NCBI GenBank assembly: GCA_030592015.1
Contig: JAUUZY010000008.1
Coordinates: forward strand, 1 to 38,158
From: Candidatus Peregrinibacteria bacterium
GTDB lineage: Bacteria; Patescibacteriota; Gracilibacteria; UBA1369; LOWO2-01-FULL-3
Direction of reading: 5' to 3'
Length of the DNA stretch: 38,158 nucleotides
Positions within the stretch are counted from its first letter, which is position 1. Each line of letters opens with the position of its first letter. The position numbers and the translations under genes were made by a program. The notes beneath the pieces were generated by a model. It did no database searches, was not told where the DNA came from, and saw nothing but the letters and a program-made list of their open reading frames with translations. Below, in pieces: positions 1-38,158 of this stretch.

Positions 1-926
1 CCCAATGCCTGAGTTGATGAATCTTCTTCATAGGCGGCTCCTGCATATGCTTTCGCTTCGTTTACGTGACTCACCAGTGATTCTGCATTTAACTCAAGCC
101 CAGCTTGATAAGCGTAACAAAGCTCTCTAAAACCCCTGGCTATTTTATTGGCTGCTCTTACTATCGCTTCATTTGGTGACATGTTTAAGGCCTGTTCAGT
201 GTAAAATACTGCACTATTTGCGCTTTCAATTGCAGCCCCTATGTTGTCTTCGTTTAGTTTCACAAGTACTTCTACAAGTTCAGACTCAGCTACACTAAGC
301 ATTTTTTGTGTATCTCCTCCGTATTCTACTATAAGCAATTTGTATATAATTTCTGAAGTTTCTCCACGGGTTAAAGTTTTTCCGGGCTCCAGTCTATTGT
401 CTATTGTTGGGTAAATAATTCCGATTGTTTTTGCATAACTCATATGTGCGATAAACCAATCAGATGTGGTGACATCCGATGCAACGTTTTCTGTTAGCCC
501 CTGGTGTTTTGAAATATCTGTGTCGAAAGCTTGAAGTAGCATTTTCACAAACTCCGCCTTGTTTACCTGTCTGCCAGGTGCAAATGTTCCATCCGCATTA
601 CCGTCTACTATTCCTTGCAACTTTGCTTTTACCACGAATCTTGCAAACCAGGCGTCTAGTGAGACATCAGGGAACCCAGTTGAATCAGTTATTTCTGGAG
701 ATTCAATCTCTGCGCTATTTAGAATCATTTTTAATGCTTCAGCTCTATTTACAGGTGATTCCGGCTTGAATGTTCCGTCTGAATAACCATTTACTATTTC
801 CAGATTTTTCAATGACTCTATTGCCGCATAGTATTGGTGATCTTCTGGTACATCATTAAAGCTTGCTGCAAATGTTACAGGCGAAAGTAATGAAATTACC
901 AAAGCTAGGATAATTAACTTTTTCAT
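1..926 (-). CDS. SLH-domain surface protein (C-terminus cut by window edge)
   Basis: I translated this reading frame directly; it runs off the left edge of the window after about 308 residues. It begins MKKLIILALVISLLSPVTFA, a signal peptide ending in an AxA-like site. Three SLH units follow at roughly residues 22-75, 85-140 and 150-205, with typical motifs such as NGYSDGTFKP followed by NRAEALKMI, then DGNADGTFAP. After about residue 205 the chain changes to an alanine-rich, predicted helical segment of unknown function. SLH domains bind cell-wall-linked polymers and anchor exported proteins on the surface. It is the last gene of a same-strand block of secreted proteins, 77 bases after the previous stop. 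No Shine-Dalgarno motif precedes the ATG. The family call is secure; the function of the helical part is unknown. Confidence 0.85.
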   Translation of the reverse strand, partial: MKKLIILALVISLLSPVTFAASFNDVPEDHQYYAAIESLKNLEIVNGYSDGTFKPESPVNRAEALKMILNSAEIESPEITDSTGFPDVSLDAWFARFVVKAKLQGIVDGNADGTFAPGRQVNKAEFVKMLLQAFDTDISKHQGLTENVASDVTTSDWFIAHMSYAKTIGIIYPTIDNRLEPGKTLTRGETSEIIYKLLIVEYGGDTQKMLSVAESELVEVLVKLNEDNIGAAIESANSAVFYTEQALNMSPNEAIVRAANKIARGFRELCYAYQAGLELNAESLVSHVNEAKAYAGAAYEEDSSTQAL

Positions 927-938
927 AGTTGAGTTTTT

Positions 939-965
939 TAATATCATAATATGTTTATGATATTA
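939..965. repeat. Perfect 11-bp inverted repeat in the leader of the SLH gene
   Basis: TAATATCATAA at 939-949 and TTATGATATTA at 955-965 are exact reverse complements around a 5-base loop. No T-run follows on the minus strand, so it is not a typical terminator. It sits 13 bases upstream of the start codon at 926 and overlaps a possible -10 element, so it may be an operator or a leader hairpin. Confidence 0.5.
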
Positions 966-1003
966 TCTTGGGTTTTGCCTAAAAAGTCTAGCAGTATTAC
1001 TTT

Positions 1004-2617
1004 TTACTCATGGCGCCATCGATAATATAGGTTTATCGAAAACTCACGAAGGTCCTTGTTGCAGTTGTTATCTAATCCAAATATATAATATTGATCTCCG
1101 TTAAGATCAACGTTAAGGCTGTTGGAATTATATACTTCACCGGTTAGCCCTGCCGCTACTGTTGTCTCCAGTGAATAATTATTATCATCACTATTACTTC
1201 CTGTGGACCATACTTCTATGTCAAATGAGCCAGCAAGACACAAGTCACTGTCCATTGAGAAGCCATAGCCTGTTATAGTTGCCGGATATGGCAAATACAA
1301 TCCCATTTGTGGCACATCACCACCCAACCCTATTCTGTCCCCCATTGATATTCCACAATCCTCGTTATCTCCAAGGTCATCTCCTTTTGAACATAGATTA
1401 GGCTGGGCTCCTTGCTCGGAAAGGTCCCCAATCGATAGCCATTTACTTCTACCGTTACTTGTGTCGCATGAATAATTAATTCCTGTTTCGGTGTCCATCC
1501 ACTGCATTCCGGTGATTAGACTATTACATATAAGAGGGGGGACGGTTCCCTGATAAGTCCTTAAGGCTATCTCTTCATAATATGTAGAGAAAGCCTCCTC
1601 AGAATCGTCCCATCCGAATTGTTGGTATGTCCCCTCATCATCATCAAAGTTTATAATGATATCTGAGGCACTGTTGTTCCCTAGCTCGACCAATTCACCC
1701 GAGCCCTCAACATTCAGATTCCCAATTATATCCACCAAAGGGGATGTGATTTCTAGTTCCGTATCGGCATCTATATCCATTTGCCCGTCGACCGATGAAT
1801 TTATGGCGAGCTGAACATCCCTAAATTGAATGCTGTTTGCTCCGTCCATTAACATATCATCAGAGAAATGGAAGAAAGTTCCGTCATGTCTCAAATACTG
1901 TCCGATCGTTGTTCCAAAAATTAAATCTACGTTGCCTCCCGTGTCGTCCATATCTAATGTGAAAGTGTTTTGTATTGTTCCATAGTCAGTGTTTTGAGTA
2001 TGTGATCCTGATCCTTCTACTTGTACCCATGTAGCAGCTCCAGCCGCCCCTGTAGATGTACAGTGTTGGAGCTGCAAGTCTGTTGTGTCATAAATAATTT
2101 CACCTACTGTCGTACAAGCTGCGTTTGTAGCAGGATCCGAATCCTGACGAATTATCAAAGAATCCGATCCGGAGAAATCTACTGTCCCCGTTGATGTAAT
2201 CCCTGTGGAATCCAGGGTTCCATTTAGATCCAATAGTGGCGTAGTCACCTCTATTTTTACATCAGCATCTATATCCATTTGTCCATCAATTGATGAATTT
2301 ATAGCGATATCGCTATCTCTGAACTGAATGCTGTTTGAGTTATCCATTAACAAGTCATCTGAAAGATGAAAAAGTGAACCGTCATGCCTCAAATATTCTG
2401 AAATTGCGTTCCCGAATACCAAGTCTACATTTCCCCCTGAGCTATCTTGATCCAAGATCAAAGAGTTTGCATTACTACCTGCTTCTTCATTACTGAATAT
2501 TTCTATTTCAGCGGCAGAGGCGGAAGTAATGCCCAGTAGCAATATTGCTATGAGCATTACTAAACATATGCTTTTTGTAGCACTTTTTTTGACGCTTTTT
2601 TTGGCGATTTTTTTCAT
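1004..2617 (-). CDS. Secreted tail-fibre-like repeat protein, paralogue 1
   Basis: This is a 537-residue exported protein whose signal peptide ends near SASA (residues 1-36). Two copies of an ~82-residue module follow at about residues 52-133 and 218-299. Each copy has GGNVDLVFG, YLRHDG, FSDD, QFRD, AINSS.DGQMDIDAD and LDLNG-type motifs. Between them, at 161-197, lies a two-cysteine module (DPATNAACTTVGEIIYDTTD ending in LQLQHC and GAATW). A divergent two-cysteine module of the same kind lies at 364-393 (CNSLITGMQWMDTETGINYSC). The C-terminal ~130 residues are unique to this copy and cysteine-rich, and may be a beta-sandwich tip. The repeat style resembles phage tail fibres and surface proteins of Patescibacteria. 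The specific function is unknown; adhesion is inference. It lies 25 bases after the previous paralogue's stop. Confidence 0.8.
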   Translation of the reverse strand: MKKIAKKSVKKSATKSICLVMLIAILLLGITSASAAEIEIFSNEEAGSNANSLILDQDSSGGNVDLVFGNAISEYLRHDGSLFHLSDDLLMDNSNSIQFRDSDIAINSSIDGQMDIDADVKIEVTTPLLDLNGTLDSTGITSTGTVDFSGSDSLIIRQDSDPATNAACTTVGEIIYDTTDLQLQHCTSTGAAGAATWVQVEGSGSHTQNTDYGTIQNTFTLDMDDTGGNVDLIFGTTIGQYLRHDGTFFHFSDDMLMDGANSIQFRDVQLAINSSVDGQMDIDADTELEITSPLVDIIGNLNVEGSGELVELGNNSASDIIINFDDDEGTYQQFGWDDSEEAFSTYYEEIALRTYQGTVPPLICNSLITGMQWMDTETGINYSCDTSNGRSKWLSIGDLSEQGAQPNLCSKGDDLGDNEDCGISMGDRIGLGGDVPQMGLYLPYPATITGYGFSMDSDLCLAGSFDIEVWSTGSNSDDNNYSLETTVAAGLTGEVYNSNSLNVDLNGDQYYIFGLDNNCNKDLREFSINLYYRWRHE

Positions 2618-2642
2618 CTTTTTGAAACTTGTTTTTTATCTA

Positions 2643-4292
2643 TTATCTTCCTGTATAGGTAAGTACTAATTCACCCATGTATGGTGACTGAGCAGTTACT
2701 CCAGCCTTTGATGCGTATCCTTTGATTGTAATATAGATGTATTCTCCGGCAGCAGGATCAAAAGTTCCACCGTCAAATTCATCGTTATGTTCAGTCCATG
2801 CAACATTGAATAAGGTCTGTCCATCAACTGCAGTGAAGGCATCATCACCATCGTTATCCTCTACCAAAATATCCATTTTACTATCGGTAGCATCTACCCC
2901 AGTATTTTTGTAGAAGAAGCTTAGGTCATTTGTCGTAGTACTAAAGTCTACGAAATCTTCAGGTAGTTTTACCTTTATCTTTACATCCAAATCCTGAAGA
3001 GTTACCTGTTTTGATGTCGCTACATAGTACTGATGTGGATTTGCTCCAGACTCACTATCTGAATATAGGTTAGCTAAATTACTACTACCATCGGTTAGGA
3101 CAGTCATATCATTCATGTTTACAAACATTTTCTTAGTCCTTGGTGCCATTTTTGCAAAATCAATGTTTGCACCTACTTTAATGTCCGCATTTTCAATGTT
3201 TGTAATGGTGTTTCCTATTCCATCGGCATCGAAACTGAATCCAGTCATTGAACCTGTGGCTGTAATATCCCAGTCTGATGTTTCAAGTGCGAGTGTATCG
3301 CCATTTGTTCCGATAGTAGAGTTACCATTGAAATCAAGAGCTGTAGTACTCAATGAAGTTCCGTTGATTGTTCCACTAACATCCAAGTCTCCATTCAAGT
3401 CTACCAATGGTGCTGTTAGTTCTAACTCAACGTCGGCATCAAGATCCATTTGTCCATCAACTGATGAATTAATACTAAGAGCAGAGTCTCTGAATTGAAG
3501 TGTATTTGCACCGCTCATCAAGACGTCATCTGAAAAACTGAAGAGAGTTCCATCATGTCTGATGTACTGGTTTACACTTGCTCCGAAGATCAAATCTACA
3601 TTTCCAGTTGTATCATCTGAATCCAGAGTGAAGGTATTACTTGTTGTTCCTGTATCAGTATTCTGAGTATGTCCTGACGCTCCTGCGCTGTCTACATCAG
3701 CCCATGTAGCTGCTCCTGCCGCTCCTGTAGCGGTACAATGTTGCAGCCTTAGATCTGTGGTGTCATAGATAAGTTCACCTACAGATGTACAAGCTGCATT
3801 TGTTGCAGGATCTACATCCTCACGGATGTTGAATGCTCCAGCTCCAGAAAAATCAACCGTACCAGTTGATATAAGACCTGTGGAATCTAATGTTCCATTC
3901 AAATCCAACAACGGTGTCACGATTTGCACCTCAGTGTCTGCAATAATATCCAATTGTCCATCGACTGACGAATTAATCGCAGTTTGACTGTCATTGAATT
4001 GAATGGTGTTTGTACCATCCATCAAGAGATCATCTGAGAAATGGAACAAGGTCCCGTCGTGCCTTAGATAGGCTCCGACTGCATCTCCGAATATCAAATC
4101 CACATTTCCACCTGTGTCATCGTAATCCAGAGTCATAGTGTTCGCATTTTCATCCAGCGCTTCATTGCTGAAAATGAGAACTTCAGCCGCTTGGACTGAC
4201 ATTGCTTGGGCGAAAAGCAATGTTGCTGACAGCAGTGCGATGACTGTCATCCGCAAAAGTCTTCCGACTTTTTGTTTTTGTTTTGTAATCAT
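2643..4292 (-). CDS. Secreted tail-fibre-like repeat protein, paralogue 2
   Basis: This is a 549-residue exported protein with a signal peptide of about 36 residues ending near VQAA. It has the same module order as the neighbouring paralogue: repeat module at 52-133, two-cysteine module at 161-197 and second repeat module at about 221-302. A linker with the phrase NTITNIENADIKVGANIDFA (about 361-380) follows, a pattern I associate with phage tail fibres. The last ~160 residues form a domain shared with paralogue 3 (LQDLDVKIKVKLPEDFVDF and a final LTYTGR) but absent from paralogue 1. A TATAAT-like element lies about 22 bases upstream of the ATG (minus strand, 4314-4319), so it may have its own promoter. 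No Shine-Dalgarno motif is visible. A surface-exposed binding role is inferred. Confidence 0.8.
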   Translation of the reverse strand: MITKQKQKVGRLLRMTVIALLSATLLFAQAMSVQAAEVLIFSNEALDENANTMTLDYDDTGGNVDLIFGDAVGAYLRHDGTLFHFSDDLLMDGTNTIQFNDSQTAINSSVDGQLDIIADTEVQIVTPLLDLNGTLDSTGLISTGTVDFSGAGAFNIREDVDPATNAACTSVGELIYDTTDLRLQHCTATGAAGAATWADVDSAGASGHTQNTDTGTTSNTFTLDSDDTTGNVDLIFGASVNQYIRHDGTLFSFSDDVLMSGANTLQFRDSALSINSSVDGQMDLDADVELELTAPLVDLNGDLDVSGTINGTSLSTTALDFNGNSTIGTNGDTLALETSDWDITATGSMTGFSFDADGIGNTITNIENADIKVGANIDFAKMAPRTKKMFVNMNDMTVLTDGSSNLANLYSDSESGANPHQYYVATSKQVTLQDLDVKIKVKLPEDFVDFSTTTNDLSFFYKNTGVDATDSKMDILVEDNDGDDAFTAVDGQTLFNVAWTEHNDEFDGGTFDPAAGEYIYITIKGYASKAGVTAQSPYMGELVLTYTGR

Positions 4293-4313
4293 ATTATTTT
4301 GTTAATGATTGTT

Positions 4314-4319
4314 ATTATA
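4314..4319 (-). promoter_or_regulatory. Candidate -10 element for paralogue 2
   Basis: TATAAT on the minus strand within an AT-rich 118-base gap; transcription from it would give a leader of about 14 bases. The -35 region is poor, so this is a weak candidate. Confidence 0.35.
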
Positions 4320-4410
4320 TATATATTAAGTTTTATCTTTGCTTTTAGCCATATAATTTCATTTATCCATACGATTGTTTGTTAATTAGTATTTTCATAT
4401 ATCAATAATG

Positions 4411-6186
4411 TTATTTACCTATGTAATTAAGTTGTATCTCCGCAATGCTTACCTTGTTGTTTGATTTTGCTTGTGAGTTTAGCCTGATCACTATGAAATC
4501 GCCTGCCGTAAATGTCGGCGCGCCTCCAAATGTGACACCTTTTTGAATCCATATATCTGCTACTGCACTTATCAAATCTGTGGCTCCTACTAGGGTTACT
4601 GCGCTATTTGTTGTGTCTGTCATACTAATGTCCACCTGGTTGTCGGCAATGTTCGTCGTTAGTGTTCTCAAATAAATCTGTATAGGCGTTGCCTGGAAAC
4701 TTACAAAGTCATCCGGAATTTTTACAGCTATGTAGATATCCAGATCTTGTAGCGTGGACTTCTTTGATGACAACACGAAATACTGATGATCATTCGTCGT
4801 GTCGTAACCCTGATGGATGGTTGCATTATTATCAGTGCCGTCCTCGGATATTGTCATTCCGTCGTATTCAGGGAATATCAACAAGGTCTTGTTCCTGTCT
4901 TTCAGTGACGAAATATCAATGTCCTGAATGGTATTGTCGTCCCCGTCGATAGTTTTGTTTGTGAGTGTTTGGGTGTCATCTGTTCCTGCTATATTTGTAA
5001 TTCCATTTACCGTTCCACTCACGTCCAGATCTCCATTCAAATCAACAGTCGGCGCTGTAATTTCCACCTCAACGTCGGCGTCTATATCCAACTGTCCATC
5101 AACCGATGAGTTAATTACAGTTGCACTGTCATTGAATTGAACACTACTTGTGCCATCCATCAAGACGTCATCTGAAAATTGGAAAATAGATCCATCGTGT
5201 CTCAAATATTCACCAACAGCTGTTCCAAAAATCATATCTACGTTTCCTCCTGTATCATCTGTATCCAGCGTGAATGCATTACTGTTTGTTCCTGTATCAG
5301 TGTTTTGTGTATGTCCTCCTCCACCTGCACTGTCTACATCCGCCCATGTGGCTGCACCTGCTGCTCCTGTGGCTGTACAATGTTGTAGCTTTAGGTCAGT
5401 GGTATCATAGATAAGTTCACCCACGGTTGCGCAGGCTGAGTTGCTGGCCGGGTCTGAATCTTCCCTAATCCTTGTACCAGTTGTGCCAGACATATTTACG
5501 AGCCCCGTGGCCGTTATTCCGTTAACTGTCAGGTCACCGCTTATGTTTACATCGTCGTTGAAGTTGAAGTAGCTGTTGTCGTAATCGTATTCCAACACTT
5601 TGCCGAGAGTGCTACCAAATGTTATTTGAATTGCCCCTGTGGCGTTTCCTTCTACGGTATTGTCCCTGTCGATTATGAAATTTTCCTCGTAACTTGCGCT
5701 GGCAACGTCCGCATTGTTTGCATATGGAAGTGATCCGATTGTCTTTCTATCAGTACCATCTACTCCGTCATCACCTGTGGGATCCATTAGCTGGTAGGTG
5801 GTGTCAGCGCCTCCTGTTACCTTGATTTCAACCTGCAGGAATTTGTGGATTGCAAAATCTACTATGCTTGGAAGTGCTGTAATCGATCCCAGTTTTATGG
5901 AGAAAGTTCCATTGTTGTTTGGTGTGATTGTCTGAACTTCCTGCCATCCTCCGTATGTGGCGGCTCCTACATTTAGGGTGCCGGCTGCTATATCTGTTCC
6001 TATTTTGTCGTTGCTTGACCATAGTGAGAAACGGAATGTGTGTGAGCTTATAATTGGATTTCCCGTACTGTCTAAAAGTCGTCCCTCATATATGAAATTG
6101 CCAGGCACTGCTGCTACTGTACTCTGCAGAGGTAGCATTAGAGCAATCATTGCAATTATCACTAATTTTGAGACTATTCTTTTCAT
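4411..6186 (-). CDS. Secreted tail-fibre-like repeat protein, paralogue 3, with extra N-terminal domain
   Basis: This is a 591-residue exported protein with a signal peptide of about 25 residues. Residues ~27-165 form a domain absent from the two other paralogues (GNFIYEGRLLDSTGNPI, then HTFRFSLWSS). Next come a degenerate module, the two-cysteine module (ACATVGELIYDTTDLKLQHC) and one complete repeat module (GGNVDMIFG, EYLRHDG, FSDDVLMDG, VINSSVDGQLDIDAD). The linker DTQTLTNKTIDGDDNTIQDI is a phrase typical of phage tail fibres. The C-terminal ~150 residues match the tip of paralogue 2 (LQDLDIYIAVKIPDDF, final LNYIGK). The ATG lies one base after the stop of the upstream stalk protein, so translational coupling is likely. 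Its function is unknown; a fibre or adhesin is the best inference. Confidence 0.8.
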   Translation of the reverse strand: MKRIVSKLVIIAMIALMLPLQSTVAAVPGNFIYEGRLLDSTGNPIISSHTFRFSLWSSNDKIGTDIAAGTLNVGAATYGGWQEVQTITPNNNGTFSIKLGSITALPSIVDFAIHKFLQVEIKVTGGADTTYQLMDPTGDDGVDGTDRKTIGSLPYANNADVASASYEENFIIDRDNTVEGNATGAIQITFGSTLGKVLEYDYDNSYFNFNDDVNISGDLTVNGITATGLVNMSGTTGTRIREDSDPASNSACATVGELIYDTTDLKLQHCTATGAAGAATWADVDSAGGGGHTQNTDTGTNSNAFTLDTDDTGGNVDMIFGTAVGEYLRHDGSIFQFSDDVLMDGTSSVQFNDSATVINSSVDGQLDIDADVEVEITAPTVDLNGDLDVSGTVNGITNIAGTDDTQTLTNKTIDGDDNTIQDIDISSLKDRNKTLLIFPEYDGMTISEDGTDNNATIHQGYDTTNDHQYFVLSSKKSTLQDLDIYIAVKIPDDFVSFQATPIQIYLRTLTTNIADNQVDISMTDTTNSAVTLVGATDLISAVADIWIQKGVTFGGAPTFTAGDFIVIRLNSQAKSNNKVSIAEIQLNYIGK

Positions 6187-6187
6187 T

Positions 6188-7555
6188 TTATTTTCGTTTT
6201 CTGTACGTTAGGAATGTGATTAGTATCAGTAGAATGAATGCTGCTAAAGGCAGACATTTGTTTATGATTAATGAATCTCCACACAGGCAAATTCTTTGAA
6301 AGAATGTTTTACATTGATCTAATTTTTTGCTTAGATCAGCCTTTTCCCTCTCAAGATCTTTTGCTTCTATAAGTTTAAACTTATAGATTATGTCCCTTGA
6401 GACCACGAGGTCCGGATATGTTTGAACTATGTAAACAGTATGGTCTCCCAATTCCAACTCATCAGGAATTGCTATTTCGAAGTAGCCCTCATTATTGGCT
6501 TTCCTTTCAATTATGTGGATTTTTTCAGCTTGGAAGTATGTGTATATTGTTGAAGAAGGCACGGTATATCCCGTTATTGTTTGCCCTTCTATCTTCTCGA
6601 TATCCCCAAGATCAATTATCTCTGTAAAATTTACTTTAGGATTTTCTATCACTCCGAAATTTTCTATATCAATTTCCGGATAGCGTTTATCCAGTATTTC
6701 CAATATGTATTCTTCGAATTCCCCATCCTCAGGATCTCTAACATCTATCAGGTAATTCCCTATTTCAAGGTCTATTTCTGTTTCATAAATAAAATTTCCT
6801 TCAATGTCTGTAGTCAGTTCTTTTTGAATCAAAACATCCCCTCCTTCGTTTCGTATAGTAATTATGTAATTTTTCTCATGGTCCATTTTATCAACAAAGA
6901 GTGGAGTTATGTCCACTGTTGATATGGTTTCCCTTTTTTTGTATTCCTCGAAATGGTAATTATATTTTCCGATTTTTGGTGGAATGTATGGTAGTGGCTC
7001 AGCTTTTGGCTGAGGTGGTGGTTCTTCCGGACCTCCCGTCCCGTCCGATGGTATTTCCGGTTCCGGTTCTGGTTCAAGTTCAGGTTCTTGTGGTTCGGGT
7101 TCAGGTTCTTCCTGTGTTAGCAATAACCCCGTTCCACCACCACCACCTCCTCCTCCTCCTCCTACGAAAGAACATCCAAGAATGCTTAAAGTAGAGCAGT
7201 CTGAGCTACATACCAAAGTTCCCGAATTGAATCCAAACGTAGAACAACTTTGCCCTTTGAAATCATTTCCGTCACATGTCTCTGTTGTTTGTGCGGTTCC
7301 ATCACCACAAAGTGGGATATTGTTTATCGTTGTAATCTGAAAACTGGTCGAATTTGAGTTGGTTTCTATTGCAGTTAAGCCACTTTGTAGCTCAAAATTG
7401 TTCGAACTGTACTGCTCTGATCCGGTGGAAATAGTGTCAAAATCCAGAACAAAGTCACTACTTACCGCAGCGGCAAGCGCAGAAGCACTGCTCGCCACCC
7501 CTATCATTAGGGCCAAAATTACTAAACTTAAATGTCTTTTTATTTTTATTTTCAT
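6188..7555 (-). CDS. Membrane-anchored surface protein with Cys-rich motif, poly-Gly and Glu-Pro linkers
   Basis: This is a 455-residue protein with a signal peptide at ~1-30. Residues ~83-128 form a six-cysteine motif (CGDGTAQTTETCDGNDFKGQ ... CSTFGF ... LVCSSDC ... GC) of the kind common in secreted proteins of several phyla. An uninterrupted run of ten glycines (132-141) and an acidic Glu-Pro stretch (~149-168) form a rigid or extended linker. Two beta-rich, Ig-like or carboxypeptidase-regulatory-like segments follow (~200-400; DVRDPEDG and DHTVYIVQTYPD). One C-terminal membrane helix (~434-450) ends in RKRK. The layout is a stalk that presents an N-terminal domain outside the membrane. 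It is the first gene of the block, directly behind a good promoter, and its stop lies one base before the next ATG. The specific role is unknown. Confidence 0.75.
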   Translation of the reverse strand: MKIKIKRHLSLVILALMIGVASSASALAAAVSSDFVLDFDTISTGSEQYSSNNFELQSGLTAIETNSNSTSFQITTINNIPLCGDGTAQTTETCDGNDFKGQSCSTFGFNSGTLVCSSDCSTLSILGCSFVGGGGGGGGGGTGLLLTQEEPEPEPQEPELEPEPEPEIPSDGTGGPEEPPPQPKAEPLPYIPPKIGKYNYHFEEYKKRETISTVDITPLFVDKMDHEKNYIITIRNEGGDVLIQKELTTDIEGNFIYETEIDLEIGNYLIDVRDPEDGEFEEYILEILDKRYPEIDIENFGVIENPKVNFTEIIDLGDIEKIEGQTITGYTVPSSTIYTYFQAEKIHIIERKANNEGYFEIAIPDELELGDHTVYIVQTYPDLVVSRDIIYKFKLIEAKDLEREKADLSKKLDQCKTFFQRICLCGDSLIINKCLPLAAFILLILITFLTYRKRK

Positions 7556-7573
7556 AGTTTTACTTATCCGAGT

Positions 7574-7602
7574 ATTTTACCATAAACTAGCCATTTTTTC
7601 AA
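7574..7602 (-). promoter_or_regulatory. Promoter of the secreted-protein block
   Basis: On the minus strand TTGAAA (7597-7602) is separated by 17 bases from TAAAAT (7574-7579), preceded by an extended TGG. The predicted start of transcription is near 7567, giving a leader of only about 12 bases before the ATG at 7555 and no room for a normal ribosome-binding site. Confidence 0.65.
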
Positions 7603-7666
7603 GCCTAATAAGCTGTTTGTGACGAATATCACTGAGCAATTTTTGAAAATCGTTTATAAAGTTTCT

Positions 7667-8032
7667 ATGAAGTTAAAAAATATAGTAAAAACAGCCGGAA
7701 TTCCCGTCTTGATTAGTTCCCTTTGCTGTCTGGGGCCACTAATATTAGTAGTTTTTGGCCTTGGAACTGTCAGTTTTGCCGCTTCTTTAAGCGATACTTT
7801 GTATGGTCAGTACCGTTGGGGCTTCAGAATTGTGGGATTATTGCTTTTGGGAGGGAGTTTGTTCATTTATTTCAGAAAAAGGGGGATTTGCACCTTAGAT
7901 AAGGCAAAAAAGAGGAAAAATGAGGTAATTAATACGATTTTAATAGTATTAATTGCTGGAATAGTGGCTTATATACTGTGGTTGTATGTAATTGTGCACT
8001 ATTTGGGAGTCTGGTTTGGAGTTTGGGCCTAA
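7667..8032 (+). CDS. Small MerT-like membrane protein
   Basis: The product has 121 residues from the ATG at 7667; an in-frame GTG at 7619 would add 16 residues but no hydrophobic segment. The first membrane segment carries a vicinal cysteine pair (SSLCCLGPLILVVFGLG), like the first helix of mercuric transporter MerT. Two further hydrophobic segments follow (GFRIVGLLLLGGSLFIYF and NTILIVLIAGIVAYILWLYV). A third cysteine occurs in the loop RGICTL. No merA, merP or merR neighbour is present, so mercury transport is not supported by context. Related CC-motif proteins could handle other thiophilic metals. It stands alone between divergent and convergent genes. Confidence 0.5.
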   Translation: MKLKNIVKTAGIPVLISSLCCLGPLILVVFGLGTVSFAASLSDTLYGQYRWGFRIVGLLLLGGSLFIYFRKRGICTLDKAKKRKNEVINTILIVLIAGIVAYILWLYVIVHYLGVWFGVWA

Positions 8033-8044
8033 ATTTTGGAAGTT

Positions 8045-9052
8045 TTAGGCACATTTGCCTATTTTTTCCTGCTGCAAACTTGCCCTTCTTCGTGCTGGGT
8101 CGACTGCATCTTTTACCATGTTGAGTGCTGCCCTGGCAATTATCATACCCAATTGTTCGATCTTATCCATGTCGAGCTCCGGATTTACCGAACAGGATTT
8201 TCCATCAACTGAAAGATTTCTGATAGTAACGTCCAATGAAATAGCCATATCGCGAACCTTTAACATGTTTCGGCTAGTCATTCTCGTAGGCACTAACGGA
8301 TATACTGCATTTACTCCGTACTCTATCCCGTTTTCTTCAAATTCCCTTTTGATATGGTTGAAAAATTCAGTATTTTCTATTGAATCACCTTTTTTTATAC
8401 CCATTTCATCCCAATCCTGCGCAAAACTTGTGATTATTTCCAGTAGTCTTATCGGTAATTTCCTGTTTTCCGGATTTGTAAAATCCTCTATGTATTGCCT
8501 TATAGCTTCCAGGTTTGCAGATAGAGGACTGGCTTTGATAATCGAATAATCATTCATTGTGTGCAAATCTATGAAGAGATCACCTGGATTAAGTTTGGCC
8601 AAACTTTCGTTCAGACAGTTATTGTATAGGTCATAGATATTAGCTAACTCATGCCATAGTTCTATACATGCCTTGCTGCTTGCGAAATCTATTATTTTAC
8701 CGTGTGAAGAGTCTGTTTCTTCCGGTGATTTCGCCTTGAATCTATTCAGATCGAGTAGACCTCTTGGTATATTTACAGCTTCAATTATCTTTAGGCGGGC
8801 ACCGCTTATGAGTTCCTTGATATTTCTTTTTGAGCTTTCGCCCAGTTTACGAGCTCCGTTATCCCTTTCGAGCATCATGAAGTCCCCCACAACTTCCATT
8901 GCATCATCTTCTTTAAATTGCTCCACAACTTCCGGATGTACCTCAAGGAATTGCTCATAATCACCGCCATGAGGAATTCCTATTACTATGAGAGCTTTGT
9001 CTGGATCTCCCTCAACAGTTGTCCTTCGGACTACTTCCAGTCCGTTTGACAT
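8045..9052 (-). CDS. N-formylglutamate amidohydrolase-like protein
   Basis: The protein shows the signature blocks of the N-formylglutamate amidohydrolase/succinylglutamate-desuccinylase-like fold. IPHGG lies near the N-terminus (metal-binding His), IPRGLLDLNR in the middle and LFIDLHTMND after that. These supply likely Zn ligands and catalytic residues. Family members hydrolyse N-formyl-L-glutamate or related N-acyl amino acids. There is no histidine-degradation gene nearby, so the true substrate is open. I chose the ATG at 9052, about 24 residues before the PHGG motif. A TTG at 9091 just after the comM stop would add 13 residues. It follows comM on the same strand and may be cotranscribed. 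The family call is fairly secure; the substrate is not. Confidence 0.65.
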   Translation of the reverse strand: MSNGLEVVRRTTVEGDPDKALIVIGIPHGGDYEQFLEVHPEVVEQFKEDDAMEVVGDFMMLERDNGARKLGESSKRNIKELISGARLKIIEAVNIPRGLLDLNRFKAKSPEETDSSHGKIIDFASSKACIELWHELANIYDLYNNCLNESLAKLNPGDLFIDLHTMNDYSIIKASPLSANLEAIRQYIEDFTNPENRKLPIRLLEIITSFAQDWDEMGIKKGDSIENTEFFNHIKREFEENGIEYGVNAVYPLVPTRMTSRNMLKVRDMAISLDVTIRNLSVDGKSCSVNPELDMDKIEQLGMIIARAALNMVKDAVDPARRRASLQQEKIGKCA

Positions 9053-9102
9053 TATTGACTCTACCCTCTCGTTTGCCTCTGGGCTATGCAAAATAATTTT
9101 TG

Positions 9103-10638
9103 TTATTTGCTAGTAGTTTTGTTTGGTTTTGGATTGTACCTATATTGTAGGGACTCCGCAACATGCATGGTTTTTATCGCCTGGCTTTCTTCCAGATCGG
9201 CTATCGTTCTTGCCAGTTTTAGAGTTTTTATATATCCCCTATTGGATAGGCTCATCCCCTTTGTTGCCTGATTCAAGAGCTTTTCTGAGACTTTGTCTAG
9301 TCGGCAGTGTTCTTTTATTTCTTGTATAGTCATGTCTGCGTTGTTCGTTATCTGCATGAGGTTTTTGAAGCGTTTTTCTTGAATATTCTTTGCAGTGCTG
9401 ATTTTTTCATTATATTTTGTGCCTGAACTTGGTTTTTCTTGAAAAATATTTTTCATTTCTATCCTTTCTATTTCCAGGAATATGTCGAAGCGATCCAAAA
9501 GTGGGCCGGAAAGTCTTTTTTTGTAATTTCTTATTTGGGCAGGTGTGCAGCTGCAGGTGTTGGACTTGTCGTTGCAGTATCCACATGGGCATGGATTTGA
9601 TGTTGCTGCGAGTATAAATTTGCAGGGAAATTTGACTGAAAAATTGGACCTATTGATGTTTATGAACTTGTCTTCCAGCGGTTGCCTTAGGGACTCTAGT
9701 GCAGGTCTTGAGAATTCACTTATTTCGTCAAAGAAAAGTACTCCGTTGTGGGCCATGGAAATTTCTCCCGGTCTTGGATTTGTCCCTCCCCCACCGATGA
9801 TTGCAACTGTTGATGCTGTGTGATGAACTTCTCTAAACGGTCTCTGAGTTATGAGTGGATTTTCTTTGTCCAACTGTCCTGATATCGAGAATACTTTACT
9901 TGTCTCCATAATTTCCTCTTTGCTCATTTCTGGTAGAATTTCCCTGAGGCTTCTGGCTAAGATGGTTTTTCCGCATCCTGGACTACCATTCAGAAGAATA
10001 TTGTGTCCTCCGGCAGCTGCTATAGTCAGAGCTCTTTTCGCCTTTTCCATGCCTATAATCGACTGAAATGGCGGAGTTATTTTTCTGCTTTGTCTTAACT
10101 GCTGGTGGATGTGTCGTTTTAATAGTCGTTTTCCGTTTAGGTATTGGATAAATTCCCATAGGTTTTCCAATGGATATATTTCTACGTCATCTATGAATCC
10201 CGCTTCTGATGCATTTTCCATTGGCAGGAATATTTTTTTGAAGCCCTTCTCTTTTGCATGTTGAACTATTGGAAGCGCTCCGTTGATTGCTTTTATCTTT
10301 CCACTTAGAGATAGCTCTCCGATTGTTATGGAATCCACTAATCTCGATGTGTTTACTTGTCCGCTTGCAGACAGAATTGCTATCGCAATTGGGAGGTCGA
10401 ATAATGCCCCTTGTTTTCTTAACTGAGCAGGTGCCAGATTTACTGTTTTCCTGGTGGGAGGGAATTTTGCTCCGGAATTTCTAATACTTGTACGCACACG
10501 ATCTTTTGACTCCTGTACCGAAATATCACCCAATCCGACTATTGAAAACATGGATAGCCCATTTGAGATATCGGCTTCTACCTCAATGATCTGGCATTGC
10601 AGTCCTGTAAATGAGCATGAGAAAATCTTTTTAATCAT
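9103..10638 (-). CDS. comM: ComM/YifB family AAA+ ATPase (Mg-chelatase-like)
   Basis: This is a 511-residue protein of typical ComM length. The N-terminal ~170 residues form the Lon-protease-like domain (SIVGLGD, VQESKDRVRTSIRNSG, NLAPAQLRKQG, IGELSLSGKI). The AAA+ core has Walker A NGSPGCGKT (~217-225) and Walker B LFFDEISEF (~300-308). A cysteine cluster follows (C349, C351, C354, C361, C363 in NPCPCGYCNDKSNTCSC), then the C-terminal Mg-chelatase-like helical domain (LSNRGYIKTLKLARTIADL). ComM is a hexameric branch-migration helicase that helps integrate DNA taken up by natural transformation. All key motifs are intact, so it is probably functional. It starts next to a 238-base intergenic region and is followed 50 bases later by the amidohydrolase-like gene. 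Confidence 0.95.
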   Translation of the reverse strand: MIKKIFSCSFTGLQCQIIEVEADISNGLSMFSIVGLGDISVQESKDRVRTSIRNSGAKFPPTRKTVNLAPAQLRKQGALFDLPIAIAILSASGQVNTSRLVDSITIGELSLSGKIKAINGALPIVQHAKEKGFKKIFLPMENASEAGFIDDVEIYPLENLWEFIQYLNGKRLLKRHIHQQLRQSRKITPPFQSIIGMEKAKRALTIAAAGGHNILLNGSPGCGKTILARSLREILPEMSKEEIMETSKVFSISGQLDKENPLITQRPFREVHHTASTVAIIGGGGTNPRPGEISMAHNGVLFFDEISEFSRPALESLRQPLEDKFININRSNFSVKFPCKFILAATSNPCPCGYCNDKSNTCSCTPAQIRNYKKRLSGPLLDRFDIFLEIERIEMKNIFQEKPSSGTKYNEKISTAKNIQEKRFKNLMQITNNADMTIQEIKEHCRLDKVSEKLLNQATKGMSLSNRGYIKTLKLARTIADLEESQAIKTMHVAESLQYRYNPKPNKTTSK

Positions 10639-10876
10639 GTTTGAGATTATGGCAGGCAGTTGTTAAATATTTATTAAATTTTCTTAAAATGCACTATTTT
10701 GCGTGTTCTGCCAGCCTGGTACAAAATTTATAAATGAACGTCCTCGGCAATCCATTCGTTTGCCTGCGGATTGTTAATTTTTAAATTTTACACACAGTCT
10801 GCCATTCACAACTCATACATTTTACAAAAAGTAGATGCTTGGCTAATATATTTGCGTATTTACTAATCACAATATT
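10639..10876. other. Largest intergenic gap, divergent promoter region
   Basis: 238 AT-rich bases between comM and the SLH-cyclophilin gene. A CAATCC...GGATTG inverted pair lies near 10751-10780. AT-rich stretches (for example TATATT at 10847-10852) could serve as -10 elements, but I see no convincing complete promoter and no RNA gene. Confidence 0.3.
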
Positions 10877-12289
10877 ATGAAAAAATTTATTATCTTGATA
10901 GGGCTTATTCTAAGCCTTTCCTCTACTGCCTATGCGGGTGAGTGTTTTGAGTTTCCTGTAAAAACTATGGATTACTACGCTGAGACGACTCAGGCGGTTT
11001 ATCTCAAGGACATTGCCTGTATGGATGGATCTACAAATATTGTTACTCTTTCTGCAAATGAAGTTGTTCATGTGATTGCGGATGATGATGGGTGGAAAAA
11101 ATTGGAGAGGGCTGATGGAACTATGGGCTGGGTTTATAAGACTTTTTTGAGGGATACGTCTAGGACTTTTGAGCCGGAGCAGGTTGAAGTTCGGGAGCCT
11201 ATGTTTGATGTTGATGGGCATAAATATGAGAAGGCGATTAGGTTTATTTATGAGAAAGGAATAGTTAGCGGTTATGAGGATGGGAGTTATAAGCCGAATA
11301 ATGTTCTAAATAGGGCTGAACTTTTGAAGATTGTTGTTGAAGGTGTTTATGATAATGAATTCAAGGCTTATTCTGGGACGAATTGTTTTTCTGATGTTCC
11401 TGCGGATGCTTGGTTTACGCCGTATGTGTGTTTTGCGAAGGCTGAGGGAATGATAGAGGGGTATGGAGATGGAACTTTTAGACCGTCTAACACCATTACT
11501 GTTGTTGAGACAACGAAGATTGCGATGGAAGTTTTTGGCTATGAATACCCTGAGGACGCACTTTGGTATAAGGGGCTTATGAAGGAGGCTTCAGATATGA
11601 ACTTTTTGCCTTTGGATTTTTATTCAGTTAGTCAGGACATGAGTCGTGCTCTGATGGCGGACATGATTACAAGGATTTTGAAATCTGAAAGTAGTGATCT
11701 GGAGGAATATTTGGAGGATGAGTATGCTAGAAGAGTTATTCTTCTAGAAGAGTTTGGTTTGTTTGAGCTTCGAATGAATTATATGCAGACTGAGCCGGAA
11801 TCAGGGGATACTGTTGCGACAATAAGCACGAATATGGGGGATATAAAGCTGTTTCTCTATACGGATGAAGCTCCGGAAACTGCAAAAAACTTTGTTGAGC
11901 ATGCGAATGCGGGGAACTATGATGATGTAATTTTTCACAGAGTTGTAGATGATTTTATGATTCAGACTGGGGATTTTGAAAATCAGAGTGGTACGGGTGG
12001 ATATAGCTACCTAGGTCCCGGAACTTCCTTGAAAGACGAATTTGGAGCTGGATTGAGTCATATAAAAGGTGCGGTTTCTATGGCAAATAGCGGACCTGAT
12101 TCTGGTGGGAGTCAATTTTTCATTGTGCAAATGGATGCCGGAACAGACTGGCTAGACGGGAAGCATGCGATATTTGGATTTGTATATGAGGGGATGGATG
12201 TTGTTGATGAAATTGCAGCTGTTGAGACTGACTTCAGTAAGCCGCTGGAGGATATCATAATGGAAAGTGTTGAGATTTCGACCTTTTAA
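10877..12289 (+). CDS. Secreted SH3-like + SLH + cyclophilin peptidyl-prolyl isomerase fusion
   Basis: This is a 470-residue exported protein with a signal peptide at 1-20. Residues ~25-92 look like a bacterial SH3 domain (DGWKKLERADGTMGWVYKTF). SLH units follow at ~108-160 and ~165-220, plus a degenerate third to ~270. Residues ~310-470 are a complete cyclophilin domain. Its active-site residues are visible: R355 in FHRV, F360-M361-Q363 in DDFMIQTGD, the QFFIV strand, W425 and H430 in TDWLDGKHAIFG. The tryptophan is the residue linked to cyclosporin sensitivity in human CypA; many bacterial cyclophilins lack it. The likely role is folding or maturing exported proteins while bound to the cell envelope. 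The stop overlaps the convergent PEGA gene by 4 bases. Confidence 0.9.
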   Translation: MKKFIILIGLILSLSSTAYAGECFEFPVKTMDYYAETTQAVYLKDIACMDGSTNIVTLSANEVVHVIADDDGWKKLERADGTMGWVYKTFLRDTSRTFEPEQVEVREPMFDVDGHKYEKAIRFIYEKGIVSGYEDGSYKPNNVLNRAELLKIVVEGVYDNEFKAYSGTNCFSDVPADAWFTPYVCFAKAEGMIEGYGDGTFRPSNTITVVETTKIAMEVFGYEYPEDALWYKGLMKEASDMNFLPLDFYSVSQDMSRALMADMITRILKSESSDLEEYLEDEYARRVILLEEFGLFELRMNYMQTEPESGDTVATISTNMGDIKLFLYTDEAPETAKNFVEHANAGNYDDVIFHRVVDDFMIQTGDFENQSGTGGYSYLGPGTSLKDEFGAGLSHIKGAVSMANSGPDSGGSQFFIVQMDAGTDWLDGKHAIFGFVYEGMDVVDEIAAVETDFSKPLEDIIMESVEISTF

Positions 12290-13260
12290 AGGAAGCTATT
12301 TAGTTGGAGATTTTCACCACCTGCTTGGAAGTAGATTACTTTCATGTTGCTGGTGGGGATCAAAACTGATGGCATTTCCGGTATTTCTGTAATTGTTTTT
12401 ATTTTTGTATATAAATTTTCTTCCGGATGATATTCGCCGAATATGTAGCTACCGTAAGATATTGTTTCCAAGACTTCCGTATCTACCGCCCCTATATCCT
12501 GCTGACTTACAAAGAGCAGAGTGTTTGAATATGTCCAAGTATAGATATTGCCTTGGCTATATAAGTTGAGTTCAACTATGGATCCGTTTTCTTTCATGAG
12601 CTGTAGCTTTCTTGAGTCCGGTGTTTGAAATAAGAAATATTTCCCGTTTGGAGACCAGCTTCCGTCTGTGATGTTTCCGAAATCTGCCTCTATCAGTTCT
12701 CGTGATTTTGTAAGAGTGTTTACTTTGTATGCCTTGGGACTTGTGCTGTTTTTTTCAATTATCAGTACTGTGTTTTTTGATGAAAATATTTGAGGATTTT
12801 GGATTTGTTTTTGGAAGTAGACTATTGCTGATGCAAGGTTATCGCTTTCATCTACCAATTTTTGCATTCCGTTATTGCTGTCCATTACTAGCGTATAGCT
12901 AGTCCCCTCCCCTACTGTTGGAAAATTTGCCGCCTTGCTCAAAAACGGTACTATTTTGAATTCGATATTTACTTCTTCGGATTCGCCCGGTCTTAGATTT
13001 ACATTTTTTATAGTTTGCTCGTAACCCTCTTTTTTTATTAACAATGTCTTTGCTCCGTTTCCTGTTTTTATTTTACATGGTGACTCATCGCAATTGTAAG
13101 TTTTCTCTCCGAGGATTTCTACCGTAAACGGGGCCTTGGCCGTAATTGTTAGCCTTGAAGCTCCAAGGAAATTTGCCCATATGAAATATGCTATCGATGA
13201 AAATATTAGCAAAATAATTATGCTTGCCAGTGCGATCATTCTCTTTTTTTCACTATCCAT
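12286..13260 (-). CDS. Membrane-anchored PEGA-domain protein with propeller-like C-terminus
   Basis: The 324-residue protein has an N-terminal membrane helix (~10-32, IALASIIILLIFSSIAYFIW). A PEGA-type domain follows (~38-100; LTITAKAPFTVEILGEKTY, then LLIKKEGYEQTIKNVNLRPG), with a cysteine pair in CDESPCKI that may form a disulfide. The remainder (~105-324) has beta-strand-rich segments with motifs such as DGSWSPNGKYFLFQTPD, reminiscent of TolB/WD40-like propeller blades. PEGA proteins are usually surface or periplasmic proteins of unclear function. The start overlaps the end of the yraN-like gene by 8 bases, so the two are probably coupled. Domain calls are moderately secure; no biochemical role can be named. 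Confidence 0.65.
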   Translation of the reverse strand: MDSEKKRMIALASIIILLIFSSIAYFIWANFLGASRLTITAKAPFTVEILGEKTYNCDESPCKIKTGNGAKTLLIKKEGYEQTIKNVNLRPGESEEVNIEFKIVPFLSKAANFPTVGEGTSYTLVMDSNNGMQKLVDESDNLASAIVYFQKQIQNPQIFSSKNTVLIIEKNSTSPKAYKVNTLTKSRELIEADFGNITDGSWSPNGKYFLFQTPDSRKLQLMKENGSIVELNLYSQGNIYTWTYSNTLLFVSQQDIGAVDTEVLETISYGSYIFGEYHPEENLYTKIKTITEIPEMPSVLIPTSNMKVIYFQAGGENLQLNSFL

Positions 13261-13639
13261 TGAAGGCGTTTTTAATGTGAGTAATTTCTTTGAGTTTGTA
13301 GGCTCGGTCTAATTTTACGGTAATTACATCTATTCGCCAACTTAAAGAAGTTTTTGGATTTAGAAGGCTCATAAAATGTAGGGCTGTTCTGATGATTTTT
13401 TGTTTTTTTCGCCATGATATTGATTCCTGAATATGCCCAAACTTTTCATTCGTTCTGGTTTTAACTTCGATAAAAGTTAATTCCCACATGCCAAAAGAAT
13501 TACTGGAGTTTTCCATCGCCACAATGTCTATCTCCCCTTCCCTCCACCGAAAATTCCTATCCAAAATACAATAGCCCTGACTAGCCAAAAGGTTTTCTGC
13601 ATATTTTTCACCTATTTCTCCTATCTTCTTTCTATCCAT
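13253..13639 (-). CDS. yraN: YraN/UPF0102 family endonuclease-like protein
   Basis: The product has about 128 residues, normal for UPF0102. The opening MDRKKIGEIGEKYAENLLAS is the usual N-terminus, so I preferred the ATG at 13639 over the one three codons upstream (13648). The nuclease-fold signature is intact: FRWREGEIDIVAM, then FIEVKTRTNEKFG, supplying the E/D...ExK residues of a restriction-endonuclease-like (Holliday-junction-resolvase-like) fold. The cellular role of the family is not well established. It is divergent from dnaB, with 80-90 bases between starts, and overlaps the downstream PEGA gene by 8 bases. Confidence 0.9.
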   Translation of the reverse strand: MDRKKIGEIGEKYAENLLASQGYCILDRNFRWREGEIDIVAMENSSNSFGMWELTFIEVKTRTNEKFGHIQESISWRKKQKIIRTALHFMSLLNPKTSLSWRIDVITVKLDRAYKLKEITHIKNAFNG

Positions 13640-13695
13640 GCAAGTCATTTTATACGGTGAATGTGAAATATTCTTTAAAAATATCTAAAATTTGC

Positions 13696-13701
13696 TAGTA
13701 T
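13696..13701 (+). promoter_or_regulatory. Candidate extended -10 for dnaB
   Basis: TAGTAT preceded by TGC, about 27 bases before the dnaB ATG. I see no good -35, as expected for an extended -10 promoter. Confidence 0.35.
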
Positions 13702-13728
13702 TCATTTCCAAGGGTTAATTAGAAAAAA

Positions 13729-15099
13729 ATGGCTGATAGAAATAAGTTTGTTCCACCACATAGCATGGAAGCAGAGAGATCTGCTATCGGCTCTCTTTTG
13801 GTAGACAAGGATTCTATACTGAAAATTTCTGATTTTATTGCTCCTGAGGATTTTTATCATGATGCGCATAGACTGATTTTTCAGGCTGTTTCTGACCTAT
13901 ATGACAAGCGTATTCCAATCGATTTGGTTACTTTGACCAATATTTTGGATGATAGAGATCAGTTGAAATTGATTGGTGGTGCGAGTTATTTAGCTCAGTT
14001 GGCCAATGAAGTTCCGACTTCTACACATATTTTCCAATATGCGACAATTGTGAAAGAGAAGGCAATGCTACGAAAACTTATAAAGGCTGGTGATATTATT
14101 AAGGGCTATGGTTTTACTGAGGATGAGAATATTGAAGAATTGGTTGATAAGGCTGAAAAGGCTGTTTTTGAAGTTTCTCAGACCTTTATTTCTGATCGTT
14201 TTGTTCACATAAAAGATGTTTTGAGTGGTACATACGAAAAGATTTCAGATTTGCATGATCCTGAGGCAAAAGAAAAATATGCGGGAATGCCAACCGGATT
14301 TAAGGACATTGATAGACTACTTTCCGGACTTCATCCTTCAGATTTAATAATTTTGGCTGCAAGGCCTTCAATGGGAAAGACTGCTCTTGCTCTTAATTTT
14401 GCGCAGAATATTGCGAAATCAGGTAAGGCGGTTGGGATTATGTCTCTGGAAATGTCGAAGGAACAATTGGTAGAGAGAATGTTCTGTAGCTTGCTTGCGG
14501 TAGATTCTTGGAAACTACGTACAGGGCAGCTGACTGATGATGATTTTAGCAAGATTGGTTCCGTGATGGATGAGCTGAATAATATGAAAATTTATATTGA
14601 TGATTCTCTGGGAAATTCTATTTCTGAACTGAAGGCAAAAGCTAGAAGGTTGAAAATGGAGGGAGGATTGGATGTTCTGTTTATTGATTACCTACAGTTG
14701 ATGAGTGGGTCAAGTAAGAGCCAGTATCAAGGAAACAGGGTTCAGGAGATATCCGAAATATCAAGGTCTCTGAAGGCACTTGCACGTGATCTGGCGATTC
14801 CTATCGTGGCACTTTCTCAGCTTTCTCGTGCGGTTGAAATGAGACCGGTAAAGATTCCTCAGTTGTCTGACTTGAGAGAGTCCGGTGCGATTGAGCAGGA
14901 TGCTGATGTGGTTATGATGATGTATAGGGAGGATTATTATGAGGAAGATAGTGAGAAGAAGGGACTTACCGATATATATGTCAGGAAACATAGAAATGGT
15001 CCTATTGGACATGTCGAACTTGCATTCAAGAAAGAACAATTGAGGTTTCTGGATGTTGAGACGAATAGGTCGGTTGGTCAATATGCTGGTGCTGTTTAG
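13729..15099 (+). CDS. dnaB: Replicative DNA helicase DnaB
   Basis: This is a 456-residue protein of the usual DnaB length. The N-terminal helical domain starts PPHSMEAERSAIGSLLVDKD and includes the typical LVTLTNIL...LIGGASYLAQLANEVPT segment. The RecA-like motor has Walker A in LAARPSMGKTALALN (~208-222), GIMSLEMSKEQLVERM, Walker B LFIDYLQLM (~318-326) and the SQLSRAVEMR arginine region. No intein is present, unlike many DnaB genes. It unwinds the replication fork as a hexamer. It stands alone on the plus strand, followed after 51 bases by the lysyl-tRNA synthetase gene, which has its own -10-like element. All motifs are intact. Confidence 0.98.
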   Translation: MADRNKFVPPHSMEAERSAIGSLLVDKDSILKISDFIAPEDFYHDAHRLIFQAVSDLYDKRIPIDLVTLTNILDDRDQLKLIGGASYLAQLANEVPTSTHIFQYATIVKEKAMLRKLIKAGDIIKGYGFTEDENIEELVDKAEKAVFEVSQTFISDRFVHIKDVLSGTYEKISDLHDPEAKEKYAGMPTGFKDIDRLLSGLHPSDLIILAARPSMGKTALALNFAQNIAKSGKAVGIMSLEMSKEQLVERMFCSLLAVDSWKLRTGQLTDDDFSKIGSVMDELNNMKIYIDDSLGNSISELKAKARRLKMEGGLDVLFIDYLQLMSGSSKSQYQGNRVQEISEISRSLKALARDLAIPIVALSQLSRAVEMRPVKIPQLSDLRESGAIEQDADVVMMMYREDYYEEDSEKKGLTDIYVRKHRNGPIGHVELAFKKEQLRFLDVETNRSVGQYAGAV

Positions 15100-15109
15100 T
15101 GTTTTTTCG

Positions 15110-15115
15110 TATAAT
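15110..15115 (+). promoter_or_regulatory. Candidate -10 for the lysS-guaA unit
   Basis: TATAAT in the 51-base gap after dnaB, 35 bases before the lysS ATG. The -35 is weak. Confidence 0.4.
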
Positions 15116-15150
15116 GCGCGTAATCAAATTATTATTTAAAGATTTTTCCG

Positions 15151-16743
15151 ATGTTTTGGGCAGATTCACTTGTTGACGATTTTCTAAAAAAGTACGGGGA
15201 GGAGGCGGAAAAAAGAACGCTTATTTTACGTGATGAAAAGACTCTTTCAGGGCGGCCGCATGTTGGTTCGCTTCGATCTTTTGTGCTTCATGCAACGCTT
15301 TCTGACGTTTTGACTAGTCGAAACGTGGATCATGAATATTACTATGAATTAAACGATACAGACGCTTTTGATTCAGTTCCGGATTATGTTCCGGCGGAGT
15401 GGAAGAAACATTTGGGTAAGCGTTTGGGAGATGTTCCTTCACCTGATGGGAAGGCTGAAAGTTATGCGATGTATTTTGCGAAAGAATATACCGACGTGTT
15501 GATTGATGCGGGATATAGTGTTGAATTTTATCAAAGTAGACATAAATATGAAGCAGGGGAATATGACAAATACATAAAGCTGGCTTTGGATAACAAAGAT
15601 AAGATACGTGCGATTTATAAAGAGGTTAGTGGTTCGGACAAGCCTGAGAGCTGGTATCCGTGTCAGGTTATTTGTGATGAATGTGAGAGAATTGCGACTA
15701 CTAAAGTTGTGAGTTGGGACGGGGAGGAGGTTGAATATGTTTGTGATGGTGACGTTGGTTATGCGAGAGGCTGCGGACACAAGGGAAAGAAATCGCCGTT
15801 TGGTGGCAATGCGACTATGCCGTGGAAGGTGGAATGGGCTGCGAAGTTTTGCGTGGTTGAAGTTGATTTGGAGGGGGCTGGAAAGGATCATTATGCTGCG
15901 GGAGGATCTAGGCATGTATCGAATAGAATTTGTGAAGAGGTTTTTGGGAGGAAGCATCCTTTCGATGTGAGGCATGAGTTTATCTTGCTGAATACCGGGG
16001 GGAAAATGTCTTCTTCTATGGGAACCGGAGCTACAGCTGTTGAGGTTTATGAACTGATGCCGCGATATATTTTCAGATTCATGATGATACAGAAAGATGT
16101 AATGAAGACTATTAGCTTTTCACCGGATGGAGATACTATTCCGGTTTTGTTTGATCAATATGACAGCGTTTGTAAGGATTATTTTGGTGGGACAGAGGGG
16201 GATGTGAAGGCGCATAAGAATAGAATTTTTGAATTCACTCATTATAACGATGATTTGATTGAGCAGTGGAATAGGTTTTTGCCTAGATTTAGTTTGATTG
16301 CCTTTTACATACAAGTTCCTCATTTGGACATGGATGCCAAGATGGAAGAGCTAAAGGGTGGTCCGCTAACTGATGCTGATAAGGAGGAGGTGGCGAGAAG
16401 GGTGAAATATGCAAAGAAATGGCTCGAAACTTGGAGTCCTGAGAAATATGTTTTCAAGATTCAGGAGGAAGTTCCTGAGAAAGCTAAGGATTTATCTGTG
16501 AGACAGAAAGAATTTCTGGGTAAGTTGGCGGAATTTTTGGAAGGAAATAAAGACGCAGATGGTGAAGCTATACAGTCCTTTATTTATGAAACAAAAAATG
16601 AAATGGAGCTTGAACCTTCAATGGTTTTTGAGTCTATTTATTTATCGATTCTGGGTAGGGGGAGTGGTCCTAAGGCCGGTTGGCTCTTAGAGTCTTTGGA
16701 TATAGAGTTTTTAATTAAAAGATTTACTGAAATTTCAAAGTAA
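15151..16743 (+). CDS. lysS: Class I lysyl-tRNA synthetase
   Basis: The 530-residue product carries class I aminoacyl-tRNA synthetase signatures. The HIGH-type motif is SGRPHVGS (~33-40) and the KMSKS-type motif is GGKMSSSMG (~284-292), followed by the conserved ELMPRYIFRFMM region. A cysteine-containing insertion (CQVICDECERIATTK ... ARGCGHKG) looks zinc-binding. Class I LysRS is the archaeal-type enzyme, found in only some bacteria (spirochaetes, some alphaproteobacteria and others); most bacteria use the unrelated class II enzyme. It charges tRNA-Lys with lysine. The stop is one base before the guaA ATG (TAATATG), so the two are likely translated from one mRNA. Confidence 0.93.
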   Translation: MFWADSLVDDFLKKYGEEAEKRTLILRDEKTLSGRPHVGSLRSFVLHATLSDVLTSRNVDHEYYYELNDTDAFDSVPDYVPAEWKKHLGKRLGDVPSPDGKAESYAMYFAKEYTDVLIDAGYSVEFYQSRHKYEAGEYDKYIKLALDNKDKIRAIYKEVSGSDKPESWYPCQVICDECERIATTKVVSWDGEEVEYVCDGDVGYARGCGHKGKKSPFGGNATMPWKVEWAAKFCVVEVDLEGAGKDHYAAGGSRHVSNRICEEVFGRKHPFDVRHEFILLNTGGKMSSSMGTGATAVEVYELMPRYIFRFMMIQKDVMKTISFSPDGDTIPVLFDQYDSVCKDYFGGTEGDVKAHKNRIFEFTHYNDDLIEQWNRFLPRFSLIAFYIQVPHLDMDAKMEELKGGPLTDADKEEVARRVKYAKKWLETWSPEKYVFKIQEEVPEKAKDLSVRQKEFLGKLAEFLEGNKDADGEAIQSFIYETKNEMELEPSMVFESIYLSILGRGSGPKAGWLLESLDIEFLIKRFTEISK

Positions 16744-16744
16744 T

Positions 16745-18547
16745 ATGGATAAAATCGCGATCTTAGATTTTGGTGGACAGTATGCGCACCTGATAGGAAA
16801 TAGAATTCGTAGACTTGGCGTGTATACGGAGATTTTGGATGGAGATACCTTAATGAAGGATCTTATTGGGTATAAGGGGATTATTTTGTCGGGAGGACCT
16901 GCGAGTGTGGGGCACAAGGATAGTCCAAAATGTGATCCTGCTATTTTTGATTTGAATGTTCCTGTTCTGGGAATTTGCTACGGTCATCAGCTTATGGCTC
17001 TTACTTTGGGAGGGAGGATTGATGCGGGGAAGGTAAGTGAATATGGTCATGCTCATGTTAGCTTTGAGGAAAAAAAGGATGTGTTTGTTGGGGTTGAGGA
17101 CTCTGAAGACGTGTGGATGAGTCACTTTGATCAGGTTGTTACTATGCCAGATGGATTTGACTTGGTTGCCTCTACCGATGACTGTCCTATAGCTGCGATG
17201 GCTGATTACGAGAGGCTGTACTACTCTTTACAGTTCCATCCTGAAGTTACGCATACAGCATGTGGGAAAATTATTTTGGAGAATTTTGTGAATCTGACTC
17301 ATGCAAAGAGGGAATGGGATATAGAAACCTATATAAATGATGTTGTTGAGGATATAAAGCAGAAGGTTGGGGACAAGAAAGTTTTTCTACTTGTGAGTGG
17401 TGGTGTGGATAGCACTGTTGCGTTTTTGCTTTTGGATAAGGCTCTGGGACAGGAGAAAGTTTATGGACTTTATGTTGATACCGGCTTTATGCGTCTTGGC
17501 GAAAGTGCCGAAGTTGAGTCTTCTCTGAAGGGAATTGGGATTGAGAATCTCCATGTATACGATGGGGGGAAGGACTATTTTGAAGCTCTAAAAGGGGTTT
17601 ATGAGCCGGAGGCTAAACGAAAGATTATTGGTGACTTATTTTTGGACATACAGAGAAAGGTTTCTGATGAGTTGGGTTTGAATCCGGAAGAATGGATAAT
17701 AGCTCAGGGAACAATCTATCCTGACACGATTGAAACAGGGGGGACAAAGCATTCTCACACTATAAAAACTCACCACAATAGAGTTGAGGCGGTTCAAAAA
17801 CTTATCGAGGAAGGTAAGGTTATTGAACCACTTTCACAACTGTATAAAGACGAAGTTCGGCTAGTGGGGGAGAAGCTTGGACTTAGGCATGACATGGTTT
17901 GGAGACATCCATTTCCGGGTCCCGGTTTGGCTGTGAGGTGTCTGTGTGCAGAGGCAGCGGACCTACCTGAGAATGTCGCAGAAGTAGAGGCTAAGATGAA
18001 TGAGCTAGTGGGGGATAAAGGATATAAAGCTAAGGTTTTGCCTATAAAAAGTGTAGGTGTACAGGGGGATGAGCGAACTTATCGACACCCTGCGGTGCTC
18101 TTGGGTAAGCTGGAAGACTGGGGTGAGCTAAGCATACTGGGTACCCGTTTGACTAATCAATTCCCTGAAATCAACAGGGTGGTTCTTGGCTTGAGACCGA
18201 CTTCTTTCGAGGGGATGACTATTCAGAATTCCTACCTAAATTATGACCGAATCTTGCTTAATCAAAAGGTAGATAAGATGGCTATGGACTTCATTTTCGC
18301 CAATAAAATGGGTAAAGAGATATGGCAGATGCCAACAGTACTCATTCCGTTGAGTATTGATTCAAATCAAGGAGAATCCGTGGTTTTGCGTCCTGTATGC
18401 AGTGAGGAAGCCATGACAGCGAGCTTCTACAGGATGAATTTTACTAAACTTGGTGAATTGGCGGATGCTCTTTTGGCAGTTGAGGGAATCACAGGAGTGT
18501 TTTACGATATTACAAATAAGCCACCCGGAACTATCGAGTGGGAGTAA
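16745..18547 (+). CDS. guaA: GMP synthase (glutamine-hydrolysing), long eukaryote-type form
   Basis: This 600-residue enzyme converts XMP to GMP using glutamine and ATP. The N-terminal amidotransferase domain has the nucleophile in LGICYGHQ (C78) and the His-Glu pair in LQFHPEVTH. The ATP-pyrophosphatase domain begins with the P-loop LLVSGGVDSTVAFLLL (~217-232) and contains TIYPDTIETGG and RHPFPGPGLAVR. Typical bacterial GuaA has about 510-525 residues. The extra ~80 lie in the C-terminal dimerisation region, which includes an insertion after VLPIKSVGVQGDERTYRHP and ends YDITNKPPGTIEWE. That ending resembles the long human-type enzyme. All catalytic motifs look intact. It overlaps nothing and is coupled to lysS. 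Confidence 0.96.
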   Translation: MDKIAILDFGGQYAHLIGNRIRRLGVYTEILDGDTLMKDLIGYKGIILSGGPASVGHKDSPKCDPAIFDLNVPVLGICYGHQLMALTLGGRIDAGKVSEYGHAHVSFEEKKDVFVGVEDSEDVWMSHFDQVVTMPDGFDLVASTDDCPIAAMADYERLYYSLQFHPEVTHTACGKIILENFVNLTHAKREWDIETYINDVVEDIKQKVGDKKVFLLVSGGVDSTVAFLLLDKALGQEKVYGLYVDTGFMRLGESAEVESSLKGIGIENLHVYDGGKDYFEALKGVYEPEAKRKIIGDLFLDIQRKVSDELGLNPEEWIIAQGTIYPDTIETGGTKHSHTIKTHHNRVEAVQKLIEEGKVIEPLSQLYKDEVRLVGEKLGLRHDMVWRHPFPGPGLAVRCLCAEAADLPENVAEVEAKMNELVGDKGYKAKVLPIKSVGVQGDERTYRHPAVLLGKLEDWGELSILGTRLTNQFPEINRVVLGLRPTSFEGMTIQNSYLNYDRILLNQKVDKMAMDFIFANKMGKEIWQMPTVLIPLSIDSNQGESVVLRPVCSEEAMTASFYRMNFTKLGELADALLAVEGITGVFYDITNKPPGTIEWE

Positions 18548-18562
18548 TTCTGGCTATCCAGG

Positions 18563-18595
18563 CGACTAGGCAGGTGGGTAGTCGTTAGTTTTTCA
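18563..18595 (+). terminator. Weak hairpin after guaA
   Basis: CGACTA (18563-18568) pairs with TAGTCG (18579-18584) across a 10-base loop, then TTAGTTTTT. The stem is only six base pairs, and it lies between the convergent guaA and murI stops. A plausible but weak terminator. Confidence 0.35.
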
Positions 18596-19400
18596 GGTCT
18601 ATTTTGTGTGTAGATGACAGGCTCATCGAGAGGTTGTCTTTTGCGAAGGTCTTCATTTTCTCCGGGCAATCTGTTGTTAGAAACTGTCTACTAGCATTTT
18701 TGCCCAGTTTTGATTCTATCTCCGGATGTCTTTCAAGGTAGCTCTTTAGACTACGTGCTGTTATTTCTCCTGAGGCAAGTATCTCCACCTTTTTCCCCAT
18801 GATTCTTTTGAAGTCTTTTTGCATGAGTGGATAGTGAGTACATCCCAAGACCAGAATGTCCGGGTTGCAACTCTTTAACGGTCTCAGGTATTTTTTCAGT
18901 ATTGATTTTGCCTCCGGTTTTTTGTGCCAGCCCTCTTCAATAAATGGAACAAGTAGGGGACATGCTTTTGAATAAACTTTTATATCCTTATCTATTTTTG
19001 CTATTTCCTCTTCGTATCTTTTGGACTTAATAGTTGCTGAGGTTCCTACTATTGCCACTCTTTTATTTCTACTCTTTTTTACAATCTCTTCCGCAACCGG
19101 AATTAGCACGCCCAGCACCTTCCTTTCTTTCTCCTGATCTCCGTTTAAATATTTTTTTTGTATATGACGAAGTGCTGCACTTGACGCTGTATTGCAGCCA
19201 AAAATTATAAGCTTTGCACCTTTCTCAAATAAATATTCCACAGCTTCCTCAGAAAAACTCCTAATATTCTCGATACTGTGATTTCCATATGGTGCCCTAG
19301 CGTTATCCCCAAGATAGAGGTAATCATATTCTGGCATGAGTTCCATTATTGGTTTTAGAACAGTTAGCCCACCAAAGCCCGAATCAAATACTGCGATCAT
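18585..19400 (-). CDS. murI: Glutamate racemase
   Basis: The product has about 271 residues from the ATG at 19400 (MIAVFDSGFGGLTVLKP, the usual N-terminus); a TTG three codons upstream is also in frame. Motifs of the Asp/Glu racemase family are all present: FDSGFGG, LGDNARAPYG, the first catalytic cysteine in FGCNTASSAALR, GTSATIKSKRY, and the second in LGCTHYPLM. It makes D-glutamate for peptidoglycan stem peptides. Together with murB at 36527-37435 it indicates the cell makes its own peptidoglycan precursors. It is convergent with guaA and divergent from the DUF881 pair. Confidence 0.96.
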   Translation of the reverse strand: MIAVFDSGFGGLTVLKPIMELMPEYDYLYLGDNARAPYGNHSIENIRSFSEEAVEYLFEKGAKLIIFGCNTASSAALRHIQKKYLNGDQEKERKVLGVLIPVAEEIVKKSRNKRVAIVGTSATIKSKRYEEEIAKIDKDIKVYSKACPLLVPFIEEGWHKKPEAKSILKKYLRPLKSCNPDILVLGCTHYPLMQKDFKRIMGKKVEILASGEITARSLKSYLERHPEIESKLGKNASRQFLTTDCPEKMKTFAKDNLSMSLSSTHKIDLKN

Positions 19401-19469
19401 TTTTTTCAATTAAGTGGATATAATCTAGCTTTTTTTCCTGTTTTTTCCTAGTATAAGCTAGATTTAAGA

Positions 19470-20195
19470 ATGCAAATGCAAAAACCTTTCTTTATTTCAG
19501 TGTTGATCAGCTCTATTTTCTTAGGCTTACTGATTGTTATTCAATTTAGTACTGATAAGCCTATCGAAAGTAATTTTCCTCTTCATGAATTGGAGGCGAG
19601 GGACAACCTACTTAAGAGCTTTATTGATGATCAGTCCTACCTACAGAGTAGGATTGTCAATTTGCGTAAACAAATAGATGAGGCTCAGAACTCGATTGCG
19701 TTGCAAAGTGAAAATGTGAATGTGGACTTATTGGACAGCCTGAAAAAAGCAGTTGGGCTTACGGAGCTTAGTGGTCCCGGTTTGGAAATAATTCTGGATG
19801 ATAGTTCTCTAGCTTATAGGGAGGGGACTGATGTTACGGATATTCTTTTGGTCCAGGCATCTGATATTAGAGACACCATAAACGTTCTAAATGCTGCGCA
19901 TGCTTTAGGCCTGTCGCTGAACAATCAAAGAGTAATTGCTACTTCGCCTATCACTTCCGTGGGGACGACCATACTTGTGAACAATTCGCATATTGCTCCT
20001 CCTTTTGTAATTCAGGCTATTGGCGATAGTGAGGCTATGCTTCAGAGACTTCGGGATGAAAACTCCATGATTGATCTCTATAGACGGTTTTCTCAATCAC
20101 AGGCTGTGTTTGAAGTTGCCCTAAAAGATGTTATCAACGTGCCAATCTATAATGGTGACCTGCAGGATGAATATATTAACCTTATTGAAGAATAA
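19470..20195 (+). CDS. DUF881 (YlxW/YlxX-like) membrane protein, copy 1
   Basis: This 241-residue protein has one N-terminal membrane helix (~8-27) and a short coiled coil (~45-85, SRIVNLRKQIDEAQNSIA). The DUF881 core has hallmark phrases GLTELSGPGLEIILDD, HALGLSLNNQRVIATSPITS and PFVIQAIGDSEAMLQRL. In Firmicutes and actinobacteria such proteins lie near division or cell-wall genes, but no function is established. Its TAA shares a base with the ATG of the second copy (TAATG), so the two are surely coupled and may form a heteromer. Confidence 0.85.
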   Translation: MQMQKPFFISVLISSIFLGLLIVIQFSTDKPIESNFPLHELEARDNLLKSFIDDQSYLQSRIVNLRKQIDEAQNSIALQSENVNVDLLDSLKKAVGLTELSGPGLEIILDDSSLAYREGTDVTDILLVQASDIRDTINVLNAAHALGLSLNNQRVIATSPITSVGTTILVNNSHIAPPFVIQAIGDSEAMLQRLRDENSMIDLYRRFSQSQAVFEVALKDVINVPIYNGDLQDEYINLIEE

Positions 20196-20827
20196 TGCTT
20201 GATGGCCTTAAAAAAAGGATGATTATTTTGAGTATCACTGCTGTGCTTCTTGGATTTATTATTGTTCTTCAAATTAGATCTCTGCAGAATGTGGATGAAC
20301 TTTTCTTTAGGGATAATGTTAGTAATATTTTTCAGGAAATCAATATTTTGAAGGAGAAAAATAGTGCTCTTGCTGATGAGATTGAAGATTTGGAAAAGAA
20401 CCTTGAACAATTTGATGATCAAAATTTGGCCTTGGATGCTATTGAAAGTGAAATAAATAAGTATAAGAAATTGAGTGGGGACTTTTCGGTTTTCGGTCCC
20501 GGGATAACGGTGACTTTGACCGGTGAGTTTAGTACACCGTGGATGATAGATTTAATAAATCACTTTTTTAATTCTGGAGCGCAAGCTGTTGATGTGAACG
20601 GTATTAGGATAACAAACCAGAGTGCAGGCTTCGATACGCTTCCTCAGGGACAGATTTTTCTAAATGGGAGCATCTTGTCCGAACCATATATTTTTAACGT
20701 TCTGGGCGAATCCTCAACGCTTATAGATATCCTCGAACTTCCCGGTGGAGTTTTTGACAGACTTCAAGCAACTTTTCCCGACTTGATAATCGAAACAGTC
20801 ATGAAGGATGTTATCTCTATAAATTAG
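20195..20827 (+). CDS. DUF881-like membrane protein, copy 2
   Basis: The 210-residue protein has an N-terminal membrane helix (~8-25), a coiled coil (~45-75, EINILKEKNSALADEIEDLE) and a shortened DUF881 core (FSVFGPGITVTL, NSGAQAVDVNGIRITNQSA, EPYIFNVLGESSTLIDIL). It parallels copy 1 in layout but is diverged, so this is an old duplication. The start shares a base with the stop of copy 1. The 3' end overlaps the convergent regulator gene by 4 bases. Function unknown; envelope-associated by topology. Confidence 0.8.
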   Translation: MLDGLKKRMIILSITAVLLGFIIVLQIRSLQNVDELFFRDNVSNIFQEINILKEKNSALADEIEDLEKNLEQFDDQNLALDAIESEINKYKKLSGDFSVFGPGITVTLTGEFSTPWMIDLINHFFNSGAQAVDVNGIRITNQSAGFDTLPQGQIFLNGSILSEPYIFNVLGESSTLIDILELPGGVFDRLQATFPDLIIETVMKDVISIN

Positions 20828-21471
20828 TTCCCGTTGTATAGGAATAGAAGCCAAAGTGGCTGAAGAGCGATGATGACTAGCATTATGCCTATGTAAACCC
20901 GCTTGCTCATTTTTACATATCTAAGCTGAGTGGAGATCTTTTTTATTATATCTGCAGACTCTGTGAGTTGATTGCCAAGCTCTTCTTCTTTCAGGCTTCT
21001 TTGGTAGTTTTCTCTGTGGTATTCGAGCATGGGGACGCTGTTTCTAACTTGGGTTTCCAACTGACCTACTCTGTAATTTGCTATCTCTAATCTCTCCTGT
21101 TTTTCTTGAATTTCCTCCTTCAATTCAGCGAATAATTTTTTGTAAACATTTTTATTAATCTTGCTTTTTTTCCTTGGCGTTGTAGACAGTGTGTCGACAG
21201 AATCTTGACTTACCAGCTCTATTTTGTCGCTATTGTCCATGTCGACATCTGTTGACATATCCACTCTAGACACTTTTATTTTGTCCACCATCACCGGCCG
21301 ATCACGGTCCGCCCTATAGCGCACCAATTCACCCTTTTCGAGCCAAATGCGCCCGTCAACCACCTGACTGGACAGTTTTTTTGCCTTCAGATACCTGTCT
21401 AGTGTACGAATAGACACCTTCAACAGTTTGCTAGCGGTTTTTCGATCTATATTATAAGCCTGTTTTTCCAT
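20824..21471 (-). CDS. Tail-anchored helix-turn-helix DNA-binding protein
   Basis: The 215-residue product starts with a MerR/excisionase-like helix-turn-helix (~8-52: DRKTASKLLKVSIRTLDRYL, then VDGRIWLEKGELVRYR). A charged, Ser/Asp-rich linker follows (~58-95), then a coiled coil (~105-180; ELKEEIQEKQERLEIANYRV). A single C-terminal membrane helix ends the protein (~192-211, VYIGIMLVIIALQPLWLLFL) with only four residues after it. The protein would sit on the inner face of the membrane and hold DNA there. It faces the FG-GAP/SLH gene across a spacer rich in TGTC/GACA sites, the natural place for its operator. The target and signal are unknown. The domain calls are from sequence patterns; the regulatory link is inference. 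Confidence 0.75.
   Translation of the reverse strand: MEKQAYNIDRKTASKLLKVSIRTLDRYLKAKKLSSQVVDGRIWLEKGELVRYRADRDRPVMVDKIKVSRVDMSTDVDMDNSDKIELVSQDSVDTLSTTPRKKSKINKNVYKKLFAELKEEIQEKQERLEIANYRVGQLETQVRNSVPMLEYHRENYQRSLKEEELGNQLTESADIIKKISTQLRYVKMSKRVYIGIMLVIIALQPLWLLFLYNGN
21192..21248. promoter_or_regulatory. Two TGTCGACA palindromes inside the regulator gene
   Basis: TGTCGACA occurs at 21192-21199 and 21240-21247; the second is extended to ATGTCGACAT (21239-21248). They lie in the part encoding the Asp/Ser-rich linker, so codon use may explain them, but they match the half-sites in the upstream spacer. Confidence 0.35.
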
Positions 21472-21529
21472 TTTTCATTGACTGGTTATTGTCCACCAGT
21501 GTCGCTAGACAGTGTATAGACACAATATG

Positions 21530-21560
21530 GACATATCGTGGTCATATTAGCCGATATGTC
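21530..21560. promoter_or_regulatory. Perfect 9-bp inverted repeat, candidate operator
   Basis: GACATATCG (21530-21538) and CGATATGTC (21552-21560) flank a 13-base spacer in the divergent region between the regulator and the FG-GAP/SLH gene. Seven TGTC or GACA tetramers occur in the ~130 bases of this region, several times the chance expectation of about one. It is probably an operator for a dimeric regulator, possibly the adjacent helix-turn-helix protein. Confidence 0.5.
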
Positions 21561-21643
21561 TACCGAAGTCCAGTTAGATAAAATTGTCCTTTACAGTAAG
21601 ATTGCTACTCATCATAATACAGATGACTTTTTCATTCTTAGTC

Positions 21644-23824
21644 ATGACACTTAAACGTCCTATAAAACCTTTAATATATTTTCTTGCCCTGTCCATTGCC
21701 CTTTTTATTGGCTTTGCTGGCTCGGTTTTTGCTCATGGGGAAGCCTATGAAGCGTATGCACCCTCTATCTCAAATAGCCTTGTATATGTAGGAGGCATTG
21801 CAGGTGGGCAAATGGGTGCCGCCATTGCTCATGGGGATTTTAATGGCGATCATATAGACGATTTGGCTGTCAGCTCGCCTTTTGCCTCTACCGGATCACA
21901 GGAATGGAACGGGCAAGTTTCCATCTTCTATGGAAGAAATGCTTTTGCGAGTAAGAATGTGGACTTGTCCAAGTCTATGGCTGATTTCAATATTTATGGC
22001 GAACATTCCGGGGATCAATTAGGGACGTCTTTAGCTGTGGGTGATTTTAATAATGATGGTATTGATGATATCGCGATTGGTGCACATAACGCTTACTGGG
22101 AAGGTATAAGACCAGGAAAAGTTTACGTTGTTTATGGACAGTCGACAGAAGCTAGACAAATGATTAATTTGGAGTTAGATGAGCCAAATATCGAGTTTGT
22201 GGGGGCGGAGGATGGCGACAAGTTTGGTTTGTCCTTGTCTACCGTTGACGTGAATGATGACCATAGTGTGGACCTGCTTATTGGTGCTCCGAATGCCACC
22301 GTAAATGAATTTGAGAATTCCGGTGCTGTCTATGCTTACCTTGGAACTTTTATGAATAGCTCCGGACAGATTTATGATTTTGACAATAGGCTAGCCGATA
22401 TAGTGTTCTATGGACAGGAGGCTAATGAAAATTTTGGCTCTATAATAGCTGGCGGAAATGTGACTACTAACGTCTACAATGATGTAATTATTGGCGCATA
22501 CAAGTCTGATGTGGGCGAGACAGTGGACAGTGGTCGTGTCTATATATATAAATCTCTTTCAGAGAACTTTTCCACTAGGGTGAGGCCTACCAGTACGATA
22601 GAAGGTGTGACTGCAAATTCTTGGTTTGGTTTTTCTTTGGATGTTGCTGACGTGAACAATGATGGGATAGATGATATTGCTGCAGGGACTTTCCCTTATG
22701 CTGCACAAGATTTGTCCGGTATGGTTAGCATCTTTTATGGAGGGCGTAAGTTTGAGGAAAAGCATTTCACACTTAGCTCTGATGCTGCTGATGTAGTTAT
22801 TGAGGGGGATTTGGGTGAATCTATTCTTGGTGGGTATATAGCTTTGGAGGACTTGAATAATGATGAAATTCTTGAGGTGATTATGGGGGCGCCTTCTGTG
22901 GGATACCCTGTGAGTTTGCAACCGGGCGATGTGTTTGCGCTTTATAGTTCGGATGGTCGCTATGAGGCGAACTATGATGTTTCGCGGAAAAATGTGCATT
23001 CAATAATTCACGGTGGGGAAGTGGATGATTGGTTTGGATATAGTCTTGATGCTTTGGATTTCAATAATGATGGAAATAAGGATCTTGTGATTGGGGCGCG
23101 GTATTCAAATGGGAGCAATGGGATAAATAATGGGAAGGTTTTTGTTTTGTTTGGTGAAAGAAAGCCGTATGGCGTGCTTAGATCGATTGTTGTGCCTGAG
23201 GAAGCGATAGTAGAAGAGGTTTTCGCGAGTAGGGGGGAGCTTATAAATTTGGTGATGGAGTCTTTTGATTTGAAGACTAAGAAAGCTGCCTATCTGGAAA
23301 GCTGTTATGAGTTTAAGGAGTTCTGTCTTTTCAATTTTCTGGCGATGTCATCTTATGACGATGTTCAATTGGATCCGGAATTGATTTTGTATCCTGATGT
23401 AATGCCTGATAATGAATATTATGATGATATTGTTAGCGGTACTATGCTGGGATTGGTGAACGGCTATATGAATGATGAAGACAGTCCTTTTAGACCCGAT
23501 GCTCATATATCCAGAATCCATGCTTTGAAAGTTATACTGGGTGCGTCTGAGCAGGTTCCTTTGAAATATAAGTTTGAACTTGTTTCAGCTCTTGGATCTA
23601 TAGATGATTTATTAAGTCAATTTTCTTATTTTGCTGATGTGGATCCGAATATTTCATATATGTGGTGGTATCCGAGATATATCAATTTTGCTGTGGAAAA
23701 CGGTCTGATTGAAAGGGAAGAATATTTTAGGCCGGATGACAATATTACTCTGGATGAATTGAATGACTTGATTATGAGGACTAATGAGTTTATAAACTCT
23801 GGTGATGAAAAAACTGAGTCATGA
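21644..23824 (+). CDS. FG-GAP repeat beta-propeller protein with C-terminal SLH-like region
   Basis: From the ATG at 21644 the product has 726 residues. Its N-terminus is a clear signal peptide (PIKPLIYFLALSIALFIGFA, ending SVFA). In-frame starts further upstream (ATG 21623, TTG 21584) are less natural, and a CATAAT element at 21613-21618 fits 21644. About seven FG-GAP/integrin-alpha-like blades follow, each with a calcium-loop motif: GDFNGDHIDDLAV, GDFNNDGIDDIAIG, VDVNDDHSVDLLIG, ADVNNDGIDDIAAG, EDLNNDEILEVIMG, LDFNNDGNKDLVIG. The last ~200 residues hold two SLH-like units (VNGYMNDEDSPFRPDAHISR; FAVENGLIEREEYFRPDDNI) after a Cys pair (SCYEFKEFC). It is likely a surface-anchored, calcium-binding adhesin. 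The 3' end overlaps the next gene by 20 bases, and the stop is TGA. Confidence 0.88.
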   Translation: MTLKRPIKPLIYFLALSIALFIGFAGSVFAHGEAYEAYAPSISNSLVYVGGIAGGQMGAAIAHGDFNGDHIDDLAVSSPFASTGSQEWNGQVSIFYGRNAFASKNVDLSKSMADFNIYGEHSGDQLGTSLAVGDFNNDGIDDIAIGAHNAYWEGIRPGKVYVVYGQSTEARQMINLELDEPNIEFVGAEDGDKFGLSLSTVDVNDDHSVDLLIGAPNATVNEFENSGAVYAYLGTFMNSSGQIYDFDNRLADIVFYGQEANENFGSIIAGGNVTTNVYNDVIIGAYKSDVGETVDSGRVYIYKSLSENFSTRVRPTSTIEGVTANSWFGFSLDVADVNNDGIDDIAAGTFPYAAQDLSGMVSIFYGGRKFEEKHFTLSSDAADVVIEGDLGESILGGYIALEDLNNDEILEVIMGAPSVGYPVSLQPGDVFALYSSDGRYEANYDVSRKNVHSIIHGGEVDDWFGYSLDALDFNNDGNKDLVIGARYSNGSNGINNGKVFVLFGERKPYGVLRSIVVPEEAIVEEVFASRGELINLVMESFDLKTKKAAYLESCYEFKEFCLFNFLAMSSYDDVQLDPELILYPDVMPDNEYYDDIVSGTMLGLVNGYMNDEDSPFRPDAHISRIHALKVILGASEQVPLKYKFELVSALGSIDDLLSQFSYFADVDPNISYMWWYPRYINFAVENGLIEREEYFRPDDNITLDELNDLIMRTNEFINSGDEKTES

Positions 23825-24338
23825 TGAAATTTCGTTGACCAAGCCTTCGATTGAAGAGGTCAAAAATAAAAAACGTAATCCAGTATATGTAATTCTGGAT
23901 AATGTTAGGAGCCTATATAATGTAGGGGCTATTTTTAGGACTTCTGACGCGGTTTTGATCGAGAAGGTGTTCCTATGTGGGATAACCGGAACTCCGCCGC
24001 GAAAGGAGATCTCAAAGACCGCTCTCGGTGCCGAGGAAGTTGTGCCGTGGGAATATCGGGATGACCCGATTGAACTTGTGAATGAGCTTAAGGAAAAGGG
24101 TGTGCAAATTGTTGCTGTTGAGCTGGCGGAAGGGAGCGTCAACTATAGTGAGGCTGAATATAATTTTCCTATTTGTATGATTTTTGGTCATGAAGTAGAG
24201 GGGGTTTCGGACGAATTGATGGAGCTTGTAGACCTTTCTGTACATTTGCCTATGCTTGGACGTGCGAATTCTTTGAATGTTGCGACGTGTTATGGGATTA
24301 TAGCTTACGATGTTCTTAAGAAGATTAATAAAAAATAA
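23805..24338 (+). CDS. SpoU/TrmH family RNA 2'-O-methyltransferase
   Basis: The product has 177 residues from the ATG at 23805 (a GTG one codon upstream is also in frame). All three SpoU motifs are present: NVGAIFRTSDA (motif 1), CMIFGHEVEGVSDELME (motif 2) and LPMLGRANSLNVATCYGI (motif 3). These form the trefoil-knot SAM site. The enzyme adds a 2'-O-methyl group to a tRNA or rRNA ribose; there is no extra RNA-binding domain, so the target cannot be named. It starts inside the end of the FG-GAP gene and its TAA is one base before the next ATG (TAATATG), so it is the second gene of a four-gene unit. Confidence 0.92.
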   Translation: MKKLSHDEISLTKPSIEEVKNKKRNPVYVILDNVRSLYNVGAIFRTSDAVLIEKVFLCGITGTPPRKEISKTALGAEEVVPWEYRDDPIELVNELKEKGVQIVAVELAEGSVNYSEAEYNFPICMIFGHEVEGVSDELMELVDLSVHLPMLGRANSLNVATCYGIIAYDVLKKINKK

Positions 24339-24339
24339 T

Positions 24340-25311
24340 ATGAGGAGTTTGTGGAAGATCACAATATTTGGAATAATTTTTACCGGAGTAGTTTTGCTTT
24401 GGATTTTTGTAATTGGCGTAAGTTCAAATCAACCCGGTTCTTTTTTCAATAAGGAACATAATGCTGTGTGGCTTGGGCATCAATGGGTTGGCGAGTCAAA
24501 GACTGATGCCGAAATACAAAAATTGGTGAACACCCTTAGCAGGCACCAAATAGATACTGTTTTTGTACATTCCGGTCCTCTGACTGAGGATGGAACTGTT
24601 GATCCGGAAACATACAAGTATTCTGTTGATTTCCTTGATACAGCTAGAACTTTTGATGATCAAATACAATATCAAGCTTGGCTGGGACAAATTCGTTCGA
24701 AGATTGATCTATCCGATCCCGACATAAGGCACAATATTTCTAATGAAGCTATTACCTTCTCTCAGCTGATTGGTTTTGATGGAATTCATTTTGATATTGA
24801 ACCGGTTTGGGATGAAGATACTGATTTTATTAAGGTTCTGGAGGAAACTAGGGCTGTTTTGCCCGATGAAAAAAAGATTTCTGTCGCTCTTGCTGAATTT
24901 ATTCCTGAAAACTTGATCTGGTTCCTTGAGGGAATACATGAATTCAAAAACTATAATTCTGAAGTTAATTATCAGAATGTTGCTGAGTATGCTGATCAGA
25001 TTGTGGTTATGGTATACGACACGGGTATAAATAGAGACTGGCTTTATAGATGGTTAGTACAGGAGCAGACTATTAGACTCACTGATTTATTTGATGAAAA
25101 GGAAGTTTTTATTGGCATCCCTGCCTATGAAGAACTTAAGCCTGAGTTTGATCCTGAAACGGAAAATATTAAGACTGGCTTGGAAGGTATCGTTGGAGGT
25201 CTTAACAATATTCGGAGTAATGAAGATAACTTTGCGGGAGTTGCAATTTACCCTTATTGGGAAATAGAGGATGATGAATGGGAAATATATACAAAATTAT
25301 GGCAAAAATAA
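24340..25311 (+). CDS. Membrane-anchored GH18-like TIM-barrel protein
   Basis: The 323-residue protein has one N-terminal membrane helix (~6-28) and a large outside domain. The segment GFDGIHFDIEPVWDE (~144-158) resembles the GH18 active-site strand DGxDxDxE. The glutamate is kept, but the middle aspartate position is histidine (DGIHFDIE). Other TIM-barrel-like strands are IDTVFVHSGPL, YADQIVVMVYDTGI, EVFIGIPAYEEL and FAGVAIYPYWEI. It may cleave or only bind an extracellular glycan. Both junctions use the TAATATG arrangement with trmH upstream and ybeY downstream. An in-frame ATG at 24310 inside trmH is unlikely to be the start. The family assignment is tentative. Confidence 0.55.
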   Translation: MRSLWKITIFGIIFTGVVLLWIFVIGVSSNQPGSFFNKEHNAVWLGHQWVGESKTDAEIQKLVNTLSRHQIDTVFVHSGPLTEDGTVDPETYKYSVDFLDTARTFDDQIQYQAWLGQIRSKIDLSDPDIRHNISNEAITFSQLIGFDGIHFDIEPVWDEDTDFIKVLEETRAVLPDEKKISVALAEFIPENLIWFLEGIHEFKNYNSEVNYQNVAEYADQIVVMVYDTGINRDWLYRWLVQEQTIRLTDLFDEKEVFIGIPAYEELKPEFDPETENIKTGLEGIVGGLNNIRSNEDNFAGVAIYPYWEIEDDEWEIYTKLWQK

Positions 25312-25312
25312 T

Positions 25313-25765
25313 ATGCTTATATTCGGTCTTAACAATGAGGTAAAAGCGAAGGTCAACGAGGAGTATTTCGATAAATATGTGAAGCGCCTTTACAATCTGA
25401 TGGAGAAAAAGATTGATAAGCTTTTGTTTGATAGGGATGGGCAGATTGATTTGGTTTTGACTGATGATGAAGCTATTCACGCTTTAAACTTGGAATATAG
25501 AGGAGTTGATGAAAGCACGGATGTTTTGGCTTTCGCCTATCTGGAGGTTACTGAATTTGAGCAAGAAGAAGGCGACATAGTTGTTGGAGATGTTTTCATT
25601 TCTGTTGAAACAGCAAAGAAACAGGCAAAGGAAAAAAGGCATACCCTGAAAGAAGAGCTAGCAATTCTTTTTGTGCATGGGCTTTTGCATTTGTTTGGAC
25701 TTGATCACAAAAACAACAAAGAAGAAGAGGAGATGGAAAAATGGGCTGAGAAAATTCTACTTTAG
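25313..25765 (+). CDS. ybeY: Endoribonuclease YbeY (rRNA maturation)
   Basis: The 150-residue product has the YbeY zinc motif in LFVHGLLHLFGLDHKNNKEE, where the three histidines bind the metal. Upstream are the conserved DDEAIHALNLEYRGVDESTD and VLAFAYLE, then GDIVVGDVFISVETAKKQA. YbeY processes 16S rRNA 3' ends and takes part in ribosome quality control. I start it at the ATG at 25313, which lies one base after the stop of the GH18-like gene. Its TAG overlaps the stop of the convergent small gene by 4 bases. The length and motifs are typical. Confidence 0.95.
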   Translation: MLIFGLNNEVKAKVNEEYFDKYVKRLYNLMEKKIDKLLFDRDGQIDLVLTDDEAIHALNLEYRGVDESTDVLAFAYLEVTEFEQEEGDIVVGDVFISVETAKKQAKEKRHTLKEELAILFVHGLLHLFGLDHKNNKEEEEMEKWAEKILL

Positions 25766-26133
25766 AACATGTCTTCCATATCTACTATCTGCCAATCTGT
25801 TGAATAGCCTATTCGCTTTTTTAGTCCCAGATCTATTCGTGGAGTGTCCATTTTCTCCAGATGCTTTTGTCTCCCTGCTCCTGAAAGTCTATGTGTTTCC
25901 ACTTTTCTTATCAATTTGAATTCTGTTTTGTTGACTGTAAATTCGACCACTCTTTCTCGTCCAACTTCAAATTCTTCCGTACCTATTTCCGTATAAAGAG
26001 GACTTTCTTCATCTTTTGTTATCTCTCCTGCAGTCTCAATGCGGTCTAGGATCTCCTCAAAGAGGTCATCTTTTGCAGATGCCTTTGTGTCTGATATTTC
26101 TTTCATCGGATGTTTTTCTCTTCCACTACCCAT
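25762..26133 (-). CDS. Small charged protein of unknown function
   Basis: I do not recognise this 123-residue protein. It has no signal peptide or membrane helix. It is rich in Glu, Lys, Asp and Arg, with an N-terminal helical acidic part (DDLFEEILDRIETAGEITKD), a beta-like middle (ERVVEFTVNKTEFKLIRKV) and a basic/polar end. It is convergent with ybeY (4-base overlap at the stops) and divergent from the methyltransferase gene, 69 bases away. It has normal-looking codon use and a plain ATG. It is probably a real cytoplasmic protein. Confidence 0.55.
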   Translation of the reverse strand: MGSGREKHPMKEISDTKASAKDDLFEEILDRIETAGEITKDEESPLYTEIGTEEFEVGRERVVEFTVNKTEFKLIRKVETHRLSGAGRQKHLEKMDTPRIDLGLKKRIGYSTDWQIVDMEDMF

Positions 26134-26202
26134 AGCTATTGATTAAATTATGGACTTAGTCTATCAGTTAAGTATGGTTTTTACAATTTTGTAATTTACT
26201 TT

Positions 26203-26811
26203 ATGAGTGTTTACGGAGCAGAAGAAGGGTACGATGTGTTTGCGCCCTATTATGATGAGGGATTGGGCTATCTGAATAGTTTTGAAGAGGGTGAGCTTTT
26301 TCATATGATTGGGGGACTAAAAGGGAAGCGGGTTTTAGATATTGGTGCTGGGACTGGGCGACTTGTGCGTGAACTTAAAGATAGGGGGGCGGAGGTTGTT
26401 GCTGCTGATATTTCAGAAAAAATGTTGGATGTTCTGGGTAAAAAATTTCCTGATATTGAAACTGTGGTTTGTGATATGAAGAATCTCCCGTTTAAGGATG
26501 AGGAATTTGACTTGGTTATTGCAACTTTTGTTATTGTTCATATAAGGGATCTAACGCCTGCTTTTGACGAAGTGTATAGAGTTTTAAAAGATGGAGGGAG
26601 GTTTATAGTTAGTAATATTAATCAAAGAAAGGCTCCAAAACTGAAGGCAGGTAAAGAGAAAAATTTGGTAATAAAATCCTTTTATCACATGCCAAAAAAA
26701 GTTTGGGAAGCTTTGGAGAAGTCGTTTTTCACCATAAAGAAGGAGGAATTCGTATATGATGGTAAGGCGTGGATAAATCAGATCTTGGAAGCTGAAAAAC
26801 GTAATTATTGA
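26203..26811 (+). CDS. Class I SAM-dependent methyltransferase
   Basis: The 202-residue protein opens with YDVFAPYYDEGLGYLNSFEE. The SAM-binding motif I is RVLDIGAGTGRLVREL (~43-58), followed by EVVAADISEKMLDVL and the motif IV-like region NLPFKDEEFDLVIATFV. HIRDLTPAFDEVYRVLKDGG is typical of Methyltransf_11 proteins. The methyl acceptor is unknown. It is a single gene whose stop TGA is part of a TTGACA sequence just before the lipoprotein gene. The TTACAA/TTGTAA dyad at about 26181-26195 sits right before its start. Confidence 0.88.
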   Translation: MSVYGAEEGYDVFAPYYDEGLGYLNSFEEGELFHMIGGLKGKRVLDIGAGTGRLVRELKDRGAEVVAADISEKMLDVLGKKFPDIETVVCDMKNLPFKDEEFDLVIATFVIVHIRDLTPAFDEVYRVLKDGGRFIVSNINQRKAPKLKAGKEKNLVIKSFYHMPKKVWEALEKSFFTIKKEEFVYDGKAWINQILEAEKRNY

Positions 26812-26851
26812 CAAGCTTTTCTAATTTTAATAACCTGCTCTCACACATTTA

Positions 26852-26857
26852 TATAAT
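26852..26857 (+). promoter_or_regulatory. TATAAT -10 element for the lipoprotein gene
   Basis: TATAAT 15 bases before the ATG at 26872, predicting a leader of only about 8 bases. A TTGACA at 26808-26813 is too far upstream to pair with it directly. Confidence 0.45.
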
Positions 26858-26871
26858 TAACATAGATAAAT

Positions 26872-27903
26872 ATGAGTAAACTAAAACTCACAGGCATTGT
26901 TGTGATGCTTTCTATTGCAGCTGTTCTTTCAGGTTGTAGCCTGAATTCTGAACAAACGGTTGTACGAGAAGGATTTGCCAATTTATTTTCAGAAGTTGAC
27001 ACTTCGAAAATGGATATTACTTTAGATTTGGCAGTTGTACCTCCAGCAGGGCTTGACTATGGTGCACTTGATATTGAAATGGTGATTAGTGGAGTAACTG
27101 ACAATACTGATATAAAAAATCCTAAGCTATTCTTGGATATAGCGGCTTCAGGCGCGGGGAATGGAGTTTCTGAGCAATCTGGAAAAGCTGAAATGATACT
27201 GGATGGAGAAGTTCTTTACGCAAACGTGTCTGAGATTTCTGATTTTGATGGACTTCTTCCGGCTGAATCTATGACAGATTTTATTGGGAAATGGTGGAGA
27301 ATTCCTTTCCCTGGCGGATCTATTATCGGGCTGACTAATGCAAGTGCTGATGATATTGCAGCTCAAGATGACAAACTTTTTGAAATAATGAGAAATACTG
27401 ACTTCCTGACAGAACTTCAATACATTGGTGAGGAAAGTATCTCTGGAGAAAATTCATTGCATTATTCAGGAGTTCTAAATCATGAAGGTGTTGTCGATTT
27501 CATATCTGAAACCTCTATTGAATTCAATGACTACACTCCAACTGAGTCTGAGATTGCAGAATTGAGAGAATCTTTGGATATGGTCGACCTAAATGTTGAC
27601 GTTTGGATTGGGCAGGATGATGATATTCTGAGAAAGGCAAGTGGAACAATGAAGCTTGTATCTCCTGAGGATGGTGCTGAAGTCAACATGGACTTTGTTG
27701 TAACTTACAGTGGCTTTAATGAGCCTGTAACTATCGTTGTCCCTGTAGATGCCGAGGAATTTGACCCACTATCTTTGTTGATGATGGGTGCTGGTGCTGG
27801 AATGGAAGACTTCCCTGAATCTGATTTTTCAGACTTGGAAGGATTCTCCGAAGCTGATTTTGCAGACCTGGAGGCTGAGCTTTCAGACTTGGGACTTGAA
27901 TAA
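26872..27903 (+). CDS. Lipoprotein, paralogue of the N-terminal domain of the SLH protein at 32585-34012
   Basis: The 343-residue protein has a lipoprotein signal with the lipobox VLSGC (Cys 22). The mature chain matches the first ~300 residues of the SLH protein at 32585-34012. Shared segments include VREGFANLF...DTSKMDITLD, the ELQYIGEESISGENSLHYSG block, and DVWIGQDDDILRKASGT. Such folds, like LppX/LolA-type half-barrels, often carry hydrophobic ligands, but that is inference. Instead of SLH units the C-terminus has an acidic tail with repeated DF.DLEGFSEADFADLEAEL-type units (about 315-343). It has its own -10 element and a strong terminator, so it is monocistronic. Confidence 0.78.
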   Translation: MSKLKLTGIVVMLSIAAVLSGCSLNSEQTVVREGFANLFSEVDTSKMDITLDLAVVPPAGLDYGALDIEMVISGVTDNTDIKNPKLFLDIAASGAGNGVSEQSGKAEMILDGEVLYANVSEISDFDGLLPAESMTDFIGKWWRIPFPGGSIIGLTNASADDIAAQDDKLFEIMRNTDFLTELQYIGEESISGENSLHYSGVLNHEGVVDFISETSIEFNDYTPTESEIAELRESLDMVDLNVDVWIGQDDDILRKASGTMKLVSPEDGAEVNMDFVVTYSGFNEPVTIVVPVDAEEFDPLSLLMMGAGAGMEDFPESDFSDLEGFSEADFADLEAELSDLGLE

Positions 27904-27920
27904 AAGCTAAATAGACATTT

Positions 27921-27957
27921 AAAAAGAGGCCCTCGTAACTGAGTGGCCTCTTTTTTT
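27921..27957. terminator. Strong bidirectional intrinsic terminator
   Basis: AAAAAGAGGCC (27921-27931) pairs with GGCCTCTTTTTTT (27945-27957), with inner CTC/GAG pairing extending the stem. T-runs lie on both sides, so it can end transcription from the lipoprotein gene (plus) and the nitroreductase gene (minus). Confidence 0.9.
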
Positions 27958-27964
27958 GTAGTTC

Positions 27965-28558
27965 TTAGCTCTGCCATTTCCCTTCGAATACGAATTCGGA
28001 GATTTTCTTTCGTTCTCTTGGAGCGTTTTCTCTTTTCATTAAGTCTTCTGAGAGTGTGGAGGAATCTCCCGGATATCCTATTACGAGCATTGCTACGGAT
28101 GATACTTCCTTAGGGACCCCAAGTATCTCTTGTGATTTTTCACGGTCGTAGCCAGCCATTTCGTGGACGACAAGTCCCATTGAAGTTGCCTGCAGGAATA
28201 TATTTTCTGCTGCTGCGCCTGCGTCGAATTCTGCGTGTCTATTTGGCTTACCGTTATATGCAAACTCTTGCACAGCGCATACTAGGACCATCATATATGC
28301 ATCTGCCGCCCACTCATTTCCTTTCATAAGTAGAGATGTCATTTTGTCGAAATCTTCCGGGTTATCCCTTGTTGCATAGATGATTTTCCATGGCTGATCG
28401 TTGAATGATGAAGGTGCCCATCTTGCCGCCTCGAAAAGTGAATTAATTTTTTCCTTTTCAATTGGCTCCGATGAAAATGCAAAAGAGCTCCATCGCTTTT
28501 TTAATAAGTCGTGGATTTCGTGATCCACCGGTGTTTCCTTTTCCGGATATCTGTTCAT
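27965..28558 (-). CDS. Nitroreductase family FMN-dependent oxidoreductase
   Basis: The 197-residue product has the FMN-binding arrangement of the nitroreductase family: KKRWSSFAFSSEPI at the N-terminus, FEAARWAPSSFNDQPWKIIY (~50-70), then GAAAENIFLQATSMGLVVHEMAGYD (~112-136) and SSVAMLVIGYPGD near the end. These NAD(P)H-dependent enzymes reduce nitro compounds, quinones or flavin. The physiological substrate is unknown. It is a single gene, ended by the bidirectional terminator and divergent from the metallo-hydrolase gene across 75 bases. Confidence 0.93.
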   Translation of the reverse strand: MNRYPEKETPVDHEIHDLLKKRWSSFAFSSEPIEKEKINSLFEAARWAPSSFNDQPWKIIYATRDNPEDFDKMTSLLMKGNEWAADAYMMVLVCAVQEFAYNGKPNRHAEFDAGAAAENIFLQATSMGLVVHEMAGYDREKSQEILGVPKEVSSVAMLVIGYPGDSSTLSEDLMKRENAPRERKKISEFVFEGKWQS

Positions 28559-28633
28559 AGGACGTGGATTAGTTATATATTCTGGCTGAATTATATGGAT
28601 TTGTGTTATTTTTGGATAGTAATTTAAGTCACA

Positions 28634-29284
28634 ATGATTAAGCAGATCTACATTCGTGGTTATGATAAAAATTTCTCATATTTCGTGAGCGACGGAAAGG
28701 GGAAGGATATTGCTATTGTGGATCCTGGAGATACCGACCACTTGATAGCTGAAATCAATGTTGGCGGGCTGAAACCAAAGATGATTTTGGTGACACATAG
28801 TCACTTTGATCACATAGAGGGGGTCGGAGCTTTAGTGAAGAAATATGGCATTCCTGTTTATATGCATAGTAATGCGAAGGGCAGAGTAGAGGCTCCTGAG
28901 GAGCTCATTCACTATCTTGAGGATGGAGATGAGATTGAGATTGGGGATTTGAAACTGAAGGCTCTGTATACTCCCGGACATATTGATGATGCGATTTGTT
29001 ATTATATTGATAAGGAGCAAGCTGTGGACGGTGTGCCAAAGGTTCTCACAGGGGATACTCTTTTTGTTGAAGGATGTGGAAGGGCGGATTTTCCTGAAAG
29101 CAATGTAGAGGATTTATATGAAAGCTTGAATAGGCTGAAGGAACTGCCTGATGAAACAGAAGTTTACTCCGGACATGATTATGGATCAAAGCCCGTCTCA
29201 ACTATTGGATGGGAGAAGGAATATAATAAATATTTTCTGGCTCAAGATTTTGAGGAGTTTCGTAATCGAAGGGTTTCGAAATAA
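28634..29284 (+). CDS. Metallo-beta-lactamase-fold hydrolase (GloB-like)
   Basis: The 216-residue protein has the metal site THSHFDHIEG (~55-64), the third-ligand region LYTPGHIDDAICYY, GDTLFVEGCGRADFPE and the late histidine in YSGHDYGS. The CGRADF segment matches the glyoxalase II / persulfide dioxygenase side of the superfamily. The C-terminal glyoxalase domain is shortened to a small tail, so a general thioesterase or hydroxyacylglutathione-hydrolase-like role is possible. Its last 83 bases overlap the convergent unknown gene on the minus strand. Function within the superfamily is not certain. Confidence 0.88.
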   Translation: MIKQIYIRGYDKNFSYFVSDGKGKDIAIVDPGDTDHLIAEINVGGLKPKMILVTHSHFDHIEGVGALVKKYGIPVYMHSNAKGRVEAPEELIHYLEDGDEIEIGDLKLKALYTPGHIDDAICYYIDKEQAVDGVPKVLTGDTLFVEGCGRADFPESNVEDLYESLNRLKELPDETEVYSGHDYGSKPVSTIGWEKEYNKYFLAQDFEEFRNRRVSK

Positions 29285-29816
29285 TTTCTTCGATATGAGC
29301 TCTTAATTCTAATAACTTTCCTAAGTGAAGTTTCTTTTTTTTATTGTCTTCAGAAAGAACTTGTCTTATTGAATTTGATATTGAAAACAACGTAACTTTT
29401 TCTGTAATTTCCAGCTCTGCTGCTTCTATAGCAACTGCTCTATTTTGATAAGCTGTTATCAATTTTATCAATCTAGTTAATTTCTTTCTTAATTCTGTTA
29501 GCAACACTGAATCGTAGGATAAAATATTATACTTAACAAGGTTATCCATAGCATTTAAAACTAAGCTAAAACCCTCAATGATTTCTTTATCCCAATGTGG
29601 AATATCATTCTCCCGATCACTTGCGAACCTGTAGCTTAACATCGAATGTCCAAATGAAAATTCTGCGTCTGCGTTAGTTATAGGCTTGTTAACAGACCTA
29701 TATACTTGTGTACTTGCCTCATGCAAAATTTCAGCTCTTATTGCTTCAAGGTCCTCTCCTGCATATTCGTATTCATCGACTTCCTCCCATTTAATAGTTT
29801 CCTGTCTTTCAATCAT
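29202..29816 (-). CDS. Unknown mostly helical protein
   Basis: I do not recognise this 204-residue protein. It has no signal peptide and no membrane segment. Most of it is predicted helical with heptad-like leucine/isoleucine spacing (SVLLTELRKKLTRLIKLITA; LHLGKLLELRAHIEEII). The last ~27 residues (ending NIYYIPSPIQ) are encoded antisense to the end of the metallo-hydrolase gene, an 83-base convergent overlap. It follows the PhnD-like gene by 6 bases, so it is likely the last gene of that unit. The composition and the tight spacing support a real gene. Confidence 0.6.
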   Translation of the reverse strand: MIERQETIKWEEVDEYEYAGEDLEAIRAEILHEASTQVYRSVNKPITNADAEFSFGHSMLSYRFASDRENDIPHWDKEIIEGFSLVLNAMDNLVKYNILSYDSVLLTELRKKLTRLIKLITAYQNRAVAIEAAELEITEKVTLFSISNSIRQVLSEDNKKKKLHLGKLLELRAHIEEIISKPFDYETPQNLEPENIYYIPSPIQ

Positions 29817-29822
29817 ATCGTT

Positions 29823-30767
29823 TTATTCCTTATCTTCGCTAAAGAATTTATCGTGAATTCCGCTTAATGACGTAAATATCACCCCAAACTCTTCAAGGTG
29901 CTCGTCTGTCTCGGCTTCAACCAAGCCCTCTGCTCCGTAAATATCTATCAAAAGTTGTGAATTTTCAGGCTCATTTAATTCCATCATTGCGCTTAAGAAT
30001 TTCTTCTTTACGTCAGATGGAACGTGTTTTCCCACTACGATAGCATGTGATGGCACTTTTCCAAGCTCCTGAACTGATTTTACCTTCTTTTGATCTGCCG
30101 CACTCAAAAAATTATATGCTGCGTCATGTGCAGCAAATGCCACCTCTACCCTCTTATCAATTAGCAGATCCAAAGACTGCTTGTATCCACCTGTGAATAT
30201 GTAACTGTGAAAAACATCATCTAATTCTTTTTGTAGTGCTTCAAAATCACCTGAGCTAGGAGTTATCAGCCCTTCCTTTATCAAAGTTCCTACAGGAAAA
30301 ATAAAACCACTTGATCCACTCCAGCCTGTAAAGGCTACCTTCCTTCCAATAACGTCTTTCAGGCTATTTATGTTTCCACTCTCCGCATGTACAAATACCT
30401 CTGCAAAGTAGAAAGTATTCCCATTTTCCACCTCGACCAATTCAACCTCTGCCTCAGACTGTTGAGTTGCGACCCATGCAGGACCTGCGTCCATGTATGC
30501 AGCATCAATCTTCTCAAAAGCAAATCCGTCAATAAGTGATTCATATTCATCCGGTATTAAAATCTCAACATTTACGTCCATTTTCTCTTCTAAATATGCT
30601 GCTAATCTATTCGCTTTTGGCATTAGCTCCTCCGCACTTTCCGCAGGTATGAATCCTAATGTAAATGTCGTACTTCTTTCCTGTTCAATGTTCTGTGTCT
30701 GAAGTGTGCACGCTGTAGCAAGAGCAAATATTGTTATTGCTACCAAAATAATTAAATATTTTTTCAT
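29823..30767 (-). CDS. PhnD-like phosphonate/phosphate-type substrate-binding lipoprotein
   Basis: The product has 314 residues from the ATG at 30767 (an upstream in-frame codon at 30788 lies before a better start). The signal ends at lipobox ALATAC (Cys 20). The mature part matches PhnD-type periplasmic binding proteins: FTLGFIPAESAEELMPKANR, LAAYLEEKMDVNVEILIPDE, DAAYMDAGPAWVA, and the GWSGSSGFIFPVGTLIKEG ligand loop. Members bind phosphonates, phosphite or other small anions for ABC uptake, or feed histidine kinases. No ABC permease, ATPase or kinase is in the window, so it is an orphan here. It lies downstream of two SLH proteins on the same strand. A small hairpin sits in its leader. Confidence 0.85.
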   Translation of the reverse strand: MKKYLIILVAITIFALATACTLQTQNIEQERSTTFTLGFIPAESAEELMPKANRLAAYLEEKMDVNVEILIPDEYESLIDGFAFEKIDAAYMDAGPAWVATQQSEAEVELVEVENGNTFYFAEVFVHAESGNINSLKDVIGRKVAFTGWSGSSGFIFPVGTLIKEGLITPSSGDFEALQKELDDVFHSYIFTGGYKQSLDLLIDKRVEVAFAAHDAAYNFLSAADQKKVKSVQELGKVPSHAIVVGKHVPSDVKKKFLSAMMELNEPENSQLLIDIYGAEGLVEAETDEHLEEFGVIFTSLSGIHDKFFSEDKE

Positions 30768-30773
30768 TGGAAT

Positions 30774-30788
30774 TTGGTTAGGAACCAA
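30774..30788 (-). repeat. Short hairpin in the leader of the PhnD-like gene
   Basis: TTGGTT (30774-30779) and AACCAA (30783-30788) pair around three bases, ending six bases before the ATG on the minus strand. It would put a 6-bp stem in the leader where a ribosome-binding site normally lies. Confidence 0.4.
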
Positions 30789-30839
30789 TTACAGTTTAAA
30801 TTTATAGCTATAGAAGTCAAGAGTTCTGCAGCTTTCTCA

Positions 30840-32558
30840 TTACTGAAACTGTAACGATGTCGACCAGCGTTCGTCTAGAATTTTTCTCATTATTAATTCT
30901 GCCATTTTTCCACGGCTGATTTTTTCATCGTTTTCAGTGTTTGGAAGTATCATGTACAGTCTTCCTGCTTCTTCCAGATATGGTGCATACCATGGATCTT
31001 CATCTCCGGCTTCTGAGAACCCGAATGCTTCAAGGATAATTTTCAATGCTTCAACGTAATTCACGCTATTGTCTGGCATAAAATACCCATTTGGGTAGCC
31101 GTCAATTATTCCTTTTTCTTTTGCGAAACATACGTATGGCGCGAACCATTCTTCCTTTACGTCAGGGAAGCAATTGCTACCTGTTGCTTGTCCCGGGTAT
31201 GCCGCTTCAACTATTATTTTTGTGAATTCTGCACGGTTGATTTTATTGTCAGGCTTGTATGTCCCATCATCATATCCATCTACGATTCCTTCGTCTTTCA
31301 CAAACTCTATTGCGTTTGCATATACATGTCCTGCGATGTCTGGGAAGGCTGCATTTGACTCGACTCCGCCGCCGAGTAGTCCCATTATTTTAAACTCTGT
31401 GAGGGCTGTGTCGTCATAGCTTGATCCCGGATATACTTCTAAAATTTCTAATCTTGCTGAGTCGACTCCTGTGATTTTTTCGTCCAGCATTATTTCTTGG
31501 TAAGAATTGTAGTCTGCCAGTTCAACCATCTGCTCTGTTCCATCTGAAAAAGTGAGTAGAGCTTTTTTGATACGATTATTTTCCGCCCAAATTTCATCAT
31601 CAGTTCCGTAACCATTATGTATTCCAATTTTTTCATATGTTTTTTCTATATCTAGATATTCAATATCCAGCCATTCTCCTACCCCTGAACCATCAACTCC
31701 TTCCACCCATGCCGTGTCCAACTGACTGTCATATGCCAAACATGGATAATAGACCAACGCTCCATCCTGTGTGCTTTCCTGTGCCAGACTTGAAGATGCA
31801 CTTTCTGCGCTTTCTCCAGGAGCAACCATACAGAAAAATGGTGCCTCGTCTGGCCCCCAATATCGTATTTCAATATTATGATCTTCAGTTGGCTCTATGT
31901 TTTCAAAATGCCAGTTTAGAGTGTTCATTTCTCTATCGAATGTGAATCCTTCCGGCTGTATAAGTGTGAGATCATAGACGCTGATGTCGTCTTCGAATTG
32001 AACTTCTATATCTATTCTTTCAATGTCACCTTTCCAAGTTGCTCCGGTTTCCAGGATGTAATAAAACCAAGCTCCTGTTTTGTACTGTGAATGAGTTACG
32101 TCGTATGTGTTTTTTATTTCTTTTTTCTCGAACGGCTCGAAAGTAAGTTCTGACACGTACCAACTTGTAGTGTTGTAGTCTACTTCTTCTCCCAATTCGA
32201 ATACAGAATCGATTATCTCTCCATTTTCGTATGTTGCGAAATCTGTAAGTCTGGAATTATTGTATTCGTCGTCCGGGTCTGTACAGTCCCAATCTTGGCA
32301 TAATTCCGGGAATCCCATTGTAACATCCACCTCTGAATCCGATGTGTTTTCAAATTGGTATATAACTTCCACTGATGTGTAATTGTCGTTGTACACTGTC
32401 ATAAATATATCCTCTTCAATCATTCGAATGTCCGGACTTTCAGATAGTGGTTCCGGCGTGTTTCCTGATCCTCCAAGCCATGCTTCGTCTGCAAATGCTG
32501 TTGACATAGACAGCAAGGTTATCGCTAATACTGCGAACAATGATGTAATTCTTTTCAT
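30840..32558 (-). CDS. SLH protein with N-terminal beta-sandwich and discoidin-like glycan-binding domain
   Basis: The 572-residue exported protein has a signal peptide ending at AFA (residue ~23). Residues ~24-240 form a beta-rich ectodomain (EDIFMTVYNDNYTSVEVIYQ, NWHFENIEPTEDHNIEIRYW), possibly DUF4424-like. Residues ~250-395 look like a discoidin/NADase-type glycan-binding domain: YDSQLDTAWVEGVDGSGVGE, WLDIEYLDI, IGIHNGY, then LEVYPGSSYDDTALTEFKIM. Three SLH units fill ~405-572, including NCFPDVKEEWFAPYVCFAKE with a Cys pair. This SLH cassette is almost the same as that of the next gene upstream. It probably binds glycans while anchored to the cell wall. It is 26 bases after the previous stop in the same unit. 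Confidence 0.83.
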   Translation of the reverse strand: MKRITSLFAVLAITLLSMSTAFADEAWLGGSGNTPEPLSESPDIRMIEEDIFMTVYNDNYTSVEVIYQFENTSDSEVDVTMGFPELCQDWDCTDPDDEYNNSRLTDFATYENGEIIDSVFELGEEVDYNTTSWYVSELTFEPFEKKEIKNTYDVTHSQYKTGAWFYYILETGATWKGDIERIDIEVQFEDDISVYDLTLIQPEGFTFDREMNTLNWHFENIEPTEDHNIEIRYWGPDEAPFFCMVAPGESAESASSSLAQESTQDGALVYYPCLAYDSQLDTAWVEGVDGSGVGEWLDIEYLDIEKTYEKIGIHNGYGTDDEIWAENNRIKKALLTFSDGTEQMVELADYNSYQEIMLDEKITGVDSARLEILEVYPGSSYDDTALTEFKIMGLLGGGVESNAAFPDIAGHVYANAIEFVKDEGIVDGYDDGTYKPDNKINRAEFTKIIVEAAYPGQATGSNCFPDVKEEWFAPYVCFAKEKGIIDGYPNGYFMPDNSVNYVEALKIILEAFGFSEAGDEDPWYAPYLEEAGRLYMILPNTENDEKISRGKMAELIMRKILDERWSTSLQFQ

Positions 32559-33065
32559 TTTTATTGGGGGTTAGTTTTTTGAGATTAGTTTCCTGCTGTT
32601 GTTCTCATTATTAATTCTGCCATTTTTCCACGGCTTATTAGTTCAGCATTTTCGCTTCCCTGTATATGGATTCCCCATGCTTTTGCCTCTTCCAAGTAAG
32701 GGGCATACCATGCAGCTCCGTCTTCTACCGCCTCAAATCCGAATGCTTCCATAATTATTTTTAATGACTCAACATAATTTACATAATCAGCAGGCCTAAA
32801 TGTACCATCAGGATAGCCATCGATTATTCCCTTTTCTGCAGCAAAACAAACATATGGAGCGAACCATTCTTCTTTTACATCAGGGAAACAGTTGGAGCCT
32901 GTAGCTTGTCCTGGGTATACTGCTTCTACAATAATTTTTGTGAATTCTGCACGATTGATTTGTTTGTCAGGCTTGTATGTCCCGTCAGGGTATCCGTCCA
33001 CTACTCCTCTTAAATATACGAATTCAATAGCCTCCTCATATTCCTGCCCTGCGACGTCAGGGAAA
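30900..33065 (-). repeat. Recently duplicated SLH cassette in two adjacent genes
   Basis: About 450 bases encoding three SLH units occur in both 30840-32558 and 32585-34012. Long identical peptide stretches (INRAEFTKIIVEA, YPGQATGSNCFPDVKEEWFA, ISRGKMAELIMR) are matched by very similar DNA, for example the segment around 30888-30920 versus 32605-32640. The two signal peptides also match, but the ectodomains differ, so only the ends are shared. Confidence 0.75.
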
Positions 33066-34012
33066 GGTACTCTTGGAGACAGATCTTCTGTCAGTGCTGA
33101 AAGATCAATTTCTGTAGCATCTTCCGGAATTTCTATGTCAACAGGCTCATTCAAAGCACTGTAAGTAAGATCAAATTCCATGTCAACTTCACCTCCACCT
33201 TCATTTTCTGGAATAACTACATTTGCAGTTCCTAATACTCTTCTCAAAATAATATCGTCTTGTCCAATCCATACGTCCACAGCGAAATCCAACATTTCCA
33301 AAGCTTCTTCTAGTTCAGCTACTTCAGCCTCTGTTGGTGTGGAGTCTTCAAATTCAGTATAAACTTCATATATGAAAGAAATAATTCCATCATTGTTTAG
33401 GTTTCCAGAGTAGTGCCATGTATCAACACCAGAAACTTTTTCAGACCCAATATACTCAAGATCCTTGAAGAAATCTGTTCTTCCAATGATTTCATTCACT
33501 TTCTCTTCTTGAGCAGCAAGATCAGCAGGAGTTAATGTTCCAAAATCTGTAAGAGCACCTTCTGGAATAGGTATAATCCACCATTGTCCGATGTATGGAT
33601 CAGTCATTGCAGTTGGGACTTCACCACCAAAGTCAGAAATCTCAGACAACATTACGTATACTAGCTCGTTTTCCATTCTAATCTCTCCTTTTGCAACTTG
33701 AGGTCCAATCTCAGCTATATCAGCTGCAAGGTCAATAAGCAAAGATAGTCTAGGATTCTCGACATCTGTAGAGTCAACAGCACCTGATAATGCTATATCA
33801 AAATCTATAGCCTCATCTTCAAATTCTGCAGGAGGTCGAATACTTACAGTCATGTCCATGTTCATTTTTACAGTATCCACGTTTGTAGAAAAGTTTTGAA
33901 ACGCTTCACGAATAAGTTCTTCAGCTCCAAGTTCAGGTTCTGCAGCGAAAGTTGCTGCTGCAGACAAAACTGTTATCGCTATAACTGCGAATAGAGAGAT
34001 GATTTTTTTCAT
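32585..34012 (-). CDS. SLH-anchored protein sharing its ectodomain with the lipoprotein at 26872
   Basis: The 475-residue exported protein has signal peptide MKKIISLFAVIAITVLSAAA, ending ATFA (~23). The ectodomain (~25-310) matches the mature lipoprotein at 26872-27903: EAFQNF...VDTVKMNMDM, DFFKDLEYIGSEKVSGVDTW, VDVWIGQDDIILRRVLGTAN. The C-terminal ~155 residues are three SLH units (VVDGYPDGTYKPDKQINRAE; NCFPDVKEEWFAPYVCFAAE; IDGYPDGTFRPADYVNYVES), nearly identical to those of the neighbouring gene. The gene lies between the SIMPL gene (18 bases upstream) and the other SLH gene (26 bases downstream), so it is inside an operon. Confidence 0.85.
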   Translation of the reverse strand: MKKIISLFAVIAITVLSAAATFAAEPELGAEELIREAFQNFSTNVDTVKMNMDMTVSIRPPAEFEDEAIDFDIALSGAVDSTDVENPRLSLLIDLAADIAEIGPQVAKGEIRMENELVYVMLSEISDFGGEVPTAMTDPYIGQWWIIPIPEGALTDFGTLTPADLAAQEEKVNEIIGRTDFFKDLEYIGSEKVSGVDTWHYSGNLNNDGIISFIYEVYTEFEDSTPTEAEVAELEEALEMLDFAVDVWIGQDDIILRRVLGTANVVIPENEGGGEVDMEFDLTYSALNEPVDIEIPEDATEIDLSALTEDLSPRVPFPDVAGQEYEEAIEFVYLRGVVDGYPDGTYKPDKQINRAEFTKIIVEAVYPGQATGSNCFPDVKEEWFAPYVCFAAEKGIIDGYPDGTFRPADYVNYVESLKIIMEAFGFEAVEDGAAWYAPYLEEAKAWGIHIQGSENAELISRGKMAELIMRTTAGN

Positions 34013-34030
34013 TTTTTTATTGGTTTAAAT

Positions 34031-34804
34031 TTATTTGAGTCTATATGTAAGGTTCACTGTTAATGAAACTTCCTCAAGTCCCGGTTCGATTTCCGGTACT
34101 GCCAAGCCTATTGATTCTCCTCCGAAAGATTCTTCTGAGAATGCCATGTCTCTGTATGGCATTGGTGATCCGTAGCCGTCTGAATATTCATAGTAGTTGA
34201 GCACCTTTCCAAGTTTTAGACCGGCTTGAGATGCTATTGTTTCAGCCTTTTCTTTTGCCTTTGCGATCGCATCTTCTCTGGCTTCGTCCTTAGCTTTTTG
34301 TGCATCATCTACAACAAACTGAATTCCTCCAACTGTATTTGCACCTGCAGCAGTTGTTGCTGAAAGTAGTTTTCCAATTTGTTCAAAGTCTCTTATCTTT
34401 ACTTCTATGTTTTGATCCAGAATGTATCCATCTTGGTAGCTACCTCTTTTCTCGTTCCATTCGTATTTAGGGTTCAAATAGTATCCTGTAGTTCTGATGT
34501 CTTCTTCAGGAATGTCACTCGCCCTTACAGCTTCCATTACAGCATTCATTATCTTTGTGTTTGCCTCTACTACTGCTTCTGAAGTTTTTGCCTCTGAAGA
34601 CACCCCTAGGTTGATTTTTGCCACGTCAGGGGTCATATATGCTTTCCCTTCTCCCTCTACTGTGATCTCTCTAGGGTAATCTCCGCTCTGTTGCTGGTAA
34701 ATTTCGTAAACGCGGAAAGACCAGAAGGTGCTTAGTCCTACGAGGAACACAATTAGTATGATGAATAAGCGATTTGAAATTTCTAGTTTATTTTTTAGAG
34801 GCAT
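34031..34804 (-). CDS. SIMPL (DUF541) domain protein, membrane-anchored
   Basis: The 257-residue protein has an N-terminal membrane helix (~11-30, LFIILIVFLVGLSTFWSFRV). The SIMPL domain follows: EITVEGEGKAYMTPDVAKIN, then GVSSEAKTSEAVVEANTKIM, DIRTTGYYLNPKYEW, GGIQFVVDDAQKAKDEARED, AKEKAETIASQAGLKLGKVL. The last part ends VSLTVNLTYRLK, as usual for the family. SIMPL proteins are envelope proteins linked to signalling or oxidative stress in some bacteria, with no agreed mechanism. It is the first gene of a five-gene surface unit and has a good promoter overlapping the end of the PRC-barrel gene. Confidence 0.9.
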   Translation of the reverse strand: MPLKNKLEISNRLFIILIVFLVGLSTFWSFRVYEIYQQQSGDYPREITVEGEGKAYMTPDVAKINLGVSSEAKTSEAVVEANTKIMNAVMEAVRASDIPEEDIRTTGYYLNPKYEWNEKRGSYQDGYILDQNIEVKIRDFEQIGKLLSATTAAGANTVGGIQFVVDDAQKAKDEAREDAIAKAKEKAETIASQAGLKLGKVLNYYEYSDGYGSPMPYRDMAFSEESFGGESIGLAVPEIEPGLEEVSLTVNLTYRLK

Positions 34805-34834
34805 TAGGGGGAGGGTTAGATTTTTTCTTTGTTT

Positions 34835-34863
34835 AATATAGCAGTTTGGGCAATTTTACCCAA
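34835..34863 (-). promoter_or_regulatory. Promoter of the SIMPL-SLH unit
   Basis: On the minus strand TTGGGT (34858-34863) and TATATT (34835-34840) are 17 bases apart; predicted transcription starts near 34828, 24 bases before the SIMPL ATG. The -35 overlaps the PRC-barrel stop codon. A dyad, GCAGTTTGGG/CCCAACTGC at 34841-34867, covers the same spot and could be an operator or a weak terminator stem. Confidence 0.5.
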
Positions 34864-35377
34864 CTGCAACGTCCTTCATTTGTATCTCTGCCTCCTCTTT
34901 TACAGTTCCTTTGTCATCCTTTACTACTATTTTCCTTGGCAAGACTTCTATTATGCGATTTGCAGGCATTATTCTGCTCTCAAGCCGAATAAGCCCTAGA
35001 ATCATCTTTGCGATGTGTAGATTTTTCAGTTCTAAAGTTTTCTCATGTATGGAGAAATTTACGACCCTACCTAGGTTCTTTCCTTCCTCGGTCACCACCT
35101 TATTGTCCATAATGCTAATTCGTTTTTTCTGTACCGCCTCAACTCTCAGAACCTCACGTGCGTCAATAATCATCTGAGAACTATGGATTTTTATAACTCC
35201 TGTCCATGAAAGAATGTCATGTGGAGTGATAATTAGGTTTTTATTTATATCAACAACAAGGGCAATTAGCTTGCCGCTTTCGGGATCCATGATCACGTTT
35301 TTTACCGTAGTTAAGGGCCTTCCGAAGTCCTCGTCTACTACCGCAGTCCCAATAATATTTTTGTATAATCGCTCCAT
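34856..35377 (-). CDS. PRC-barrel domain protein
   Basis: The product has 173 residues from the ATG at 35377 (MERLYKNIIGTAVVDEDFGR); in-frame codons up to 35428 add a non-conserved tail and run into the tRNA promoter. Two PRC-barrel-like halves are visible: ~8-75 (GTAVVDEDFGRPLTTVKNVI, ESGKLIALVVDINKNL) and ~85-160 (MDNKVVTEEGKNLGRVVNFS, LELKNLHI). PRC barrels occur in RimM and photosynthetic H subunits and as stand-alone proteins of unknown role. There is no signal peptide. It lies between tRNA-Pro (divergent) and the SIMPL unit. Confidence 0.75.
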   Translation of the reverse strand: MERLYKNIIGTAVVDEDFGRPLTTVKNVIMDPESGKLIALVVDINKNLIITPHDILSWTGVIKIHSSQMIIDAREVLRVEAVQKKRISIMDNKVVTEEGKNLGRVVNFSIHEKTLELKNLHIAKMILGLIRLESRIMPANRIIEVLPRKIVVKDDKGTVKEEAEIQMKDVAVG

Positions 35378-35385
35378 ATAGAAAA

Positions 35386-35414
35386 TTGACTTAACAAGTG
35401 ACAGTTTATTATAT
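35386..35414 (+). promoter_or_regulatory. Candidate tRNA-Pro promoter
   Basis: TTGACT (35386-35391), 17-base spacer, TTATAT (35409-35414), about 40 bases before the tRNA. The AT-rich core TTATTATATAAAAT also reads as TATAAT on the minus strand, so it may serve the PRC-barrel gene too. Confidence 0.45.
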
Positions 35415-35453
35415 AAAATCATGATCACAAATAGAAATTTTTAAATTTCTTAT

Positions 35454-35530
35454 CGGGGTGTAGCTCAGTTGGCTAGAGTGCGTGGTTTGGGACCACGAGG
35501 TCGGAGGTTCGAGTCCTCTCACCCCGACCA
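35454..35530 (+). tRNA. tRNA-Pro (UGG)
   Basis: A 77-base cloverleaf. The acceptor CGGGGTG pairs with CACCCCG, followed by discriminator A and an encoded CCA. The D-arm is AGCTCAGTTGGCTAGAGT. The anticodon stem CGTGG/CCACG holds the loop TTTGGGA, so the anticodon is TGG, which reads proline CCN codons. The T-arm is GGAGG TTCGAGT CCTCT with the usual TTCGA. It is followed at once by a terminator hairpin. Confidence 0.97.
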
Positions 35531-35537
35531 TTGGAAA

Positions 35538-35570
35538 AACGATCCTACCGTTTGGTGGGAGCGTTCTTTT
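35538..35570 (+). terminator. Terminator of tRNA-Pro
   Basis: AACGATCCTACC (35538-35549) pairs with GGTGGGAGCGTT (35554-35565) in 11 of 12 positions (one mismatch, one G-T) around a GTTT loop, then CTTTT. Confidence 0.8.
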
Positions 35571-35614
35571 CAAATAGTGGGTGAAGAAGGGGGCGAGAAC
35601 CTTAGGTATAAAAT

Positions 35615-35652
35615 AAAAGCCCATCTCAATTAAGAGACAGGCTTTCGTTTTT
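35615..35652. terminator. Bidirectional terminator after the pilin genes
   Basis: AAAAGCC (35615-35621) pairs with GGCTTT (35640-35645), with inner TCTC/GAGA pairing. On the minus strand it is followed by TTTTATTTT and lies 20 bases after the stop of the second pilin-like gene; on the plus strand it is followed by CGTTTTT. Confidence 0.75.
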
Positions 35653-35666
35653 CAAAGATTTGATGC

Positions 35667-36059
35667 CTACTGGGATCCGAGTCCGGCTCCGAGTACAGCA
35701 TTTACTAACACAAATGATAGCAAGATCACGATGATACCGATTAGGGCGTACATAATGATTTTTTTCGCGTTTCCTACTGCTTCATCGTTACCTGCAGAGA
35801 TAACATAAGTTACTCCTCCATAGATAATCATTAGAACGGCTAACAATCCTAAGAACGTTAGGAAGTAGTTCACAATTCTCAGTACCAATTCACGAAGTGA
35901 AGTCGCACCTCCAGTAGCTCCTCCTATCACGTCAGGACGGTCAGTTTCTGTAAGGAACTGCGCTCCTGCAATAGGGATAAAGCTAAATAGTGTGATTGCT
36001 CCAGTCATTAGAGCAAGCAGAATCACTACCTGTTTTATTAATTTCATTTTGTTTTGCAT
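35667..36059 (-). CDS. TrbC/VirB2-like small pilin-type membrane protein, copy 2
   Basis: The 130-residue protein has a signal-like first helix (~6-33, ending AGAQF). Two more membrane helices follow: YFLTFLGLLAVLMIIYGGVT (~67-86) and IIMYALIGIIVILLSFVLVN (~105-124). The connecting loop SAGNDEAVGNAKK is the same as in its neighbour. The topology of a cleaved leader plus two helices is that of VirB2/TrbC pilin subunits, and such proteins are frequent in Patescibacteria genomes, often with no other conjugation genes. It differs from copy 1 mainly in the segment after the leader (QFLTETDRPDVIGGATGGA). It starts 27 bases after the copy 1 stop. Confidence 0.75.
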   Translation of the reverse strand: MQNKMKLIKQVVILLALMTGAITLFSFIPIAGAQFLTETDRPDVIGGATGGATSLRELVLRIVNYFLTFLGLLAVLMIIYGGVTYVISAGNDEAVGNAKKIIMYALIGIIVILLSFVLVNAVLGAGLGSQ

Positions 36060-36085
36060 ATGATATATGAGTTACGAATGAATCT

Positions 36086-36466
36086 TTACTGTGATGGTGT
36101 ATCCAGTCCTGCACCGATTATCGCATTTACCAATACGAATGAAAGCATAATCACGATAATACCGATTAGTGCGTACATAATAATCTTTTTTGCGTTTCCT
36201 ACTGCTTCATCGTTACCTGCAGATGTTACATAAGTTACACCTCCATAAATAACCATGATTACTGCCAATAGTCCTAAGAATGTCAGGAAGTAGTTTAGCA
36301 TTCGAGTTATAACTTCACGAAGATCACCTCCTCCTGGATTGTTTGGGTCTACAACTTGTCCAACTTGTGCTGCTGCGACAGGCATAAAAGAGAATATTGA
36401 AATCGCTCCGATCATTAGAGCGAGTACGATCACTCCTTGCTTAATAAGTTTTGTTTTGTTTTTCAT
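36086..36466 (-). CDS. TrbC/VirB2-like small pilin-type membrane protein, copy 1
   Basis: The 126-residue protein has a signal-like N-terminal helix ending in VAAAQV (~33) and a short Gly/Pro/Asn segment (DPNNPGGGDLREVI). Two membrane helices follow (YFLTFLGLLAVIMVIYGGVT and IIMYALIGIIVIMLSFVLVN) with the loop SAGNDEAVGNAKK. It is nearly identical to copy 2 from the second helix on. The leader before the ATG is also shared (AACTCATAT...ATG), so the duplication includes the translation start. A good promoter lies directly upstream. The function may be a surface filament or a membrane pore; that is inference from the family. Confidence 0.75.
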   Translation of the reverse strand: MKNKTKLIKQGVIVLALMIGAISIFSFMPVAAAQVGQVVDPNNPGGGDLREVITRMLNYFLTFLGLLAVIMVIYGGVTYVTSAGNDEAVGNAKKIIMYALIGIIVIMLSFVLVNAIIGAGLDTPSQ

Positions 36467-36493
36467 AAGAGATATGAGTTATTTATCTGCGGC

Positions 36494-36522
36494 AGTATAT
36501 CAGAGCAATAATTAATTGGCAA
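36494..36522 (-). promoter_or_regulatory. Promoter of the pilin-like pair
   Basis: On the minus strand TTGCCA (36517-36522), a 17-base spacer ending in TGA, then TATACT (36494-36499), an extended -10. The predicted leader to the ATG at 36466 is about 21 bases. Confidence 0.7.
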
Positions 36523-36526
36523 TTTC

Positions 36527-37435
36527 CTAGCTTTGTTTTGAGATTATCTGAACTTCCTCTTTAAGCTCTATCCCAAATTTGGCTTTCACCTCTTTCTTTG
36601 CCAGCTCTGCGAGCTCCAGAACGTCTTTGGAACTTGCTCCTCCGAGGTTCAGGAAGAAATTTCCATGTTTTTCAGAAATTTGTGCGTTTCCTATGGTTTT
36701 TCCTTTTAGGCCGACTTGGTCTATGAGCATTCCTGCAGGTTTGTCTGGGGAGGGATTTTTGAAAAAAGATCCCGTGGTAAATCCGAATGGCTGTTTTGTT
36801 AGTCGGAAGTTTTGTGAATCCTTCATGATTTTTTCTTTTTCTTCCGTTTTTTCGCCCATTTTTTCAAGCTTGAATGTGGCTTGTAGGACTATCTCTCCTG
36901 AGCTTTTCAGCTTGCTACTGCGGTAATCAAATTCGAACCATTCTCGCGGATATTCCTCTGTTTTTTCCGTTTTCGGATCGAAAATTAGAGCCGATTTGAG
37001 TACATCCTTTGTCTCTAAACCATGGCATCCTGCATTTCCTCGTACAGCTCCACCTACTGTTCCCGGAAGCCCCGCCCAGTTTTCCAGGCCTGTGAGTCCC
37101 CCTTCTATTGATGCCTGTATTAGCTTTGGAATGAAGACTCCCGCGTCCGCTGTGACCTCTAAGTCGTTGATCTCTATACTTTTATTTTCTATCCTTATTA
37201 CCAATCCACGGAATCCCTCATCATCGAATAAGATGTTGCTGCCACCTCCTATTATAAGGTAGGGGAGGGAATGGATCTTTGAGAATCTTATTAATGCTGG
37301 TAGATCTGCAGCTTTCTTTAGATGAAAAAAGAAATCTGCCGGTCCTCCAATCTTGAAAGTGGAGTACTTTGACAGTTCTTCGCTTAATTTTCCTTCTGGG
37401 AATTCTTTTTCGAATTCTGTTTGAGCGTTTATCAT
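36527..37435 (-). CDS. murB: UDP-N-acetylmuramate dehydrogenase
   Basis: The 302-residue flavoprotein makes UDP-MurNAc from the enolpyruvyl precursor with NADPH, an early step of peptidoglycan synthesis. FAD-binding motifs are clear: STFKIGGPADFFFHL, LIIGGGSNILFDDEGFRGLV, GLPGTVGGAVRGNAGCHG. The active-site region GFTTGSFFKNPSPDKPAGML carries the catalytic serine, and the final ISEKHGNFFLNLGGAS holds the conserved late glutamate region. The length fits type II MurB. It stands alone upstream of the pilin pair and divergent from the toxin-antitoxin genes. Confidence 0.96.
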   Translation of the reverse strand: MINAQTEFEKEFPEGKLSEELSKYSTFKIGGPADFFFHLKKAADLPALIRFSKIHSLPYLIIGGGSNILFDDEGFRGLVIRIENKSIEINDLEVTADAGVFIPKLIQASIEGGLTGLENWAGLPGTVGGAVRGNAGCHGLETKDVLKSALIFDPKTEKTEEYPREWFEFDYRSSKLKSSGEIVLQATFKLEKMGEKTEEKEKIMKDSQNFRLTKQPFGFTTGSFFKNPSPDKPAGMLIDQVGLKGKTIGNAQISEKHGNFFLNLGGASSKDVLELAELAKKEVKAKFGIELKEEVQIISKQS

Positions 37436-37475
37436 ATTCAGAGCTTAACATCTTGAATGGAAAAACTAAACATGC

Positions 37476-37504
37476 TTGCCCTTTTCTTACTTTCTTACTA
37501 TAAT
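37476..37504 (+). promoter_or_regulatory. Promoter of the toxin-antitoxin pair
   Basis: TTGCCC (37476-37481), 17-base spacer, TATAAT (37499-37504). Predicted transcription starts near 37511, about 21 bases before the antitoxin ATG at 37532. Confidence 0.65.
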
Positions 37505-37531
37505 GATTGTAGAATTTCTTATTTTCTTATC

Positions 37532-37762
37532 ATGGTTAAATTTTTACAATCAACATCTAGGGGACAGATAACACTACCTAAGCAATGGAGAGACAAATTT
37601 GATACAAAATTTTACAAGGCCGTTATCAGGAGTAAAGAAATTGTCATTATTCCGTTGATTGAGAGCAAAGACCTAGAAAGCGAACTGAATGAATCATGGG
37701 AGGAATACGAGGAAGGCAAGATTATTTCGCATGATGAAATGATGAAAAAACATGGATTATAA
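37532..37762 (+). CDS. AbrB/MazE-type antitoxin
   Basis: The 76-residue protein starts at the ATG at 37532, because the region before it contains the promoter. It begins MVKFLQSTSRGQITLPKQWR, the SpoVT/AbrB swapped-hairpin DNA-binding signature, and continues KAVIRSKEIVIIPL. The acidic C-terminal half (ELNESWEEYEEGKIISHDEM) is a likely toxin-neutralising tail. It overlaps the toxin gene by 11 bases, a usual arrangement. It probably represses its own promoter together with the toxin. Confidence 0.85.
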   Translation: MVKFLQSTSRGQITLPKQWRDKFDTKFYKAVIRSKEIVIIPLIESKDLESELNESWEEYEEGKIISHDEMMKKHGL

Positions 37763-38024
37763 ATTGATGTATACATCGAAGGCTCAAAAAGACCTTTTGC
37801 GAATCAACAAATTGGATTCTCGAAAAATTTTGAAAAAGCTGGACGAAATCATCAACCTTGATTCCCCTCTATCAAAGGCAAAAAAATTGAAGAATTTTAG
37901 AATTGACACCTATAGATTCAGGATAGGCAGCTATAGGGTTATTTTTAGAAAGGATGAAAAAACACAAAAATTAGTAATTCTGGTTGTGCTAAAAATCGCT
38001 CATAGACAAGGGGTGTATAATTAA
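37752..38024 (+). CDS. RelE/YafQ-type mRNA-interferase toxin
   Basis: The 90-residue basic protein has the RelE-superfamily layout. The N-terminal part is YTSKAQKDLLRINKLDSRKI with two helices, then the strand region TYRFRIGSYRVIFRKDEK and the final LVVLKIAHRQGVYN. The arginines in YRFRIGSYRVIFR and the terminal HRxxVY match ribosome-dependent mRNA interferases of this family. Pairing with an upstream AbrB-type antitoxin is a known hybrid combination. It is followed after 54 bases by tRNA-Thr. Confidence 0.88.
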   Translation: MDYKLMYTSKAQKDLLRINKLDSRKILKKLDEIINLDSPLSKAKKLKNFRIDTYRFRIGSYRVIFRKDEKTQKLVILVVLKIAHRQGVYN

Positions 38025-38025
38025 A

Positions 38026-38054
38026 TTGACATGCTAATTGCTTTTCAATAGAAT
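38026..38054 (+). promoter_or_regulatory. Promoter of tRNA-Thr
   Basis: TTGACA (38026-38031), exactly 17 bases, TAGAAT (38049-38054); transcription would start near 38061, 18 bases before the tRNA. Confidence 0.8.
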
Positions 38055-38078
38055 TGGCGTTGTTAAATTGAAATGTGT

Positions 38079-38154
38079 GCCACCTTAGCTCAGCTGGTAG
38101 AGCAACTGTCTTGTAAACAGTAGGTCGTCGGTTCGACTCCGACAGGTGGCTCCA
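38079..38154 (+). tRNA. tRNA-Thr (UGU)
   Basis: A 76-base cloverleaf. The acceptor GCCACCT pairs with AGGTGGC, with discriminator T and an encoded CCA. The D-arm is AGCTCAGCTGGTAGAGC. The anticodon stem ACTGT/ACAGT carries the loop CTTGTAA, so the anticodon is TGT, reading ACA and related threonine codons. The T-arm is GTCGG TTCGACT CCGAC. The gene ends four bases before the window edge. Confidence 0.97.
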
Positions 38155-38158
38155 GAAA

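Follow-up and report, generated by a model that had tools for sequence, protein, structure and literature searches.

We propose that four consecutive genes and an adjoining SLH gene of a Peregrinibacteria-type Patescibacterium encode a cellular, non-phage, mosaic system of adhesive fibres built like the mosaic adhesive trimer (MAT) fibres of the predator Bdellovibrio, and we assign a probability of roughly two in three to this reading. The domain make-up of the proteins, the homology of their modules, the fold class of the tip, the conserved linkage of the genes and the exchange of tips are established computationally. Because the proteins have a MAT-like base, a shaft of the phage-fibre type and exchanged tips resembling sugar-binding domains, the locus is a probable machine for gripping cells or surfaces. 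Studies of how ultra-small, host-dependent bacteria select and retain their partners have concentrated on type IV pili; the source bacterium is itself tiny and probably depends on a host. In the literature that we searched, whose coverage was incomplete, no report of this locus was found.

Layout of the locus and domains of its proteins

The window, i.e. the whole stretch of DNA analysed, is an entire contig of 38,158 bp from a genome of 1.2 Mb. Genes D, C, B and A lie consecutively on the minus strand and are followed by the SLH gene, with spacings of one base (D to C), 118 bp (C to B), 25 bp (B to A) and 56 bp (A to the SLH gene). The coordinates of the four reading frames are those given in a preliminary description of this DNA, and a hydrophobic export signal at the start of each protein, which that description had also noted, was recognised by eye. 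The features are listed in the order of transcription, with the basis of each assignment in brackets.

7574..7602, minus strand: putative promoter-like site TTGAAA-17-TAAAAT with extended -10 TGG (consensus match)
6188..7555, minus strand: D, exported membrane stalk protein, 455 aa (sequence)
7172..7312, minus strand: six-Cys segment of D, CGDGTAQTTETCDGNDFKGQSCSTFGFNSGTLVCSSDCSTLSILGC (sequence, profile matches)
6968..7168, minus strand: poly-Gly and Glu-Pro linkers of D (sequence)
6200..6256, minus strand: C-terminal membrane helix of D (sequence)
4411..6186, minus strand: C, exported fibre protein of 591 aa: N-terminal MAT-like domain, then shaft modules, then a CBM-like tip (sequence, AF2)
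5704..6108, minus strand: MAT-N-like beta-rich domain of C, residues 27-161, directly after the signal peptide (NF053851, AF2)
5320..5484, minus strand: two-Cys module of C (module mapping)
5050..5289, minus strand: ~82-aa shaft module of C, phage-like second half at about residues 330-393 (module mapping, phage matches)
4918..4977, minus strand: tail-fibre-type linker of C, DTQTLTNKTIDGDDNTIQDI (sequence)
4414..4926, minus strand: C-terminal tip domain of C, beta-sandwich (AF2, Foldseek)
2643..4292, minus strand: B, exported fibre protein, 549 aa, modules and tip without a MAT-N domain (sequence)
3909..4148, minus strand: shaft module of B, copy 1 (module mapping)
3678..3842, minus strand: two-Cys module of B (module mapping)
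3405..3647, minus strand: shaft module of B, copy 2 (module mapping)
3153..3212, minus strand: linker of B, NTITNIENADIKVGANIDFA (sequence)
2646..3173, minus strand: tip domain of B, same family as the C tip (sequence comparison)
1004..2617, minus strand: A, exported fibre protein of 537 aa: modules, with a tip that contains Cys and differs from that of B and C (sequence)
2234..2473, minus strand: shaft module of A, copy 1 (module mapping)
2006..2167, minus strand: two-Cys module of A (module mapping)
1736..1978, minus strand: shaft module of A, copy 2 (module mapping)
1007..1552, minus strand: conserved C-terminal tip of A, family A5 (sequence comparison)
3..947, minus strand: protein with three SLH domains and a C-terminal helical domain, cut at the contig end (SLH E=5e-27)

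The preliminary description had placed the genes under one good promoter. A site with a 10/12 consensus match does lie 19 bp upstream of D, but promoter-like matches in this region are no more than in shuffled sequences, and the gap between C and B is AT-rich and could contain a second promoter. That an SLH-anchored protein lies 3' of the fibre genes was confirmed by the three SLH domains at the above E-value, and our own by-eye reading of the window ORFs likewise noticed no capsid, baseplate or lysis gene. The window encodes more SLH-bearing proteins (10877-12289, 30840-32558 and 32585-34012), one of which is fused to a cyclophilin-type isomerase.

Protein D, as had been described, combines a six-Cys segment, poly-Gly and Glu-Pro linkers and a C-terminal membrane helix; its full order is a signal peptide, a conserved N-terminal segment, the Cys-rich part, the Gly/Glu-Pro linkers, a weakly Ig-like region and the membrane helix with a basic tail. 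Its profile matches are weak (DUF4215, Big_6, Big_13 and TIGR02232). The Peribacteria genomes reported in 2016 encode many large exported Cys-rich proteins, weakly similar to Cys repeats of Myxococcus, together with S-layer genes (PMC4736985), and D and the SLH protein fit this picture.

A domain of ~130 residues, overlooked in the preliminary description, is present at the N-terminus of C and absent from B and A. It provides the one named family bearing on function among the four proteins, NCBIfam NF053851 (Bdello_MAT_N), which C matches at E=2.9e-4 and with a score of 20.7 bits, short of the curated 60-bit threshold. When 28 C homologues were scanned singly, 13 matched NF053851 at E<=0.01 and none of the 28 matched any other NCBIfam family; N-termini of exported proteins from other Patescibacteria matched in 8 of 10 cases (best 3.7e-9), and the phylum-wide matches lie mostly just behind the signal peptide. 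All Bdello_MAT_N scores that were inspected are below the curated 60 bits, most of the matches spanning part of the model only. C of the window was missed when NF053851 was run, at E<=0.01, against whole genomes, indicating that the signal of the single sequence is weak, and we therefore put weight on the homologue and phylum-wide scans. In the AF2 model, residues 31-150 of C are beta-rich with pLDDT of ~78-95. We regard homology of the domain to Bdello_MAT_N as likely, and formal membership of the family as tentative.

Phylum-wide, MAT-N-like domains also begin giant exported ORFs of up to ~3300 aa within the fetched stretches, and C-type tips end other large ORFs of up to ~3980 aa (loci L174, L175, L176, L180, L181, L182 and L189). 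In genome G056, the neighbours of a C homologue are an ORF of 4913 aa that ends in masked sequence (L036:1-14739) and a prepilin-like gene (L036:15660-16154).

BLASTP and module mapping confirmed that A, B and C have in common the ~82-residue module and the two-Cys module first seen in the preliminary description, mutual similarities ranging from E=1e-34 to 1e-128. The ~82-aa module occupies residues 49-128 and 214-294 of A, 49-128 and 216-296 of B and 300-379 of C, the last being the one full copy in that protein, while each protein has one copy of the two-Cys module. Both linkers that had been quoted as typical of tail fibres were found again, in B (about 3153-3212) and in C (about 4918-4977). 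In the single-chain AF2 prediction the C shaft has pLDDT mostly <60 beyond residue 290, and the model of A has pLDDT of 41.5.

Conserved linkage and exchange of tips

Conserved gene order, which had been named in advance as a test of the attachment idea, was found in a comparison of 29 loci, among which are two near-duplicate pairs (L045/L046 and L048/L049). In 26 of the 29, window included, the gene immediately after the C homologue, in the same orientation, is a B homologue with a tip, and contig ends lie nearby in two (L060 and L066) of the three loci without the pair. A D-like gene is directly upstream of C, or fused to it, in 21 of the 27 loci having upstream sequence (17 called by HMM and four by eye). 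Because the D-C fusions retain the membrane helix and basic loop of D and the hydrophobic segment of C, these two proteins very likely act side by side. The locus is patchy, being present in 10 of 60 relatives, and its kin in named collections belong mostly to Candidatus Peregrinibacteria and Peribacteria; comM-like and dnaB-like genes near it recur in L030 and L042.

An SLH gene of one family is located within 6 kb (<=6 kb) of the locus in 21 of 29 cases. The best full-length homologue of the SLH protein, its helical C-terminal part included, adjoins fibre genes in all seven of seven genomes, which hold 11-37 SLH matches each; in G045, two further near-full-length copies lie about 12 kb away. 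Several genomes of the class encode very long ORFs, of about 5000 residues, that have SLH-like matches (G000:C27:12725-13318, G036:C1, G045:C3, G049:C25 and G059:C10).

Proteins B and C have a common C-terminal domain of ~170 aa, which had also been overlooked. The C tip is modelled by AF2 as a compact beta-sandwich (pLDDT ~81-97, mostly >90), and its nearest Foldseek matches include the trimeric K2-2 tailspike, CBA120 TSP4, CBM61, CBM15, CBM4 and CBM11, with E-values from 4e-6 to 1e-3. The TM-scores against CBMs are moderate (0.43-0.56 on target), and jelly-roll folds are common. On the basis of this predicted fold, the B/C tip is probably a sugar-binding domain. Searches of the PDB for sequence relatives of the tip, of full C and of the A tip gave matches at chance level only.

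The tips thus far seen form two families, the B/C type and the A type (A5). The A tip is about 50% identical among its homologues, occurs in 8 of 145 genomes of the class and is carried in some relatives by proteins of about 900-1000 aa. Such proteins of 910-1016 aa (L033:15085-17817, L035:5976-9017 and L039:8663-11713) contain a long additional stretch in the middle that may form a beta-helix like those of tailspikes.

Exchange of tips is seen between the window and locus L042. The B tip of the window is 75% identical to the tip at the C position of L042, on the MAT-N-bearing protein, and the C tip of the window is 58% identical to the tip at the B position, whereas like-for-like tips are 28-33% identical and the C base domains 55%. 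The clade mixing the two positions has support of 100/100; elsewhere tips follow position, with 6 changes against about 19 in shuffles. Tree and identities together establish computationally that tips swapped positions between C and B. The loci L045 (a Patescibacteria MAG) and L046 (a Nanoarchaeota MAG) are tip-identical copies, the assignment of the latter to Nanoarchaeota probably reflecting a binning error.

Phage homology, proposed assembly and alternatives

The search of the module against phage proteins suggested in the preliminary description revealed real homology to tail-fibre proteins. At 60% identity (E=9e-15), a structural protein of Pelagibacter phage HTVC115P matches the module over its second half (about residues 330-393 of C), and a scan of IMG/VR with the C alignment gave, via this second half, 234 contigs with the module confirmed by tblastn, the best 80 of the 234 being mostly 52-64% identical to it. 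The module-bearing phage proteins match tail PHROGs and have LTNKTL-type linkers resembling the linker of C, while shuffled-module control queries gave nothing below E 0.38. No relative was confirmed when viral sequences were scanned with protein B, the alignment of the full module or the A tip, and neither tip family had a match in the phage collection. Foldseek comparison with viral models returned fibre-like proteins at an rmsd of tens of angstroms, which we rejected as structural evidence. Strong matches to the full module are confined, within Peregrinibacteria, to the window and its closest relatives (L042 and L047), whereas the D-C-B skeleton is spread much more widely; this suggests that the cellular fibre is the older part and later received shaft pieces of the phage type.

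In the assembly we envisage, D would be exported and, through its C-terminal helix, remain in the cytoplasmic membrane, with its linkers crossing the wall, and C would be exported alongside, its MAT-type base domain lying near the cell and D. From there C would project its module shaft, which may trimerise, to the beta-sandwich tip at the cell surface, where binding of carbohydrate may bring about contact with a host, prey or surface. B and A, which share the shaft modules of C but have tips of their own and lack the MAT base, may be companion fibres or further fibre segments, and the assembly is probably fastened to the S-layer or a wall polymer through the SLH protein. Tips and shaft pieces would be traded between genes and with phage tail fibres, and this would diversify the surfaces that can be gripped. 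The earlier suggestion of a cellular attachment apparatus made from fibre-like parts is supported in part, by the phage-shared shaft module, the cellular locus, the conserved order and the relation of the C base to MAT.

Because the shaft module is common to phage tail fibres, the genes might be thought to belong to a prophage, a tailocin, an extracellular contractile injection system or a remnant of these, but this origin is largely refuted and retains a very slim chance: the fibre proteins have Sec-type signal peptides, no phage genes were noticed in the window, the chromosomal comM-like/dnaB-like context is shared with L030/L042, the order is conserved across the class and the tips lack a phage match. 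A contractile-sheath gene was not found in the genome. The proteins may instead be a structural coat of the cell, i.e. S-layer-associated filaments or matrix fibres that recognise no other cells. The SLH protein as a constant neighbour, the richness of the genome in SLH proteins (35 matches in G000) and the heavy investment of Peribacteria in exported Cys-rich proteins (PMC4736985) all speak for such a coat; the mosaic of exchanged tips, their CBM/tailspike-like fold and a base related to recognition fibres fit binding better than a uniform coat, and we consider the coat unlikely. Still less probable, and differing from the adhesive-fibre reading in target only, is that the CBM-like tips catch polysaccharide particles for nutrition or biofilm attachment, not a host cell. 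The nearest tip folds do include CBM61, CBM15, CBM4 and CBM11 and some loci come from marine biofilm metagenomes, but no glycoside hydrolase was noticed beside the fibre genes, and attachment to other cells is the general way of life of Patescibacteria (PMC13293708).

A broader form of the adhesive-fibre reading, which we hold only tentatively and at somewhat less than even odds, is that Peregrinibacteria, and more widely Patescibacteria, possess a MAT-type fibre cluster (a membrane stalk, two to three fibres and an SLH anchor) whose base is homologous to that of the prey-recognition fibres of Bdellovibrio and which, with swapped tips and phage shaft modules, serves non-pilus contact with host or prey. 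If true, this conserved and recognisable cluster with separable sugar-binding-like tips would offer testable candidates for host range, link attachment of Patescibacteria to the recognition fibres of a predator and show that domains move between the tail fibres of phages and the adhesins of cells.

Comparison with known fibres and pili

Among phage proteins, gp66 of Pelagibacter phage HTVC115P and gp50 of Roseobacter phage CRP-345 share the shaft module with the present proteins, over ~60-75 aa at about 52-64% identity, and likewise have linkers of the LTNKTL type; the module-bearing proteins of marine phages differ in having no signal peptide, no MAT-N-like domain and none of these tips, and in lying within virion gene clusters. 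The C-terminal beta-sandwiches of phage tailspikes and CBMs (K2-2 TSP, CBA120 TSP4 and CBM61/15/4/11) have a fold like that predicted for the B/C tip, a likeness of predicted fold with undetectable sequence similarity.

The closest comparison is with MATs, which are experimentally established and mosaic recognition fibres of Bdellovibrio, all 21 having a ~130-aa beta-rich domain after the signal peptide (PMC10769870). The present system resembles them in its signal peptide with a predicted beta-rich domain of ~130 aa directly behind it (in C), its long repetitive shaft, its cellular rather than phage nature and its independently folded, exchangeable tips, beta-sandwiches included, and the exchange observed here is the mosaic behaviour described for MATs. 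The MAT trait of a variable, independently folding C-terminal tip is found here as a sandwich tip, two tip families and exchange of position. S74 (PF13884) had no match in the genome while the E. coli control was positive, and C would therefore belong to the non-S74 group of MATs. The present system differs from MATs in scoring under the family cut-off, in having the base domain in C and not in B or A, and in its host being a member of the Patescibacteria; the conserved clustering of its fibre genes with those for a membrane stalk and an SLH protein is an arrangement not described for MATs in the accessible part of that source. The MAT shaft is an intertwined trimeric beta-prism or beta-helix; for the shaft described here, the single-chain prediction is of low confidence. 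MATs are also displayed on the cell surface, where they touch prey, a trait towards which the present proteins show signal peptides.

Type IV pili, the attachment organelles usually invoked for Patescibacteria and supposed to have this role (PMC13293708), are like the present system in proposed role. No pilus assembly genes were noticed beside the fibre genes, and T2SSE/type IV pilus-type ATPases are encoded on other contigs of the genome, indicating that the fibre system would work beside pili.
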